Origin: Betaproteobacteria bacterium HGW-Betaproteobacteria-11
Lineage (GTDB): Bacteria; Pseudomonadota; Gammaproteobacteria; Burkholderiales; Rhodocyclaceae
Reading direction: 5' to 3'
Length of the DNA stretch: 64,000 nt
Assembly: GCA_002842395.1 (NCBI GenBank)
Contig: PHCV01000011.1
Span: 1 to 64,000 of the forward strand
Part shown: piece after piece, positions 1 to 64,000 of the stretch
Layout: each line of letters starts with the position of its first letter
How positions within the stretch are numbered: position 1 is the stretch's first letter
Program-made: the position numbers and the translations under genes
Notes under the pieces: generated by a model
The model's input: only the letters and a program-made list of their open reading frames with translations
The model's database searches: none
What the model was told of the DNA's origin: nothing

Positions 1-99
1 CTGATTGCTCCGATCGCCATGGAAGAAGGCCTGCGCTTTGCCATCCGCGAGGGCGGACGCACCGTCGGTGCCGGAGTCGTGGCAAAGATTATTGAGTAA
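1..99 (+). CDS. tuf: Elongation factor Tu, C-terminal end (partial)
   Basis: The window opens inside a gene in frame 1; the visible 32 residues begin [19 protein letters not shown] and end VVAKIIE before a TAA stop. This is the conserved last beta-barrel segment (domain 3) of EF-Tu, the GTPase that delivers aminoacyl-tRNA to the ribosome. tuf directly upstream of rpsJ is the usual order at the str/S10 junction in proteobacteria. The stretch is richer in GC than the ribosomal protein genes that follow. The start lies outside the window. Confidence 0.95.
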
Positions 100-106
100 A
101 AAATAC

Positions 107-135
107 TTGCAATAAAATCAATGCCGGCATAGACT
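107..135 (+). promoter_or_regulatory. Candidate promoter for the S10 operon
   Basis: In the 77-bp gap between tuf and rpsJ there is TTGCAA at 107-112 and TAGACT at 130-135 with a 17-bp spacer. Each hexamer matches four of six positions of the sigma-70 consensus. The spacing is ideal and the site is about 40 bp from the rpsJ start. Readthrough from tuf is also likely. Prediction only. Confidence 0.4.
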
Positions 136-176
136 GCTCGGCTAGCTTTTATCGTTCTTTATCGGGAAAGTCAGAG

Positions 177-488
177 ATGCAAAGTCAAAAAATACGCATT
201 CGCCTCAAAGCGTTTGATTATCGGCTAATTGATCAGTCCGCGCTAGAGATTGTTGAAACAGCAAAACGTACTGGGGCTGTAGTAAGCGGGCCAGTACCTT
301 TGCCCACTCGAATTGAGCGTTTTGACGTTCTTCGCTCCCCGCATGTTAATAAATCGTCGCGAGATCAGTTTGAGATTCGCACCCACTTGCGCTTGATGGA
401 TATCATCGATCCTACGGATAAAACGGTTGATGCTTTGATGAAGCTTGACCTTCCCGCAGGAGTTGATGTGGAAATTAAATTGAACTGA
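177..488 (+). CDS. rpsJ: 30S ribosomal protein S10 (NusE)
   Basis: Product of 103 residues, the usual length of S10. It shows the conserved loop around [13 protein letters not shown] (about residues 58-70) and the start [17 protein letters not shown]10 sits in the 30S head near the A site and also acts as NusE with NusB in rRNA antitermination. It is the first gene of the S10 operon, 77 bp after tuf. AAA, AAT and ATT codons are frequent, unlike genes beyond 14 kb. Confidence 0.98.
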
Positions 489-577
489 AAGACTTGCTGG
501 GTTTGGTAGTTGGATTCAATTTTTAAGTGTTTCTGTGAATGAGGCCGGCCAATCGTAGCCGGGATTTGGAGAAAAAA

Positions 578-1246
578 ATGAGTGTAGGCCTTGTTGGTCG
601 TAAGGTTGGGATGACACGTATTTTTGCCGAAGATGGATCATCGATTCCAGTAACGGTGCTGGATGTGTCGGGTAACCGTATTACTCAAATTAAAACCCCG
701 GAGCTAGATGGCTATGCTGCAGTGCAGGTGGCCTTCGGAGTTCGGAAGCAGGCCAGAATTACAAAGCCTGTTGCGGGGCATCTTGCCAAGGCTGGGGTGG
801 GTGTTAGTCGGGTTCTGAGGGAATTTCGGGTAGATTCTGATGAACTGGGTAATTTTAAGTCCGGAGATATGGTTGATCCAGCTAGATTTTTAGTTGGTCA
901 GCGTGTTGATGTAAGTGGAAAATCTATTGGAAAGGGGTTTGCTGGTGCAATCCAGCGCCACAACTTTTCATCGAACCGTGCATCGCATGGGAACTCCCTA
1001 TCGCATAACTCAGCGGGCTCTATCGGGATGGCGCAGGATCCTGGTCGCGTTTTCCCTGGCAAGAAAATGGCAGGTCATCTTGGAGATGAAAACTGCACAA
1101 TCCAAAATCTTGTAGTTGTGCGCGTAGATGAGAGTAGGAGCCTGTTGTTTATTAGAGGCGCCATACCTGGAGCTAGGGGAGGGAGTGTTGTCATCATGCC
1201 AGCCGTTAAGTTTCCTTCTCTGTCTGGAAAAGAGGGGAATGCGTGA
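578..1246 (+). CDS. rplC: 50S ribosomal protein L3
   Basis: The chosen ATG at 578 gives 222 residues beginning [16 protein letters not shown] and is preceded by a GGAG motif (568-571). A reading frame upstream to 539 is open but not L3-like. The conserved central loop [16 protein letters not shown] reaches towards the peptidyl transferase centre in known 50S structures. L3 is an early assembly protein of the 50S. The stop overlaps the rplD start by one base (TGATG). Confidence 0.97.
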
Positions 1247-1866
1247 TGGAGCTCAATTTAATTGGAACTAATGGATTGGTCGGCGCCAAAGTTGCTGTGT
1301 CCGACTTGCTGTTTGGCAGGGAGTTTAATGAGTCGCTGATTCATCAAGTGATAGTCTCTTATCAAGCTAACTCACGTTCCGGTAACAGAAAACAAAAAAA
1401 TCGTGAGGAAGTCCATCACAGTACAAAAAAGCCTTTCAAGCAAAAAGGGACGGGACGGGCGCGTGCAGGCATGACATCTTCACCGCTTTGGCGCAGTGGT
1501 GGTCGTGCATTCCCGAATTCGCCAAATGAGAATTTTGCACAGAAAATTAATCGAAAGATGTACCGGGCGGGTATTGCGGCGATTCTTTCGCAACTTGTCA
1601 GAGAGGGGCGATTGGTTGTTGTTGAGGATTTCATAGTAGGCGCCCCGAAAACCCGTCTTGTGTCGCAAAAAATAAAAGAAATGGGAATGGATAAAGTCCT
1701 GATCATTTCCGACGTCGTTGATAGCAATCTGTTATTGGCATCTAGGAATCTGCCCAACGTATTGGTGCTTGAGCCCCATCAGGCTGATCCGGTCTCGCTA
1801 GTTCGCTTTCCGAATGTGATTCTAACCAAGTCGGCGGTCGCTAAGATGGAGGAAATACTGGCATGA
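1246..1866 (+). CDS. rplD: 50S ribosomal protein L4
   Basis: ATG at 1246 overlaps the rplC stop; a GTG one codon upstream is an alternative. The 206-residue product carries the long exit-tunnel loop typical of L4, visible as [14 protein letters not shown] around residues 63-76. L4 lines the peptide exit tunnel. In E. coli it also represses the S10 operon by acting on a leader; I did not find an obvious copy of that leader here. The stop overlaps rplW (ATGA). Confidence 0.97.
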
Positions 1867-2177
1867 GTCAGAGTTTTAATGAAGAGCGACTGCTCCAGAT
1901 TCTGGTAGCCCCTCAGGTTTCTGAGAAGGCCACGTATGTGGCCGACACGCGGAATCAAGTCATCTTTTTAGTGCTACCAAGTGCTACGAAGCCCGAGATC
2001 AAAGCTGCCGTTGAGCTCCTGTTCAAGGTTTCTGTTAAATCTGTTCAGGTGTCAAACGCCAAAGGAAAAGTAAAACGTGTTGGCCGCACAATCGGCCATC
2101 GTAGTGATCTTAGAAAGGCATTTGTTTGCCTCCAGTCGGGGCAGGAAATAAGCTTCACAGAAGGGAGCGGAACTTAA
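1863..2177 (+). CDS. rplW: 50S ribosomal protein L23
   Basis: 104 residues, normal for bacterial L23. The L23 pattern is visible: [16 protein letters not shown] near the start and the central [19 protein letters not shown]23 sits at the tunnel exit and provides the docking site for trigger factor and SRP. It overlaps rplD by four bases and is directly followed by rplB at 2178, so the three genes are tightly coupled. Confidence 0.97.
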
Positions 2178-3005
2178 ATGGCGTTGGTAAAAGTTAACCC
2201 AACTTCTCCGGGAAGGCGCGCTGTCGTCAAAGTTGTAAACAAAGAGCTATATAAAGGGCGCCCTCATGATGATTTGGTCGAGAAAAAAGTAAAGACTGCG
2301 GGTCGCAATGCGCATGGCAGGATTACTACTCGTCATATGGGTGGCGGGCATAAGAAACATTACCGGATCATAGATTTTCGTAGGAATAAAGATGGTGTTT
2401 CAGGGAAGGTTGAGCGTATTGAATATGATCCAAATCGCTCGGCAAACATTGCCCTTGTTCTTTATGCGGATGGTGAGCGTCGTTACATCGTAGCGGCGAA
2501 GGGTATGGCAGTCGGCCAGTCTGTTATAAGTGGTGCTGATGCACCAATCAAATCTGGGAATGCCATGCCTCTGCGAAATATTCCAGTTGGAACAACCATT
2601 CATTGTCTTGAAATCGTCCCGGGTAAAGGGGCGCAGTTAGCCAGGTCTGCGGGTACTTCTGTTCAACTCTTGGCGCGCGAGGGGGTTTACGCCCAGATTC
2701 GTCTAAGATCAGGCGAGATTCGTCGAATTCATGTTGAATGTCGTGCAACTATTGGTGAAGTCGGCAATGAAGAACATGGCTTGCGAAAGATAGGCAAGGC
2801 CGGTGCCCAGCGTTGGCGTGGGATCAGGCCAACTGTGCGTGGGGTGGCAATGAATCCTGTTGATCATCCTCACGGTGGGGGTGAAGGGCGGACTGGCGAG
2901 GGGCGTGTGCCGGTGAGTCCTTGGGGCACGCCAACTAAAGGTTACAGGACAAGAAACAATAAACGAACAGACGCAATGATCGTTCAGCGTCGTTACAAGC
3001 GTTAA
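2178..3005 (+). CDS. rplB: 50S ribosomal protein L2
   Basis: 275 residues, full length. The C-terminal signature [15 protein letters not shown] (about residues 225-239) includes the histidine associated with peptidyl transferase activity. The N-terminal part contains [21 protein letters not shown]2 binds 23S rRNA and is needed for subunit association. It begins immediately after the rplW stop. Confidence 0.98.
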
Positions 3006-3021
3006 GTTAAGGGGCTGATTC

Positions 3022-3303
3022 ATGGCGCGTTCTATTAAAAAGGGACCTTTCGTTGACGGACATCTATTAAAGCGGGTAGATGTCGCGAGAAATTCAAAGG
3101 ATAAACGACCGATCAAGACTTGGTCTCGACGTTCAACAATATTGCCTGACTTTATTGGACTTACGATTGCAGTTCATAACGGAAAGCAGCATATCCCGGT
3201 GTATATATCTGAAAATATGGTTGGCCATAAGCTTGGCGAGTTCGCTCTTACTAGAACTTTCAAGGGCCATACGGGCGGCAAAAAAGCTGTCGCTAAGAGG
3301 TAA
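3022..3303 (+). CDS. rpsS: 30S ribosomal protein S19
   Basis: 93 residues beginning [16 protein letters not shown], the canonical S19 start, with [16 protein letters not shown] in the middle and the [16 protein letters not shown] segment near the end. S19 forms a complex with S13 in the 30S head. GGGG lies a few bases before the ATG. It is followed by rplV after five bases. Confidence 0.98.
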
Positions 3304-3308
3304 AGCAA

Positions 3309-3638
3309 ATGGAAACTAATGCGAGCTTAAGAGGTGTTCGTTTGTCCCCGCAGAAGGGCAGACTAGTGGCGGATTTGATCAGAGGTAAGACAGTTGATCA
3401 CGCGCTGAATGTGCTGACCTTCTCACCAAAAAAAGGGGCAGAAGTTATTAAAAAAGTTCTTGAGTCGGCTGTTGCAAATGCGGAACACAATGATGGTGCA
3501 AACATAGATGCGTTGAAAATTTTGAAAATATATGTTGAGAAAGGCACTATTTTGAAAAGATTTACGGCTCGTGCGAAAGGGCGTGGTAACAAGATATTAA
3601 AACCAACATGTCACATTTATGTGACGGTTGGGGAGTAA
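3309..3638 (+). CDS. rplV: 50S ribosomal protein L22
   Basis: 109 residues, normal length. It begins [20 protein letters not shown] and ends with the basic tunnel hairpin region [19 protein letters not shown]22 lines the exit tunnel opposite L4 and is a known site of macrolide resistance changes. The coding sequence is markedly AT-rich (about one third GC around 3481-3540 by hand count). Confidence 0.97.
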
Positions 3639-3642
3639 ACCT

Positions 3643-4515
3643 ATGGGACAGAAGATACATCCAACAGGATTCCGATTGTCCGTCACGCGTAATTGGTCTT
3701 CACGTTGGTACTCAAATAGCAAGACATTTCCTCAGATGCTAAAGGAAGATCTTGATGTACGGGATTTCTTGAAAAGCAAATTGGCACATGCATCAGTAGG
3801 TCGGGTTGTTATTGAGAGGCCTGCCAAGAATGCTCAGGTAACAATCTATAGTGCTCGCCCTGGTGTGGTGATTGGCAAGCGGGGAGAGGACATAGAGCAG
3901 CTGAAGATTGATCTTCAGCGGAAAATGGGAGTTCCCGTCCATGTGACCATTGAGGAAATCCGGAAGCCAGAGATTGATGCACAATTAATCGCTGATTCGA
4001 TAGCTCAGCAGCTAGAGAAAAGAATCATGTTTCGTAGAGCAATGAAGCGGGCAATGCAAAATGCAATGCGTCTTGGAGCTCAGGGAATTAAAATCATGAG
4101 CTCTGGCCGGCTTAATGGAGCAGAGATTGCCCGCCGTGAATGGTATCGGGAAGGGCGGGTTCCGTTGCATACATTGCGCGCTGATATCCAGTATGGAACA
4201 TCTGAGGCAAAAACTACTTATGGGATCATTGGGATAAAGGTCTGGGTTTATAAAGGCGAAATGGCGACTCGAAATGATATTCATGAAGTCGCCAGTATTC
4301 CAACGGCAGATGAAGTCAAAAATTCCCGTCATGTAGCAGCGAAAACTAAGAGTGTGGTTGGCGGATCGAAAGATATTGTTGGCGTGATTCAAAAAGTAGA
4401 AGAATCGACAGCAGGGACAGATGTTGTTGCACCCAAGCCCCCGGTTAAACGCATACGAAAATCTGTAGCCAAAACCGCGGTGGATGTCAGTGCAGGTGAT
4501 GAAACAAAGGGGTGA
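3643..4515 (+). CDS. rpsC: 30S ribosomal protein S3, with long C-terminal tail
   Basis: The ATG at 3643 gives [20 protein letters not shown], the standard S3 start; the frame is open to 3628 but those residues are not conserved. The product has 290 residues, longer than the roughly 233 of E. coli. The KH domain is visible at about residues 65-90 ([15 protein letters not shown]). After about residue 215 a low-complexity Lys/Val/Ala tail follows. S3 binds mRNA at the entry site. Confidence 0.96.
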
Positions 4516-4518
4516 TCA

Positions 4519-4932
4519 ATGTTACAGCCTTCTAGAAGGAAGTATCGCAAAGAACAAAAAGGTAGAAACACCGGCCTTGCAACTCGTGGAGCCAAAGTCA
4601 GCTTCGGCGAGTATGGGTTGAAGGCTATTGGGCGCGGGAGATTGACTGCCAGACAGATTGAGGCGGCACGAAGAGCAATGACCAGGCATATCAAGCGTGG
4701 TGGCCGGATATGGATTCGAATTTTTCCTGATAAACCTATTTCAAAGAAGCCGGCTGAGGTTCGAATGGGTAATGGTAAAGGTTCACCAGAATACTGGGTT
4801 GCTGAAATTCAACCAGGAAAAGTTTTATACGAAATGGATGGTGTTGATGAGACCTTGGCACGTGAAGCCTTTCGCCTCGCCGCCGCAAAGCTTCCATTGG
4901 AGACGATTTTTGTAACCCGTCACTTGGGGTAA
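4519..4932 (+). CDS. rplP: 50S ribosomal protein L16
   Basis: 137 residues, typical. [16 protein letters not shown] at the start and the [18 protein letters not shown] segment (about residues 81-98) are diagnostic. L16 organises the 50S A-site region. It starts three bases after the rpsC stop, within the S10 operon. Confidence 0.98.
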
Positions 4933-4935
4933 GTC

Positions 4936-5130
4936 ATGAAAATTAAAGAATTACGCAGCAAAAATGATACTGAAATTCAAAAGGAGCTCCTGGATTTGCG
5001 CAAAGTGCAATTTAGTCTTCGGATGCAAGTTGCTACTCAGCAGTTATCTAACACGAGTCAAATTGTGAAGACGCGCAGAGATATTGCTCGGATCAAGACA
5101 ATTCAGCATGAAAAGGCGATAACGAAATGA
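4936..5130 (+). CDS. rpmC: 50S ribosomal protein L29
   Basis: 64 residues, a helical hairpin protein beginning [20 protein letters not shown] with the LFNLR-like segment replaced by [12 protein letters not shown]29 sits at the tunnel exit next to L23. The stop overlaps the rpsQ start (ATGA). Confidence 0.95.
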
Positions 5131-5399
5131 CTCGTGATTTTACTCAATCTGTCAAGCGCACTCTGCAAGGGCGTGTGGTATCAGATAAGATGATTAAGAC
5201 AGTCACCGTCTTAATTGAACGAAAAGTTAAGCACCCTTTGATTGGGAAGATTCTAACTCGGTCGAAAAAGTACCATGCTCACGTTGAAGAAGTTGAGACT
5301 TTTCTTGGTGATCTCGTCCAGATTGAGGAATGCGCTCCGATTTCAAGAACCAAAGCATGGAAAGTGACGTCGGTGCTTGAAAAAGCCAAGAGTGAATAA
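5127..5399 (+). CDS. rpsQ: 30S ribosomal protein S17
   Basis: 90 residues with the OB-fold S17 pattern: [20 protein letters not shown] followed by [19 protein letters not shown]17 binds 16S rRNA early in 30S assembly. It is the last gene of the S10 group; the next gene is 197 bp away behind a candidate promoter. Confidence 0.97.
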
Positions 5400-5459
5400 G
5401 TCGAGAACGAAAACTGAACGAGTAATTTGTAAAATTTTCGTGTGATTTAGGTTAAGTGG

Positions 5460-5468
5460 TGCTATACT
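5460..5468 (+). promoter_or_regulatory. Extended -10 promoter for the spc operon
   Basis: In the 197-bp gap between rpsQ and rplN, the sequence TGCTATACT (5460-5468) is an extended -10 element (TG-N-TATACT). No good -35 hexamer is seen at the expected distance (GTGTGA at 5440-5445), which fits an extended -10 promoter. Its location matches the spc promoter of E. coli between rpsQ and rplN. The roughly 125-bp leader that follows holds no open frame of note. Confidence 0.55.
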
Positions 5469-5596
5469 TAACAATTGTTGTTAGCAGCTTGTGCGAACCT
5501 AGGTAAGGTAGCATCAGCATTCTGGCCCCAAGCGGGCTCCAAGACTGATCGAGGGATTATCTACGCTCCCGCGAATTAAGTTGGAGAAAGAACAAA

Positions 5597-5965
5597 ATGA
5601 TTCAAATGCAAACTCTACTGAATGTCGCCGACAACACTGGTGCGCGTTCTGTCATGTGCATCAAAGTTCTCGGTGGTTCGAAGCGTCGATATGCGGGCAT
5701 TGGGGATGTGATTAAAGTAAGCATAAAAGACGCTGCACCTCGTGGTCGAGTCAAAAAAGGCGAGGTCTATAGTGCGGTTGTTGTTCGAACGGCAAAAGGT
5801 GTTCGCCGCAATGATGGCTCCTTGATTAAGTTTGATGGTAATGCAGCTGTCTTACTGAATAATAAGATGGAGCCGATTGGTACTCGTATTTTTGGACCGG
5901 TAACGCGAGAGCTGCGTACAGAGCGTTTCATGAAAATTGTATCGCTTGCGCCAGAAGTTCTCTGA
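5597..5965 (+). CDS. rplN: 50S ribosomal protein L14
   Basis: 122 residues beginning [20 protein letters not shown] and ending [12 protein letters not shown], both canonical. L14 forms intersubunit bridges with the 30S. GGAG (5583-5586) precedes the start. It is the first gene of the spc operon. Confidence 0.98.
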
Positions 5966-5975
5966 GGATGACCCC

Positions 5976-6299
5976 ATGAGTAAATTAAAAAAAGGCGATA
6001 GCGTAATCGTTATTTCCGGCAGAGAAAAGGGAAAGCGTGGATCCATCCTTTCGTGGGTTGGTTCGGATTCTGTACTTATTGGCGGTGTCAATAAGGTAAA
6101 AAAACACGTCAAGCCTAACCCAGCGAAAGGCATTCAGGGCGGTGTTTCTGAAAAAGAAAGTCCATTAAGCATCTCTAATGTGGCGCTTTTCAATCCTGTG
6201 GTGCAAAAGGCTGATCAAGCTTGCTTCAAGATGCAGGCTGACGGCCGCAAAACGAGGGTTTTTAAATCAAACGGTGATCCTGTTGATCTAAAAGGATAA
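5976..6299 (+). CDS. rplX: 50S ribosomal protein L24
   Basis: ATG at 5976 gives 107 residues starting [20 protein letters not shown], the KOW motif typical of L24; an in-frame extension to 5937 overlaps rplN and is not conserved. L24 initiates 50S assembly by binding the 5' domain of 23S rRNA. GAGG upstream (5963-5967) serves as ribosome binding site. Confidence 0.96.
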
Positions 6300-6304
6300 T
6301 AGTA

Positions 6305-6844
6305 ATGGCGCGTTTGCAAGATTTTTATAAACAAGTGGTATTGCCTGAGCTCCAGACAAAGTTCGGATATGAGTCTGTCATGGAGGTCCCCAGGATTACC
6401 AAAATTACTCTGAATATGGGTGTTGGCGAGGCTGTGGGGGACAAAAAAGTTCTTGATTATGCCGTGGCTGACATGGCAAAAATTGCCGGTCAAAAACCTG
6501 TCGTTACCAAGGCGCGTAAGGCAATCGCTGGTTTCAAGATTCGTGAAGGCTACCCTATCGGGTGCATGCTGACATTGCGTGGAAGCAAGATGTATGAATT
6601 CCTCGATCGCCTGGTAAGCGTCGCCATGCCAAGAATTCGTGATTTCCGTGGTGTTTCTGGCAAGGGGTTTGATGGGCGAGGTAATTACAACGTTGGTGTT
6701 AAAGAGCAGATTATTTTTCCTGAGATTGAGTATGACAAGATCGATACGTTGCGGGGCCTGAACATTAGCATTACCACTACGGCGAAGAGTGATGAGGAGG
6801 CAAGGGCTCTTCTTGCTGCATTTAAGTTCCCATTTAGAAATTGA
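6305..6844 (+). CDS. rplE: 50S ribosomal protein L5
   Basis: 179 residues, full length. [20 protein letters not shown] at the start and [20 protein letters not shown] (about residues 117-136) are family signatures. L5 binds 5S rRNA in the central protuberance and contacts S13. It is five bases after rplX. Confidence 0.98.
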
Positions 6845-6851
6845 GTGATAT

Positions 6852-7157
6852 ATGGCGAAATTGTCTTTGATAAACCGCGAGAAAAAACGAGCTAAAGCCG
6901 TAGCAAAATACGCCAAAAGACGTGTTGAGCTTCTAGCGGTAATTAATAATCTGGAACTTTCTGACGAGCAGAGAAATGAGGCTCGTATGAGCTTTCAAGC
7001 CTTGCCGAGAAATTCAAGCCCGTCGCGTCAACGTAATCGTTGCGCGTTAACCGGTCGTCCGCGTGGTGTATTTCGCAAGTTTGGATTGTGTCGCAATAAA
7101 TTACGAGAAATGGCCATGCGTGGTGAAGTGCCAGGCATGATCAAGGCGAGCTGGTAA
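6852..7157 (+). CDS. rpsN: 30S ribosomal protein S14 (long, zinc-free form)
   Basis: 101 residues, the long form without the CXXC pairs of the zinc-binding short S14. The C-terminal [20 protein letters not shown] is diagnostic. S14 sits in the 30S head beside S3 and S10. Confidence 0.97.
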
Positions 7158-7172
7158 GGGAGGGGGAGCGAA

Positions 7173-7568
7173 ATGAGTATGACTGATCCAGTAGCCGATA
7201 TGCTGACTCGTATTCGTAATGCGCAGATGGCTGAGAAGAGCATGGTTTCGATGCCTTCCTCGAAGCTCAAGCTTGCCATTGCCAGTGTTTTGAAGGACGA
7301 GGGATATATCGATGCATTCAGTGTCCGGACCAATGGGGCTAAGCAGGAACTCGATATTGTCCTCAAGTACTACGCCGGGCAGCCTGTTATCGAAAAAATA
7401 GAACGCATATCCAGGCCGGGACTCCGGGTCTATAGAGGAAAAGATGAATTTCCAAGAGTCATGGATGGGCTGGGGATCGCGATCATATCTACTCCAAAGG
7501 GCGTCATGACCGACCGGAAGGCAAAGTCCGCGAATGTTGGTGGTGAAGTTCTCTGTATCGTTGCGTAA
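7173..7568 (+). CDS. rpsH: 30S ribosomal protein S8
   Basis: 131 residues beginning [20 protein letters not shown], and ending with the GGEVLCIVA motif typical of S8. S8 binds the central domain of 16S rRNA. In E. coli it represses the spc operon by binding a helix near rplE; I have not modelled whether that site exists here. GGGAGGGGG precedes the start. Confidence 0.98.
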
Positions 7569-7579
7569 GGACCGGACTC

Positions 7580-8113
7580 ATGTCTCGTATCTCTAAATAT
7601 CCTGTTGATTTACCAAGTAATGTCGAAATTTCCCTGAATCCCACAGAGATCTCTGTCAAGGGACCTCTTGGAACGTTGAAGCAGTTCGTACTGCCTTCTG
7701 TGCTGGTAGAGCGTGACGGCGGAAAAATCTACTGTCGCGCAATCAGGGATGTTCCCAATTCAGATGCCATGTCAGGAACCATGAAGGCGTTGATAAGCAA
7801 CATGGTTACCGGTGTTACTAAGGGTTATGAAAAGAAACTGACATTGGTTGGTGTTGGATACAGAGCCCAGGCACAGGGTAGCAAGGTGAACTTGTCCTTG
7901 GGATTTTCGCATCCGGTTGTGTATTCAATGCCTGAAGGTATAAAAGTCGAGACGCCGACGCAGACAGAAATTCTTATCAAAGGGGTCGACAAGCAAGCTG
8001 TTGGCCAGGTGGCTGCTGAAATTCGAGCCTATCGTCCTCCAGAGCCATACAAGGGCAAGGGGGTAAGGTATGTCGATGAAGTGGTTGTAATCAAAGAAAC
8101 CAAGAAGAAATAG
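7580..8113 (+). CDS. rplF: 50S ribosomal protein L6
   Basis: 177 residues with the duplicated L6 fold. The C-terminal signature [20 protein letters not shown] is clear. L6 lies near the sarcin-ricin loop in the GTPase-factor binding region. It follows rpsH by 11 bases. Confidence 0.98.
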
Positions 8114-8128
8114 GCGAGGCGCTGAATT

Positions 8129-8482
8129 ATGGAAAAGAAGCAAGTACGCCAGCGTAGAGCACGTAAGACACGTGCCAAGATTGCTGAGCTAAAAATGATC
8201 AGGCTCGCGGTTCACCGTAGTAGTTTACATATTTCGGCGCAGATTTTTTCCGGCTGCGGAACCAAAGTTATTGCATCGGCATCAACGATGGAGTCGGTAA
8301 TCAAGGCTAAGTTGCAAAATGGATCAAATATTGATGCGGCGAAAGTGATTGGTAGTCTTATCGCGGAGCGTGCGAAGGCTGCTGGCATTGAGCAGGTTGC
8401 ATTTGATCGTTCAGGATTTCATTACCATGGTCGCGTTAAGGCGCTGGCTGACGCTGCCCGAGAGGGCGGTCTCAAGTTTTAA
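8129..8482 (+). CDS. rplR: 50S ribosomal protein L18
   Basis: 117 residues with a basic N-terminus ([16 protein letters not shown]), the [16 protein letters not shown] segment and the C-terminal [20 protein letters not shown] motif. L18 binds 5S rRNA together with L5. Confidence 0.97.
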
Positions 8483-8494
8483 GTGAGAATGTAA

Positions 8495-9022
8495 ATGGCT
8501 AAACCTCAAGGTAGAAAACCGCAGCAGGCTCAAGAAGAGCGTGATGATGGGATGCGTGAGAAAATGGTCTCCATCAACCGCGTAACAAAGGTTGTAAAAG
8601 GTGGCCGCATTCTCGGATTTGCTGCGCTCACGGTTGTTGGTGATGGTGATGGCGGTGTTGGCATGGGGAAAGGCAAATCCCGTGAAGTCCCTGTCGCAAT
8701 TCAAAAAGCGATGGAGGAAGCGCGCCGCAAGATAGTCAAGATCAATCTGAAAGAAGGCACCTTGCACCATTCGGTAATTGGGCGTCATGGGGCGACCAAG
8801 GTGCTCCTTTCTCCCGCTTCTGCCGGTACGGGAGTAATTGCTGGCGGGCCGATGCGTGCGGTTTTTGAGGTGATGGGGATCACTGATGTTGTAGCCAAGA
8901 CCATTGGCTCGACAAACCCATACAACGTTGTGCGCGCAACTCTCCATGGATTGCTTGCGATGAACACTCCGGCCGAAATAGCAGCAAAACGCGGGAAATC
9001 CGTGGCAGATATTCTGGAGTGA
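8495..9022 (+). CDS. rpsE: 30S ribosomal protein S5
   Basis: 175 residues. The N-terminal double-stranded RNA binding part shows [20 protein letters not shown]; the C-terminal part includes [20 protein letters not shown]5 contributes to decoding accuracy and to mRNA unwinding at the entry site. Confidence 0.98.
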
Positions 9023-9025
9023 TGA

Positions 9026-9208
9026 ATGGTTACAAAAACTTTGAAGGTTACTCTTGTCAAAAGCGTGATCGGTACCAAAAAGGATCACCGGGCAACTGTT
9101 CGGGGTTTGGGCTTACGCAGGCTCAACAGTTCGTCGGTGCTGGAAGATACCCCGGCAATTCGGGGAATGGTCCGCAAGATCGCTTATTTGTTGAAGTGTG
9201 AAGTTTAA
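9026..9208 (+). CDS. rpmD: 50S ribosomal protein L30
   Basis: 60 residues, normal for bacterial L30, with [20 protein letters not shown] and [11 protein letters not shown]. It lies three bases after rpsE. An overlapping frame from 9019 is a shadow. Confidence 0.96.
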
Positions 9209-9220
9209 AGGTAACTCAAG

Positions 9221-9667
9221 ATGAAGCTTAATAATGTAAAGCCCTGTGCTGGTTCCAAACATGCACCGAAACGGGTTGGTCGCGGTATCGGTAGTGGTTT
9301 GGGGAAAACTGCGGGACGTGGCCACAAAGGGCAGAAATCACGAGCGGGTGGCTACCACAAAGTCGGATTCGAAGGAGGCCAAATGCCTCTCCAGCGGCGA
9401 TTGCCAAAAAGAGGATTTGTCTCCCTGACGGCAAGTCGGAATGTGGAAGTTCGATTATCCGATCTTGATAAAATTGCACTTGACGAAATTGATCTTCTAA
9501 CGCTAAAGCAAACTGGTGTGGTGCCTCTTGATGCATTGTCAGCGAAGGTTATTTTATCCGGGACGGTGAATCGAAAAGTTATCCTCAAAGGTGTTGGCGC
9601 AACCAAAGGAGCACGTGCTGCCATTGAGGCTGCGGGTGGTTCTGTAGTCGACATTGCGGTTGCTTGA
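9221..9667 (+). CDS. rplO: 50S ribosomal protein L15
   Basis: 148 residues starting [20 protein letters not shown] and carrying the Gly-rich [20 protein letters not shown] region. The [15 protein letters not shown] motif follows. L15 is a late 50S assembly protein. It is 21 bases upstream of secY. Confidence 0.98.
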
Positions 9668-9688
9668 TAGCTTTATTGGAAAGAATTC

Positions 9689-11017
9689 GTGGCAAATCCA
9701 AACACATCGCCATTGGGAAAAGCTGGAAAATACGGGGATCTGTGGAGTCGTCTGTTGTTCTTGTTGGGTGCCCTTGTTGTTTACCGCATAGGTGCTCATA
9801 TTCCGGTTCCAGGAATTGATCCGGTACGGTTGGCCGAGTTGTTCCAATCACAGCAGGGCGGGATTCTCGGTGTCTTTAACCTTTTTTCCGGCGGCGCGCT
9901 TTCTCGATTTACGATTTTTGCCCTGGGGATAATGCCTTACATATCCTCGTCGATCATCATGCAGTTGATGACGATTGCAGTTCCCTCATTGGAGACCTTG
10001 AAAAAGGAGGGTGAGGCTGGACGTCGCAAGATCACGCAATACACACGGTATGGTACCGTGGCCTTGGCGCTGTTTCAGGGGATTGGCATTGCTATTGCTC
10101 TCGAGTCACAGGCAGGCCTTGTACTTGATCCAGGCTTGATGTTTCGTTTCGTTACTGTCATGACGCTGTTGACGGGTACGATGTTTCTCATGTGGCTCGG
10201 CGAACAAATTACTGAACGTGGTCTTGGCAATGGGATTTCGATAATTATTTTTGCGGGGATTGCGGCTGGTTTACCCAATGCGCTTGGTGGATTATTTGAG
10301 CTCGTTCGCACAGGAGCAATGCATCCAGTTTCTGCTTTATTTATCGTTATCCTCGTAATGTTGGTTACAGCATTTGTTGTCTTTGTCGAAAGAGGACAAA
10401 GAAAGATCCTGGTTAACTATGCCAAAAGGCAGGTTGGAAACAAAATTTATGGTGGGCAAAGTTCACATTTGCCGCTCAAGTTAAACATGTCGGGCGTCAT
10501 TCCTCCCATTTTTGCTTCTTCCATCATCTTATTTCCGGCCACGGCCGCCAGTTGGTTCGGGAGTGAAGAAAGTCTGCGCTGGTTGAAGGATGCAGCATCT
10601 GCACTTGCTCCCGGGCAACCTGTCTATGTGATGCTTTATGCTACAGCGATTGTATTTTTCTGTTTTTTTTATACCGCGTTGGTTTTCAACTCAAAAGAAA
10701 CAGCCGATAACTTGAAAAAGAGTGGCGCCTTCATTCCTGGGATAAGGCCCGGCGATCAAACGGCACGTTATATCGACAAGATACTCACCCGCCTGACGCT
10801 TGTCGGGGCTGCGTATGTGACCATCGTATGCTTGTTGCCTGAATTTCTTATCATTAAATGGAATGTGCCTTTTTATTTTGGTGGCACGAGCTTATTGATT
10901 ATCGTCGTAGTCACAATGGATTTCATGTCTCAAGTTCAGGCATATATCATGTCTCATCAGTATGAGAGTCTTCTGAAGAAGGCGAATTTCAAGGGATCGG
11001 GACTCTCAGCTCGATGA
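9689..11017 (+). CDS. secY: Protein translocase subunit SecY
   Basis: Begins with GTG at 9689 and encodes 442 residues with ten hydrophobic segments, the channel-forming subunit of the SecYEG translocon in the inner membrane. Visible family features are [15 protein letters not shown] (TM2 region), the cytoplasmic loop [15 protein letters not shown] and the C-terminal [13 protein letters not shown]. As in most proteobacteria it is embedded in the spc operon after rplO. Confidence 0.98.
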
Positions 11018-11020
11018 AGC

Positions 11021-11239
11021 ATGTCTAAAGAAGATGTTATTGAGATGCAGGGAGAGGTCATCGAGAATCTTCCGAATGCCACATTCCGGATCAAGCTGGA
11101 GAATGGGCATGTGTTACTTGGCCATATTTCCGGGAAGATGCGCATGCATTACATACGAATTCTCCCCGGAGACAAGGTCACAGTACAGTTGACGCCCTAT
11201 GATTTAAATAAGGGTCGAATAGTGTTTCGTGCAAAATAA
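11021..11239 (+). CDS. infA: Translation initiation factor IF-1
   Basis: 72 residues, a single S1/OB domain: [20 protein letters not shown] at the start and GRIVFRAK at the end. IF-1 blocks the A site during initiation. Its position between secY and rpmJ is typical of Betaproteobacteria, unlike E. coli where infA is elsewhere. Confidence 0.97.
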
Positions 11240-11265
11240 ACGTCCATATATCGGAAAGGATTCTT

Positions 11266-11379
11266 ATGAAAGTCATGGCTTCGATCAAGCGTATCTGCCG
11301 CAATTGCAAAGTGATCAGGCGAAAAGGTGTCGTCAGGATTATTTGCACGGATCCGCGGCACAAGCAGCGCCAAGGTTGA
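11266..11379 (+). CDS. rpmJ: 50S ribosomal protein L36 (zinc-binding form)
   Basis: A 37-codon gene: [20 protein letters not shown] followed by [17 protein letters not shown]. Cys11, Cys14, Cys27 and His32 form the zinc-ribbon typical of the C+ form of L36. AAAGGA (11255-11260) precedes the ATG. L36 helps organise 23S rRNA in the 50S. It closes the spc group. Confidence 0.97.
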
Positions 11380-11462
11380 TTGAGAAACTGGCATCGGATA
11401 TAATTTCGCGTTTTAGTTTTGTTGACAAATAACTTCTCGAAGAGAGACAAACAGGTAGACAC

Positions 11463-11828
11463 ATGGCTCGGATAGCAGGCGTTAATATTCCAAATCACCA
11501 GCATACCGAGATTGCATTGACTGCAATCTTTGGAATTGGTCGTACTCGTGCACAGAAAATTTGCGATGCAGCTGGTATCAAGCGCTCGACAAAGGTGAAA
11601 GAACTCAACGACAGAGAGATGGAGCGCCTTCGTGATGAGGTTGGCAAATTCACGGTAGAGGGCGACTTGCGCCGCGAGGTGACAATGAGTGTCAAGCGCC
11701 TCATGGATCTGGGTTGCTATCGGGGTGTGCGCCATCGTCGTGGGTTGCCAGTGCGTGGCCAACGGACACGTACTAATGCGCGAACCCGAAAGGGCCCGCG
11801 TAAGGCAATTGCTGCCGCCAAGAAGTAA
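11463..11828 (+). CDS. rpsM: 30S ribosomal protein S13
   Basis: 121 residues with [20 protein letters not shown] at the start and the basic C-terminus [21 protein letters not shown]13 contacts P-site tRNA and L5. First gene of the alpha operon, 83 bp after rpmJ; GAGAGA lies upstream of the ATG. Confidence 0.98.
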
Positions 11829-11844
11829 TCCAGGGACTAATTAA

Positions 11845-12234
11845 ATGGCTAAGACTGCGACAAAAGTTAGAAAGAAAATCAAGAAAAATGTTGTTGAAGG
11901 CGTGGCTCACGTTCACGCATCCTTCAACAACACGATTATTACCATTACGGATCGCCAGGGGAATGCGCTCTCCTGGGCAACCTCAGGTGGAGCTGGATTC
12001 AAGGGGTCCCGGAAGTCGACACCTTTTGCGGCCCAGATTGCGGCTGAGGCAGCAGGAAAAGTAGCTGTGGAATGTGGTGTCAAGAATCTTGAGGTTCGTA
12101 TCAAGGGGCCGGGTCCGGGTCGTGAATCTGCTGTGCGGGCGCTCAATGCCTTAGGCATGAAGATCACCAGTATTACTGATATCACGCCTATTCCCCATAA
12201 TGGATGCCGGCCACCGAAGCGCCGCAGAATTTAA
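11845..12234 (+). CDS. rpsK: 30S ribosomal protein S11
   Basis: 129 residues ending with the canonical [16 protein letters not shown]. The central [18 protein letters not shown] is also diagnostic. S11 lies on the platform near the Shine-Dalgarno helix. Confidence 0.98.
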
Positions 12235-12255
12235 GAAAACAGAGGATAAACCGTA

Positions 12256-12885
12256 ATGGCCCGTAATCTTGATGCCAAGTGCCGTCAGTGTCGTCGTGAA
12301 GGCGAAAAGCTTTTTCTTAAAGGCGAGAAATGTTTTACCGATAAGTGCTCTGTAGAGCGACGCGCTTATGCCCCGGGACAGCATGGCCAGAAATCTGGAC
12401 AGCGGCTTTCGGGGTATGGAACGCAGTTGCGCGAAAAACAAAAAATTCGTCGCATTTATGGTGTGCTGGAACGGCAATTCCGTAAGGTTTTTTCCGTTGC
12501 TGACCGTAAAAAGGGAGCAACCGGCGAGAATTTGCTGCAATTGCTTGAAGGTCGTCTTGACACCGTAGCTTACCGCATGGGTTTTGGAATTTCGAGAGCC
12601 GAGGCGCGTCAGGTTGTTCGGCATAACGGTGTGCTGGTCAATGGCAAGAAGGTGGATATTCCGTCTTTTTGTTGCCGGCCAGGTGACGTCATCCAACTGT
12701 TGGATAAAACGAGACAGCAGCTTCGTACCAAGGCTGCGCTCGAAGCCGCCCAGTCTCGGGGCTTCCCGGAGTGGCTTGAGGTTGATATTAAGGATGGACG
12801 GGGTGTTTTCAAATCTTATCCCGCAAGGCAGGATTTGCCAGCTTCGATCAGCGAAGGCCTGGTCGTCGAATTGTATTCTCGCTAA
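12256..12885 (+). CDS. rpsD: 30S ribosomal protein S4
   Basis: 209 residues. It has the N-terminal four-cysteine zinc arrangement ([14 protein letters not shown] then CFTDKC) and an S4 RNA-binding domain at about residues 98-160. S4 nucleates 30S assembly and in E. coli represses the alpha operon. A stable hairpin follows before rpoA. Confidence 0.98.
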
Positions 12886-12896
12886 AAAACAGCTTT

Positions 12897-12925
12897 ACGC
12901 CTGACGTCTCGCGGACGTCAGGCGT
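12897..12925 (+). promoter_or_regulatory. Intercistronic hairpin between rpsD and rpoA
   Basis: A perfect 12-bp inverted repeat (ACGCCTGACGTC, 12897-12908, and its complement 12914-12925) with a 5-base loop TCGCG lies in the 63-bp gap. Only TTTCCC follows, so the U-tract is poor for a full terminator. A partial terminator, an RNA processing site or a 3' stabiliser that sets the ratio of S4 to alpha subunit are all possible. Confidence 0.7.
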
Positions 12926-12948
12926 TTCCCATTTGAAGGAAAGCAATA

Positions 12949-13926
12949 ATGCAAACACTCCTTAAACCTCGCAGTATCGATGTCCAGCAGCTTTCGCCGC
13001 TTCATGCCCGGGTGGTTATGGAACCCTTCGAGCGCGGTTTTGGCCACACTTTGGGTAACGCATTACGGCGGGTTCTACTCTCCTCGATGGAGGGAGTGGC
13101 GCCAACCGAGGTTGCTATCGACGGTGTTCTGCACGAGAATTCCACACTAGACGGTATCCGCGAGGATGTAGTCGATATTCTCTTGAATATCAAAGGGGTT
13201 GTGTTCAAGATGCACACCCGGCGTGAAGCAGTACTGACTCTGGCCAAATCCGGTGAGGGAGTGGTGACGGCAGCTGATATCGAGTGTGGGCATGATATTG
13301 AAATTGTCAATCCTGACCATGTGATTGCTCACCTGGCCCCCGGGGGGCAGTTGAAGATGCAGATTCGCATCGAGTCAGGCCGTGGGTACGTCGCAGCCAA
13401 CCAACGTCAGATCTCACGTGAAAACAAGATGATCGGGCAGATCATGCTTGATGCTTCCTTCAGTCCGGTACGTCGTGTCAGCTATGCCGTGGAATCCGCG
13501 CGGGTGGAAAAACGTACTGATCTGGATAAATTGATTCTCGATATCGAGACCAACGGGGCAATCGACAATGCCGAGGAAGCGATTCGTATCGCGGCGCGTA
13601 TTCTGATGGAGCAATTGTCGTTCTTCGCCGACCTTGAAGGTCTTCCCGCCGCTTCGGAAGCACCGAAGGCATCGACTATCGATCCGCTTTTGGAGCGTCC
13701 GGTGGATGATCTGGAATTGACTGTGCGTTCTGCCAATTGCCTCAAGGCCGAAAACATCTATTTCATTGGCGATCTGATCCAGCGTACAGAAATCGAACTC
13801 CTGAAGACACCTAATCTGGGTCGAAAGTCACTCAATGAAATCAAGGAAGTTCTGGCGTTGCGCGGCCTGACATTGGGCATGCGCCTTGAAGGCTGGCCAC
13901 CCGAAGGACTGGGGCGTTCTGCATAA
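12949..13926 (+). CDS. rpoA: RNA polymerase subunit alpha
   Basis: 325 residues with both domains. The N-terminal domain carries the assembly region [20 protein letters not shown] (residues 25-44). After a linker near residue 235, the C-terminal domain shows the [17 protein letters not shown] helix and the [14 protein letters not shown] motif that binds UP elements. The domain pattern and length are normal. It is in the alpha operon between rpsD and rplQ. Confidence 0.98.
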
Positions 13927-14018
13927 GCATTGCTTTGCGCATCCGGGTTTCAATATCTCTAGATAACCATTAACCGGCTGTTTGCAGTGTGCGGCAGCCG
14001 CAATAAAAGAGGTCAATC

Positions 14019-14414
14019 ATGCGTCACGGTAACGGATTACGAAAACTTAACCGAACTTCCTCGCATCGCCTGGCGATGCTGCGCAACATGGCGGTTTCAT
14101 TGTTGCGTCATGAGGCAATCAAGACAACGCTGCCAAAGGCGAAGGAACTGCGCCGAGTGGTCGAGCCTCTGATCACCCTGGGCAAGAAGCCTAGCCTCGC
14201 CAATCGTCGCCTTGCCTTTGACCGGACGCGGGATCGCGATATCGTCGGCAAGCTGTTCAACGAACTTGGCCCGCGCTATGCCAGCCGTAATGGAGGCTAT
14301 CTGCGCATTCTGAAAATGGGTTTCCGGGTCGGCGACAATGCGCCCATGGCCTTTGTCGAACTACTGGATCGCCCCGAGGGCATCGAGCCGGATACCGGTC
14401 TTGCCGCAGAGTAA
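14019..14414 (+). CDS. rplQ: 50S ribosomal protein L17
   Basis: 131 residues starting [20 protein letters not shown], the canonical L17 opening, with [20 protein letters not shown] near the end. It is the last gene of the alpha operon, 92 bp after rpoA, and is followed by a strong terminator. Confidence 0.98.
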
Positions 14415-14435
14415 ACCAGATCCGGTTAAGCAGCC

Positions 14436-14473
14436 AAAGTAAAAAGCCAGGCATTGCCTGGCTTTTTACTTTT
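14436..14473. terminator. Bidirectional terminator between rplQ and cysN
   Basis: A perfect 17-bp inverted repeat (14436-14452 and 14456-14472) with a 3-base loop: the core is GCCAGGC/GCCTGGC flanked by A5 on the left and T5 on the right, then ACTTTT. It can work as a factor-independent terminator on both strands, which suits the convergent rplQ and cysN genes. Confidence 0.95.
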
Positions 14474-14500
14474 CATGATTCTCCCGGATCGTGGATCCCG

Positions 14501-15793
14501 TCAGAGAATCATCCCGGCGGCGACGGTATTGTTTGTCGTATCGTCGATCACGATGAAGGCGCCCGTTGCCCGGTTCCGGCTATAGGCATCCACGCACAGT
14601 GGTTGTGCCAGACGAAAGGACACCCGGGCGATATCATTCATCGCCAGGTGATCTGCCGGCATCTGCTCGAGAGAGTTGATGTCGACGCGAAAATCAATGC
14701 TCGAAATGGCGGCCTTGCTCAGGCGCGTCGTCTGCCGGATGACATATTTACGTTGCGGGTCCAGCGGAGTCTCGGAAAGCCAGCAGACCATGGCCTCGAT
14801 TTGCCGTGTCACCAGCGCCGACTCTTGCGGCCGTACGATCATGTCGCCTCGCGAGACGTCGATTTCATTTTCGAGCAGCAGAGTGACCGACTGGCCGGCG
14901 ATAGCGGAGGGCAGTGACTGATCAAGGAGGTGAATGTCCTTGACATGTGATTTGATGCCAGCCGGAAGCACGAGAACCTCATCCCCCCTATGAATCTCGC
15001 CGGATTCGATGCGCCCCATGAAGCCGCGAAAATCATGCAATACCGGGTCATCGGCACGCTGTGGACGGCAGACATACTGAACAGGAAAACGGAAACGCTG
15101 ATCGGTTTCGCTAAACACGGTGGGAACGGATTCAAGTAGCTCCAGCAAGGTCGGCCCCTCGTACCAGGCCATGGCATCCCCTCGGTCGACCACCATGTCG
15201 CCATTCAACGCCGAGAGTGGAATGAAGGTAGCTTCTGCGATTCCAAGTTGCCGGGCGAAGGCCAGGTAGTCGCTGCGAATGCGGTCGAACACATCCTCGG
15301 CATGGCCGACCAGGTCCATCTTGTTGATGGCAACCACGAGGTGCGGAATCTCCATCAGGTGGGCTAGATAGGAGTGGCGCCGGGTCTGCGTCAACAGACC
15401 CTTGCGCGCATCGATCAGGATGATGGCCAGGCTGGCGGTGGAGGCGGCCGTCACCATGTTGCGGGTATATTGCTCATGGCCGGGGGCATCGGCGATGATG
15501 TACTTGCGGGTGCCGGTCGTGAAATATCGGTAGGCGACATCGATGGTGATGCCCTGCTCGCGCTCGGCTTGCAGGCCATCGGTCAGCAGGGACAGATCGA
15601 CTGCCTCGAGCCCCCGTCGTTCCGAAGTGCGCGCGATGGCGGAGAGCGTGTCGGCGAGGATGGTTTTGGTGTCGAAAAGCAGACGGCCGATCAGGGTGCT
15701 CTTGCCATCATCGACGCTGCCGCAGGTCAGAAAGCGCAGCAGGCCGGTATCGACTGGCGGCTGGCATTCGGGCAGGAGTTCGACTGCGCTCAT
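14501..15793 (-). CDS. cysN: Sulfate adenylyltransferase subunit 1 (GTPase)
   Basis: 430 residues, a translation-factor-like GTPase. G1 is GSVDDGKSTL (about residues 25-34), G3 is DAPGHEQYTRNM and G4 is NKMDL, followed by beta-barrel domains. With CysD it forms ATP sulfurylase, coupling GTP hydrolysis to synthesis of adenylyl sulfate. There is no fused CysC kinase domain, in line with an APS-reducing route through the cysH product. Its ATG overlaps the cysD stop (TGATG). Confidence 0.96.
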   Translation of the reverse strand: MSAVELLPECQPPVDTGLLRFLTCGSVDDGKSTLIGRLLFDTKTILADTLSAIARTSERRGLEAVDLSLLTDGLQAEREQGITIDVAYRYFTTGTRKYIIADAPGHEQYTRNMVTAASTASLAIILIDARKGLLTQTRRHSYLAHLMEIPHLVVAINKMDLVGHAEDVFDRIRSDYLAFARQLGIAEATFIPLSALNGDMVVDRGDAMAWYEGPTLLELLESVPTVFSETDQRFRFPVQYVCRPQRADDPVLHDFRGFMGRIESGEIHRGDEVLVLPAGIKSHVKDIHLLDQSLPSAIAGQSVTLLLENEIDVSRGDMIVRPQESALVTRQIEAMVCWLSETPLDPQRKYVIRQTTRLSKAAISSIDFRVDINSLEQMPADHLAMNDIARVSFRLAQPLCVDAYSRNRATGAFIVIDDTTNNTVAAGMIL

Positions 15794-16719
15794 CAGAAAT
15801 ATCCTTCCTTCTTGCGTTGTTCCATCGAGGCTTCCGAGGTCTGGTCATCCAGGCGGGTTGCGCCACGTTCGGTGATCGTCGTCTCGGCCGTCTCGAGAAT
15901 GATCTTGGCCGTGGTGTCGGCGGCGGATTCGACCGGGGCGGTACAGGGAATGTCGCCGACCGTGCGAAAGCGCACCATCAGCTCCTCGACCACATCATCC
16001 GTCCTGGCGGGAGTCAGCGCGGTGATGGGTTGGAGCAGTCCGTTGCGGCGCACGATCGGGCGCCGATGAGCGAAATAGATCGAAGGCAAGTCGAGTTTCT
16101 CGCGCTCGATGTATTGCCAGACATCGAGTTCGGTCCAGTTCGAGATCGGAAAGGCGCGAATGTTCTCGCCCTTGTGCACGCGGGCGTTGTAGAGATCCCA
16201 TAGCTCGGGTCGCTGGTTTTTCGGATCCCACTGACCGAATTCATCGCGAAAGGAAAAAATCCGTTCCTTGGCCCGTGCCTTCTCTTCGTCACGCCGCGCG
16301 CCGCCGATGCAGCAATCGAAACCGAATTCCTCGATGGCTTCGAGCAGCGTTATCGACTGATGCTTGTTGCGGGATTCATCCGCCGCTTTCAGCACGATCG
16401 TGCCGCGCCGCATCGAATCTTCGAGCGAGCGCACGATCAGGCGCTCGCTCAGTTCGCGGGCGCGACGATCACGGAATTCGATCACTTCCGGATAGTTATG
16501 CCCGGTATCGATATGCAGCAATGGAAAGGGAAAGCGTCCCGGGCGAAAAGCCTTCTCGGCCAGACGCAGCAAAACGATGGAATCCTTGCCGCCGGAAAAC
16601 AGCAGCGCCGGATTGGCGCATTGGCCGGCGACCTCGCGTAAAATATAAATCGACTCGGCTTCCAGCCAGTCCAGATGGGATAGCGCCGCCGGTCGATGTG
16701 ATAACGCCTGACTGCTCAT
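15793..16719 (-). CDS. cysD: Sulfate adenylyltransferase subunit 2
   Basis: 308 residues from the ATG at 16719 (MSSQALSHRPAALSHLDWLE); the frame remains open upstream but into cysH. The PP-motif FSGGKDSIVLLRLAEKAF (about residues 40-57) is the ATP pyrophosphatase loop. It catalyses AMP transfer to sulfate with CysN. The start overlaps the cysH stop by three bases (GTATGA), consistent with translational coupling. Confidence 0.96.
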   Translation of the reverse strand: MSSQALSHRPAALSHLDWLEAESIYILREVAGQCANPALLFSGGKDSIVLLRLAEKAFRPGRFPFPLLHIDTGHNYPEVIEFRDRRARELSERLIVRSLEDSMRRGTIVLKAADESRNKHQSITLLEAIEEFGFDCCIGGARRDEEKARAKERIFSFRDEFGQWDPKNQRPELWDLYNARVHKGENIRAFPISNWTELDVWQYIEREKLDLPSIYFAHRRPIVRRNGLLQPITALTPARTDDVVEELMVRFRTVGDIPCTAPVESAADTTAKIILETAETTITERGATRLDDQTSEASMEQRKKEGYF

Positions 16720-17465
16720 ACGGGTGTTTCCTCTTTCTTGATGCGTTGCAGGCGGCCGTCGACCAGGTGCAGGCCGCACTCTTTGGTTTGCGGATTTTCC
16801 CACCACCAGCGGCCGGCGCGAATATCTTCGCCGGGGGCGATGGCGCGCGTGCAGGGCGCGCAGCCGATGCTGGGATAATTTTGTTCGTGCAGGGCGTTAT
16901 AGGGCACGTCGTGCGCACGCAGGTAAGCCCAGACCTCGGCCTCGCTCCAGTCCGCCAGCGGGCTGATCTTGGCGATGCCGTGCTGCGGGTCGGGCGCGAT
17001 CGGCTGCAGCCCTTCGCGGGTCATGGCTTGCGTCGCCCGCAAGCCGGTAATCCAGGCCCGCTTGCCGGCCAGAGCGCGTTCCAGGGGCGCGACCTTGCGC
17101 GCATGACAGCAGGCCTTGCGCGCTTCGATCGAGTCATAGAAGCCGTTGATCCCATAGTGCCGGACGCAGGCCTCGACGTCTGCCGGATGCGGAAAGATGA
17201 TCTTGATGCGACGGCGGTAGTGCCGTTCGGCACGGGTGATGAGATCGTAGGTTTCCGCGGGCAGGCGGCCGGTATCGAGCGAAAAAATATCTATCTCAAG
17301 CTGCTTGCGCCAGATGATGTCGGTCAGCACCATGTCCTCGGCGCCCAGGCTGTTGGCAAACGCGACCGGCGAGAAATCGCGCACGGCGGTGGCAAGCAGG
17401 GCGACGACCGCCGCGGTTTTGGTGGTCAGTTGCTCGGGTTGAACCGATGACGTGTCGGGCAGCAT
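16716..17465 (-). CDS. cysH: Adenylyl-sulfate (APS) reductase, 4Fe-4S type
   Basis: 249 residues. Cys119-Cys120 and Cys202-X2-Cys205 are the ligands of the 4Fe-4S cluster found in APS reductases, and the C-terminal ECGLH (Cys230) is the catalytic cysteine. Presence of the CC and CXXC pairs separates it from the E. coli PAPS reductase. It reduces APS to sulfite and AMP. Neighbours supply the substrate (CysDN) and the next step (sulfite reductase). Confidence 0.95.
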   Translation of the reverse strand: MLPDTSSVQPEQLTTKTAAVVALLATAVRDFSPVAFANSLGAEDMVLTDIIWRKQLEIDIFSLDTGRLPAETYDLITRAERHYRRRIKIIFPHPADVEACVRHYGINGFYDSIEARKACCHARKVAPLERALAGKRAWITGLRATQAMTREGLQPIAPDPQHGIAKISPLADWSEAEVWAYLRAHDVPYNALHEQNYPSIGCAPCTRAIAPGEDIRAGRWWWENPQTKECGLHLVDGRLQRIKKEETPV

Positions 17466-17477
17466 GCTTGGAAAACC

Positions 17478-17984
17478 TCAGCCGAAGCGGCGGCGAAAAT
17501 GTGGCAGGCGCTGACCGACCGCCGCTTGATAAGCCCCCGGATAATCGGCCAGACCCAGCAGGGCATCGTTCGCGTCCCGGCTTTCTGGAATCAGGAAGGC
17601 ATCGAAGCCCGCGCGGCGGAGAAAGAACAACTGGTCACGGCCGATATCGCCGACCGCGCGCAGCTCGCCCGAGTAATTGTACCGTTCGCGGAGCAGCCGG
17701 GCCGTCGAATAACCGCGGCCGTCGGTGAACTTGGGAAACTCGACGGCGATCAGGGGCAGAAGACGCAGATCAGGCACCAGGTCTTCGACGCGAAAAGTCG
17801 GCGCTAGCGAGACGCCGATCGTACCGACGCGTTGCCGGAGGGTGTCGCGATGCGCCAGCCAGAACGACGCGGGAAGCAGAATCGGTCCGTCGGGAAGCGT
17901 CGATGAGGCGGCATCTGCCGCCGGATCGACGCGTTGCCAGGGGTCGGCTTCGAGGTGGCCGTGGCGGATCAGTTGTTCAGGCAT
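17478..17984 (-). CDS. DUF934 family protein of the sulfate reduction operon
   Basis: 168 residues from the ATG at 17984 (MPEQLIRHGHLEADPWQRVD), which overlaps the sulfite reductase stop by three bases. The conserved core is VEFPKFTDGRGYSTARLLRE (about residues 80-99), matching the DUF934 family. Members are nearly always next to cysI and are thought to assist sulfite reductase, perhaps as an electron transfer or flavoprotein-linked partner, but the function is unproven. Operon position supports a role in sulfite reduction. Confidence 0.85.
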   Translation of the reverse strand: MPEQLIRHGHLEADPWQRVDPAADAASSTLPDGPILLPASFWLAHRDTLRQRVGTIGVSLAPTFRVEDLVPDLRLLPLIAVEFPKFTDGRGYSTARLLRERYNYSGELRAVGDIGRDQLFFLRRAGFDAFLIPESRDANDALLGLADYPGAYQAAVGQRLPHFRRRFG

Positions 17985-19668
17985 CGATGAGCTCCTGGTC
18001 GGCTGCGGCGGCATTCACGGGATCTTTGGCGTAGGCTGTCGCGCGGAAGGGTTCGAGACCGAGACGGGCAAGCGTCTCGTTGAAGGTCTCGCCTTCGTGG
18101 CGGAGGGCGAGGTAGGTGGCGATCAGTCGTTCGACGACCTCCGGCACCTCGGCGGCAGCGAAGGAGCGACCGATCACCTCGCCATAACGCGTCGCGTTGC
18201 CCTGGGTGCCGCCCAGCGTGATCTGATACCACTCTTCGCCGTGCTTATCGACACCGAGAATGCCGATGTTGCCCAGATGGTGGTGACCGCAGGAATTCAT
18301 GCAGCCGGAGATGTTGAGCGCCAGATCGCCAATGTCGAATAAGTAGTCGAGCTCGTCGAAGCGTTCCTGGATCGCCTTGGCGATCGGAATCGATTTGGCG
18401 TTGGCCAGCGAGCAAAAATCCCCGCCGGGGCAGACGATCATGTCGGTCAGCAGACCGTGCGTCGCATTGGCCAAACCGGCGCGGCGAGCTTCCTGCCAGA
18501 GTGAAAACAACTCGCGTTGCGGCACATCGGCGAGCACCAGATTCTGTTCGTGCATGGTGCGGATTTCACCAAAGCTGAAACGGTCGGCAAATTGGGCGGC
18601 GGCTTCCATCTGTTCGGTGGTGGCATCACCGGGTGCGCATCCGGCCTGCTTCAGGGTGAGGACGACGACGGCATAGCCGGCAACCCTGTGCGGCTTGACG
18701 TTGCGACTCAGCCAGCGGGCAAAGGCGGGGTTGTCCACCTTCACGGCGGACAAGTCCTCGTTTTCCAGGCGCTCGTAGGGCGGTGGCGCAAAGTAAGCAC
18801 TGACCCGAGCGACTTCTTCGGCGGTCAACGTTTGCGGCCCGTCTTTCAAGTGCGCCCATTCCTCCTCGACCTGACGGGCAAACTCGGCGCCGCCGAGGGC
18901 TTTGACCAGAATCTTGATCCGTGCCTTCCAGACATTGTCGCGCCGCCCGTAGCGGTTATAGACCCGCACCACGGCCTCGCTGTAGGTCAACAGGTGCGGC
19001 CAGGGCAGAAAGTCGCGGATTTTCTGGGCGAGCAGCGGAGTGCGGCCGAGGCCGCCACCGGCATAGACGGTGAAACCCAACTCCCCGGCCTCATTGGTGA
19101 CCAGTTGAAAGGCCAGATCATAGGCATGGAGCACGGCCCGGTCTTCCCGCGCACCGTTGAAGGCCACCTTGAATTTGCGCGGCAGATACTCGAACTCGGG
19201 GTGAAAGGTGGACCATTGCCGCAGGATCTCGGCCCAGGGGCGCGGATCAGCGATTTCGTCGGCGGCGACCCCGGCGAAGGGATCGGTGGTGATGTTGCGG
19301 ATGCAGTTGCCGGAGGTCTGGATCGCATGCATGTCCACACTGGCCAGTCGTTCGAGGATGTCCGGCGCCTCGGGCAGCTTGACCCAGTTCAGTTGCAGGT
19401 TTTGCCGTGTCGTGAAATGTCCGACCCCCCGGTCGAAATCGCGGGTGATCGAGGCCAGTGTGCGCATCTGCTGCGATGAAAGCTGGCCATAGGGGATGGC
19501 GATGCGCAGCATCGGCCCGTGGCGCTGAATGTACAGCCCGTTTTTCAGGCGCAGCGGACGGAATTCATCCTCACCGAGCTTGCCGGCCAGGAAGCGCTCG
19601 GTCTGGTTGCGGAACACCTTGACCCGGGCTGCGATCATCTTGCGGTCGAAGTCGTCGTAGTGGTACAT
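17977..19668 (-). CDS. cysI: Sulfite reductase hemoprotein subunit
   Basis: 563 residues from the ATG at 19668 (MYHYDDFDRKMIAARV). It carries two ferredoxin-like half domains and the siroheme/4Fe-4S ligand set Cys413-X5-Cys419 (CPGGDFC) and Cys456-X3-Cys460 (CMNSC). It reduces sulfite to sulfide with six electrons. No flavoprotein CysJ is nearby, so electrons may come from ferredoxin or from an unknown partner. A nitrite reductase role is less likely given the cys operon context. Confidence 0.92.
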   Translation of the reverse strand: MYHYDDFDRKMIAARVKVFRNQTERFLAGKLGEDEFRPLRLKNGLYIQRHGPMLRIAIPYGQLSSQQMRTLASITRDFDRGVGHFTTRQNLQLNWVKLPEAPDILERLASVDMHAIQTSGNCIRNITTDPFAGVAADEIADPRPWAEILRQWSTFHPEFEYLPRKFKVAFNGAREDRAVLHAYDLAFQLVTNEAGELGFTVYAGGGLGRTPLLAQKIRDFLPWPHLLTYSEAVVRVYNRYGRRDNVWKARIKILVKALGGAEFARQVEEEWAHLKDGPQTLTAEEVARVSAYFAPPPYERLENEDLSAVKVDNPAFARWLSRNVKPHRVAGYAVVVLTLKQAGCAPGDATTEQMEAAAQFADRFSFGEIRTMHEQNLVLADVPQRELFSLWQEARRAGLANATHGLLTDMIVCPGGDFCSLANAKSIPIAKAIQERFDELDYLFDIGDLALNISGCMNSCGHHHLGNIGILGVDKHGEEWYQITLGGTQGNATRYGEVIGRSFAAAEVPEVVERLIATYLALRHEGETFNETLARLGLEPFRATAYAKDPVNAAAADQELIDA

Positions 19669-19681
19669 CAGGCAGTCTCCG

Positions 19682-20470
19682 TCAGGCCAGGATGAGTTTA
19701 GCGCCCACCAGCATGAGGACGGTGGCAAGCAGGGAACGCAGACGCCGCTCTGGCACGCGTACGGCGAAATGGCTGCCGAGCATGATGCCCGGCAGGGAAC
19801 CCAGGAGCAGGTTCAGCAGCAGCACGAAGTCGACGCTGCCCAGCCACCAGTGACCGAAGCCGGCGACAAAGGTGAGCGGCACGGCATGGGCAATGTCGGA
19901 GCCAACGATGCGCCGCGCTTCCAGCTGAGGGTAGAGAAAGATCAGCGCGGTCACACCCAGCGCGCCGGCGCCGACCGAAGTGAAGGCCACCAGGCTGCCG
20001 ACCACGGCGCCGACCACGGTGGTGCGGCGGGCCACTTGTTGTGCGGACAGATTCTGCTTCAAATATTTCTTGGCCAGGGCTAGCACGTGCTGGCGAAAAA
20101 TCAGCGAGCCGGCGGTCAGAAACAGGGCCACACCCAGCAGCGAAGTGATGAGATGGCTGGTGCTTTTGCTGGCGGGTTCGAGGTGGGCGATTATGAAAAG
20201 CGAAAGGGCGGCAGCAGGAACGCTGCCCAAGGCGAGACGCCAGGTGATCTGCCAGTCGATGTTGTTGTGTTTGTGGTGCACCCAGCCACCGCCGCTTTTG
20301 GTGATGGCCGCATACAGCAGGTCGGTACCCACGGCCGTGGCCGGTTTGAAGCCGAACAGCAGCACCAGGATCGGCGTCATCAGTGAGCCGCCACCGACCC
20401 CGGTGAGGCCGACCAGCAGGCCGACCAGCAGGCCGGAGAAGGAGAGTGCGGGGTTGAGGGTAAATTCCAT
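19682..20470 (-). CDS. TauE/SafE family membrane permease
   Basis: 262 residues from ATG 20470 (MEFTLNPALSFSGLLVGLLV). It is hydrophobic throughout with about eight segments and two Gly-rich repeats typical of TauE/SafE (GLTGVGGGSLMTPILVLLFG near the start, TSVGAGALGVTALIFL in the second half). Family members move sulfite, sulfonates or other anions. Placed at the head of the cys operon, 13 bp before cysI, it is probably a sulfate/sulfite-related transporter; substrate unproven. Confidence 0.85.
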   Translation of the reverse strand: MEFTLNPALSFSGLLVGLLVGLTGVGGGSLMTPILVLLFGFKPATAVGTDLLYAAITKSGGGWVHHKHNNIDWQITWRLALGSVPAAALSLFIIAHLEPASKSTSHLITSLLGVALFLTAGSLIFRQHVLALAKKYLKQNLSAQQVARRTTVVGAVVGSLVAFTSVGAGALGVTALIFLYPQLEARRIVGSDIAHAVPLTFVAGFGHWWLGSVDFVLLLNLLLGSLPGIMLGSHFAVRVPERRLRSLLATVLMLVGAKLILA

Positions 20471-21491
<1,021 letters not shown>

Positions 21492-21580
21492 TGGGGCGGC
21501 TCCTGTCCCGCGAAAAGTTCCCGCAGGCGACCCGCAGGTAGTGCAAAGCAGGCAAAGCGCTGGCGCTGGCGAGACGCCGG

Positions 21581-22153
21581 CTATTTTGGGGGGTGCTTGG
21601 TCAGCTTGCGCTGCAGGGTACGCCGGTGCATGTTGAGCGCACGCGCGGTGCGCGAAATGTTGCCGTCATGCTCGGCCAGCACTTTGTTGATGTGTTCCCA
21701 TTCCAGCTTGTCGACCGTCATCGGTGAGTCGCCGATCGGCACGGTGGTGGTGCCGCCACTCCGCCCCAGAGCCAGCACGATGTCATCGGCATTGGCCGGC
21801 TTGGCCAGGTAGTGCGTGGCTCCGAGCTTGATCGCTTCGACCGCAGTGGCGACGCTGGCATAGCCGGTGAGGACGACGATGCGGGTCTGCGCATCGAGTT
21901 CGATCAGTTTTTCGACCAGATCGAGTCCGGAGGCGCCGGGCATTTTCAGGTCGATGACGGCATATTCGGGTGTCAGCTGGCGGGCGAGGGGAAGCGCTTC
22001 TTCGGCGCTGCCCGCCGTGCTGACGGCAAAGCCGCGGCGGCCCAGGGCGCGACCGAGCACCTCGCGCAAGTCGGCATCATCATCGACCAGCAGCAGGCTG
22101 GGCCACTCATCGCCTGGGTTGACCGGTGTGGTCCCGGTGATTTCAGTCTTCAT
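21581..22153 (-). CDS. regA: Redox response regulator RegA/PrrA/RoxR family
   Basis: 190 residues. A receiver domain with the acidic pocket VDDD (23-26) and phosphorylation site Asp68 in VIDLKMPG, then a short linker and a Fis-type helix-turn-helix, RTARALNMHRRTLQRKL, which is nearly invariant in RegA/PrrA/ActR/RoxR. These regulators control respiration, carbon and nitrogen fixation and electron transport genes in response to redox state. It overlaps regB by four bases. Three matching DNA boxes occur in this window. Confidence 0.95.
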   Translation of the reverse strand: MKTEITGTTPVNPGDEWPSLLLVDDDADLREVLGRALGRRGFAVSTAGSAEEALPLARQLTPEYAVIDLKMPGASGLDLVEKLIELDAQTRIVVLTGYASVATAVEAIKLGATHYLAKPANADDIVLALGRSGGTTTVPIGDSPMTVDKLEWEHINKVLAEHDGNISRTARALNMHRRTLQRKLTKHPPK

Positions 22154-23505
22154 TGGGTTTCCTCTTTCAGGGGCCTGATGGCGGACGAATCGACCGCCGG
22201 CAAGGTGATCCGGGTATGGGTGCCGCCGGATTCCCGCGGCAAGAGCTCGACCTTGCCGCCGAAGCGTTCGATGGTGGCGTTCGACAGGAACAGGCCGATG
22301 CCCAACCCGCCCTTGTCGCTACGGATGAAGGTCTTGCCCAGGCCCTCGGCCAGGACCGCATCGATGCCTGGCCCGTTGTCATCAATTTCGATCAGGCAAT
22401 GTGCGGCGGTCCAGGTATAACGCACCTCGATACCGGAGGGCGAGGCGTCGGCCGCATTGTCGAGCAGATTGAGGATGGCCTGCTCCAGCGTGCGGTTGGC
22501 GAAGAGTTGCGGCGGGCTGGATGAGCATTTCTCCGCGGGCACGGCGAGCAAGCTGCAGCGGGCGGCGGGCCGGAGCAGTTGCCATTGATCCAGGCAGTGG
22601 GTGACCAGTTCGGACAGGGTGACCAAAGCACCGCTTTCGCGGCGTTCCTGCCCGGCGGTACTGAGCATTTCGGAGAGAATGTTCTTGCAGTTATTCACCT
22701 GGTTTTCCATTAGCGCGAGGTCGGCTTCCAGCTCTTTTTCCCCGGCATGGGCCAGGCGCAATTCGTGGAGGACGACGGCCAGCGTGGTCAGCGGCGTGCC
22801 CATCTGGTGCGCCGCGCCGGCGGCCAGGGTGCCGAGCGCCAGCACCTGCTCGTGACGCAGTGCCTGTTCGCGTGTTGCCGCCAGCAGCGCATCGCGTCGA
22901 CGCAGCGCCTGCGCCATGCGGCTGACGAACAGGGTGATGAGGAGCGCGCTGAGCACGAAATTGAGCAGCATGCCGAGAATGTGCAAGCCGAAGCCATGGC
23001 CGGACAAGTGAGCTTCGTGGCCCTTTGCCACGCCGGTCAGTGTCAGCAGGTACTCATCGAACCCGGCCAGGTTTTCCGAAGGCGGCGGCAGCGGAACATT
23101 GAAAAATATCAGCAGCGCGTAAGCGGCGAACGCCACCAGCGTGAGCAGTCCGATATCGATCGGCGAGAGCAGCATGGCGCCGATGGTCAGCGGCAGCAGC
23201 AGCAGCGAGACGAAAGGATTGACCGAGCCGCCGGTGAAGTAGAGCAGGCCGGCCAGCGCGATCAGATCGAGGGCGAGCTGCAGCAGCAGCTCGCGGCTGC
23301 CGGGCTCGCCGAGCGTGCTCAGGCGGCCGAGGCTCGCCACGTTGAGCACGATCAGGACGAACACGATACCCCACAACGCGGCAAAGGGCAGCTTCAGTTG
23401 CAGGTAGCCACCGACGAAAAACAGAGCCGCCGAAATCATCAGGATCTCGATCCAGCGCAGGGCGACGAGGCGTTGCAGCGGGTTGGCGGAGAATGAAAAC
23501 AGCAT
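22150..23505 (-). CDS. regB: Redox sensor histidine kinase RegB/PrrB/RoxS family
   Basis: 451 residues from ATG 23505. Six membrane segments in the first 200 residues include GGSVNPF (92-98), which matches the GGXXNPF quinone-binding heptapeptide of RegB. The H-box is HQMGTPLTTL (His233) and Cys273 in NNCKNIL sits where the redox-active cysteine of RegB is found. The kinase domain has DNGPGID and GGLGIGLFL. It senses quinone pool/oxygen state and phosphorylates RegA. A RegA-type box lies 57 bp upstream of the start. Confidence 0.95.
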   Translation of the reverse strand: MLFSFSANPLQRLVALRWIEILMISAALFFVGGYLQLKLPFAALWGIVFVLIVLNVASLGRLSTLGEPGSRELLLQLALDLIALAGLLYFTGGSVNPFVSLLLLPLTIGAMLLSPIDIGLLTLVAFAAYALLIFFNVPLPPPSENLAGFDEYLLTLTGVAKGHEAHLSGHGFGLHILGMLLNFVLSALLITLFVSRMAQALRRRDALLAATREQALRHEQVLALGTLAAGAAHQMGTPLTTLAVVLHELRLAHAGEKELEADLALMENQVNNCKNILSEMLSTAGQERRESGALVTLSELVTHCLDQWQLLRPAARCSLLAVPAEKCSSSPPQLFANRTLEQAILNLLDNAADASPSGIEVRYTWTAAHCLIEIDDNGPGIDAVLAEGLGKTFIRSDKGGLGIGLFLSNATIERFGGKVELLPRESGGTHTRITLPAVDSSAIRPLKEETQ

Positions 23506-23561
23506 GGGTTCGGCAGCGAACGGAATACTGCATTCTACAAGCCGGATTTTCCTGCCGCGCC

Positions 23562-23576
23562 GCGGCATTTTGTCGC
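23562..23576 (-). promoter_or_regulatory. Candidate RegA box upstream of regB
   Basis: GCGGC-ATTTT-GTCGC on the plus strand, which equals the consensus GCGGC-N5-GTCGC that I recall for RegA of Rhodobacter. It lies 57-71 bp upstream of the regB ATG, a position suited to autoregulation. It is one of three such boxes in promoter regions of the window. Confidence 0.6.
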
Positions 23577-23671
23577 AGGACAGGCGATTCAGTCGGTTCA
23601 CTCAATTGATACGCATGGCCTCGGCCGGGCATGTCGAGAAGCTCATGGGCCGGATCAGGCGAATCCCCGGC

Positions 23672-23829
23672 TTGTTAACGTGAAACTTGCTCATTTGGCA
23701 TCCCACCAAGGTTCGAGCGAAGCGAGCCAATCGGGAACCCTCCGTGAGGGGGGCGAAGGGGGGGGCGGGAGTTTACGAATGGGCTGACTTTCATGATGCG
23801 GGGTGATGTTTCCCGCATCATGGAAGTCA
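23672..23829. repeat. Dispersed 158-bp repeat, copy 1
   Basis: Lies between the regB promoter region and the end of the next minus-strand gene. It matches 27688-27845 in the same orientation with few changes, including the shared strings TTGTTAACG, CTCATTTGGCATC and GGTTCGAGCGAAGCGAGCC. It ends with a 17-bp-stem hairpin (23786-23828) whose loop is GTGATGTTT. Differences between copies in the stem are G:U compatible on the plus strand. No coding capacity is evident. Confidence 0.85.
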
Positions 23830-23834
23830 GTCCG

Positions 23835-24380
23835 TTATGACTGTTCCGTGGCCAGGTCGAGTGTGTCGATGGGCAGCATGGTGGACAGGCGCTGGCGCAC
23901 GGCGTCGGTACGTTCGGCGCCGGCGACGACCTCGATGTGGCTGAGCAGCAGCCAGGCGACTTCGACCAGGGCCTGCGTATCACGGGACTCGCGCAGGAGC
24001 TGCCGCAACTGGGCGACCAGCGCAGGCTGGCTGCGGACGAAAAAGCGTTCGGCCATGTCGAACAGGTACATGCGGGCCGCCGCAATCGACTTGCCGTGAA
24101 GAAACTGGTCTGCCACGACCGGTTGTGCCGCGGGTGGTGAAGGCTGTGGCGCTGGTTGGGGCGTGGGTTGCGCAGTGGCTTGGGGCCGGGCCGGAACAAG
24201 GAAACCCGAAGCGATGAGTTCATTCACCATGGCGTCGACGGGCCCGTTCATGAGCACGGAAAGTTCGTTCAGGCTACGCTGGCCGGTGCACAGCAAAAGC
24301 ATTGTCCGCTGGAAAGTCTTGAGGCCATGCTGGCGAGTTTTCAGCTCATCCAGCGCCTTGCTGGTCTTGATCGGATACAT
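23835..24380 (-). CDS. Uncharacterised protein with Pro-rich linker
   Basis: 181 residues from ATG 24380 (MYPIKTSKALDELKTRQHGL). I do not recognise the family. The first 70 residues look like a small alpha-helical or winged-helix-like domain (FQRTMLLLCTGQRSLNELSV). A Pro/Ala/Gln linker runs at about residues 77-101, and the C-terminal 75 residues are predicted helical without signal peptide or membrane segment. It could be a cytoplasmic regulator or adaptor. Frames upstream to 24731 are open only because of high GC. Confidence 0.7.
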   Translation of the reverse strand: MYPIKTSKALDELKTRQHGLKTFQRTMLLLCTGQRSLNELSVLMNGPVDAMVNELIASGFLVPARPQATAQPTPQPAPQPSPPAAQPVVADQFLHGKSIAAARMYLFDMAERFFVRSQPALVAQLRQLLRESRDTQALVEVAWLLLSHIEVVAGAERTDAVRQRLSTMLPIDTLDLATEQS

Positions 24381-24597
24381 CGCATCACCTTGGGGAATGA
24401 CATCACTGCCCCAATGTGCCAAAAGCGCATGAAGACTTGATGACACCGATGTGACACGGAACCGTCGAGCCTCGCCACGGTGTCCGCGGTCAGGCGGAAC
24501 CGGCAGGGGAGGCGCGGTCTTGGCGAGGGCAAGTACGGGGTTCCCTTCGCGGGGCCGCGTGCCGGTAGTGAGACGCGGAGGGATCAGCGCGCCATGT

Positions 24598-26415
24598 TCA
24601 GGCCGGGGTTTTTTCTTCCTGCTGCTGCAGCGCCCACATGCGGGCATAGAGGCCGGCGGCGGCGAGCAGTTGCCGGTGGGTACCGCGCTCGACGATGCGT
24701 CCGGCATCCATGACCAGGATTTCGTCGGCATTCATCACGGTCGACAGTCGATGGGCGATGACCAGCGTGGTGCGGCCGACGGCGGCCTGGTCGAGTTCGG
24801 CCTGGATTGCCTTTTCGGTTTTGGAATCGAGGGCCGAGGTGGCCTCGTCGAAAATCAGGATCGGCGGGTTTTTCAGCAGGGTGCGGGCGATGGCCACGCG
24901 CTGCTTCTCGCCGCCGGAAAGTTTGAGGCCGCGTTCGCCGACGCGGGTGTCATATCCATCGGGCAGGCGGAGGACGAAGTCGTGGATGTGTGCCGCCTGC
25001 GCCGCGGCGATGACTTCCTCGCGCGAGGCCGTGGGGCGGCCGTACTGGATGTTGTAGAAGATCGTGTCGTTGAACAGCACCGTGTCCTGCGGCACGATCC
25101 CGATCGCCGCGCGCAGGCTGATCTGCTGCAAGGCACGCAGGTCGTTGCCGTTGATGCGGATGCCGCCCCGGTCGACATCGTAGAAGCGGAACAGCAGGCG
25201 GGCGAGGGTGGATTTGCCCGAGCCGCTCTCGCCGACCACCGCCGCCGTCTTGCCAGCACCGACTTTCAGGTTGATGTCGAAGAGTATCTGCCGCGCTGGC
25301 TCGTAACTGAAATCGACATGATCGAACTCGATGGTGCACGGCCGGGGAATTCCATCGGCAAACAGCGGGCGGGCATCGTCGGCATCGCGGATCTCGCGGT
25401 GAGTATCGAGCAGGGCGAACATGCGCTCGATGTCGGTCAGCGCCTGGCGAATCTCGCGGTAGAGCACGCCGAGGTGGTTGAGCGGCATGTAGAGCTGGAT
25501 CAGGAAGGCATTGACCAGCACGATGTCGCCCACCGTCATGCGCCCGGCGGTGACACCGACGGCGGCACGCCACATCATCAGCGAGACACCGCCGGCGATG
25601 ATCAGCGACTGGCCGAGATTGAGCCAGGACAGCGAGACCTGGCTCCTGATCTGCGCTACTTCCCATTTCTGCATCTGTTCGTCATAACGGGCCCGCTCCC
25701 AGGCTTCGTTGTTGAAGTATTTTACCGTCTCGAAATTGATCAGGCTATCGACGGCACGGACATTGGCCGCCGAATCGAGCTCATTCACCGCGCGGCGCAA
25801 GTGCGTGCGCCAGTTGCTGACGACGATGGTGAAGACGACGTAGGCGACGAGCGTGATGAAGGTGATCAGGCTGAAATCCCAGGTATAGCGATAGAGCAAA
25901 ATACCGAGCACCAGCGCGATCTCGAGCAGCGTCGGCAGGATCGAATACAGCGTGTAGGTGATCAGCGAACCGATCGAGCGGGTGCCGCGTTCGACGTCGC
26001 GGGTGAGTCCCCCGGTCTGGCGTTCGAGATGGAAGCGCAAGGAGAGCGCGTGCAGATGCTCGAAGACCTGCAGGGAGATGGTGCGCACCGCCTGCTGGGT
26101 GACCCGGGCGAAAAGGATCTCGCGCAGCTCGGTAAATAGAGCGGTGGAAAAGCGCAGCGCACCGTAGGCCGCGAGCAGGCCGAGCGGTACCAGCAGATAG
26201 ACCTGTGCGCGCGGCAGGGTGAAGGCATCGATGATGTCCTTGAACACCAGCGGCACGGCGATGTTGGCAAGTTTTGCCGCGACCAGGCAGAACAGCGCAA
26301 AAATGACGCGCCCCTTCCAGGCCCACAGGTAAGGCAGCAGAGTGCGAATGGTGTGCCAGTCATGGCGCGATCTGGACGATGACGCAGGTAGAGGCAGGGC
26401 GGTGGCGCGGCGCAT
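24598..26415 (-). CDS. Atm1/HMT1-type ABC transporter, fused permease and ATPase
   Basis: 605 residues: a six-helix exporter membrane domain (about 25-320) followed by an ATPase domain with Walker A GESGSGKSTL, signature LSGGEKQRVAIARTLL and Walker B ILIFDEATSALD. The membrane domain segment NFETVKYFNNEAWE is characteristic of the ATM1/heavy-metal-tolerance subfamily, which exports glutathione-linked metals or sulfur species. It probably forms a homodimer in the inner membrane. It is divergent from the acyl-CoA dehydrogenase gene. Confidence 0.9.
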   Translation of the reverse strand: MRRATALPLPASSSRSRHDWHTIRTLLPYLWAWKGRVIFALFCLVAAKLANIAVPLVFKDIIDAFTLPRAQVYLLVPLGLLAAYGALRFSTALFTELREILFARVTQQAVRTISLQVFEHLHALSLRFHLERQTGGLTRDVERGTRSIGSLITYTLYSILPTLLEIALVLGILLYRYTWDFSLITFITLVAYVVFTIVVSNWRTHLRRAVNELDSAANVRAVDSLINFETVKYFNNEAWERARYDEQMQKWEVAQIRSQVSLSWLNLGQSLIIAGGVSLMMWRAAVGVTAGRMTVGDIVLVNAFLIQLYMPLNHLGVLYREIRQALTDIERMFALLDTHREIRDADDARPLFADGIPRPCTIEFDHVDFSYEPARQILFDINLKVGAGKTAAVVGESGSGKSTLARLLFRFYDVDRGGIRINGNDLRALQQISLRAAIGIVPQDTVLFNDTIFYNIQYGRPTASREEVIAAAQAAHIHDFVLRLPDGYDTRVGERGLKLSGGEKQRVAIARTLLKNPPILIFDEATSALDSKTEKAIQAELDQAAVGRTTLVIAHRLSTVMNADEILVMDAGRIVERGTHRQLLAAAGLYARMWALQQQEEKTPA

Positions 26416-26524
26416 GGTTCGATTCTAACAGTCCGCTTTTTGACTCCGCGAAAAGCCATGGACGGCGCAAAGTCCGCCGTGCGGGATAAACTTGGCCGCG
26501 CCGCCAATCCATCGCCGTCCCGCC

Positions 26525-27694
26525 ATGACCGACTTTTGCTGGAACGATCCGCTGCTGCTCGAACAACAACTCACGCCCGAGGAGCGCGCCGTGCGCGACG
26601 CGGCGCGGCATTTTGCCGAGGACGTGCTGGCCCCGCGCGTGCTCGAGGATTTTCGCCAGGAGCGCACCGAAGCCGCCCTGTTTCGCGCGATGGGCGAGCG
26701 GGGCTTGCTGGGCGCCACGATCGCCCCGGAATACGGCGGTGCCGGGGTGAACTACGTCAGTTATGGCCTCATCGCCCGCGAACTCGAGCGGATCGATTCC
26801 GGCTACCGCTCGTTGATGAGCGTTCAATCCTCGCTGGTCATGTTGCCGATCGCGTTGTTCGGCAACGAGGCGATGCGGCAGCGCCTGCTACCGCCGCTGG
26901 CGCGCGGCGAGAAGATCGGCTGCTTTGGCCTCACCGAGCCTGATCACGGCTCCGATCCCGGCGGCATGACCAGCCGCGCGCGGAGCGTTCCCGGCGGCTT
27001 CCGGCTTTCGGGTTGCAAGACCTGGATCACCAATGCGCCGCTGGCCGACGTCTTCATCGTCTGGGCGAAAGATGACGCCGGCAAGATTCGTGGCTTCGTG
27101 CTGGAAAAAGGCATGGCCGGCCTCTCGGCGCCGGTGATCGCCGGCAAGGTCGGCCTGCGTACCTCGCTCACCGGGCAGATCGTGATGGACGAAGTCTTCG
27201 TCCCGCTCGATAACGCGCTCGAGGTCAGCGGCCTGAAAGGGCCTTTCGCCTGCCTCGATGCGGCACGTTACGGCATCGGTTGGGGCGCGCTCGGCGCGGC
27301 GGAAGACTGCTGGTTCCGCGCCCGCGCCTACGTGCTGGAGCGCCGGCAGTTCGGCCGGCCGCTGGCCGCCAATCAGTTGATCCAGAAAAAGCTCGCCGAC
27401 ATGCAAACCGAAATCACGCTCGGCCTGCAGGGGTGTTTGCGCCTGGGCCGGATGAAGGATGCGGGGATATCCGCGCCGGAAATCACCTCGCTGATGAAAC
27501 GAAATTCCTGCGGCAAGGCGCTGGAGATCGCCCGCGTCGCCCGCGACATGCACGGCGGCAACGGCATCTCGGACGAATATGGAATCGCCCGCCACCTGGT
27601 CAATCTGGAAGTGGTCAATACCTACGAAGGCACCCACGACATCCACGCCCTGATCCTCGGCCGGGCGCAAACGGGACTGCAGGCATTTTGTTAA
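26525..27694 (+). CDS. gcdH: Glutaryl-CoA dehydrogenase-like acyl-CoA dehydrogenase
   Basis: 389 residues from ATG 26525 ([20 protein letters not shown]). All acyl-CoA dehydrogenase parts are present: the FAD-binding [17 protein letters not shown] and [13 protein letters not shown], and the catalytic Glu in [17 protein letters not shown]. The [12 protein letters not shown] motif and [16 protein letters not shown] are typical of glutaryl-CoA dehydrogenase, which oxidises and decarboxylates glutaryl-CoA to crotonyl-CoA in lysine, tryptophan and aromatic degradation. Its stop codon lies inside the start of repeat copy 2. Confidence 0.9.
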
Positions 27695-27845
27695 CGAATG
27701 AAATTCACTCATTTGGCATCGCGTCAAGGTTCGAGCGAAGCGAGCCAATCGGGAACCCCCCGTGAGGGGGCGAAGGGGGGCGGGAGCTCAAGAATGGGCT
27801 GACTTTCATGATGCGGGGTGATGTTTCCCGTATCATGAAAGTTAG
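27688..27845. repeat. Dispersed 158-bp repeat, copy 2
   Basis: Same orientation and nearly the same sequence as 23672-23829. It starts on the last codon of gcdH and ends just before the ribosome binding site of the thioesterase gene. The terminal hairpin (27801-27843) keeps a 17-bp stem: two positions differ from copy 1 and both give G:U pairs on the plus strand. Confidence 0.85.
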
Positions 27846-27858
27846 CCAGGAGAAGCGG

Positions 27859-28257
27859 ATGAGCGAGAACAAAGTCAGCATGCCGCCGGGCGTGCCGGAG
27901 TTGCGCGTGGTGACCATGCCGCGCGATGTGAATATCGTCGGCGACATCTTCGGCGGCTGGGTCATGGCCCAGGTCGATATCGCCGGCGGCTATGCCGCGA
28001 TGCGTCGCGCCGGCGGACGGGTGGCGACGGTGGCGGTCAATTCGTTCGTCTTCAAGCAGCCGATTTCGGTTGGCGATCAGGTCAGTCTGTATACCGAAGT
28101 CATCCGCGTCGGCCGCACCTCGATCACCATCGATGTTCAGGTCTATGCCGAACGCAATCCGGCGCATCCGATGGTGGTCAAGGTCACCGAAGCCCAGCTG
28201 ACCTTTGTTGCGCTCGATGCCGAAGGCAAGAAACGGCTCGTGCCGCCTTTGCCTTGA
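27859..28257 (+). CDS. yciA: YciA-type acyl-CoA thioesterase
   Basis: 132 residues from ATG 27859, preceded by AGGAGAAG. The hotdog-fold signature is GDIFGGWVMAQVDIAGG (about residues 29-45) with ATVAVNSFVFKQPISVGDQV after it. The family hydrolyses short to medium acyl-CoA esters. A longer frame upstream to 27808 would read into the repeat hairpin and is not supported. Neighbouring gcdH also handles acyl-CoA. Confidence 0.9.
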   Translation: MSENKVSMPPGVPELRVVTMPRDVNIVGDIFGGWVMAQVDIAGGYAAMRRAGGRVATVAVNSFVFKQPISVGDQVSLYTEVIRVGRTSITIDVQVYAERNPAHPMVVKVTEAQLTFVALDAEGKKRLVPPLP

Positions 28258-28274
28258 CGTAACCGCTCACCCCG

Positions 28275-28874
28275 TCATTCCGGCCCCGGAGCGGAATCCG
28301 TTCCCTCGCCCGCCGTCTCATCGGCGCCGACTTCTTGCTCCTCCAGCTCGCGCAACACGCGGAACAGTTCACGAAAGGCGTGCGGCGGCTTGTTGCGCTC
28401 CGCTTCCTTCAGGGCATTGCGGCGCAACTGACGCAGGCGCTGCACGTCGGCGACGGGATGCTGTTGCAGGATCTCGCCGACCACGACTTCATCCTCCAGC
28501 AGGCGTGCGCGCAGGCGTTCGAGACGTTGCAGGCGAATCGTGGCCGTGGCCGAGACGCCCTTGATTTCATCGAGCGCGGCCTGGATCGGCGCGCAGTCGA
28601 TGCCGCGCATCAGCTTGCCGATGTATTGCAGCTGGCGCCGTTTCGCTTCGTGCGCGGTGAAGCGTTGCGCATCGCGCACGGCCTCGCGCAAGGTCTCCGG
28701 CAGGTCGATTTTTTTCAGCCGGTCCGAGGAGAGGGCCACCAGCTCGGCGCCCAGATCCTGGAGCGCGGTCATCTGTCGCTTGCGCTCGGATTTACTCGGC
28801 CCGTCGAAGGCCTCTTCCGCGCTGGTGGCGAGGGAGGGGTCGGCAAGGCCGTAGTCGTGGTCGAGGGGTTTCAC
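28275..28874 (-). CDS. darP: Ribosome-associated protein DarP (YjgA, DUF615)
   Basis: 199 residues. Conserved pieces are SKSERKRQMTALQDLGAELV (about 27-46) and AHEAKRRQLQYIGKLMRGID (about 73-92). DarP/YjgA promotes late 50S assembly in E. coli. Convergent with yciA (18-bp gap) and divergent from pmbA. The acidic C-terminus reads through a degenerate ATTCC/GGAAT repeat-like stretch near 28272. Confidence 0.92.
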   Translation of the reverse strand: MKPLDHDYGLADPSLATSAEEAFDGPSKSERKRQMTALQDLGAELVALSSDRLKKIDLPETLREAVRDAQRFTAHEAKRRQLQYIGKLMRGIDCAPIQAALDEIKGVSATATIRLQRLERLRARLLEDEVVVGEILQQHPVADVQRLRQLRRNALKEAERNKPPHAFRELFRVLRELEEQEVGADETAGEGTDSAPGPE

Positions 28875-28921
28875 GGCTATGATTATAGCTTCGCATCCAT
28901 ATCGACCTTCAGGGACTTTTC

Positions 28922-30259
28922 ATGACTCACGGGTTTGGCTTCACTCCGGCAGCGCTCGCCACGCTCGCGCAACAGGTGCTCGATCACGCCAAAAAGAGAG
29001 GCGCCACGGCCTGCGAGGTGGATGTCTCGGAAGGTTTCGGCCAGTCGATCAGCGTCCGCCGGCAGGCGGTCGACACCATCGAATACAACCGCGACAAGGG
29101 CCTCGGCGTGACGATCTATCTCGGCCAGCGGAAAGGCCATGCCAGCAGTTCCGATTTTTCACCGGCAGCGGTCGAAGCCACGGTCGAGGCGGCGCTGTCG
29201 ATCGCCCGCTTCACCGCCGCGGACGACTGCGCCGGCCTGCCCGCGGCCGAGCTGCTGGCCAGGCAGGTGCCGGATCTCGATCTCTTCCATCCCTGGCCGA
29301 TCGATGTCGAGCAGGCGATTGTCATCGCGCGGCGTTGCGAACAGGCCGCCTTCGATGTCAGCCCGCTGATATGCAATTCGGAAGGCGCCACGGTCTCCAT
29401 CCAGCAATCGCACTTCATTTCCGCCAACAGCCTCGGCTTCATGGCCGGCTTCCCCAGCTCGCGCCATTACATCGCCTGCTCGGTGATCGCCGGCTGCGGC
29501 GAGGAGATGCAGCGCGACGACTGGTATGCCGCGGGGCGCGATGCCGCGAAATTCTCGCCGCCCGAGGCGATTGGCGACTATGCCGCGCGCCGTGCGCTGT
29601 CGCGGCTGGGCGCGCGCAAGCTATCGACGCGCAAGTGCCCGGTGATTTTCGAGGCGCCCCTGGCCAGCAGCCTGATCGGCAACTTCACCCATGCCATCTC
29701 CGGCGGCGCGCTCTACCGCAAGACCTCGTTCCTGCAGAACAGCCTGGGGCAGAAAATTTTTCCCGATTTCGTCGCGATCAGCGAGCGGCCACATCTCAAG
29801 GCTGCCGTCGCCTCCTCGCCCTTCGATGACGATGGCGTGGCGACCCACGATCGAGAGGTTGTTGCGGACGGCGTGGTGCAGGGCTATTTCCTGTCGACCT
29901 ACACGGCGCGCAAGCTCGGCATGCAGACCACCGGCAATGCCGGCGGCGCGCACAACCTGCTGGTCAGGCCCGGCCGCCACGACCTGACAGGGCTGCTGCG
30001 CGAAATGGGCACCGGGCTGCTGGTCACCGAGCTGCTCGGCCAGGGCGTGAATTACGTTACCGGCGATTATTCGCGCGGCGCCGCCGGCTATTGGGTGGAA
30101 AACGGCCGCATCGCCTACCCGGTGGAAGAGATCACCATCGCCGGCAACCTGCGCCAGATGTTCGCCGGCATCGCCGCCATCGGCAATGATATCGACACGC
30201 GCGGCGGCAAGCAGGTCGGCTCGATCCTGCTCGAACAGATGACCATCGCAGGTAGCTGA
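28922..30259 (+). CDS. pmbA: Metalloprotease PmbA/TldE
   Basis: 445 residues. Family features are GATACEVDVSEGFGQSISVR near the start, CPVIFEAPLASSLIGNFTHA in the middle and GYWVENGRIAYPVEEITIAG near the end. PmbA (TldE) forms a heterodimer with TldD that degrades unfolded peptides and matures peptides such as microcin B17. TldD is not in this window. DarP next to PmbA is a common proteobacterial arrangement. Confidence 0.94.
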   Translation: MTHGFGFTPAALATLAQQVLDHAKKRGATACEVDVSEGFGQSISVRRQAVDTIEYNRDKGLGVTIYLGQRKGHASSSDFSPAAVEATVEAALSIARFTAADDCAGLPAAELLARQVPDLDLFHPWPIDVEQAIVIARRCEQAAFDVSPLICNSEGATVSIQQSHFISANSLGFMAGFPSSRHYIACSVIAGCGEEMQRDDWYAAGRDAAKFSPPEAIGDYAARRALSRLGARKLSTRKCPVIFEAPLASSLIGNFTHAISGGALYRKTSFLQNSLGQKIFPDFVAISERPHLKAAVASSPFDDDGVATHDREVVADGVVQGYFLSTYTARKLGMQTTGNAGGAHNLLVRPGRHDLTGLLREMGTGLLVTELLGQGVNYVTGDYSRGAAGYWVENGRIAYPVEEITIAGNLRQMFAGIAAIGNDIDTRGGKQVGSILLEQMTIAGS

Positions 30260-30281
30260 CCTTTCATTCGAAGGAAACCCC

Positions 30282-32093
30282 ATGTGCGGATTTGCCGGCG
30301 AGCTGCGCTTCGACGCGGCCATGGCCGATACCGACGCCGTCGCGCGGATGACCCGGGCGCTGACGCGGCGTGGCCCGGATGACGAAGGTTTTTTCAGCGA
30401 AGGCCCGGCGGCGTTCGGCCACCGCCGACTTTCCATCATCGACCTCTCCGCCGCAGCGCATCAGCCGATGCTCGACCGCGAGCTGCATCTGGTGCTGGTG
30501 TTCAACGGCACCATCTACAACTACCGCGAACTGCGCCAGGAACTCGAAGAACTCGGCTACGCGTTCTTCTCGCAGGGCGACAGCGAGGTGATCCTCAAGG
30601 CCTATCACGCCTGGGGCGAAAAATGCGTCGAGCATTTCCACGGCATGTTCGCCTTCGCCATCCGCGACCTGCGCCATGGCACGCTGTTCCTCGCCCGCGA
30701 CCGCTTCGGCATCAAGCCGCTGTATTACGCGCTCGAAGGTGTGCGGCTGCGCTTCGCCTCCAGCGTGCAGGCGTTGCTCGCCGGTGGTGGTATCGATACC
30801 TCGCTCGATCCGATCGCGCTGCACCACTATTTCAGTCTGCATAGCGTGGTACCCGCGCCGCGCACTTTGCTCAATGGCATCAAGAAGCTGCCACCGGCCA
30901 CCACCTGGCTGATCGACGGCGAAGGCAGGATCAAACAGCGCCGCTACTGGCAGCTTGCGGCCACCCGCCCGCAAGCCGAGCTCAGTGAGGCCGACTGGCT
31001 CGCCGCCACGCGACTGCTGCTGACCCAGGCCATCCGGCGACGGCGCGAAGCCGCCGACGTGCCGGTCGGCGTGCTGCTCTCCGGCGGCCTCGATTCGAGC
31101 CTGCTGGTCGCGCTCATGGCCGAGGAGGCGCAGCAAGGGCAGCCGCTGCGCACCTTCTCCATCGGCTTCGAAGACCTCGAAGGCGGAGATACCGGCGAGA
31201 AGGCCGACGAGTTCGAGTATTCCGATCGGGTCGCCGAACACTTCCATACCGTGCATCACCGCTACCGGATCAGCAACCACGAAGTGCTCGAGCGCCTGCC
31301 CGAGGCCATCGGCGCGATGAGCGAGCCGATGATGAGCCACGACGCGATCGCCTTCTATCTGCTCGCCGAGCGCGTCGCCGATGAAGTCAAGGTCGTGCTC
31401 GCCGGGCAGGGCGCGGATGAGGTGTTCGGCGGCTATTTCTGGTACCCGGCAATGGAGGCGGCAAGCGGTACACCGTATGAACGCTTTGCCCGTCATTATG
31501 TTGATCGCGAGCACGAAGAATATCTGGTGCTGATCGATCCGCGTCACCATGTCGGCGATGTCAGCCGCGCGTTGATCGAACAAGCGCTGGCCCAGCCGGG
31601 GGCGGAGACCTTCCTCGATCAGGTTTGGCGCTTCGATATCACCACGCTGATCGTCGAAGACCCGGTCAAGCGCGTGGACAACATGCCGATGGCCTGGGCA
31701 CTGGAGGTTCGCGTGCCCTTCCTCGACCACGAACTGGTCGAGCTCGCCGCAAAAATGCCGCCGGGATTGAAACTGAAGGAGGGCGGCAAGTTTCCGCTCA
31801 AGGCCCTCGCCCGTGGCCTGCTGCCCGATGCCGTGATCGACCGGCCGAAAGGCTACTTCCCGGTGCCGGTGCTCAAATACGTGCGCGGCGCCTTCCTCGA
31901 AAAAATGCGCGCGATCCTCGACTCCCCGACTTGCCGCGCCCGCGGTCTGTTTCAGCGCGCCTATGTCGACCAACTCCTCGCCGCGCCGGAAGCCCACTTC
32001 ACCCGCATCAACGGCAGCAAACTATGGCAGATGGCGGTGCTCGAATGGTGGCTGCAACTCAACGTCGATCCGGTGAGCGCGGCGGGTAAGTAA
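30282..32093 (+). CDS. N-acetylglutaminylglutamine amidotransferase (AsnB-like)
   Basis: 603 residues. The N-terminal glutaminase domain begins MCGFAGELRFD with the nucleophile Cys2. The synthetase domain has the PP-loop LLSGGLDSSLLVALMAEEA (about residues 266-284). The spacing, the segment FEYSDRVAEHFHTVHHRYRI and MSEPMMSHDAIAFYLL match the subfamily that amidates N-acetylglutaminylglutamine, an osmoprotectant dipeptide. The partner synthetase gene (ngg), usually adjacent, is absent here. An ordinary asparagine synthetase is the alternative. Confidence 0.85.
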   Translation: MCGFAGELRFDAAMADTDAVARMTRALTRRGPDDEGFFSEGPAAFGHRRLSIIDLSAAAHQPMLDRELHLVLVFNGTIYNYRELRQELEELGYAFFSQGDSEVILKAYHAWGEKCVEHFHGMFAFAIRDLRHGTLFLARDRFGIKPLYYALEGVRLRFASSVQALLAGGGIDTSLDPIALHHYFSLHSVVPAPRTLLNGIKKLPPATTWLIDGEGRIKQRRYWQLAATRPQAELSEADWLAATRLLLTQAIRRRREAADVPVGVLLSGGLDSSLLVALMAEEAQQGQPLRTFSIGFEDLEGGDTGEKADEFEYSDRVAEHFHTVHHRYRISNHEVLERLPEAIGAMSEPMMSHDAIAFYLLAERVADEVKVVLAGQGADEVFGGYFWYPAMEAASGTPYERFARHYVDREHEEYLVLIDPRHHVGDVSRALIEQALAQPGAETFLDQVWRFDITTLIVEDPVKRVDNMPMAWALEVRVPFLDHELVELAAKMPPGLKLKEGGKFPLKALARGLLPDAVIDRPKGYFPVPVLKYVRGAFLEKMRAILDSPTCRARGLFQRAYVDQLLAAPEAHFTRINGSKLWQMAVLEWWLQLNVDPVSAAGK

Positions 32094-32148
32094 AAAGTCG
32101 GCGCGGGAGCTACGGCGATCATTCCAGTTCGAAGTCACCACAAGCACC

Positions 32149-34611
32149 TTAGCCTACTGCAATCGGAACGCGCCACTTGATCATCGCGACCTTCAATGCG
32201 TCGTTCACGAGGAGGCACGAAAACAGCGCATAGGCGAATACCGCAAACGTCAGCCACCAGGGTAATGGTGCAAGGCCAGGTAGGCCGATCAGCGTCAGGA
32301 CAGTACCCACCGCCACTTCCGCCGTAACGGCCGCAACCAGCGTCTTGCTCGGTGCGGTCGTCCAGAACCAGCGTCGTTCTCGCGCGGACACGATGGAGAA
32401 TGCGGCGAAATAAAGCAGCATCAGAAAGCTGAAGGTATAAAGGGCATTGTCGTTGCTTGCCAGGCCGAAGCGCGTCCAGCCGACGTACAGAAACAAAAGC
32501 GTCTCCAGCACCATGGCCACGCCTAGCGCCACGGCCACCTCGATGAAGCCACCGATGTTCCACGTTTCGGGTTTCGGCGAGGGCTGAACGCGGTCGGTGG
32601 CGAGCGATATTTTCGCGAAGTCCGTCATGAAAACCAGCAGCAACATGGCAAAGGCGGAAACGACGAACTTGCCGGTCGCCACGAAAGCGATGGCCACAAA
32701 GGCCGCCTTCAGGACGGTACGGCTGACCTTGTTGATGATCCAGGTCAGAATGCGCTGGTAGATTGTCCGTCCCTGTTCGACCAGGGTCACGATGTTGGTC
32801 AATCCCGGTTCGGTCAAGACCACGCTGGCCGCGCCCTTGGCGACATCGGTCGCGCTGCTGACGGCGATGCCGACTTCGGCCTGGCGTAGGGCGGGCGCAT
32901 CGTTGACCCCATCGCCCGTCATGCCGGTCACGTGCCCCGCGGCCTGCAGGTGCTGCACCACGATATATTTGTCCTCCGGGTACACCTCGGCAAACCCATC
33001 CACCCCTGCCAGCAGATTGGCATCGGCCTTGCCGGTCTTGGCGTCCGCGGCTTTCAGGTCGGCCATGCGCCGGATGTTGACCAAGCCGACCCCCTGTGCG
33101 ATTTCGCTCGCCACCGCCAACGCATCGCCGGTGAGCATCTTTACCGAAACACCAAGCTTCCGCAGTTCGGCGATTAGCTGTCGGGCATCCGGCCGGGGTG
33201 GATCGTACAAAGTCGCCAAGCCGACCAGTTCGGGCGTGCCGGTCTCGGAGCCGCGCGCTACCGCCAGCGTGCGATAACCTTTCAGCGCGGATTCGGCGAC
33301 ACGCGCCTCCAGCGCTTCGATCGCCGAGGGCTGGAGTCCGCAGGCGGCGGCGACGGTGCGCACGGCGCCCTTCATCACCCGCAGCCGCTGCCCATCCTGT
33401 TCGATCACGGCTTCTGTGCGTCGGTTTGTTGCGTCGAAGGGCACGAAGGAGATGGGGGTAAGCGCAAGTACGCCGTCGAAGACATGTCGTTCTTTTGCGG
33501 CGGCGAGGAACGCCAGGTCGATCGGATCCTGGTTGGCCTCCTGTGACGCCAGGGCCGCGGTAAACAGCACATCCGCTTCAGTCGCCTGCGCCAGCGGGAT
33601 CACACCGGTCACGGCCATCCGGTTCAGCGTGATCGTGCCGGTCTTGTCCACGCACAGCACGTCCATCGTCGCGGCATCCTCCGCGGCGCTGAGGCGCGTG
33701 ACCAGCACGCCGCCTTTCGCCAGTTCCTTGGCTCCGACGGCCATGCTGACCGTGAACATCACGGGAAGGGCGACCGGCACCGCACTCATCAACAGCACGA
33801 GCAGGAGCGGCGCCATTTCGAGAAGCGGCATGCCACGAATCAGCGACATCACAAAGACCACGCCGAGCAGTGTGCCGACGATGACGAAGAGCCAGCGCAC
33901 CACCTTGGCTACCACCGCTTCGATATGAAGCCGCGGACGTGCCTGCTGCACCAGTTCCGTGGTGCGTCCAAAGTAGGTCTGCGCGCCCGTCAGCATGACC
34001 ACGCCGTTGCTCTCTCCCCGGCGCACGATGGACCCCGACGAAAGCACGTTGCCTGGCGTCTTGTCGACATCCATGGATTCGCCGGTGAGCGCCGACTGGT
34101 CGACGCTCAACGCACCGTTCAAGAGTTTGACGTCCGCCGGGACGATATCGCCGCCGCGTACGCGGATGATGTCGCCGGGGACCAGTTCGCGCGAGGCAAT
34201 GACCTGCCACTCGGTCTCGCGCAGGACACGCGCGGTGACCCGCAGGCGCTGCCGGAGCGTTTCGACGACGCCGGCAGCGCGTCGCTCCTGCATCAAGCTC
34301 AACACGGCATTGACCACCAGTAGCGCACTCACCACGGCAAGGTCCGAGTATTTACCCAGAACGGCCGACAGGATCATGATCAGCTCCAGCATCCACGCCG
34401 ACACGCCCCAGAACTTTCCGAGGAACTGGCGTACCGGGCGGCTCTTCTGCTCCGCCACTTCGTTGTAGCCGTACTCCTTGCGGCGGACGTCCACGTCAGC
34501 CTGCGCGAGCCCGGTCTCGGGGTTCACGTGAAGCGCCGCAAGCGTATCGGGGAGCGATGCAGATGCGAGATCAGCCGCCTTGCCGGCGAATGGCATCGAA
34601 CGCGAATTCAT
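32149..34611 (-). CDS. P3A-type (proton-efflux-like) P-type ATPase
   Basis: 820 residues with about ten membrane segments. Visible are the actuator loop SVDQSALTGESMDVDK (about 169-184), the phosphorylation site Asp322 in VDKTGTITLN, and the hinge MTGDGVNDAPALRQAEVG. Sequence pattern fits plasma-membrane H+-ATPases (P3A) of bacteria and archaea. It would export protons or another cation at the cost of ATP. It is convergent with the amidotransferase gene and heads towards a two-component system on the same strand. Confidence 0.88.
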   Translation of the reverse strand: MNSRSMPFAGKAADLASASLPDTLAALHVNPETGLAQADVDVRRKEYGYNEVAEQKSRPVRQFLGKFWGVSAWMLELIMILSAVLGKYSDLAVVSALLVVNAVLSLMQERRAAGVVETLRQRLRVTARVLRETEWQVIASRELVPGDIIRVRGGDIVPADVKLLNGALSVDQSALTGESMDVDKTPGNVLSSGSIVRRGESNGVVMLTGAQTYFGRTTELVQQARPRLHIEAVVAKVVRWLFVIVGTLLGVVFVMSLIRGMPLLEMAPLLLVLLMSAVPVALPVMFTVSMAVGAKELAKGGVLVTRLSAAEDAATMDVLCVDKTGTITLNRMAVTGVIPLAQATEADVLFTAALASQEANQDPIDLAFLAAAKERHVFDGVLALTPISFVPFDATNRRTEAVIEQDGQRLRVMKGAVRTVAAACGLQPSAIEALEARVAESALKGYRTLAVARGSETGTPELVGLATLYDPPRPDARQLIAELRKLGVSVKMLTGDALAVASEIAQGVGLVNIRRMADLKAADAKTGKADANLLAGVDGFAEVYPEDKYIVVQHLQAAGHVTGMTGDGVNDAPALRQAEVGIAVSSATDVAKGAASVVLTEPGLTNIVTLVEQGRTIYQRILTWIINKVSRTVLKAAFVAIAFVATGKFVVSAFAMLLLVFMTDFAKISLATDRVQPSPKPETWNIGGFIEVAVALGVAMVLETLLFLYVGWTRFGLASNDNALYTFSFLMLLYFAAFSIVSARERRWFWTTAPSKTLVAAVTAEVAVGTVLTLIGLPGLAPLPWWLTFAVFAYALFSCLLVNDALKVAMIKWRVPIAVG

Positions 34612-34748
34612 AGATTGCTCCTGATGGTTCCCGGATCATCAATATCCATTAATGGGCCTTCGGTCTCCTCAGCTTCAGAATGCCACACGAGGTCTTCATG
34701 GACCAGCTACGCTTGCGTCATAACGCTGTTGCACTTCAAAAACGGCGA

Positions 34749-36059
34749 TCATGATTCGCGGCTTTGCCGATAGCGGAACACCAGCCCGGAACCTTCTGGC
34801 CGGTCGAGCAGGCTCAGGCTTGCGTTCAGGTTGGCAGCAGCCTCCCTCGCTATCGCAAGCCCAAGTCCGCTACCTTCACCGGGTGCTCCTGGCATTCGAT
34901 AAAACCGATCGAACACACGGTCCCGCTCCGAGACAGGAATGCCCGGACCGTTGTCGACGACTTCAATGACGTTGCAACAGTCATCGGAGTAGATGCGGAG
35001 TGTTATCTCCCCGCCTTCCGGAACATATTTCAGCGCATTCTCCAGGGCGTTCCTAAGCACCAGCCGCAAGGATTCGGGCGCAGCATTCAGCGTGAGTGAC
35101 GTGGCCTCTTCAAGCCCCAGGTCTATGCCTTTCACCTCTGCCAGCGGCAGATATTCCGCGATCAGTTCCCGCGTCATCGCCGAGACATCGACCGCCGCCT
35201 TTTCCGCAGTCCCGGTCTGGGTTTTGGCAAGGCTCAAGAGTTGCTCCGTAAGCTTTCGTGCTCGCTCGATACCCGCCTGTAGCGGCAGGACGCGCTCACG
35301 CATGGTCTCGAACGTCCGCGCCTGCCTCAGATTCTGGGCCTGGATTGACAGTGCGGTGAGCGGGCTCCTGAGTTCGTGGGCAGCATCGGCGATAAAGCGT
35401 CGCTGCTGTTTCATCAGATCGCCGACCCGTTTGAGCAGGCGGTTTATGGCGTGCACAAACGGGACAATTTCATCCGGAATCCCCTCGTCGGACAGGGGTT
35501 GAGGCCGATCTGCCGGCTGTTCATCCAAATGGCCGGCGAGACGGTTGACGGGCTTGAGTTCGCTGCGGACGATACGCATGATCAGCCAGACCATGACAGG
35601 CAGAAGCAGCAGCAGAGGAATGAGTGTGCGCAGCGCGCTATTCATCGCAATCTCGTCGCGTGTATCGGTCGACTGAGCCACTACCGTTGTCTTGCCGGAT
35701 GGGCCCTTTTGTATGAACACCCTCAGTCGCTCGCCGCTTGTCTCAAGCGTGTGGAAGCCGGGTGCCAAGTCGCCCACAAGCCAGTCGGGGCGGGTGTCTG
35801 CTGGTAAACGAATCACGCTGATTCGCGATTCAGGCTCACCCAGGGCAACGTCGGCATGATTTTGGCGAGGTACCTCGATCTGCGTTGAAACCCCTGAGTT
35901 TCGTGTCATCAACAAGGCGATCTGTCGCACCATGTCGTCCTGGAACTCCTTCGCTTCGGCATAGGCGAGGGTGAAAGACGCCACGGCCGCGACAAGACCT
36001 GAAAGCAGGATGGCGCCGCCCAGCATCAACGAGAGTCGCCGTTGTAAGGACTGCTTCAT
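34749..36059 (-). CDS. Sensor histidine kinase, QseC/PmrB-like
   Basis: 436 residues. Two membrane segments (about 12-34 and 145-167) enclose a periplasmic sensor of about 110 residues. The H-box is ADAAHELRSPLTALSIQAQN (His about 235) and the ATPase part has ENALKYVPEGGE, VDNGPGIPVSERDRVF and GSGLGLAIAREAA. Its ATG overlaps the regulator stop (four bases), so both are one operon. The ligand is unknown; QseC and PmrB relatives sense metals, quinones or envelope stress. Confidence 0.9.
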   Translation of the reverse strand: MKQSLQRRLSLMLGGAILLSGLVAAVASFTLAYAEAKEFQDDMVRQIALLMTRNSGVSTQIEVPRQNHADVALGEPESRISVIRLPADTRPDWLVGDLAPGFHTLETSGERLRVFIQKGPSGKTTVVAQSTDTRDEIAMNSALRTLIPLLLLLPVMVWLIMRIVRSELKPVNRLAGHLDEQPADRPQPLSDEGIPDEIVPFVHAINRLLKRVGDLMKQQRRFIADAAHELRSPLTALSIQAQNLRQARTFETMRERVLPLQAGIERARKLTEQLLSLAKTQTGTAEKAAVDVSAMTRELIAEYLPLAEVKGIDLGLEEATSLTLNAAPESLRLVLRNALENALKYVPEGGEITLRIYSDDCCNVIEVVDNGPGIPVSERDRVFDRFYRMPGAPGEGSGLGLAIAREAAANLNASLSLLDRPEGSGLVFRYRQSRES

Positions 36060-36718
36060 TGCATTTTTTCCACCATCCAGCCAGCGCCGCGCACATTCTT
36101 GATGAGACTTGCACCGAGTTTCTTGCGCACCCCGTGAATCAGGAAGTCCACGGCGTTACTTTCTACTTCCTCGTTCCAGCCGTAGATTCGCTCCTCCAGT
36201 TTAGACCGGGTAAGGATCGCGCCAGGGCGTAGCAACAGCGCGTGCAAGAGGGCAAACTCACGCGCGCTTAGAAGCGCCACGATATCACCGTAGCGTGCCT
36301 CGCGGGTCGCCGGGTCGAGACTGACCTTGCCGTTGGTTAGCACTGGCACGGCCTGTCCGCCCTGGCGACGAACGACCGCGCGCAGCCGCGCCAGCAATTC
36401 GTCGACGTCAAATGGTTTAACCAGATAGTCGTCGGCACCGAGGTCCAGCCCCTTGATACGGTCTTCAACCTCGTCACGGGCGGTGATGACGATGACGGGA
36501 ATTTTGTTTCCCGTTTCCCGCAGGCGCCGCAGCACTTCCAACCCGTCGCGTTTGGGTAGGCCAAGATCGAGCAGAACGGCCTGGTGTTCGCCGTGTTCGA
36601 GCGCACTGCCGGCAGTGGTGCCATCCCTTACCCAGTCCACGGCATAAGCGGCGTCCTTGAGGGCGATGGTTACGGCCTCGCCGATCATTGGGTCATCTTC
36701 AACCAACAGAATACGCAT
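36056..36718 (-). CDS. OmpR-type response regulator, QseB/PmrA-like
   Basis: 220 residues from ATG 36718 (MRILLVEDDPMIGEAVTIAL). The receiver domain has Asp51 in LLDLGLPKRDGLEVL, and the winged-helix domain ends with FLIHGVRKKLGASLIKNVRG, typical of OmpR/PhoB regulators of the QseB/PmrA branch. It probably controls the local envelope genes (PAP2, PepSY and others), which is common for PmrAB-like systems. Confidence 0.92.
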   Translation of the reverse strand: MRILLVEDDPMIGEAVTIALKDAAYAVDWVRDGTTAGSALEHGEHQAVLLDLGLPKRDGLEVLRRLRETGNKIPVIVITARDEVEDRIKGLDLGADDYLVKPFDVDELLARLRAVVRRQGGQAVPVLTNGKVSLDPATREARYGDIVALLSAREFALLHALLLRPGAILTRSKLEERIYGWNEEVESNAVDFLIHGVRKKLGASLIKNVRGAGWMVEKMQ

Positions 36719-36743
36719 CCTTATTCTCGCCATTCAGAATGGT

Positions 36744-37340
36744 TCATTGTCGCACCCAGCCTCTTCGGATCCAACCGGCAAATATCGTCCGATAGAGGGG
36801 CAGCAGCAAGCGCATCAACGGTGTGACCAAGCGATGTTCTTGCCCCAGGATGAGCCAGGCGCTACTCAGTGCCACGAGTGCGGCGCCGAGGATATCCAGC
36901 GGAAAATGCACGCCCAGATAAATGCGAGCCCAAGCGACCGTCATGCCTGACGCAGCAAGTGCCCAGCCGATGATCCTTGACTGCTCATGCAACAGCAGGC
37001 TGAAGGCAACGGCCCAAATCAAGGTCAGGTGGTCGCTCGGCAACGAACTGTCCCGTACATGCGGGATCAGTGTCCGACCGATTCCTGCCTCGAATGGTCG
37101 GGGGTGATACCAGACCAGACCGATCACCTGATTGATCAGCAAGGCCGTCAAACCAGAAACCATGGCCGCAACCAATATCTGCCGGGCCGCCATAGACCCA
37201 CGTAGCCAGCCCAGGATCATTCCGGCCGGCATGATCCAGATCAGTCTCTCCGCCAGAAAGTGGGCAATGCCGACCATTGCACTAGACTCGCCCGGTGCTG
37301 CGTTGAGGAGGAGAAACAGCGACTCGTTTAATTGTTCCAC
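36744..37340 (-). CDS. PAP2-type phosphatase, undecaprenyl-diphosphatase (BcrC) like
   Basis: A GTG at 37340 has AGGAG five bases upstream and gives 198 residues; an in-frame ATG at 37382 overlapping the previous gene is the alternative. Conserved phosphatase motifs are YHPRPFE (motif 1), SLPSDHLT (motif 2) and ARIYLGVHFPLDI (motif 3), with five to six membrane segments. Relatives BcrC/YbjG recycle undecaprenyl pyrophosphate in the periplasm. It sits downstream of a four-repeat membrane protein and just before the response regulator. Confidence 0.85.
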   Translation of the reverse strand: MEQLNESLFLLLNAAPGESSAMVGIAHFLAERLIWIMPAGMILGWLRGSMAARQILVAAMVSGLTALLINQVIGLVWYHPRPFEAGIGRTLIPHVRDSSLPSDHLTLIWAVAFSLLLHEQSRIIGWALAASGMTVAWARIYLGVHFPLDILGAALVALSSAWLILGQEHRLVTPLMRLLLPLYRTIFAGWIRRGWVRQ

Positions 37341-37381
37341 AACAACTCCTGATCGAGTCCCTTGGACTGTGTCGTATTGCA

Positions 37382-38152
37382 TCAATGACCTTGTTTTGCC
37401 GCCCTTTGCTGGAAGATCAAGATGCAGGTCACAATAAACACAAGGAGTGCCGCCGATGCGTGGTAGCGGCTCAATGCCAGCCCACCTGCGTTGACCGGCT
37501 TGTCCAAAAAGTCACCCACCACGGCACCAAGGGGGCGCGTGAGGATGAATGCCGACCAGAACAGCAAGGTGCGAGATAGGCTTGTCCAGTAATACGCGGC
37601 AACAACGAGCGCCAGCAGAGCGCTGAATACCATCGCGCCTCCCCCATAACCTAGCCCTGCCGTGTCAGCCGTCCAATCGCCAAGTGCAGTACCCAGGGTT
37701 TGGGAAAACATGATCGTCACCCAATAGAACATCTCGGCCTTTGGAGAACTAACCGTATCAACCGATACCGTGCCGAGTGACCGATGCCAGATGGTCAAAG
37801 AGGCCATCAACAAGGAAAACAGCAGCAACGATCCCCCCGCATAGCCGATTCCAAGAGAGCGGTCCGCAAAGTCTGCCAACGTCGTCCCGACGGTTGTCGT
37901 TGCGATGATGGTTGTCCAGTAGAGGAATGGATGAAAGCCGTTTGCCTTAACTTGGGCAGCTACGGCGACTAAAAATATTGCTGCGAAAATTGCCGTTCCG
38001 ACAAGGTAACCCAGGTGCATCGACATGGACACTGCATCACCCCCGGTTTCTCCCAGCGTGGTGGCAGCGATTTTGATGACCCAGAAATGAAGCGTGACTT
38101 CCGGCACTTTGTTCAGCATCTGAGGTGCGTCGTTACGGGTGAGTGTTCTCAT
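37382..38152 (-). CDS. COG4705-type membrane protein with four internal repeats
   Basis: 256 residues from ATG 38152 (MRTLTRNDAPQMLNKVPEVT). Eight or so membrane segments are arranged as four repeats, each with a T-(L/V/P)-G-x3-(G/A)-D core: AATTLGETGGD, ATTTVGTTLAD, SQTLGTALGD and TRPLGAVVGD. The family is annotated only as membrane-anchored protein; its function is unknown. The Asp at the end of each repeat is an obvious candidate for an ion or proton path. It is found near PmrAB/PepSY systems. Confidence 0.8.
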   Translation of the reverse strand: MRTLTRNDAPQMLNKVPEVTLHFWVIKIAATTLGETGGDAVSMSMHLGYLVGTAIFAAIFLVAVAAQVKANGFHPFLYWTTIIATTTVGTTLADFADRSLGIGYAGGSLLLFSLLMASLTIWHRSLGTVSVDTVSSPKAEMFYWVTIMFSQTLGTALGDWTADTAGLGYGGGAMVFSALLALVVAAYYWTSLSRTLLFWSAFILTRPLGAVVGDFLDKPVNAGGLALSRYHASAALLVFIVTCILIFQQRAAKQGH

Positions 38153-38247
38153 TTTTGTTCTTCCGTGGCTTTCCAGAGGTATCTGCTTCCACTCAAGGGA
38201 AAAACCGGAGCAGCAGCGCCACTCCGGCATCGCATTGGCCTGGCCAA

Positions 38248-38580
38248 TCAGTCGGCCTTGTCATGGTCATCGTCGTGATCGGTCTTGTCCTCTGTTGCGG
38301 CAAGCACCTTGCCGCTTGTCGGGTCGACCTTTACATCCATGACCTTCTTGCCGCTCACTACTTCGACGTCAAAAACCCACTGGCCTTTGTGCTTCTCGAA
38401 CTCGGCGCGGGAAGCCTTGCCGCCGACGTGCTGCTCAGCGGTGGTGACAGCTTGTGTCAGGCCGATTTTTGCGGTTTCGATAGCCAAGGCATCGTTTTCC
38501 GTGGTCTTGGCTGCGACGGCGCTTCCAATGATGGTCGCGGCAAGCGCAGCAAGGGCTGTCAGATAAAGTTTGTGTTTCAT
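38248..38580 (-). CDS. Periplasmic PepSY-domain protein
   Basis: 110 residues with a signal peptide (MKHKLYLTALAALAATIIGS, cut after AVA about residue 23). One PepSY domain follows, with AEFEKHKGQWVFDVEVVSGK and VKVDPTSGKVLA. The tail is Asp/His rich (DKTDHDDDHDKAD), suggesting metal binding. Small PepSY proteins of this kind are often induced by PmrAB/QseBC-type systems. A 13-bp-stem hairpin sits directly on the ribosome binding site. Confidence 0.88.
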   Translation of the reverse strand: MKHKLYLTALAALAATIIGSAVAAKTTENDALAIETAKIGLTQAVTTAEQHVGGKASRAEFEKHKGQWVFDVEVVSGKKVMDVKVDPTSGKVLAATEDKTDHDDDHDKAD

Positions 38581-38592
38581 GATGATCGCTCC

Positions 38593-38624
38593 TTTGAATC
38601 ACGCGGGTATTCGCGTGATTCAAA
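38593..38624 (-). promoter_or_regulatory. Hairpin adjoining the PepSY ribosome binding site
   Basis: A perfect 13-bp inverted repeat (38593-38605 and 38612-38624) with a 6-base loop. Read on the minus strand, the stem ends in TTCAAA and is immediately followed by GGAG and, after eight more bases, the ATG of the PepSY gene. It could be a translation control element, an operator for the linked response regulator, or a transcription attenuator. Confidence 0.7.
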
Positions 38625-38670
38625 AGATAGCAATCAATAATTAGGGAAGAATTAGCGGATTTCCGTCCAT

Positions 38671-39756
38671 CTACTTCCTGTTCCGTCCCGTCTGCATGAA
38701 CTGGTCGAAGCTGGCTTCGGCGAAGCGCGCCCAAAGCACCTGCTCGTCGCGGAAGGCGGCGTAGTCGGCGTAGATTTTGCGCCAGACCGGATTTCTGGCC
38801 GAGAGTTCGCCGTAGAGCAGCATCGCTGCTTCGTATGCCGCCTTCATGATCTCCGGGCTGAACCGGTGCACCTGCGTGCCGGCAATCACCAGGCGCTTGA
38901 GGGCCGGCGGGTTGAGCACGTCGTAGCGCGCCTGCATGTTCACATGGGCGTGCGAGGCGGCGGCTTCGAGGATGGCCTGGAATTCGGCCGGCAGGCGTTC
39001 CCAGGCGCCGGCATTGACATAGAGCGCGAGCTGCGGGCCGCCCTCCCACCAGCCGGGATAGTAGTAGTGGCGGGTGACCTTGTGGAAACCGAATTTCTCG
39101 TCGTCATGGGGGCCGACCCATTCGGCGGCATCGATGGTGCCTTTTTCCAGCGCCTGATAAATCTCGCCGCCGGGCAGATTCTGCGGCACCGCGCCGAGCG
39201 CGGCGAAGACCTTGCCGGAAAAACCGCCGATGCGGATTTTCAGTCCCTTGAGATCGGCCAGCGTCTTGATTTCGCGCCGGTACCAGCCGCCCATCTGGGC
39301 GCCGGTGTTGCCCATCGCGAAGTTGACGATGTTGTAATTACGATAGAACTCGCGGAACAGTTTGAGGCCGTTGCCCTGGTAGCTCCAGGCGCTCATCTGG
39401 CGCGAGTTGAGGCCGAAGGGAATCGCGCAGTCGATGGCGAAGGTGTCGTCCTTGCCGAAGAAATAATAGGGCGAGGTGTGCGCGCATTCGACCGTGCCCT
39501 GCTGCACGGCATCGACCACGCCCAGCGGCGGCACCAGCTCGCCGGCGGCATGCACCGAGATGTTGAAGCGGCCGTTGCTCGCCGCGGTCACCTTTCTGGC
39601 GAAGACCTCGGCGGCGCCGTAAAGCGTATCCAGCGTTTTCGGAAAGCTCGAAGCCAGACGCCAGCGGATCGCCTGCTCGGCCTGCACCGCCGGCGCCATG
39701 CCGGTGGCCAGGATGCCGCCAAGGCCGGCATGCTTGAGGAATTTTCGGCGTTGCAT
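38671..39756 (-). CDS. TRAP transporter substrate-binding protein (DctP family)
   Basis: 361 residues. A twin-arginine-like leader MQRRKFLKHAGLGGILATGM precedes a DctP/FcbT-type binding protein with WRLASSFPKTLDTLYGAAEV and WVGPHDDEKFGFHKVTRHYY, a region characteristic of the mannitol/chloroaromatic/2-oxo acid branch. The Arg in IRIGGFSGKVFAALGAVPQN corresponds to the conserved carboxylate-binding region. It would deliver an organic acid to the DctQM membrane pair upstream. Being the last gene of the set is less usual than first. Confidence 0.9.
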   Translation of the reverse strand: MQRRKFLKHAGLGGILATGMAPAVQAEQAIRWRLASSFPKTLDTLYGAAEVFARKVTAASNGRFNISVHAAGELVPPLGVVDAVQQGTVECAHTSPYYFFGKDDTFAIDCAIPFGLNSRQMSAWSYQGNGLKLFREFYRNYNIVNFAMGNTGAQMGGWYRREIKTLADLKGLKIRIGGFSGKVFAALGAVPQNLPGGEIYQALEKGTIDAAEWVGPHDDEKFGFHKVTRHYYYPGWWEGGPQLALYVNAGAWERLPAEFQAILEAAASHAHVNMQARYDVLNPPALKRLVIAGTQVHRFSPEIMKAAYEAAMLLYGELSARNPVWRKIYADYAAFRDEQVLWARFAEASFDQFMQTGRNRK

Positions 39757-39765
39757 GTCGCTCTC

Positions 39766-41472
39766 CTAAGGATGTTGGCCCGCTTGTTCGCGGCGGATGC
39801 TCTCGATCAGGTCGTGCAGCGGATCGTCGTCCTCGCCGCCGGGCTCGGGCGGTTGCAACTGCATCAGGCCCGCCTTGGGTGCGCCGCCGAGTTGATCGAG
39901 CACCAGGGCGGGCCAGCGGATCAGGGCGGCGACCATCAGCAGCTGGAGCAGGATGAAGGCCAGCGAGCCGCTGTAGATCTGCGCCGTGGTCACGCCCGGG
40001 ATGCGCGCGCCGCTGACCCGGTCGATGGTGTCGGTGCGGGCGGCCACGCTGCGCAGATAGAACAGGGCGAAGCCGAACGGCGGGGTGAGGAACGAGGTTT
40101 GCAGGTTCATCGCCAGGATCACGCCGAACCAGACCAGGTCGATACCGAGCCGCTCCGCGACGGGCACCAGCAGGGGAACGACGATAAAGGCGATTTCGAA
40201 GAAGTCGATGAACATGCCAAGCACGAAGACCAGCAAATTGACCACCAGCAGGAAGCCCAGCGTGCCGCCGGGCAGCCGGTCGAACAGATGGCTGACCCAG
40301 GCCTGGCCGTCGGCGGCGTTGAAGGTGAAGGAGAAGACGGTGGAGCCGATCAGGATGAACATGACGAAGGTGGTCAACTGCGTGGTGTTCGCCAGCGCCT
40401 GGGTGAGCTGCGCCCGGTCGAGCCGCCGGTGGGCGAGCGCCATGATGAGCGCACCGAGGGCACCGAGGGCGCCGCCTTCGGTCGGCGTGGCCAGGCCGAG
40501 GAAAATCGTGCCGAGGACAAGGAAGATCAGCACCAGCGGAGGAATCAGGACGAAGGTGACGCGCTGCGAGAGGCGCGAGAGCAGCCCGAGACCGAGGGCG
40601 CGATGGATCAGCGCCAGGCTCAGCGCCGTCAGCGCCGCCACGGCCAGCGAGAAGATGACGATCTCGTCGTTCGGGGCGGCATCACCGCGGCCCAACCAAG
40701 CGGCGATGAGGCGCGAATGCGCCCGCGACCAGGCAAAGCCAGCGGCGGCTGCAATCAGCAGGAGCGCGGCCAGCGAGCGATGACCGCTGCTGCCGTCGGC
40801 CTCGCCATGGACGCGGGCTTCCGGCGGCAGCGCCGGTACCCAGGCTGGCCGCACGAGCGCCACGCCGATGATGAATAAAGCATAGAGGCCGACCAGGGCG
40901 AGGCCCGGCAGCATGGCGCCGGCATACATGTCGCCGACCGGGCGGCCGAGCTGGTCGGCCATCACGATCAGCACCAGGGACGGCGGAATGGCCTGCGCCA
41001 GCGTGCCCGAGGCGGTGATGACGCCGCTGGCGAGCGCCGGGTTGTAGCCGTAACGGAGCATGATCGGCAGCGAAATCAGGCCCATCGAGATCACTGCCGC
41101 GGCCACCACGCCGGTCGTCGCGGCGAGCAGGGCGCCGACGAAAATCACCGCCAGCGCCAGGCCGCCGCGCAACGGGCCGAAGACCTGGCCGACGGTTTCC
41201 AGCAGGTCTTCGGCCATCCCGCTCTTTTGCAGCAGGGCCCCCATCAGGGTGAAGAAGGGAATCGCCAGCAGGGTGTCGTTCTGCAGGATGCCGAACACCC
41301 TGAGCGGCAGTGCCTGGAACAGCGCCGGATGAAACAGGTCGAGTTCGATGCCGAGCAGGCCGAAACCGAGGCCGCAGGCGGCAAGCGCGAAAGCCACCGG
41401 AAAGCCGCTGAGCAGGCAGCCGAGCAGTCCGAGGAAGAGCAGCGGAACGAAGTTTCCGGCGAGCAGTTCCAT
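39766..41472 (-). CDS. TRAP transporter large permease (DctM)
   Basis: 568 residues, about 12-14 membrane segments. The DctM pattern is clear: FFTLMGALLQKSGMAEDLLE, GVVAAAVISMGLISLPIMLR and the C-terminal LQTSFLTPPFGFALFYLRSV. It is longer than the roughly 430 residues of classical DctM because of an insertion in the central part (about residues 225-300), as in the mannitol/chloroaromatic branch. It uses the sodium gradient for import with DctQ and DctP. Confidence 0.92.
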   Translation of the reverse strand: MELLAGNFVPLLFLGLLGCLLSGFPVAFALAACGLGFGLLGIELDLFHPALFQALPLRVFGILQNDTLLAIPFFTLMGALLQKSGMAEDLLETVGQVFGPLRGGLALAVIFVGALLAATTGVVAAAVISMGLISLPIMLRYGYNPALASGVITASGTLAQAIPPSLVLIVMADQLGRPVGDMYAGAMLPGLALVGLYALFIIGVALVRPAWVPALPPEARVHGEADGSSGHRSLAALLLIAAAAGFAWSRAHSRLIAAWLGRGDAAPNDEIVIFSLAVAALTALSLALIHRALGLGLLSRLSQRVTFVLIPPLVLIFLVLGTIFLGLATPTEGGALGALGALIMALAHRRLDRAQLTQALANTTQLTTFVMFILIGSTVFSFTFNAADGQAWVSHLFDRLPGGTLGFLLVVNLLVFVLGMFIDFFEIAFIVVPLLVPVAERLGIDLVWFGVILAMNLQTSFLTPPFGFALFYLRSVAARTDTIDRVSGARIPGVTTAQIYSGSLAFILLQLLMVAALIRWPALVLDQLGGAPKAGLMQLQPPEPGGEDDDPLHDLIESIRREQAGQHP

Positions 41473-41475
41473 CGG

Positions 41476-42012
41476 CTACTGCGCCCGGTGAGCCGACAAC
41501 GGGTCACCGCCGAGCCCGCGCAGGAAAGCGATCCGCTTGATCAACTCGGAGAGGGCTTGCAACAGCAGCAGGCCAAAGCCCATCGGCAGCAGCAGCCAGA
41601 CCGGCCAGCGCACCAGGCCGCCGGCGTTTTGCGACATCTCGCCGCTGGCCCAGGCATTGACCGCCAGCGGCCATGACATGAGGATCAATATCAGGCAAAA
41701 CGGAATCAGGAAGAAGACGATGCCGAACACATCGATCCAGTTGCGGGCGCGCGGCGAAAGCCGGGCGGAGAGGATGTCGATGCGGACATGGGCATTGCCG
41801 AGCAAGGCATGGCCCGCGCCGAGCAGGAATACCGCGGCGAACAGGTACCACTGGATTTCCAGCAGGGCGTTCGAACTCAGCTGGAAAATCCTGCGTACCA
41901 GCGCATTGCCGGCAGCGACCAGCACGGCGAACAGGATCAGCCAGGGCAGGCTGTGGCCGAGCCGGGCGTTGAGGGTATCGATGAGGCGGGAGTAGCGCAG
42001 CAGGAATGGCAT
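41476..42012 (-). CDS. TRAP transporter small permease (DctQ)
   Basis: 178 residues with four membrane segments, including the DctQ signature EIQWYLFAAVFLLGAGHALL (about 52-71) and HVRIDILSARLSPRARNWID. It lies three bases before dctM. Together with DctM it forms the membrane part of a TRAP transporter. Confidence 0.9.
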   Translation of the reverse strand: MPFLLRYSRLIDTLNARLGHSLPWLILFAVLVAAGNALVRRIFQLSSNALLEIQWYLFAAVFLLGAGHALLGNAHVRIDILSARLSPRARNWIDVFGIVFFLIPFCLILILMSWPLAVNAWASGEMSQNAGGLVRWPVWLLLPMGFGLLLLQALSELIKRIAFLRGLGGDPLSAHRAQ

Positions 42013-42087
42013 CGGTCGGCAAACGTCGGTCAGGCAAGCAGAGCGAGTGAGAAGCGAAGTCCACAGTTTAGCGTTTCGGGCCGGGGC

Positions 42088-42885
42088 TCAACCCAAACCC
42101 AGGGAGCGTGCCAGGAGGAAGGTGGCGACGACCAGGTTGAACCATGCAAAGGCCTGGTTGAGATGCCGCGAATGGAGCCGGCTGGCGAGGCGGCGGCCGA
42201 GCGCGAGGGCCAGCACCGCGCCGCCGCAAAAGGGCCAGGCCACCGCCCAGGGCAGGGCGCCGACCCAGCTCGCGGCGGCGATACCGCTCGAGGAGACGAG
42301 CGCGATCACCGCCAGCGAGGTGGCCTGGATACTGCGGATGTCGAGTTCGGTGTAGCGTTTGAGCGCCGGAACGATGACGAAGCCGCCACCGACACCGAGC
42401 AATCCGCTCAACAGCCCGGCCAAGGCGCCGGTGCCGGCCAGAGCGCGGGCGCAGGGGCGTGTCCAGGTCAGACGGTGATCGGCAGGATCGACATGGCATG
42501 GTACGGCTTTGCCCGACATCGTCTCGGCTACGCCGCGCAGTGTGCGCACGGCCACGAAGGCCAGTACCAGGGCGAACGCGGCGAGCAGCGGGCGATTGGG
42601 CAGATGCTGCGCGGCGCTTATACCCAGGGGCGCCAGCAGCATGCCGATGCCGCCGATCAGGGATGCTGCGCGGTAGCGGACGATACCCTGCCGCAGCCCG
42701 AGCACCGCGCCTAGCGCCGCGGCGAGACCCACCGACAAGAGGCCGATCGGCGCGGCCTGCCGGAGTGGCAGGCCCAGGCCAAAGACGAGCAGCGGCACCG
42801 CCAGCACACCGCCACCAGCGCCGGTGAGAGCAAGCAGCAGGCCAACGAGTGCGCCGAGGCTGGCAGCGAGGAGGGCCGGCTCCAT
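42088..42885 (-). CDS. TauE/SafE family permease (second copy)
   Basis: 265 residues, about eight membrane segments with two repeats LTGAGGGVLAVPLLVFGL (about 20-37) and LSGLLGVGGGFVIVPALKRY (about 158-177), the TauE/SafE hallmark. It lies 75 bp upstream of the TRAP genes on the same strand. In other bacteria TRAP transporters for taurine are paired with a TauE/SafE sulfite exporter, and metallo-hydrolases for persulfides are paired with such permeases; a remnant of the latter lies just upstream. Confidence 0.85.
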   Translation of the reverse strand: MEPALLAASLGALVGLLLALTGAGGGVLAVPLLVFGLGLPLRQAAPIGLLSVGLAAALGAVLGLRQGIVRYRAASLIGGIGMLLAPLGISAAQHLPNRPLLAAFALVLAFVAVRTLRGVAETMSGKAVPCHVDPADHRLTWTRPCARALAGTGALAGLLSGLLGVGGGFVIVPALKRYTELDIRSIQATSLAVIALVSSSGIAAASWVGALPWAVAWPFCGGAVLALALGRRLASRLHSRHLNQAFAWFNLVVATFLLARSLGLG

Positions 42886-42900
42886 GGTGAGGTTGTGCTT

Positions 42901-43037
42901 TTAGAGCAGATCGATGGGGAGTTTGAGGTAGCTCACGCCGTCGATGACCGCCGCGTGCCGGTTGACCGGATCGGCGGCCACGTGGCTGACGGTTTGGATG
43001 ACGGGATCGAAAAGGAGTGAATTTCGGCTTTCGGCAT
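42901..43037 (-). pseudogene. Remnant of an MBL-fold (Blh/ETHE1-like) metallo-hydrolase
   Basis: From ATG 43037 the minus strand reads MPKAEIHSF, then after a one-base frame change FDPVIQTVSHVAADPVNRHA and AVID. This matches the opening of MBL-fold persulfide dioxygenase-like proteins that start with ...FFDPATxTVSYVVxDP...AxID. The frame change lies in the TTTT run at 43011-43014, where one more T would restore FF. After AVID the similarity stops and a stop codon occurs at 42901. Thus only about 30 residues remain, next to a TauE/SafE gene, its usual partner. Confidence 0.6.
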
Positions 43038-43173
43038 GGGGAGAACGTCGTCATGGTGACCGGGTTTCATCATGGCATGCTTTGCCGGGGCTGACAATCG
43101 GACGGGCTTGGGCGGTTTTGGGCGTGGTTTCGGCAAACCCAATAAAATGTTCGCTTTGCCTGGACTTCCGACC

Positions 43174-43827
43174 ATGAACGATCCATCGAATCCCGCCGCG
43201 TGTCTGCTCTGTCTGGTGCGCCATGGCGAGACCGACTGGAACAACGAGCGTCGCCTGCAAGGCCAGCTCGACATCGGTCTGAATGCCACGGGATTGCTCC
43301 AGGCGCGGGCCGTGCAGCGGGCGCTGGCCGGCATGGCGTTCGCCGCGGCCTACAGCTCGACCCTGGCGCGGGCCTGGGCCACGGCGGAAATCGCCTGCGC
43401 GAGGCTCGGCCTCGCCGTCTCGCCAGCGCCGACTTTACGCGAGCGGCATTACGGCGTGTACCAGGGGCTGACCACCGCCGAAGCCGCCGAGCGCCATCCG
43501 CAGGTGCATCGCCGCCACGAGCGGCGCGATCCCGACTTCGATTACCACGGTGGCGAGACGCTGCTCGATTTTGCCGCGCGGGTGATGGAGGGGCTCGACG
43601 AACTGGCGAACCGGCATCGCGGCCAGACCATCCTCGGCTTCACCCATGGTGGCGTGCTCGATATCGTCTACCGTGCCGCCATCGGTAGCGGGCTGGAAGG
43701 CCCGCGCGACTTCCCGATTCCGAACGCCGGGCTCAACTGGCTGGAACATGCGGATGGCGCCTGGCGCATCGTGCGGTGGGCCGATGCGCGACATTTCGCG
43801 CAGTCGCTCGACGAGTTCGCGGTATAG
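43174..43827 (+). CDS. Histidine phosphatase family protein
   Basis: 217 residues from ATG 43174 (MNDPSNPAACLLCLVRHGET); ATG 43147 is an alternative and neither has a strong ribosome binding site. The catalytic motif is LVRHGETDWNNERRLQGQLD and the second histidine is in LGFTHGGVLDIVYR. Phosphoglycerate mutase-like fold; substrates of this branch include sugar phosphates and alpha-ribazole phosphate. No cobalamin genes are nearby, so the substrate is open. Confidence 0.88.
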   Translation: MNDPSNPAACLLCLVRHGETDWNNERRLQGQLDIGLNATGLLQARAVQRALAGMAFAAAYSSTLARAWATAEIACARLGLAVSPAPTLRERHYGVYQGLTTAEAAERHPQVHRRHERRDPDFDYHGGETLLDFAARVMEGLDELANRHRGQTILGFTHGGVLDIVYRAAIGSGLEGPRDFPIPNAGLNWLEHADGAWRIVRWADARHFAQSLDEFAV

Positions 43828-43889
43828 CCTTCCTGCCCTGCTAAAATCAACGGCGTAGCTTTACATTCAACCCCTTACCGGATATTCCC

Positions 43890-45134
43890 ATGTTCTCCAG
43901 ACAAAACACCCTCGCCAAGACCGATCCCGAGCTGTGGGCCGCGATTGAGGCCGAAAACCGCCGGCAGGAAGAGCACATCGAATTGATCGCTTCCGAGAAC
44001 TATGTGTCCTGCGCGGTACTCGAGGCGCAGGGTTCGCAACTGACCAACAAATATGCCGAGGGCTATCCGGGCAAGCGCTATTACGGTGGTTGCGAGCATG
44101 TCGATGTCGCCGAGCAGCTCGCCATCGACCGGGCGAAAAAACTGTTCGGCGCCGAGGCCGCCAACGTGCAGCCCAACTCCGGCTCGCAGGCCAACCAGGC
44201 GGTGCTGATGGCCTTTCTCAAGCCCGGCGACACGATCCTCGGCATGAACCTCGCCGCCGGCGGCCACCTGACGCACGGCATGGCGCTCAACATGTCCGGC
44301 AAGTGGTTCAATGCCGTTCCCTACGGCCTCGACGCCAGTGAAGCCATCGATTACGGCGCGATGGAGCGCCTGGCCCATGAACACAAGCCGAAGCTGATCA
44401 TCGCCGGCGCCTCGGCCTATGCGTTGCGCATCGACTTCGAGCGCTTCGCCAAGGTGGCCAAGGCGGTTGGCGCGATTTTCATGGTCGATATGGCGCATTA
44501 CGCCGGCCTCATCGCCGCCGGCTGTTATCCCAACCCGGTGCCGCATGCCGACGTGGTGACCACCACCACCCACAAGACCCTGCGCGGTCCGCGTGGCGGG
44601 CTGATCCTGATGAAGGCGGAGCACGAGAAAGCCATCAACTCGGCGATTTTCCCCGGCCTCCAGGGCGGCCCGCTGATGCACGTGATCGCCGCCAAGGCGG
44701 TGGCGCTGAAAGAGGCGATGACGGGCGAATTTCGCGGCTACCAGGAGCAGGTGGTGAGCAATGCCCAGGTGATGGCCAAGGTACTCAAGTCGCGCGGACT
44801 GCGCATCGTTTCCGGGCGCACCGAATCGCACGTCTTCCTCGTCGACCTGCAAAGCAAGCAGATCACCGGCAAGGACGCCGAGGCGGTACTCGGTCAGGCG
44901 CACATCACGGTGAACAAGAACGCGATCCCGAACGATCCGCAAAAGCCCTTCGTCACCTCGGGCGTTCGCATCGGCACGCCGGCGATGACCACCCGCGGCT
45001 TCACCGAGATCGAGGCCGAGCAGGTGGCCGAGCTGATCGCCGACGTGCTGGATGCGCCGAACGACGAAGCCGTGCTGGAGCGGGTGCGCGGCGAAGTTTC
45101 CGCCCTGTGCAGGAAATTCCCGGTTTATGGCTGA
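43890..45134 (+). CDS. glyA: Serine hydroxymethyltransferase
   Basis: 414 residues, full length. The PLP lysine is Lys229 in [15 protein letters not shown]. Also visible are [20 protein letters not shown] and [17 protein letters not shown]. It interconverts serine and glycine with tetrahydrofolate, giving one-carbon units. glyA-nrdR-ribD is a frequent betaproteobacterial cluster. Confidence 0.98.
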
Positions 45135-45165
45135 GCAAAGCCGCGGCGATTGAGCGGAGGGCGCG

Positions 45166-45633
45166 ATGAAATGCCCCTTTTGCGGTGATGAAAATACCCA
45201 GGTCGTCGACACGCGGGAGAACGAGGAGGGCGACACGGTACGCCGCCGCCGCCGCTGCCCGGCTTGCGAGAAGCGGTTCACCACCTACGAGCGGGTCGAG
45301 CTGCAACTGCCGCAGGTAGTGAAGAAGAACGGCAGCCGCACCGAGTTCCAGCGCGCGAAATGCAAGGCCAGCATGATGCTGGCGCTGCGCAAGCGCCCGG
45401 TGACCACCGAGAGCATCGATTCGGCACTCGACCACATCGAGGAAAAGCTGGCCCAGCTCGGCCAGCGCGAAGTGCCCTCCGAGCGGATCGGCGAACTGGT
45501 GATGCGCGAACTGAAGAAACTCGACAACATCGCCTATATTCGTTTTGCCTCGGTCTATCGCAACTTCGAGGACGTCGATGAATTTTCCAATGTCATCCGC
45601 GAAGTGAAAAAACCGCAGCGTCCGCCATTGTGA
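45166..45633 (+). CDS. nrdR: Transcriptional repressor NrdR
   Basis: 155 residues. The N-terminal zinc ribbon has CPFC (3-6) and CPAC (31-34) and the ATP-cone follows ([20 protein letters not shown]). NrdR represses ribonucleotide reductase genes according to ATP/dATP level. Located 31 bp after glyA. Confidence 0.97.
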
Positions 45634-45640
45634 GCCGATC

Positions 45641-46762
45641 GTGAACTTTTCCGCCGACGATCACCGCTTCATGGCTCGCGCCCTGCAACTGGCGCGCCAC
45701 GGCCTCAATACCGCGACACCCAATCCGCGCGTCGGCTGCGTCCTCGTCAAGGACGGGCGGATCATCGGCGAAGGCTGGCACGCGGTGGCCGGCGGACCGC
45801 ATGCGGAGATCGTGGCGCTGCAAAAACTCGGCGCTGGCGATGCGGCGAACGGCGTATCCAAAGTGGCGCGGGGCGCCACGGCTTACGTCACGCTCGAGCC
45901 GTGCAGCCACCACGGGCGGACGCCGCCCTGTGCCGAGGCGCTGATCGCCGCCGGTGTCGGTCGGGTGGTCGCCGCGATGCAGGATCCGAATCCGCGGGTT
46001 GCCGGGCAGGGCCTGCAACGCTTGAATGACGCCGGCATTGTCGTCGCGTGCGGCCTGCTCGAAGCCGAAGCGACGGAACTCAACATCGGCTTCGTCGCGC
46101 GCATGACGCGCGGCCGGCCCTGGCTGCGGCTGAAGATCGCGGCCAGCCTCGACGGCAGGACGGCACTTGCCAATGGCCTCTCGCAATGGATCACCGGGCC
46201 GGCCGCGCGACGCGACGTGCATGCCTGGCGCGCTCTCTCCTGCGCCGTGCTGACCGGCATCGGCACGGTGAAAGCCGACGATCCGCGGCTCACCGCGCGC
46301 GAGGTGGAGACGTCCCGCCAGCCGCTGAAGGTGGTCATCGACAGCCGGCTCGAAACCCCGCCCGATGCCGCCGTGCTCGCCGGCGGCGGCGTGCTGATCG
46401 CCTGCGCCAGCGTGGATGCCGGGCGGCGTGCGGCACTGGAGGCGCGGGGTGCGGAGATCGTCGCGTTGCCCGATGGAAAGGGACGGGTTGATCTTCCCGC
46501 CGTGCTGCGGGAGCTGGCGCGGCGCGGCAGCAACGAAGTCCTTGTCGAGGCGGGCAGCACGCTGGGCGGCGCGCTACTGCGTGAGGGCTGCGTCGATGAG
46601 CTGCTCATCTATCAGGCGTCGCTGCTGCTCGGTGATGCGGCGCGCGGCATGGTCGACCTGGGTGAGCTGACCACGCTTGCGGCCGGCCACCGCCTGCGCA
46701 TCCTCGAGCGCCGTGCCGTCGGCGCCGACTTTCGCTTGCGGGCCCACCTTGACGAAGAGTGA
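45641..46762 (+). CDS. ribD: Bifunctional riboflavin biosynthesis deaminase/reductase
   Basis: 373 residues from GTG 45641. The N-terminal deaminase has the zinc site HAEIVAL (His/Glu) and PCSHHGRTPPC; the C-terminal reductase contains KIAASLDGRTALANGLSQWI and VLVEAGSTLGGALLREG. It performs the second and third steps of riboflavin synthesis. It starts seven bases after nrdR. Confidence 0.96.
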   Translation: MNFSADDHRFMARALQLARHGLNTATPNPRVGCVLVKDGRIIGEGWHAVAGGPHAEIVALQKLGAGDAANGVSKVARGATAYVTLEPCSHHGRTPPCAEALIAAGVGRVVAAMQDPNPRVAGQGLQRLNDAGIVVACGLLEAEATELNIGFVARMTRGRPWLRLKIAASLDGRTALANGLSQWITGPAARRDVHAWRALSCAVLTGIGTVKADDPRLTAREVETSRQPLKVVIDSRLETPPDAAVLAGGGVLIACASVDAGRRAALEARGAEIVALPDGKGRVDLPAVLRELARRGSNEVLVEAGSTLGGALLREGCVDELLIYQASLLLGDAARGMVDLGELTTLAAGHRLRILERRAVGADFRLRAHLDEE

Positions 46763-47123
46763 GCGTGGGAATCAACCTCGCCGCGACTTTGCCGGCCGCG
46801 GCCTGCTGATCAACCTCGCCCGCGTCGTGCATCTCGTCGGCCTGGCCCTGCTGGCCGCGAGTCTGTTGGGGGCCGCAGGGGAGATGCAACGCGCCGCCGT
46901 GCTGATGCTGGTCTCCGGCCTGGCCATCATCGCCCTCGATGTGTGGGCCAATCCGGCCTGGCTGCGCGAGGTGGTGGGTATCGCTACCGTGTTCAAGCTG
47001 GTCCTGGTCGCCCTGCTGTTTGCCGGCGATGTGGCGCGCCTGCCGCTATTCTGGATCGTGCTGGCGTTTTCCGTCCTGCTCAGTCATGGGCCGGGGAAGC
47101 TGCGCCACCGGCGGTTGTTTTAA
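46749..47123 (+). CDS. Small integral membrane protein, unknown function
   Basis: About 115-125 residues; four hydrophobic segments (LARVVHLVGLALLAASLLGA, AAVLMLVSGLAIIALDVWA, VVGIATVFKLVLVALLFAG and LFWIVLAFSVLLSH) ending in GPGKLRHRRLF. No enzyme motif. The start is unclear: the TTG at 46749 overlaps ribD; no ribosome binding site is convincing. The C-terminal SHGPGKLRHR pattern recalls uncharacterised bacterial membrane proteins. Probably translated with ribD. Confidence 0.6.
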   Translation: MTKSERGNQPRRDFAGRGLLINLARVVHLVGLALLAASLLGAAGEMQRAAVLMLVSGLAIIALDVWANPAWLREVVGIATVFKLVLVALLFAGDVARLPLFWIVLAFSVLLSHGPGKLRHRRLF

Positions 47124-47362
47124 CCTTAAAACCTCAGTTGGACACGCCCGAGGGTGCGGTTTTTGGGGTGCCCGGCAAGGCGCGACGACGCGGCATGGCC
47201 ACTCCATGCAAGGAGGAGCAACGCAGCCAAGCGGCCCAAAAACCGTGCCATCGAGTGCGTAGCGAGGCCACCCGGTGGGTGAACGTAAGCGGCGGCGACA
47301 ACGCTTCCATTCCTGCGGCACGGTAGTCAAGTCCAAAATCTGCTGTAAGTTCTCTATCTCCA
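47124..47362. other. Non-coding or remnant stretch left of the IS3 element
   Basis: No gene is supported. The minus strand has a short open stretch with ARFLGRLAALLLLAWSG and GHPKNRTLGRVQLR in one frame, which I have the impression of having seen as a translated dispersed repeat in proteobacterial genomes, but this cannot be confirmed here. No terminal repeats of its own are visible. Confidence 0.4.
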
Positions 47363-47428
47363 TGAGCTTCCCCCGAAATTTCGTCTTCCAAGGGTAGTTG
47401 GATAGGATGACGGAAATGGAGGGAAGAG

Positions 47429-47722
47429 ATGTTCAAGATACCGAAGCCGGAATACACGCCGGAATTCAGGGAACTGGCGGTGAAGCGGGTGAAATCCGGC
47501 CAGAGCATTGGGGCGGTTGCGCGAGAACTGGGTCTGGTCGAGCAAACGCTGCGCAACTGGGTCAAGGCGGCCGCGCAGGGCAAGTTGAATCCGCCCGGGG
47601 CCAAGGTGGTCACACCGGAACAGATGGAGTTGTCGCGCCTGCGGGTGGAGAATGCCCGACTCAGGATGGAGTGCGAAATCCCAAAAAAAGCGACGGCGTA
47701 CTTCGCGAAAGATGCGCTGTGA
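47429..47722 (+). CDS. IS3-family transposase subunit OrfA
   Basis: 97 residues. Helix-turn-helix SIGAVARELGLVEQTLRNWV (about 27-46) of the IS3 OrfA type, followed by a Leu-zipper-like stretch (MELSRLRVENARLRMECEI). The end PKKATAYFAKDAL overlaps a slippery A7G (47683-47690) where a -1 shift would fuse OrfA to OrfB. Confidence 0.9.
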   Translation: MFKIPKPEYTPEFRELAVKRVKSGQSIGAVARELGLVEQTLRNWVKAAAQGKLNPPGAKVVTPEQMELSRLRVENARLRMECEIPKKATAYFAKDAL

Positions 47723-48611
47723 AGTACGCCTGGATTGACGGCCAGCGGAACGCCTACCCGCTGCCGGCGATGTGCGCGACACTGGACGTGAGCATCAGCG
47801 GCTACCAGGCCTGGAAAGGTGGCGGGACGCCGAATCGAAAGCGACTGACCGACACCCAAATGCTGGCGCTGATCCGTGCCATCCATGCCGAGTTCAAGGG
47901 TGCCTACGGCAGCCCGCGAATGGCCGAGGAAATCCGGGGCAGAGGCTTTCCGGTCAGCGAGGAACGCGTCGAGCGACTGATGCGGGAGAACAACATCCGG
48001 GCGCGGCACAAGCGGCGCTTCAAGGCGACGACGGACTCGAAGCATTCGTTGCCGGTGGCGCCGAACCTGCTGGAGAGGAACTTTATGCCGGCCGCCCCGA
48101 ATCAAGTCTGGACCGCCGACCTGACCTACATCTGGACGACGGAAGGCTGGCTCTACCTGGCTGTGGTGCTCGATCTCTTCAACCGGGAAGTCGTTGGCTG
48201 TGGTCGCTCAAGCCCAGGATGGCAGCGGACATCGTCATCGATGCGCTGACGATGGCATGGTTCCGCAGGAAGCCGGCACCGGGGTTGATCCACCACTCCG
48301 ACCGGGGAAGCCAGTATGCCAGCCACGCCTTTCAGGCGCGGCTAAAGAAATACGAAATGATCTGCTCGATGAGCCGCAAGGGGAATTGTTGGGATAACGC
48401 ACCGACCGAGAGTTTCTTCAACAGCTACAAGAATGAGCGGGTGCATGGCACCCGCTACGCAACCAGAGAAGAAGCGACTGCCGACGCCTTCGATTACATC
48501 GAGCCGTTCTACAACCGCAGACGCAGGCATTCCACGCTCGGCTACGCCTCGCCAATGCAATTCCTGGCGGAGTGGGTCAGCAGTCAGCATGAGAAAGATT
48601 TGGCGGCATAA
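47719..48611 (+). pseudogene. IS3-family transposase OrfB, frameshifted
   Basis: Starts at GTG 47719 with VKYAWIDGQRNAYPLPAMCA. The first catalytic Asp is in WTADLTYIWT. At about 48197-48204 the frame changes: EVVGCGRSS should read EVVGWSLKPRM, and two extra bases (TG) in GGCTGTGGTC explain this. The second Asp (HHSDRGSQYASHAF) and the Glu (NAPTESFFNSYKNE) lie in the next frame to the TAA at 48611. D1 and D2/E are therefore separated and the enzyme should be dead. Confidence 0.88.
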
Positions 48612-48650
48612 TGCCGTTGGGTTGGAAGACGAAAAACAGAGGGAAGCTCA

Positions 48651-48771
48651 AGCGGAAGGCGTCTCAACGCTTTTCATTACCCCGGTGATCTATCTCTATC
48701 TGGATCGTTTTTCCGGTAAGGGACCACCCAAGTTTGAGGCAGACCAGGAACTGGGTAGCGGAAAAAACTGA
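48651..48771 (+). pseudogene. C-terminal remnant of an RND efflux transporter
   Basis: Directly after the right end of the IS, the plus strand reads AEGVSTLFITPVIYLYLDRF followed by a short polar tail and TGA at 48769. TLFxTPVIYLYLDR is the conserved end of the last membrane helix of AcrB/MdtB-type RND pumps. The remaining about 1000 residues are missing, and nothing on the left side of the IS resembles them. The IS insertion was evidently followed by a deletion. Confidence 0.72.
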
Positions 48772-48778
48772 TGATGAT

Positions 48779-50071
48779 TTATGGCGAAACCCGTTGTTGG
48801 TTTCCAAAATTATTCACTACAATTTTGCCTCCCGAAATAACCAGATCGGGATATTCCAGAATTTTCAGGCTATGCGTGGGGTCGCCCTTCACTGCAATAA
48901 TATCGGCAGGCGCATCCCGCTGTAGGGTACCCAGCAGCGGCAGATTCAGATGCCGGCCTGCTTTCGATGTTGCTGCCCGCAGCACATCCATCACTCCCAG
49001 TTTTGCCATTTGCATCATGTAGATAAGCTCCTGCGCATCAATCCCCCACGGAATATCCGGATGTGCCACTTCAGCCCCATATAAAAGTTCGCCACCCAGC
49101 GCCGTCCAAGTGCTGGCATTGTGAGCCACGCCTGAACATTTTGCTAAGGTATCCAGCGTAGTGACTATTTTTACGTTCTGCGCCACGGCCTTTTTTAACA
49201 ACGATTCAGGAATAATGTCACAAGGCATGTGGGCCCATTCATCGACACCAGCATTAATTGCAATTTGTGCGCCTCTTGCTTCAGCAAGATGTGCCGTCAC
49301 TTGATGATTATTTTTATGGGCTTCATCCACAATCGCCTTCACAATATTTTCTGGTAAAAGCGGCCATGCTTGTTTCGAGTGGGAGGCATTGTAGACAGGT
49401 TTGTGATTGGTATGCGCATGTTCCGCGGCCGGTTGATCCTGATGGCCAGGACCATGGCCATGTCCATGACTGGATGACCAGGGGGCGCCGGCTTCGCCAC
49501 CGGGTTCCAGCGCGACCTTAATCACGACAGCGCCTCTGTCAATAAGATCACGGACGGTTGCGCGTGCTTCTTTTTCTGTGGAAACAGCCATTGCGATATT
49601 GGTATCTCCCAGCATCGGGATGGGATAACCATTCGGTGCGGTAATGATCGGCCCCGAGGTGAGTACGCGCAGGCTCCCGTCGCCGCCATATGGTTTGTGT
49701 ACGGGACCACCTACATCGCGAATGGTCGTGATGCCGTGTTTTAGAACGGTATCAGCTGGAACATGCTGGAATGTGAGATGTGCGTGCAGCTCGATAAAGC
49801 CAGGCAGTATGGTTGCATCACCCAAATCAATGACCTTCGCATTACTGGGCTTAAATGATTCACGCGTATCAATCCGTGCTACTCGTCCATTTATCACCAG
49901 TACCGAAGTATTCGTTCTGATGTCATTGCCGTCGAAAACTCGCGCGGCATGCAGAAGAAGAGGTGCGTGCCCTGTTTCCTGGGCGTTGACCGAGGAAGAA
50001 GTTGAGATTGTCAGGAGAAGGAACAGACCCTGCGCGAGCCTGTTGATCGCTCCGAGGCGGATGCGCTTCAT
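48779..50071 (-). CDS. Secreted amidohydrolase with His-rich insertion
   Basis: 430 residues from ATG 50071, with signal peptide (LAQGLFLLLTISTSSSVNAQ; cut near residue 32). It belongs to the imidazolonepropionase-like/prolidase-like amidohydrolases: metal-binding HAHLTF, the probable carboxylated Lys in VVIKVALEPGG, His residues in QVTAHLAEARG and WAHMP, and Asp in TTLDTLAKC. Unusual is a loop at about residues 187-220 rich in His (SSSHGHGHGPGHQDQ and EHAHTNHK). It is probably periplasmic and co-transcribed with the TonB receptor upstream. Substrate unknown. Confidence 0.82.
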   Translation of the reverse strand: MKRIRLGAINRLAQGLFLLLTISTSSSVNAQETGHAPLLLHAARVFDGNDIRTNTSVLVINGRVARIDTRESFKPSNAKVIDLGDATILPGFIELHAHLTFQHVPADTVLKHGITTIRDVGGPVHKPYGGDGSLRVLTSGPIITAPNGYPIPMLGDTNIAMAVSTEKEARATVRDLIDRGAVVIKVALEPGGEAGAPWSSSHGHGHGPGHQDQPAAEHAHTNHKPVYNASHSKQAWPLLPENIVKAIVDEAHKNNHQVTAHLAEARGAQIAINAGVDEWAHMPCDIIPESLLKKAVAQNVKIVTTLDTLAKCSGVAHNASTWTALGGELLYGAEVAHPDIPWGIDAQELIYMMQMAKLGVMDVLRAATSKAGRHLNLPLLGTLQRDAPADIIAVKGDPTHSLKILEYPDLVISGGKIVVNNFGNQQRVSP

Positions 50072-50078
50072 AACTCCA

Positions 50079-50146
50079 TGCCCGCTCGCGCGGGCATCCC
50101 GTTCGTTGATTTTCATGGATTCCCACTTCCGCGGGAATGACGAGGA
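50079..50146. repeat. REP-like palindromes between TonB receptor and amidohydrolase
   Basis: Two small palindromes in tandem: TGCCCGC-TCGC-GCGGGCA (50079-50096) and ATTCCCAC-TTCC-GCGGGAAT (50119-50138). The second unit lies in a 50-bp segment from 50098 that recurs at 52404-52453. One stem base differs from the other copy but remains a G:U pair on the minus strand, the strand of both genes. Such units are known as dispersed repeats in many proteobacteria and may stabilise or attenuate the mRNA between the genes. Confidence 0.8.
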
Positions 50147-50165
50147 TGAATTTTTCAGTATCTCA

Positions 50166-52166
50166 TCAGAACGAGGCACTCAAACCAATCCGATAATTTC
50201 GACCAGGCATCGGATACCCTGCATTGTATTCATAAGACGCATTGAACAGGTTGTTGGCGCTGACGAAGACTTCGCCTTTCTTGCCTAGGCTGGGCAGTGG
50301 GTAGGCTATCCGTAGATTGGCGACGGTAAATGCCTTGACTTCATCGTTGTCTCCGGTCAGGCTTCGGTCCCAAGTTTGGGAGTACATCTTGGTTTGGTGT
50401 TGTGCATCGAAGGCGACACGGAAGTTGGCGATATTTCCGTTAGCGCCGACTGAGTAAGCCATGTTGGGTGCGAAGGGGACATTATTTACCGAGGGATCCA
50501 GATGAGTTACGCCAGCAAAAACGACCCAATCCGTACCGAATTCCTGCCGAACCGTGGCTTCTGCACCACGCATTTTGTAGTCAGGGTAGCTGTTGCTCCA
50601 CACGCTCGTTGCAAAGGGCGTGAAGCCGGACCAAACATAGCGGTCGCTGACCTTATCCTGGAAGACACTGATATCAAGATGGGTAGTCGCAGTAACATCC
50701 CACTTCGCACCGACTTCGGTATGCTTGTTTCGTTCAGGAGAGAGAGTATCCCAGCCGTTGTTGGCCATGAATGCCATTGGCAAAGCACGGGTCAGGGAAT
50801 AGGTTTCCGCTCCCGGATACAGAATGCCTTCCGAATGGTTGGCGTAGACCGTCAGGTTGTCACGAATAAGCGATAGACCGACATTCGACGCTGTCTTGGA
50901 TGCGTAGATATTGCTTCGATAGGTCCGCACCCCGACAGAGGGCTGCAATACCCAGTTGTTTCCCAAGTTGAACTTGTGGTTGATGCCGAGATAGGGGGAG
51001 GTTACCCGGAATGTCGGAACGTCGGCAGTGCCCGCTACACCAAAGGCAAAGGGAGTTCCCACCGCGGAGCCGACATGAGGTCCGCTCATCGAACCGGAGA
51101 TCGCATCGTAATCAATCCCTGCCACGACCTCACCACCTTGCCAGGGACTGAATTGCTCTCTCCAGCGTACCCCGGTCATATCAAAGTTGCTTTTGAAGGT
51201 TCCCCAGTTGGCATCCTGGGTAATATCGTTCTTGCCCCTGTTGGAGTAAACTTTGAACTCGCCACGCCAACCCTCGTTCTGGTGCGTTACAAAGGCCATC
51301 ACCATATCCGTGGCGCTATCGTTCCGGCCGACACCGTTGGATTGATAAGGGCCAACGGGGGCAGTCGTGGTTAGATAACGGTTGTCACCCGGGTCACCAA
51401 CCTTGTTTTCCACATGGAGGAAACTCAGGCCGGCTGACCATACGTCATTCATACGGAAGGTGACTTTCCCTAAAGCATTCTTGAGGTCGGCATCCCCATT
51501 GGGACGATAGCCATCGGAGTCTGCGCTGCCTATGGCCAATGCGAAGTCCACTGCGTCAGAGCGGCCAAACAGGTTGCCCTGAAGGATATGGGTTCCGTAA
51601 GAACCGACCGCAGCACTGGCATCGCCGTGAATGCCATTTTCTGTTGGCGTCTTTGTTAGCAGGTTAACAGATGCAAAGTTATTCCCGGACACCAGAGGTT
51701 GCGGGCCTTTGTTGATCTCGATGGTTTCGATGCCATTCAGCGGGAGCAAATCCATCAATGGGTGATTCCACAACCCCATGTAGACGGGTAAGCCATCAAG
51801 ATAGGTTTTGATTTCGCTGCCAGGTCGGCTGGTTCCCATGCCGCGGACGTAAACACTGCCCCCTTGGTTACCCGAGTAGTTACCCACCGAATCGTAAAGA
51901 GAGACTTGAACACCAGGTGTCATTCGCAAAGCATCCGGTAGGCTCAAAGCCCCCAGATCCCTGATCTGTTTATCAGTGACCCTGGTAGTCAATGTCGAGA
52001 AGCCATCAACCCGGGTGGAGTCGACGATGGGGTTTGCAGTCACAGAAATACTCGACAGTTCAGCAACGGACGTTTCTTGTGCCCAAGTACTGGCTGCAAC
52101 AAATAGACTGGCAATAGCCATAGTCAGCGGCTTGAGTACTAACCCACGATCGATAGTTTGTCCCAT
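50166..52166 (-). CDS. TonB-dependent outer-membrane receptor
   Basis: 666 residues. Signal peptide to about residue 30 (ASLFVAASTWAQE), a plug domain with TLTTRVTDKQIRDLGALSLP, DALRMTPGVQVS and VYVRGMGTSRPGSEIKTYLD, then a 22-strand barrel ending in YNAGYPMPGRNYRIGLSASF. The terminal Phe is typical of outer-membrane barrels. The ligand cannot be told; metal or metal-chelate uptake is plausible from the His-rich partner downstream. A RegA-type box lies about 104 bp and a hairpin about 27 bp upstream. Confidence 0.9.
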   Translation of the reverse strand: MGQTIDRGLVLKPLTMAIASLFVAASTWAQETSVAELSSISVTANPIVDSTRVDGFSTLTTRVTDKQIRDLGALSLPDALRMTPGVQVSLYDSVGNYSGNQGGSVYVRGMGTSRPGSEIKTYLDGLPVYMGLWNHPLMDLLPLNGIETIEINKGPQPLVSGNNFASVNLLTKTPTENGIHGDASAAVGSYGTHILQGNLFGRSDAVDFALAIGSADSDGYRPNGDADLKNALGKVTFRMNDVWSAGLSFLHVENKVGDPGDNRYLTTTAPVGPYQSNGVGRNDSATDMVMAFVTHQNEGWRGEFKVYSNRGKNDITQDANWGTFKSNFDMTGVRWREQFSPWQGGEVVAGIDYDAISGSMSGPHVGSAVGTPFAFGVAGTADVPTFRVTSPYLGINHKFNLGNNWVLQPSVGVRTYRSNIYASKTASNVGLSLIRDNLTVYANHSEGILYPGAETYSLTRALPMAFMANNGWDTLSPERNKHTEVGAKWDVTATTHLDISVFQDKVSDRYVWSGFTPFATSVWSNSYPDYKMRGAEATVRQEFGTDWVVFAGVTHLDPSVNNVPFAPNMAYSVGANGNIANFRVAFDAQHQTKMYSQTWDRSLTGDNDEVKAFTVANLRIAYPLPSLGKKGEVFVSANNLFNASYEYNAGYPMPGRNYRIGLSASF

Positions 52167-52192
52167 TTTTCCATTTTCCAGAGTGGTTGCAG

Positions 52193-52211
52193 GAGGCCTG
52201 CTTCAGGCCTC
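52193..52211 (-). promoter_or_regulatory. Leader hairpin of the TonB receptor gene
   Basis: Perfect 8-bp stem GAGGCCTG/CAGGCCTC with a 3-base loop, 27 bp before the ATG at 52166 on the minus strand. It lies just upstream of the weak ribosome binding region and may act in translation or mRNA stability. Confidence 0.5.
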
Positions 52212-52269
52212 GGAGCGGAAGCAAAAGCAGCACCCGGCGGATTCTAACGTCTGATCTTGGGAATGATCA

Positions 52270-52286
52270 TGCGACAAATTGTCGCA
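52270..52286 (-). promoter_or_regulatory. Candidate RegA box upstream of the TonB receptor
   Basis: A perfect 17-bp palindrome, TGCGACAA-A-TTGTCGCA, containing GCGAC-AAATT-GTCGC (52271-52285), which fits the RegA/PrrA pattern GCGNC-N5-GNCGC. It is 104-120 bp upstream of the receptor start. A site for another dimeric repressor (metal-responsive) is the main alternative. Confidence 0.55.
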
Positions 52287-52403
52287 CGCCGTGTTGGTGT
52301 CAGCAGGCGCAACTGGGAGTCGATCGTGGCAAGGCGTGCTTGTGCTGGAAAGCGATCTGAAGGAGCCACTGAACAAAGTCATCATGCCCGCACAAGCCTG
52401 CTT

Positions 52404-52453
52404 CCCGTTCGCTGATTTTCATGGATTCCCGCTTCCGCGGGAATGACGAAGAC
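52404..52453. repeat. REP-like unit, second copy
   Basis: Matches 50098-50147 in about 45 of 50 positions and in the same orientation. The core is ATTCCCGC-TTCC-GCGGGAAT, a perfect 8-bp stem. Together with the copy at 50098 it brackets the TonB receptor gene. Confidence 0.8.
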
Positions 52454-52681
52454 GGGTTTTCATCGGTTCCCTTGAGTATCAGCTGAACATACCGCGAAGA
52501 TTGCCTTCGCGTTGAGTTTTCTCAGTCGGGTAAGGGTGCTTTGGGCGATGCACGATTACCTTGCCCCGGCGGATGATCCGACGTTCTGCCTGTTTTGGGG
52601 AGGAGCGACTCCTTCGGTAATTTCGTGGTCTGCGGGTTCGCGCCGCTGGGCGTCCGTAGCGATGGAGGCTGCGTTACCTGT

Positions 52682-53437
52682 TCAGGGTCGGTTCACCGCG
52701 CACACCGCGCAGTCCGCATCGCGCGGGACACGGATTTCGCGCCACTCCATGCCGAGGCCATCGAGCAGCAGCAGGCGCCCGGCCAGGCTGGCGCCACAGC
52801 CGGCCAGCAGTTTCAGCGCTTCGGCCGCCTGCACCGTGCCGATGATGCCGGTGAGCGGGGCGAAAACGCCCATCACCGCGCAGCGCACCTCGTCCACCTC
52901 GCGGCCTTCCGGGAACAGGCAGTGGTAGCAGCAGGTGTCGGGCTGACGCGCGTCGAACACCGAGACCTGGCCATCGAAGCGGATCGCCGCGCCGGAAACC
53001 AGCGGCTTGCCGAGCTTGACGCAGGCACGATTGACGGCGTGGCGGGTGGCGAAATTGTCGCAGCAGTCGAGGACCACGTCGGCGCTGGCGACTTCTGCCT
53101 CCAGCCGTTCGCCGGACAGGCGTTCGACCAGCGGGATGACATGGCATTCGGGATTGATCCCGGCCAGCGTGCGCTGGCCGGAGAGCGCCTTGGGCTCGCC
53201 GATCGCCGCCGTGCGGTGGAGGATCTGGCGTTGCAGGTTGGTCAGATCGACCACGTCGCCATCGGCCAGCACCAGCGTGCCGACCCCGGCCGAGGCGAGG
53301 TAATAGGCGGCGGGCGAGCCCAGCCCGCCGGCGCCGATCACCAGCACGCGGGCATCGACGATGGCCTGCTGGCCCTCGATGCCGATCTGCGGCAGGAGGA
53401 TGTGGCGGCTGTAGCGCAGGAGCTGCTCGTCGTTCAT
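52682..53437 (-). CDS. moeB: MoeB/ThiF-family adenylyltransferase
   Basis: 251 residues. E1-like fold: LLRYSRHILLPQIGIEGQQA at the start, the nucleotide loop VIGAGGLGSPAAYYLASAGV and the acidic DGDVVDLTNLQRQ. Zinc cysteines are CYHC (about 179-182) and CAVC near the end. It adenylates the C-terminus of a sulfur carrier such as MoaD or ThiS. Neither moaD nor thiS is in the window, so molybdopterin or thiamine use is undecided. Confidence 0.9.
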   Translation of the reverse strand: MNDEQLLRYSRHILLPQIGIEGQQAIVDARVLVIGAGGLGSPAAYYLASAGVGTLVLADGDVVDLTNLQRQILHRTAAIGEPKALSGQRTLAGINPECHVIPLVERLSGERLEAEVASADVVLDCCDNFATRHAVNRACVKLGKPLVSGAAIRFDGQVSVFDARQPDTCCYHCLFPEGREVDEVRCAVMGVFAPLTGIIGTVQAAEALKLLAGCGASLAGRLLLLDGLGMEWREIRVPRDADCAVCAVNRP

Positions 53438-53459
53438 CGCGATTCCGTGCTGCGTCGGG

Positions 53460-53927
53460 TCATTTATCCTGCCGCAGATCGGGCGGCGTGTCGTCGTGGT
53501 CGCCGTGCGGGTGGTGTTCCCAGGCCTTGGAATAGATGTCGTTGGATTTCTTGATCAGGCGCTCGGAACCGTGCAGGTTGCGCAACTGGGTTTCCTCGCA
53601 GAAAAAGGCCAGGGCCCGGGCGATCCGCGCCCGCGGACTGTTGTCGAGGCGAAAGCCCTGGCGGGTCAACGCCTTGACGATGCCTTCGAAGGTGTAGTCG
53701 TTAATGTTGTACCAGAGCGAAAGGCAGTTTGGTGCCAGACCAGCGTCGACCTCCATGTCCGGCAGGCCGGCGAGCAATTCGCGGGCGGTCTCGGTGTGCT
53801 TGGGAAAATCGGGATGGAAACGCAGCTCGCGGTGCTTGCGCGGGCCCGGTTGCGGCGTGAAGGGCGAGACGCGATGGCGTCCCCCGTCACGCAGTTCGCG
53901 TGCTTTTTCGGGGGACATCTTGCCCAT
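53460..53927 (-). CDS. Conserved hypothetical protein
   Basis: 155 residues, no signal peptide or membrane segment. The middle reads LSLWYNINDYTFEGIVKALT followed by RQGFRLDNSPRARIARALAF; the C-terminus is His/Asp rich (HHPHGDHDDTPPDL). I recognise it only as a protein commonly found beside ctpA/moeB in betaproteobacteria. It sits 15 bp after the ctpA start region on the same strand order moeB-this-ctpA. No function can be given. Confidence 0.75.
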   Translation of the reverse strand: MGKMSPEKARELRDGGRHRVSPFTPQPGPRKHRELRFHPDFPKHTETARELLAGLPDMEVDAGLAPNCLSLWYNINDYTFEGIVKALTRQGFRLDNSPRARIARALAFFCEETQLRNLHGSERLIKKSNDIYSKAWEHHPHGDHDDTPPDLRQDK

Positions 53928-53942
53928 GCGTAACCTCCTGGT

Positions 53943-55334
53943 TCAGCGCTTGATGATCTGCCAGGCCTTGAGCAGATTCACCGCCTGGGAGAGCTGGTAG
54001 TCGTTGGCGGAGGCGAACTCGACTGGCGCGCGGGCCGCTTCGTCGCCCTCGTCCGCCTTGCCTTTCTTGCCACTTTTCACCGGCTTGGCCTCGACCGGTT
54101 TGTCGGCCGCTTCCTTGTCGTTCTGGAGGTGATGATCCAGGTCCGCTTCACGCAGACGGTCGTGCGATTGGCCGTTCGCCGTCTCTTCGACCACGATGTC
54201 CGGGGTGATGCCCTTGGCCTGGATCGAGCGTCCCGAGGGGGTGTAGTAGCGGGCGGTGGTCAGCTTGATCGCGGTGCTGCCGGAGAGCGGCAGCACGGTC
54301 TGCACCGAGCCCTTGCCGAAGGTCTGGGTGCCCATGACGACAGCGCGTTTGTGATCCTGCAGGGCGCCGGCGACGATCTCGGAGGCCGAGGCCGAGCCGC
54401 CATTGACCAGTACGATCAGCGGCAGGGTCTTGGCCAGCGGCGGCAATTGTTTCATGAAGTCGTCCTTGTAGCCGCGCAGGTAGTCTTCCGGGCTGGCGGT
54501 GAAGCGCCGCTTGGCCTCTTCGGTGCGGCCGTCGGTCGCGGTGACCAGCACCTTGGGGGGCAGGAAAGCGGCGGCGACCCCGACCGCGCTGTTGAGCAAG
54601 CCGCCGGGATCGTTGCGCAGATCGAGCACCAGACCCTTCAGGCCGTCCTTTTCCTGTTTGTTCAGTTTTCCGAAATGCTTGACCACGTCGGCCGCCGTTT
54701 CTTCCTGGAACTGGGCGATGCGCAGGTAGCCGTAGCCGCCTTCGAGCAGTTTCGACTTGACGCTCTGCACCTTGATCTTTTCCCGCGTCAGGGTAACTTC
54801 GAAGGGCTTGAGCTCGCCCTTGCGGACGATGGTCAGACGAATCTGCGTCTTCGGCTTGCCGCGCATTTTCTTCACCGCCTCGGACAGCGTCATGCCCTTG
54901 ACCAGGGTGTCGTCGAGCTTGATGATCAGATCGCCCGGTTTGAGGCCGGCACGATGGGCCGGCGTGTCCTCGAGCGGCGAGACCACCTTGACGAAGCCGT
55001 CTTCCATGCCGACTTCGAGACCGAGGCCGCCGAATTCGCCCTGGGTGCTGACCTGCAGATCCTTGAATTCCTCGACGTCGAGATAGGTCGAATGCGGGTC
55101 GAGGTTGGACAGCATGCCGCTGATCGCGTAGGTGATCAGCTTCTTGTCGTCGACCGGCTCGACATAGCCCTGCTTGATCGCGTTATAGACATCGGCGAAG
55201 CTGCGCAGCTCCTCGACCGGCAGGGCCGCGAGGGCGGCATCCTTGCCGGCGCTGGCGGAAAAGTTGAGGCTGAGAAAAATGCCGGCGACCAGGCCGGCGC
55301 CGATCAGACCGATTTTTTGCAAGCTGCTGCGCAT
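53943..55334 (-). CDS. ctpA: C-terminal processing peptidase (S41 family)
   Basis: 463 residues. N-terminal signal/anchor (IGLIGAGLVAGIFLSLNFSA), a PDZ domain at about 100-185 (GLGLEVGMEDGFVKVVSPLE) and the S41 catalytic part: the nucleophile serine in NGGSASASEIVAGALQDH (residues 311-328) and the base Lys341 in TFGKGSVQTVLPL. It is a periplasmic serine protease that trims proteins, often peptidoglycan hydrolases. The envC-type gene directly upstream fits that role. Confidence 0.95.
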   Translation of the reverse strand: MRSSLQKIGLIGAGLVAGIFLSLNFSASAGKDAALAALPVEELRSFADVYNAIKQGYVEPVDDKKLITYAISGMLSNLDPHSTYLDVEEFKDLQVSTQGEFGGLGLEVGMEDGFVKVVSPLEDTPAHRAGLKPGDLIIKLDDTLVKGMTLSEAVKKMRGKPKTQIRLTIVRKGELKPFEVTLTREKIKVQSVKSKLLEGGYGYLRIAQFQEETAADVVKHFGKLNKQEKDGLKGLVLDLRNDPGGLLNSAVGVAAAFLPPKVLVTATDGRTEEAKRRFTASPEDYLRGYKDDFMKQLPPLAKTLPLIVLVNGGSASASEIVAGALQDHKRAVVMGTQTFGKGSVQTVLPLSGSTAIKLTTARYYTPSGRSIQAKGITPDIVVEETANGQSHDRLREADLDHHLQNDKEAADKPVEAKPVKSGKKGKADEGDEAARAPVEFASANDYQLSQAVNLLKAWQIIKR

Positions 55335-55376
55335 AGTGGCTCCAAGTGTGTGGGCTGTCGGGGTGCCCTGTGTAGA

Positions 55377-56693
55377 TCAGCGGCCGCCGAGCCAGGGGGC
55401 AGGATCGAACGGCTGACCCCGATGCCTGAGTTCAAAGTATAAACCCGACTTCGCATTGCCGCCGCTATTGCCGGCGGTGGCGATCGTCTCGCCGCTCTTG
55501 ACGCGGCTGCCGACGCTGGCGAGGAGGGATTCGTTGTTGCCGTAGATCGACAGGAAGTCTTCGCCATGATCGATGATGAGGAGGTTGCCGAAGCCGCGCA
55601 GCCAGTCGGCGAACACCACGGTGCCGGCCGCCACGGCATGGACTTCGGCGCCCTCGCCGGCGCGGATGAACACGCCCCTGGCGGAAACGCCGCCCTCGCC
55701 GTGCGGGCTGCCGAAACGGCTGGCGAGCGTGCCGGCGACCGGATAGCGTAGCTTACCGCGCAAGGCGCCGAAGATGCCGATGGCGCCGGGGTCGGCATTG
55801 CGCAGGGGCGAACCGCCACGGCCCGCCTTGCTCTGCACTACCTTCGGGTCGTCGCCAGCACCGGGTTTTCCTGCGGGAACCCCGGGTGCGGAAGTCGGGG
55901 AGCGACGCGTGCGGTGCGCGGCGCGGGCGAGGCGGTCGATGAGTTGTGTCAGCCGCCGCTCGTCGCGGCGCAGACTGCCGATCTTCTGGCGCTGGGCACG
56001 GATGCGCCCCGAAAGTTCGGCCAGGATGGCGGCGCGCTGCGCCTTGCGTTTTTGCAATTGCGCCTGGCTGTCCTGCTGACGCCGTTCGATGATCGAAAGT
56101 TGCTCCCGGCGTTCGCGGGCGGCTTCGGCCAGCCGCCGTTTTTCAGCCGCCGCCGTTTGCAGTTGCTCGATCAGGCGGGCCTTGGCGCGGCCGAGCTGGG
56201 TGAGGAAATAACGGTCACGGGCGGCCTGGTTGGGATCGCGGCCGGAGAGCAGCAGCGACAGCGCCTCGCTTTCGCCGCCGGCGAACTGGCGGCCGAGCAG
56301 TTGCGCGAGTTGCCGCTGTTGCGCCTCTGTCTGCTGCGCGAGGTGTTGCGATTGTTGCTCGAGTTCGGCCAGCTGGGCTGCCACCGTGCCGCGCTCGACG
56401 GCCAGCTGGTGCAGGGTGCGGCCGACGTCGGAGATCGCCGATTCGACCGTGCGCAACTGGTCGGCCACCGCCGCTTGCGCGGCTTCGCTCTTGCCCAGGT
56501 CGCGCTGCAGGATTTCGATCCGCCCGTGCAGCCGGTTGAGTTCGCCTTTTTTGGCTTCGATCCGGGCGGCGTTGGCGGGTGAGGCGAGCGCCATGGCCAG
56601 TCCCAGGCCCAGTCCGAGCTTCAGGCCGGAATGCCAGGCGGAGAAAGCGCGGGCTTTCCCCTGCCTTCGTGCATCCCGGCCGTCGGCAATCAA
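55377..56693 (-). CDS. envC: Murein hydrolase activator EnvC
   Basis: About 438 residues with a signal peptide ([20 protein letters not shown]). Long coiled coil from about residue 48 to 260, then a LytM domain ([18 protein letters not shown] to the end). The metal-binding His/Asp of active LytM are replaced ([14 protein letters not shown]), as in E. coli EnvC, so it should activate amidases rather than cut peptidoglycan. The ending [19 protein letters not shown] matches EnvC. The start may be a few codons further in. It overlaps gpmA by four bases. Confidence 0.92.
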
Positions 56694-57439
56694 ACCCTGG
56701 CCTTGCCCTGATTGGCGACGGCTTGCAGGGCCGCGGCGATGGCTTCCGGATCGCCGAGATAGTAGTGGCGAAGCGGCTTCAGGTTCTCGTCCAGCTCGTA
56801 CACCAGCGGCTGCGCGGTGGGAATGTTGAGGCCGACGATGTCGCTGTCGGAAACATCATCGAGATACTTGATCAGGGCCCGGATGCTGTTGCCGTGGGCG
56901 GCAATCAGAACGTTCTTGCCGGCGCGGATCGACGGCGCGATGGTGTCGTTCCAGAAGGGCAGGACGCGGGCCACGGTGTCCTTGAGGCATTCGGTGCGCG
57001 GAAACTGTTCAGGCGGCAGATCGGCGTAGCGCGGGTCGTCCAGCGTCAGCCGCGGGTCGTCCTCGGCCAGCGGCGGCGGCGGGGTATCGTAGGCGCGGCG
57101 CCAGATCAGCACCTGCGGTTCGCCGAACTTGGCGGCGGTCTCGGCCTTGTCCAGACCTTGCAGCGCGCCATAGTGGCGCTCGTTGAGCCGCCAGGAATGG
57201 TGCACCGGAATCCACATCCGCTCCATCTCTTCCAGCACCGTCCACAAGGTCTTGATGGCGCGGCGGAGGACCGAGGTATAGGCGAGATCGAAGGCCCAGC
57301 CCTGAGCTTTCAGCAACTGGCCGGCGGCCTGCGCCTCGGCCAGGCCCTTGGCGGTGAGGCCGACATCGGTCCAGCCGGTGAAACGGTTTTCCTGGTTCCA
57401 GGTCGATTCGCCATGACGCAGCAGCACGATCTTGTACAT
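56690..57439 (-). CDS. gpmA: 2,3-bisphosphoglycerate-dependent phosphoglycerate mutase
   Basis: 249 residues from ATG 57439 ([20 protein letters not shown]). His9 is the phospho-acceptor; [20 protein letters not shown] and [19 protein letters not shown] are diagnostic for the dPGM type. It interconverts 3- and 2-phosphoglycerate. Frames upstream to 57613 are open but not conserved. Confidence 0.97.
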
Positions 57440-57695
57440 GAGGTTTCCTGCTCCAAAAGGCCCGATTCTAACGCGCGAGATGGGCTGCCGCCCAGTCCGG
57501 GACGCAATCCGCCGGTGGCGTGCCCCGCTGCATTTCACGTCAAGGCAGGCAGGCTCCGCTCTGGCACCGAATGCTATAGTGCTTCGGACGAATCTTGTTG
57601 CGCACGGACTCAAGAAATGGAGAAGACGATGTCATGTGGACGATGCCATGGGGCATTGGCCCGGATAAATACGCCCCTATTGTTTACGTAACAAA
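57440..57695. other. Intergenic stretch upstream of gpmA
   Basis: No gene is supported. A 24-codon plus-strand frame at 57616-57690 ([20 protein letters not shown]) has a CXXCH motif but weak start signals and no known relatives; it could be the start of a decayed small Cys-rich protein. gpmA promoter sequences must lie here but none is clear. Confidence 0.4.
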
Positions 57696-57857
57696 ATGAT
57701 TTATCAATCGCGCTATCATTTGCTGGTGGTCACCGCTAGGCGCGACCAGCTCGCCGGTAGAACTCAAGAGGAGTACGCCACGTCGATCAGACAAGCCGAG
57801 CGGCAACTTAAAGAGTTTATTGAGCGCAATCGCAACTGGAACCTCATGAGCAAGTAA
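57696..57857 (+). pseudogene. Truncated CsbD-like protein
   Basis: A 53-residue frame beginning MIYQSRYHLLVVTARRDQLA. From RRDQLAGRTQEEYATSIRQA to KEFIERN it resembles the second half of CsbD/YjbJ stress proteins (GKRDQLxGxxQExYGxxxxEAExQLxxF). The first half, including the usual NWNxxKGxxKE part, is missing, and no good ribosome binding site precedes it. It may be a decayed gene or a short divergent relative. Confidence 0.5.
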
Positions 57858-57918
57858 TTTTTGAACTGTCCGAAGGCCAAGGTTTTGATTGAGTGCATTT
57901 TTTATTTGGAGGCAAACC

Positions 57919-58425
57919 ATGAAACGAATTACCTTGAAAACGAATTGCACGTTGGTTCTTGTGATCGCTGGAATCCTGATAGCCGGTCAGGCAATCGCGG
58001 GCAAACCATCATGGGCCGGCGGTGGCAATGGCGACAAAGGCGAGAGAAGCGAACACCGGGATGGTGACGAAAGATCGCCACGCGACAATGCCGGAACTAC
58101 GGTCAGGATGAGCGAATATTTTGGCGACCGGCACCGGACAATCGCCCATGACTACTACGACGAGCAGTTTCGCCGTGGCCGCTGTCCCCCCGGATTGGCC
58201 AAGAAGCACAATGGCTGCATGCCGCCCGGCCAGGCCAGGAAGTGGGCTGTCGGCCAGCCGCTGCCGCGGGACGTGATCTATTACGCTGTGCCGCCGGCGC
58301 TCGTCGTGCAATTCGGCCGGCCGCCGACCGGGTATCGATACGTGCGAGTAGCCAGTGACATCCTCCTGATCGCGGTGGGAACGGGAATGGTGATCGATGC
58401 CATTCAGGATATGGGCAGAATGTAA
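57919..58425 (+). CDS. RcnB/CigR-like periplasmic protein
   Basis: 168 residues from ATG 57919, with GGAGG (57908-57912) before it. Signal peptide LVLVIAGILIAGQAIAG. The family core is CPPGLAKKHNGCMPPGQARK followed by VGQPLPRDVIYYAVPPAL and a C-terminal hydrophobic segment (ILLIAVGTGMVIDAIQDMG). RcnB modulates nickel/cobalt export and CigR virulence in enterics; here the role is open. The mature N-terminus is Gly, Asp and Arg rich. Confidence 0.85.
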   Translation: MKRITLKTNCTLVLVIAGILIAGQAIAGKPSWAGGGNGDKGERSEHRDGDERSPRDNAGTTVRMSEYFGDRHRTIAHDYYDEQFRRGRCPPGLAKKHNGCMPPGQARKWAVGQPLPRDVIYYAVPPALVVQFGRPPTGYRYVRVASDILLIAVGTGMVIDAIQDMGRM

Positions 58426-58625
58426 CGGAGCGTTTCTCGTATTTATATTGGTCTATTGCCCATGATGGTCGAGGTTATTTAATTCGTCATGGCCTGCTTG
58501 CATAGCATGGCGCTTGACCTCGCTCCCTTCGGTCGCTGGACGCTCCGCCATAAAGCGGCGCAGCGCCCCTGAGCTTGGACGTTGAAGCTGTAGAAAAACC
58601 CATTTTCACGCGTCGCGAGACGTAA

Positions 58626-58655
58626 AAAATGGCGCGGATTTTCCCGCGCCATTTT
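58626..58655. terminator. Bidirectional terminator-like hairpin
   Basis: A perfect 12-bp inverted repeat AAAATGGCGCGG/CCGCGCCATTTT (58626-58637, 58644-58655) with a 6-base loop. A-rich on the left and T-rich on the right, so it can terminate in both directions. It lies downstream of the minus-strand transposase remnant and downstream of the RcnB-like gene. Confidence 0.75.
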
Positions 58656-58694
58656 CATTTCATCATCTCCCACCGTGTTCCCTATCGTCCCTTC

Positions 58695-59091
58695 CTACTG
58701 CCCATACCCGTGGTGCGCCAGCTTCTCGATGTTGTGCACCAGGCAGTAGAGCTTCCACTGCCCGTCCACCTTCTTCTGTCCGCGCAGCGTGAAGCGATTC
58801 AGTCCCTTGTTGTAACGGATGTTGCCGAACACCGGCTCCACCGTCGCGAAGCGTCCGCCGTAAAGCGCCCGCCCGCGTTCCGAATCGATCGCCCGCTGCA
58901 TCCGGTCCATCACGTTGATCGCCGCCGGGTCGGCCTTGCCGCGAAAGAACATTACCTGCCGCGCCTGCGTCGTGTCCGGCTTCCTCAGGCAGTTGTCACG
59001 CAGGGTACAGGGCACACAATCGCGTAGCGCGCCCTGGAACTTGGTGCCGATCTGTCCGTTGTGGATGCAGTTCGATCCGCTCTGGCACAAT
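58695..59091 (-). pseudogene. IS1182-type transposase, C-terminal remnant
   Basis: The minus strand encodes the end of a DDE transposase: CVPCTLRDNCLRKPDTTQAR (zinc-like CXXC...C), RFATVEPVFGNIRYNKGLNR and FTLRGQKKVDGQWKLYCLVH, ending NIEKLAHHGYGQ. The N-terminal two thirds, with the first catalytic Asp, are gone; homology stops near 59091 where the heptosyltransferase gene begins on the other strand. The ORF continues to 59162 only by antisense of that gene. Confidence 0.85.
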
Positions 59092-59097
59092 GCGCGG

Positions 59098-60234
59098 ATG
59101 CCTTCACCCGCTTCTTCGCCGCCTTTTTCTCCCGCCGCCCTGCGCCGCGCCCTGGTGATCAAGCTGCGCCATCATGGCGACGTGCTGCTCGCCGCGCCGG
59201 TGCTCTCGACGCTCCGGCAGTTCGCCCCGCAGTGCGAGATCGACGCGCTGGTCTATGCCGACACCGCGCCGATGCTGGCTGGCCATCCGGCGCTCGCCGA
59301 GCTCCACCTCATCGACCGCGCCTGGAAGCGGCAAGGGCCGTTGCGCCAGGCACTGGCCGAGGCACGGCTGCTTTCCTGCCTCACGGCGCGGCGCTATGAT
59401 CTTGTCATTCATCTCTCGGTGCATACCCGTGGCGCCTGGCTGGTGCGCTTGCTGCGCCCGCGCTGGTCGGTGGCGCCGCGTTACCGACCTGGTTTCTGGG
59501 AAAACAGCTTCACCCATCTTTACCCGGCCCAGTCGCACCCCGACCGGCCCACGGTGGATACCAACCTCGACAGCCTGCGCGCGCTGGGGCTTGAGCCATC
59601 CCGGGACGAGGCGCGGGTGATCCTCGTTCCCGGCGCGGCGGCCGAGGCGAAGATGGCCGCGCTGCTGGCGGCGCACGGGTTGAGCGCGGGCGGTTTCATC
59701 CACCTGCATCCCACTTCGCGCTGGCTGTTCAAGTGCTGGCCGGCGGAGCGGGTCGCGGCACTTTCGCGGGAACTCGCCGCGCGCGGCTGGCCGCTGGTGT
59801 TCACCGCCGCGCCGGAGGAAAGGGAGCGGGCGATGATGGCGCAAATCCTTGACGAACTCGGCCGGCCCGGCGTATCCCCAACGCCGACTTTTTTCGATTT
59901 CTCGGGCCGGTTCTCGCTCAAGGAACTGGCGGCGCTCACCGCCAAAGCGCGGCTCTTCGTCGGCGTCGATTCGGCGCCGATGCACATCGCCGCCGCGATG
60001 GGCACGCCGACGGTGGCCATCTTCGGTCCCTCCGGCGAGCGCGAATGGGGGCCCTGGCAGGTCACGCAACGCATCGTCACTTCCACCGCGCATGCCTGCC
60101 GCCCCTGCGGCCGCGCCGGCTGCAACGACAGCAAGATCAGCGAATGCCTGACCACGCTGCCGGTGGCGCAGGTGCTGGCGGCGTGCGACGAGTTGCTGGC
60201 GCTGCCGGTCGCCGCGCGGAGCGCAGCGGGATGA
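59098..60234 (+). CDS. waaQ: LPS heptosyltransferase III-type (WaaQ, GT9)
   Basis: 378 residues from ATG 59098. GT9 pattern: ALVIKLRHHGDVLLAAPVLS near the start, FIHLHPTSRWLFKCWPAERV in the middle and FVGVDSAPMHIAAAMGTPTV followed by IFGPSGEREWGPW. It adds heptose (or a similar ADP-sugar) to LPS inner core. The ATG lies at the break point of a transposase remnant, so the original upstream region may have been replaced. It overlaps the next gene by four bases. Confidence 0.9.
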   Translation: MPSPASSPPFSPAALRRALVIKLRHHGDVLLAAPVLSTLRQFAPQCEIDALVYADTAPMLAGHPALAELHLIDRAWKRQGPLRQALAEARLLSCLTARRYDLVIHLSVHTRGAWLVRLLRPRWSVAPRYRPGFWENSFTHLYPAQSHPDRPTVDTNLDSLRALGLEPSRDEARVILVPGAAAEAKMAALLAAHGLSAGGFIHLHPTSRWLFKCWPAERVAALSRELAARGWPLVFTAAPEERERAMMAQILDELGRPGVSPTPTFFDFSGRFSLKELAALTAKARLFVGVDSAPMHIAAAMGTPTVAIFGPSGEREWGPWQVTQRIVTSTAHACRPCGRAGCNDSKISECLTTLPVAQVLAACDELLALPVAARSAAG

Positions 60235-61343
60235 AGATCGCCCTGGTGCGCCAAAAGTACACTCCCTACGGCGGCGCCGAGCGCTTCGTCGCGCGCGCGC
60301 TGGAGGGCCTCGTGGCACAGGGCGTCGCGGTGGAGATCATCGCCCGCCGGTGGGCGCCGACGGCCGGCGTGGCGGGCCGCCGCGTCGATCCCTTCTATCT
60401 GGGCCGCACCTGGCGCGACTGGAGCTTCGCCCGCGCCGTGCAACGCATCATCGCCGCCGGCGACTATGACCTGGTGCAAAGCCACGAGCGAATTCCCGGC
60501 TGTCATGTCTATCGCGCCGGCGACGGCGTGCATGCCACCTGGCTCGAATTGCGCGGCACGCGCGCGCCCCTTTCGCCCTGGCATCGCTACACGCTGGCCG
60601 CCGAGGCGGCGCTGTTCCGCCATCCGAATCTGCGCGCGGTGATCTGCAATTCGACGATGGTCAGGGACGACATCGCGCGGCGCTTCGAGGTTGCCACCGA
60701 GAAACTGCATGTCATCACCAATGGCGTCGATCTCGAACAGTTTCATCCGCGGCTGCGCGAGGCGCACCGGCAGGCGTTGCGGCAAAAACTCGGCGTTGGC
60801 GAGACGGCGAGGGTGGCGCTGTTCGTCGGTTCCGGCTATGCCCGCAAGGGGCTGCCGGCGTTGCTCGAGGCCTTCGCTAGCCTGGCCATGCCACGGACCG
60901 AGCTATGGGTGGTCGGCCGCGACCGGCAGGAGGCGGCGATGCAGCGGCGGGCAGAGGCGCTGCTGGGCAGTGGACGCAACTCGCGGGTGCGCTTCTTCGG
61001 CGCGCAGGAGGATGTCCGCCCGTTCTACGGTGCTGCCGACCTGTTCGTCCTGCCGACGCGCTACGACCCGTTTCCCAATGCCGTGCTCGAAGCCCTGGCC
61101 TGCGGCCTGCCGGTGATCACCACCACCACCTGCGGCGCCGCCGAGCGGGTCGGCGCCAGCCATGGCGCGGTGATTCGCGCCGGCGATGTGACCGCGCTCG
61201 GCGAGCGGCTCACGGCGCTGCTCGCGCCCGGGGTGAGCGAGGCGATGCGCGGCGCGGCGCGGGAGAGCGTCGCCGATCTCGACCTGGCGTCGATGACCCG
61301 GCGCCTGCTCGCGCTGTACCAGCACCTGCTTGCCCGCGGCTGA
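60231..61343 (+). CDS. LPS core glycosyltransferase family 4 (WaaG-like)
   Basis: 370 residues from ATG 60231 (MKIALVRQKYTPYGGAERFV). Two Rossmann domains of a GT-B enzyme; the acceptor loop is YGGAERFVARALEGL, and the donor-binding part has LFVGSGYARKGLPALLEAFA and RYDPFPNAVLEALACGLPVI with the conserved Glu. It resembles LPS glucosyltransferase WaaG. It overlaps waaQ, so the pair works on the same LPS core. Confidence 0.88.
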   Translation: MKIALVRQKYTPYGGAERFVARALEGLVAQGVAVEIIARRWAPTAGVAGRRVDPFYLGRTWRDWSFARAVQRIIAAGDYDLVQSHERIPGCHVYRAGDGVHATWLELRGTRAPLSPWHRYTLAAEAALFRHPNLRAVICNSTMVRDDIARRFEVATEKLHVITNGVDLEQFHPRLREAHRQALRQKLGVGETARVALFVGSGYARKGLPALLEAFASLAMPRTELWVVGRDRQEAAMQRRAEALLGSGRNSRVRFFGAQEDVRPFYGAADLFVLPTRYDPFPNAVLEALACGLPVITTTTCGAAERVGASHGAVIRAGDVTALGERLTALLAPGVSEAMRGAARESVADLDLASMTRRLLALYQHLLARG

Positions 61344-61390
61344 TCTCCGCGAAAACCAAAAAATAGCGGAAAGCCTTGTGAACAGGGGGG

Positions 61391-61405
61391 GCGACAACAT
61401 GTCGC
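61391..61405 (+). promoter_or_regulatory. Candidate RegA box in the alkane monooxygenase promoter
   Basis: GCGAC-AACAT-GTCGC, fitting GCGNC-N5-GNCGC. It lies 156-170 bp upstream of the bmoX ATG and its right half overlaps the candidate sigma-54 -24 element. The same pattern occurs before regB and before the TonB receptor gene. Confidence 0.55.
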
Positions 61406-61417
61406 ATTGACCTTGCA
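61402..61417 (+). promoter_or_regulatory. Possible sigma-54 promoter for bmoX
   Basis: TCGCATTGACCTTGCA aligned to TGGCACG-N4-TTGCA matches the full -12 element and three of four core bases of the -24 element (CG instead of GG). The spacing is correct. Known sMMO and sBMO operons use sigma-54 promoters, which supports it, but the -24 mismatch keeps confidence low. Transcription would start near 61428, leaving a leader of about 130 bases. Confidence 0.35.
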
Positions 61418-61560
61418 AAGGACAGGGTTAACAATCGTTCTCTCATGGGACGTTCGATTTATGCTGGCGTAACCCTGAAGTGCTGATCGCTATCGTAGTC
61501 AGCAGAAAAGAAGGCGGATTCAAGGATGAAGTGCCCTTAAACGCAACAAAGGAGGAAGTG

Positions 61561-63150
61561 ATGGGAAATAACACGGCAGTAAAACAGGCCCTGAAGGCCA
61601 ATCCCGTACCGAGTTCGGTGGATCCGCAGGAAGTCCATAAGTGGCTTCAGGATTTTACTTGGGACTTCAAGTCCAAGACGGCGAAGTACCCCACCAAGTA
61701 CGACATGGACGTTAATACACGCGAGCAGTTCAAGTTGACGGCAAAAGAGTATGCGCGCATGGAGTCGAGCAAGGAAGAGCGCCAGTACGGCACGCTGCTT
61801 GACGGGCTCGACCGCCTTGACGCGGGTAACAAGGTGCACCCGAAGTGGGGTGAGGTGATGAAACTGGTCGCCAACTTCCTGGAGACGGGTGAATACGGCG
61901 CCATCTCCGGTTCGGCTCTGCTGTGGGATACGGCCCAGTCGCCCGAGCAGCGTAATGGTTATCTGGCCCAGGTGATCGACGAAATTCGCCACGTTAACCA
62001 GACGGCTTATGTAAATTACTATTATGGCAAGCACTATTATGATCCGGCTGGCCACACCAACATGCGCCAGCTGCGGGCGATCAACCCGCTCTATCCTGGA
62101 GTCAAGCGCGCCTTCGGTGAAGGCTTCCTGGCGGGTGACGCGGTGGAGTCCTCCATCAACCTTCAGCTGGTTGCCGAGGCCTGCTTCACCAACCCGCTGA
62201 TCGTTTCGCTTACTGAGTGGGCGGCGGCCAACGGCGACGAAATCACCCCGACGGTATTCCTGTCGATTGAAACGGATGAGCTTCGCCACATGGCCAACGG
62301 CTACCAGACCATCGTCTCGATCATGAACAACCCCGAGACGATGAAGTATCTGCAAACCGATCTTGACAATGCCTTCTGGACTCAGCACAAGTTCCTCACC
62401 CCCTTCGTCGGGGTGGCGCTTGAGTACGGTTCCAAGTACAAGGTCGAGCCGTGGGTCAAGTCGTGGAACCGCTGGGTGTACGAAGACTGGGCGGGGATCT
62501 GGCTGGGTCGTCTGCAGCAGTTCGGCGTCAAATCGCCAAAGTGCCTGCCGGATGCCAAGAAGGATGCGGTCTGGGCACACCACGATCTGGCGCTGTTGGC
62601 GCTGGCCCTGTGGCCGCTTACCGGCATTCGCATGGAATTGCCCGATCAGCAAGCGATGGAATGGTTCGAAGCCAACTATCCCGGCTGGTACAACCACTAC
62701 GGCAAAATCTACGACGAATGGCGCGCTGCCGGCTTCGAAGATCCGAAATCAGGCTTCTGCGGTGCGCTCTGGCTCATGGAGCGCGGCCACGGCATCTTCG
62801 TTGATCACGCCTCCGGTCTGCCGTTCTGCCCCAGCTTGGCAAAGAGCTCCGTCAACGCCCGGTTCGCCGAGTACAACGGCAAGCGCTACTCCTTCTCCGA
62901 GCCGCATGGCGAGCGCCAGTGGCTGCTTGAGCCTGAGCGTTACGAGTTCCAGAACTTCTTCGAACAGTTCGAGGGCTGGGAGCTTTCCGATCTCGTCAAG
63001 GCGGCGGGCGGTGTCCGTAGCGACGGCAAGACGCTGATGGCGCAGCCGCATCTGCGCGATACCGACATGTGGACGCTCGATGATCTCAAGCGGATCAACT
63101 TGACCATCCCCGATCCGATGAAGATCCTCAACTGGCAACCGATCCAGTAA
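61561..63150 (+). CDS. bmoX: Soluble butane monooxygenase-type hydroxylase alpha subunit
   Basis: 529 residues from ATG 61561, with AAAGGAGGAAG just upstream; the frame is open further upstream but this start is clear. Group III soluble di-iron monooxygenase. Iron ligands: Glu111, Glu141, His144, Glu206, Glu240, His243 (DEIRH and DELRH motifs). Gate residues Thr210, Asn211, Glu237 are kept. At the positions where butane and methane monooxygenase differ it has Gly113, Thr148 (Cys in MMO), Leu279, Gln320 and Phe321, the butane type. It should hydroxylate C2-C9 alkanes with reductase and regulatory subunits encoded downstream. Confidence 0.93.
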   Translation: MGNNTAVKQALKANPVPSSVDPQEVHKWLQDFTWDFKSKTAKYPTKYDMDVNTREQFKLTAKEYARMESSKEERQYGTLLDGLDRLDAGNKVHPKWGEVMKLVANFLETGEYGAISGSALLWDTAQSPEQRNGYLAQVIDEIRHVNQTAYVNYYYGKHYYDPAGHTNMRQLRAINPLYPGVKRAFGEGFLAGDAVESSINLQLVAEACFTNPLIVSLTEWAAANGDEITPTVFLSIETDELRHMANGYQTIVSIMNNPETMKYLQTDLDNAFWTQHKFLTPFVGVALEYGSKYKVEPWVKSWNRWVYEDWAGIWLGRLQQFGVKSPKCLPDAKKDAVWAHHDLALLALALWPLTGIRMELPDQQAMEWFEANYPGWYNHYGKIYDEWRAAGFEDPKSGFCGALWLMERGHGIFVDHASGLPFCPSLAKSSVNARFAEYNGKRYSFSEPHGERQWLLEPERYEFQNFFEQFEGWELSDLVKAAGGVRSDGKTLMAQPHLRDTDMWTLDDLKRINLTIPDPMKILNWQPIQ

Positions 63151-63160
63151 GGAGATGAAC

Positions 63161-63181
63161 GCGGGCCCGGCAAGGGCCCGC
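63161..63181 (+). promoter_or_regulatory. Hairpin between bmoX and bmoY
   Basis: Perfect 8-bp GC-only stem GCGGGCCC/GGGCCCGC with loop GGCAA, 11 bases after the bmoX stop, followed by no T-run. It lies in a 100-bp gap that is otherwise AT-rich towards the bmoY ribosome binding site. Likely a 3' stabiliser or processing site that lets subunit mRNAs have different lifetimes. Confidence 0.7.
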
Positions 63182-63250
63182 GCGGAGCGCAAAACTCGAG
63201 CATTACCTGTAAAAGCTAGTTAATTACAATATCTTAAGGAGCAGACAAGT

Positions 63251-64000
63251 ATGTCTTCTAACGTTTTTATTCGCGGCATGGTTGATCCTGAGCGCCAGGC
63301 CCAGATCCAGGCGCTCGTTCCCAAGGCGCCGCTGGAAACGAAGCGCGACCACATTCCTTTTGCCAAGCGCGGCTGGCGTCGCCTCACCGAATACGAGGCA
63401 GTGATGCTGCATGCCCAGAATTCGCTCGATGCGATTCCCGGCAGTCAGGAAGTAGGCGAGACTGTACAGAAGTGGCCTGGCGGTCGGGGATCTTACAGTA
63501 TCGAATCGACCGCAGCGATAAGCAGCAACTGGTTCAATTTTCGCGACCCGTCCAAGCGCTGGTTCCAGCCCTACGTCAAACAGAAGACAGAGGAAGGGCA
63601 GACTGCCGAACGGGCGATGAAGGCTTGGGTCGAAGGTGGCGATACAGGGATGATGAACACAGCGTGGCTTAATCAGATCCTGAGCAAGCACTACGGCGCA
63701 ATGATTTTTAATGAATATGGCCTGTTCAGTGCGCATTCGACAACCACCTATGGCGCTCTTTCCGACCTTCTAAAGACTTGGATTTCCCAGGCCGCTTTTG
63801 ATAAGAACGACGCTGGACAGATGATTCAGATGCAACGGGTGCTGCTTGGCAAAGCCTTCCCTGGCTTTGATCCCAGCCTGGTTGAAGCCAAACAGGCCTG
63901 GACACAGGGTGAAGTCTGGAAACCTGCCCGCGAGTTCGTCGAGCATATCTGGGCGGACACCTACGACTGGGTTGAGCAGCTATGGGCTATGCACGCCGTC
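63251..64000 (+). CDS. bmoY: Soluble butane monooxygenase-type hydroxylase beta subunit (partial)
   Basis: Starts at ATG 63251, preceded by AAGGAG (63236-63241), and runs off the window after 250 codons. The sequence (MSSNVFIRGMVDPERQAQIQ; KRGWRRLTEYEAVMLHAQNS; GPSK-like NFRDPSKRWFQPYVKQKTEE) resembles MmoY/BmoY, the non-catalytic subunit of the hydroxylase. The complete family protein has about 390 residues, so about one third is missing. Same operon as bmoX. Confidence 0.92.
   Translation, partial: MSSNVFIRGMVDPERQAQIQALVPKAPLETKRDHIPFAKRGWRRLTEYEAVMLHAQNSLDAIPGSQEVGETVQKWPGGRGSYSIESTAAISSNWFNFRDPSKRWFQPYVKQKTEEGQTAERAMKAWVEGGDTGMMNTAWLNQILSKHYGAMIFNEYGLFSAHSTTTYGALSDLLKTWISQAAFDKNDAGQMIQMQRVLLGKAFPGFDPSLVEAKQAWTQGEVWKPAREFVEHIWADTYDWVEQLWAMHAV

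Follow-up and report, generated by a model that had tools for sequence, protein, structure and literature searches.

We analysed a window of 64,000 nucleotides (the whole stretch of DNA under study), which forms the start of a 93.7-kb contig of Betaproteobacteria bacterium HGW-Betaproteobacteria-11, and found that it ends within an operon resembling those of butane monooxygenases of the soluble methane monooxygenase (sMMO) type (Table 1). The first-pass annotation had placed bmoX downstream of a palindromic box, which we confirm, with the best solved relatives of the encoded protein being the alpha chains of sMMO. The set X, Y, B, Z, D and C, together with a groEL-like gene, is complete. The operon is shared with the Pbmo locus of Thauera butanivorans (BmoX 95.6%, its best named relative; BmoC 75%; BmoG 71%), as is the ribosome-binding stretch, and the proteins missed the equivalog cut-offs of the methanotroph NCBIfam models; we describe the cluster as butane monooxygenase-like and sMMO-type, with a predicted substrate.

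Table 1. Features of the bmo locus, of other boxes in the window and of methanotroph loci (positions in the window unless a contig or locus is named).
Feature	Position	Strand	Remark
RegA/PrrA/ActR-family response regulator	21584..22153	-	Fis-type HTH
RegB/PrrB/ActS-family sensor kinase	22153..23505	-	GGSVNPF, H-box, putative redox-box Cys
Box before regB, TGCGACAAAATGCCGCG	23561..23577	-
Perfect box TGCGACAAATTGTCGCA	52270..52286		upstream of another TonB-dependent receptor gene (50166-52166, -)
Glycosyltransferase gene	60225..61343	+	3' end inside repeat
Repeat copy 1	61194..61446	+	3' end of glycosyltransferase gene, box and promoter, through CTCTCAT
RegA-type box GGCGACAACATGTCGCA	61390..61406	+	13/14 versus TGCGRCANNNTGYCGCA; 10/11 versus published RegR box
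Palindrome core GCGACAACATGTCGC	61391..61405		letters checked
Sigma-54 candidate of the first-pass annotation, TCGCATTGACCTTGCA	61402..61417	+	rejected: no GG at -24
-35 hexamer TTGACC	61407..61412	+	abuts box; same place in copy 2 and G148
-10 hexamer AACAAT	61430..61435	+	AATAAT in copy 2 and G148
Possible sigma-54 relic CTGGC...TGCTGA	61461..61483	+	GG-N14-GC instead of GG-N10-GC; weak
bmoX, hydroxylase alpha subunit	61561..63150	+
bmoY	63251..64000	+	continues beyond window
bmoB, Z, D, C, an ORF, groEL-like bmoG	downstream of bmoY, up to contig 69171
Repeat copy 2	contig 69695-69922		before OprC-like receptor gene
OprC-like TonB-dependent receptor gene	L006 9944-12187		directly after repeat copy 2
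BmoR-family protein	contig 80161-82143
mmoX dyad loci and box-bearing loci	L228, L232, L243, L247-L249, L251-L255, L262, L263
mmoR boxes	L198-L277 upstream of mmoR; L326 3359-3375	- (L326)

The whole bmo cluster is bracketed by a direct repeat of about 250 bp, the copies of which are 92.5% identical (gaps not counted); with 17 mismatches and 27 gap columns between them, an assembly artefact is unlikely. Because copy 2 runs into the OprC-like receptor gene, and because G148, a genome of the same genus, has a receptor gene with a perfect box, TTGACC and AATAAT and no sMMO match, the promoter is most simply the receptor's, with the bmo operon holding a copy of it; G148 also shows no glycosyltransferase match in the 12 kb fetched. 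Over the 57 nt from the box start the repeat copies show four differences, two of which are derived in the bmoX copy as judged against copy 2 and G148, namely the loss of the outer T of the box, where a G is found in 1 of 27 family receptor boxes, and AACAAT for AATAAT. Since the derived changes hit both the box and the -10 hexamer, and since the core (42/46) is not conserved above the flank (168/181; p-value 0.75), the bmo promoter may be either tuned or decaying. A small gene on the reverse strand (L006 9280-9573) lies between bmoG and copy 2, and part of it has a weak match in the T. butanivorans locus, in the flank far upstream.

Next to the box we found the arrangement TTGACC-N17-AACAAT, with hexamers resembling TTGACA and TATAAT at a distance within 16-18 nt, which agrees with sigma-70 promoters at 9 of 12 letters and occurs once in the stretch versus 0.1 times expected; transcription would be expected to start near 61442. 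Across 48 homologous box promoters, a -10-like hexamer lies at offset 39/40 from the box start in 35, compared with a mean of 0.8 and a largest value of 5 for other offset pairs, and no conserved -35 was present in the 40 box promoters examined for it. A constant box-to--10 distance combined with a variable -35 is a hallmark of activator-dependent promoters, and the predicted layout of the box promoters is that of a sigma-70 promoter aided by an activator close to -43. Just 3' of the -10 hexamer, a weak terminator-like hairpin with a T-rich tail (61436-61452) could attenuate transcription; it forms at the repeat edge with its second arm outside the repeat, and copy 2 thus lacks it.

The first-pass annotation had read a possible sigma-54 promoter at this place and had proposed that, if both elements are real, RegA would compete with sigma-54 polymerase. 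Its letters and coordinates for the palindrome and for the sigma-54 candidate are correct, and both share 61402-61405. Upon closer examination, the candidate matches 9 of 11 letters and does not show the GG-N10-GC pair of a -24/-12 element, having CG in place of the near-invariant GG at -24; scores of at least 9 occur at 68 of the 235,346 scanned positions of its own genome, and the candidate is no better than chance. None of the 48 homologous box promoters has GG at the -24 place, and the G148 receptor promoter is without the -12 GC as well. The proposed overlap and competition fail on these grounds, and a sigma-70 promoter with conserved spacing stands there instead.

We then considered the box as a sequence motif. 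Within the window, TGCGACANNNTGTCGCA with at most two mismatches has three matches (23561, 52270 and 61390), compared with a mean of 0.37 per shuffled window and no shuffle out of 100 reaching three. The short form GCGAC-N5-GTCGC occurs at 7 places in the whole 2.34-Mb genome and is weak evidence by itself, because the reversed-pattern control occurs at 30. Boxes of RegA, PrrA and RegR have been published, and of the fixed positions of the RegR box GNGRCRTTNNGNCGC, as quoted in PMC5506826, the box at 61390 has 10 of 11 and the window's regB box 11 of 11. Across the family, a box of at least 12/14 was found in 27 of the 30 best receptor upstreams (21/1500 shuffles; 4/150 inside-gene stretches) and in 25 of 30 regB upstreams, own regB included (26/1500 shuffles). 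The shuffle counts for the window and for the family receptor and regB upstreams rule out a palindrome arising by chance.

When separating the genomes by the presence of RegA (a match at E 1e-25 or better), we observe the box before the receptor gene in 45 of 53 RegA-positive versus 2 of 17 RegA-negative genomes (Fisher p-value 7e-8, kinship ignored). The tally left out partial receptor genes, weak matches, G047 (where the contig ends at the gene) and G102 (partial). The RegA-negative genomes keeping the box are G028 and G113, and the RegA-positive ones without it at 12/14 are G193, G127, G067, G055, G150, G103, G172 and G182. Among the last-added upstreams (16 newly fetched, plus G182 and G129), none of 6 RegA-negative genomes has a box, and of 12 RegA-positive ones 8 have it and 4 do not. 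This larger count strengthens the link between RegA and the box but makes the bmo-specific step no firmer. In G078, G008, G182 and G129, moreover, less than 5 kb separates regBA from the receptor gene; a perfect box stands between regBA and the receptor gene in G078 and G008, and G182 has no box of at least 12 before the receptor gene. That the box is of the RegA type is thus supported by its recurrence before the family's regB and OprC-like receptor genes and by the way it follows the presence of RegA. The palindrome is best read as a RegA-type box, supported as a predicted site, and its link to RegBA is probable; the proposed connection of the bmo operon to RegBA holds as a prediction from sequence.

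The genome has its own RegB-RegA pair. RegA scores 195.5 bits, below the NF033791 cut-off of 250 yet with this family the best by far, and RegB scores 211 bits, below the NF033792 cut-off of 350 yet again with this as its best family; the HTH of RegA is close to that of PrrA (1umq) and to that of the response regulator 3rqi. In RegB we found the quinone motif GGSVNPF, the H-box AAHQM and the cysteine of ENQVNNCKNIL, which we take to be the redox box. A quinone motif GGXXNPF is described in PMC8191878 and a RegB redox box in PMC5506826. RegA binds copper according to PMC9147068; the cysteine named in that paper can have no counterpart here, because this RegA contains no cysteine at all. The pair, the box consensus and the HTH are shared with the RegA/PrrA/RegR regulons of Rhodobacter, Bradyrhizobium and Acidithiobacillus, the targets of which include photosynthesis, denitrification, iron and sulfur oxidation and iron uptake, according to PMC5359404, PMC13274454, PMC4064962 and PMC5506826.

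The only solved relatives of the OprC-like receptor found by sequence are OprC chains. It shares with the OprC/NosA copper receptors a partial plug and barrel alignment and a CxxxM-HxM copper site, in which C110PNHM aligns with that of OprC and H309FM is a pattern match only. In contrast to them, it falls below the TIGR01778 cut-off (131 versus 472 bits) and scores somewhat higher, although also below the cut-off, against the heme-receptor model TIGR01785 (167 versus 317 bits). NosA is described as anaerobic and copper-repressed in PMC8610252. Further boxes in G000, the genome of the window (C6:11400, C6:39241, C10:55940 and 59659; L029, L030, L031) include one before a HupE/UreJ and TonB-receptor pair (C6:11400), one before a BNR-repeat/thioredoxin-like/TonB-receptor set, and those at both ends of a TonB-ExbB-ExbD cluster (C10:55940, 59659). 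Much of the predicted RegA regulon would accordingly be TonB-linked uptake. A likeness is found in the methanotroph Methylomonas sp. DH-1, where RegBA raises TonB-receptor genes along with tonB and feo genes, whereas ChIP in PMC13274454 showed binding at feo only, and not at the receptor or tonB promoters; DH-1 differs in being without sMMO. Two CuMMO (amoC/pmoC-type) operons of G000 (C3:113482 and C1:198874; L033, L032) are also preceded by boxes of 13/14, at distances of 137 and 419 bp; we do not claim these boxes as functional, because no such box is found upstream of the amoC relatives of G148 and G086.

Comparison with T. butanivorans reveals a different promoter. Its bmoX has a perfect -24/-12 element, TGGCACGACACTTGCT, at -93 (11/11), whereas HGW-Betaproteobacteria-11 has none intact and carries the RegA-type box and sigma-70 promoter in place of it. 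A GG/GC element of at least 9/11 was found in 64 of 76 sMMO X-gene upstreams (of 80 loci, L245, L264, L268 and L277 were dropped for having less than 420 bp upstream), whereas the best of this bmoX is 6/11 in 420 bp. T. butanivorans in turn has no box of at least 12/14 in the 600 bp before bmoX, and the idea that its genus is without RegA proved wrong, as T. butanivorans (G199) has a 56% RegA relative. Upstream homology between the two begins only at the ribosome-binding stretch. A possible sigma-54 relic rests on a shared 8-mer at -100 versus -97 in T. butanivorans, for which 48 of 1000 shuffles were equally good, and the leader comparison with G086 was not significant (43/500); we do not claim the relic or a surviving Thauera-type leader.

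The BmoR of T. butanivorans is alcohol-responsive, with BmoR and its UAS treated in PMC8899819. A BmoR-family protein, 43% identical to BmoR, is encoded in the downstream DNA, where the first-pass annotation had suggested searching for such an activator. It is full-length and a reciprocal best match among the activators compared (18 loci, made up of 17 activator loci and L194, and not all 28 PF00158 matches of G086). Two other BmoR proteins are 84% identical to each other; the present one may nevertheless be a true, fast-changing BmoR, because BmoG of this cluster likewise shows no more than 71% and 51% identity to the BmoG of those two systems. The repeat, the box with its conservation in the family, the promoter geometry, the tracking of RegA and the lack of a normal sigma-54 element are all directly observed. 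The bmo operon seems to have been re-wired, since the sigma-54 promoter of T. butanivorans has no intact counterpart here and the box promoter is duplicated.

Our preferred reading, to which we assign a probability of roughly 0.7, is that a promoter duplication moved the bmo operon from BmoR/sigma-54 to RegA/sigma-70, most likely with activation as the outcome. From the sequence we infer the RegA binding, the activation, the signal and the order of the rearrangement events. The box-promoter unit would originally have belonged to the OprC-like receptor, and a copy of it, together with the end of the glycosyltransferase gene, would have come to lie before bmo genes that are T. butanivorans-like, with the ancestral BmoR/sigma-54 promoter lost or broken. 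With the quinone pool reduced, RegB, a kinase carrying the quinone-binding motif and the putative redox cysteine, would switch on the genome's own RegA-type response regulator, which would bind the box directly upstream of the sigma-70 -35, with the box centre near -43/-44, the position of a class II activator. RegA would then increase the expression of bmo and, alongside it, of the receptor gene, further TonB-receptor genes and regBA itself.

Alternatively, the box promoter may be an idle passenger, with bmo transcription coming instead from a promoter that escaped detection, from read-through, or from a sigma-54 promoter that is damaged but served by the BmoR-like protein of contig 80161-82143. 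The changes in the box and -10 hexamer, the core without excess conservation, the full-length BmoR-family protein on the same contig and the possible GG-N14-GC relic at the right distance fit this, whereas a 9/12 sigma-70 promoter is still there, no GG/GC element above 6/11 exists in 420 bp, and the protein is only 43% identical to BmoR against the 84% between the two other BmoR proteins; we consider it rather unlikely. It is unlikely, too, that RegA binds and represses bmo, with relief by an oxidised quinone pool: the constant box-to--10 spacing and unconserved -35 are of the activator-dependent type, and the Acidithiobacillus RegA sites lie mostly upstream of the -35 without polymerase competition, as described in PMC5506826, although the box does abut the -35 and RegA-type regulators are reported to activate or repress (PMC5359404).

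A different regulator sharing the motif, for example a copper-responsive one, might read the box. Several boxes adjoin TonB-dependent receptor or TonB-ExbBD genes and two RegA-negative genomes keep the box, but boxes stand before regB in two distant groups, all three places of the pattern in Methylococcus capsulatus lie before regB, RegA presence predicts the box, and the published RegR box is matched; we judge such a regulator to be quite unlikely. Competition between RegA and sigma-54 polymerase at 61402-61417 is highly improbable, as the match at 9 of 11 letters is set against the CG for GG at -24, the lack of a -24 GG throughout the box promoters, the same letters preceding the receptor gene and the missing -12 in G148. 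The preferred reading thus remains that of a duplicated receptor promoter, with RegA as the predicted activator of bmo.

Next, we scanned 76 named sMMO loci as a negative control. Unexpectedly, a box of at least 12 was found within 420 bp of the X gene in 13 of the 76, compared with 8/1520 shuffles. In the Methylobacter/Methylovulum/Crenothrix-type group, the mmoX boxes form tandem series of dyads that overlap at a 15-bp pitch and stand, for the most part, 180-230 bp 5' of the sigma-54 element; two Methylococcus loci have single boxes. Two dyad arrays, separated by approximately 170-215 bp, occur in several mmoX loci, and in all three loci examined a small divergent gene lies beyond the arrays. 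RegA is present in 19 of the 20 sMMO genomes checked. A regB box was found in 6 of 18 sMMO genomes (G219, L306, was dropped, as regB was not found there), corresponding to 6 of 9 with mmoX boxes versus 0 of 9 without (Fisher p-value 0.009, kinship ignored). In the genome of M. capsulatus (Texas), YGYGRCANNNTGYCRCA occurs at three places, all of them before regB. In Methylobacter tundripaludum it precedes regB, mmoX, mmoR, a TonB-receptor gene and a gene of the PEP-synthase-like kind, with two further occurrences in an unassigned region. A palindromic box stands upstream of the PEP-synthase-like gene of M. tundripaludum (L308; G204 C2:246516). In G206 the pattern YGYGRCANNNTGYCRCA is also found in repeats, and three dyad pairs recur there at intervals of about 175 bp (L314-L322; C79:53741-54123), with no evident target gene in either case.

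The mmoR gene shows a clearer pattern. A box of at least 12 precedes 39 of 61 MmoR-like matches versus 11/1830 shuffles, with no box at the alphaproteobacterial matches among the 61. In 42 mostly methanotroph loci, the match starts no later than residue 140 of the MmoR query (479 residues); 40 of these loci carry a box of at least 11/14, and 39 one of at least 12. As a rule these 40 boxes are directly followed by TTGCCT, with a -10-like hexamer of the TATCTT type at offset 39 in 34 of them. The mmoR of M. capsulatus has TGCGACAATCAGCCGCA-TTGATG-N17-TACTGT. The distance from box to -10 is the same as in the receptor promoters and in the bmoX promoter studied here, and a sigma-54 element of at least 9 was found in none of the 40 within 90 nt from the box start. 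MmoR works with sigma-54 according to PMC5874634; for this reason autoregulation by MmoR is less likely and RegA likelier. The outer GCAA...TTGC of the mmoR boxes is symmetric too, and a factor other than RegA may bind there; common ancestry accounts for part of their conservation.

Among the titles and abstracts listed in the literature searched, outside which most subscription journals lie, none dealt with control of bmo, mmoX or mmoR by RegBA, and no soluble alkane or methane monooxygenase was found as a RegA-type target. We tentatively suggest, with somewhat less than even odds, that soluble methane and alkane monooxygenases are linked to the quinone-sensing RegBA by two or more independent routes, through the promoter capture at bmoX and through a RegA-dependent sigma-70 promoter of mmoR in gammaproteobacterial methanotrophs, plus the mmoX box arrays of the Methylobacter/Methylovulum/Crenothrix-type group, and that RegBA may be a missing element of the copper switch, a switch treated in PMC4831470. 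Once copper-dependent pMMO no longer draws on quinol, RegB would detect that the pool is reduced, and mmoR, and with it sMMO, would be switched on by RegA.

How redox state and copper govern sMMO in methanotrophs is incompletely understood; if the mmoR box is a RegA site, deleting regA in one cultured strain could put this control to the test. Furthermore, if the proposal is true, OprC/NosA-type receptors would gain a candidate regulator, the mechanism of oprC down-regulation in copper stress being called unknown in PMC8610252. In HGW-Betaproteobacteria-11, a bmo-type operon seems to have come under a different sigma factor and a different signal when the promoter of the neighbouring OprC-like receptor gene was copied.
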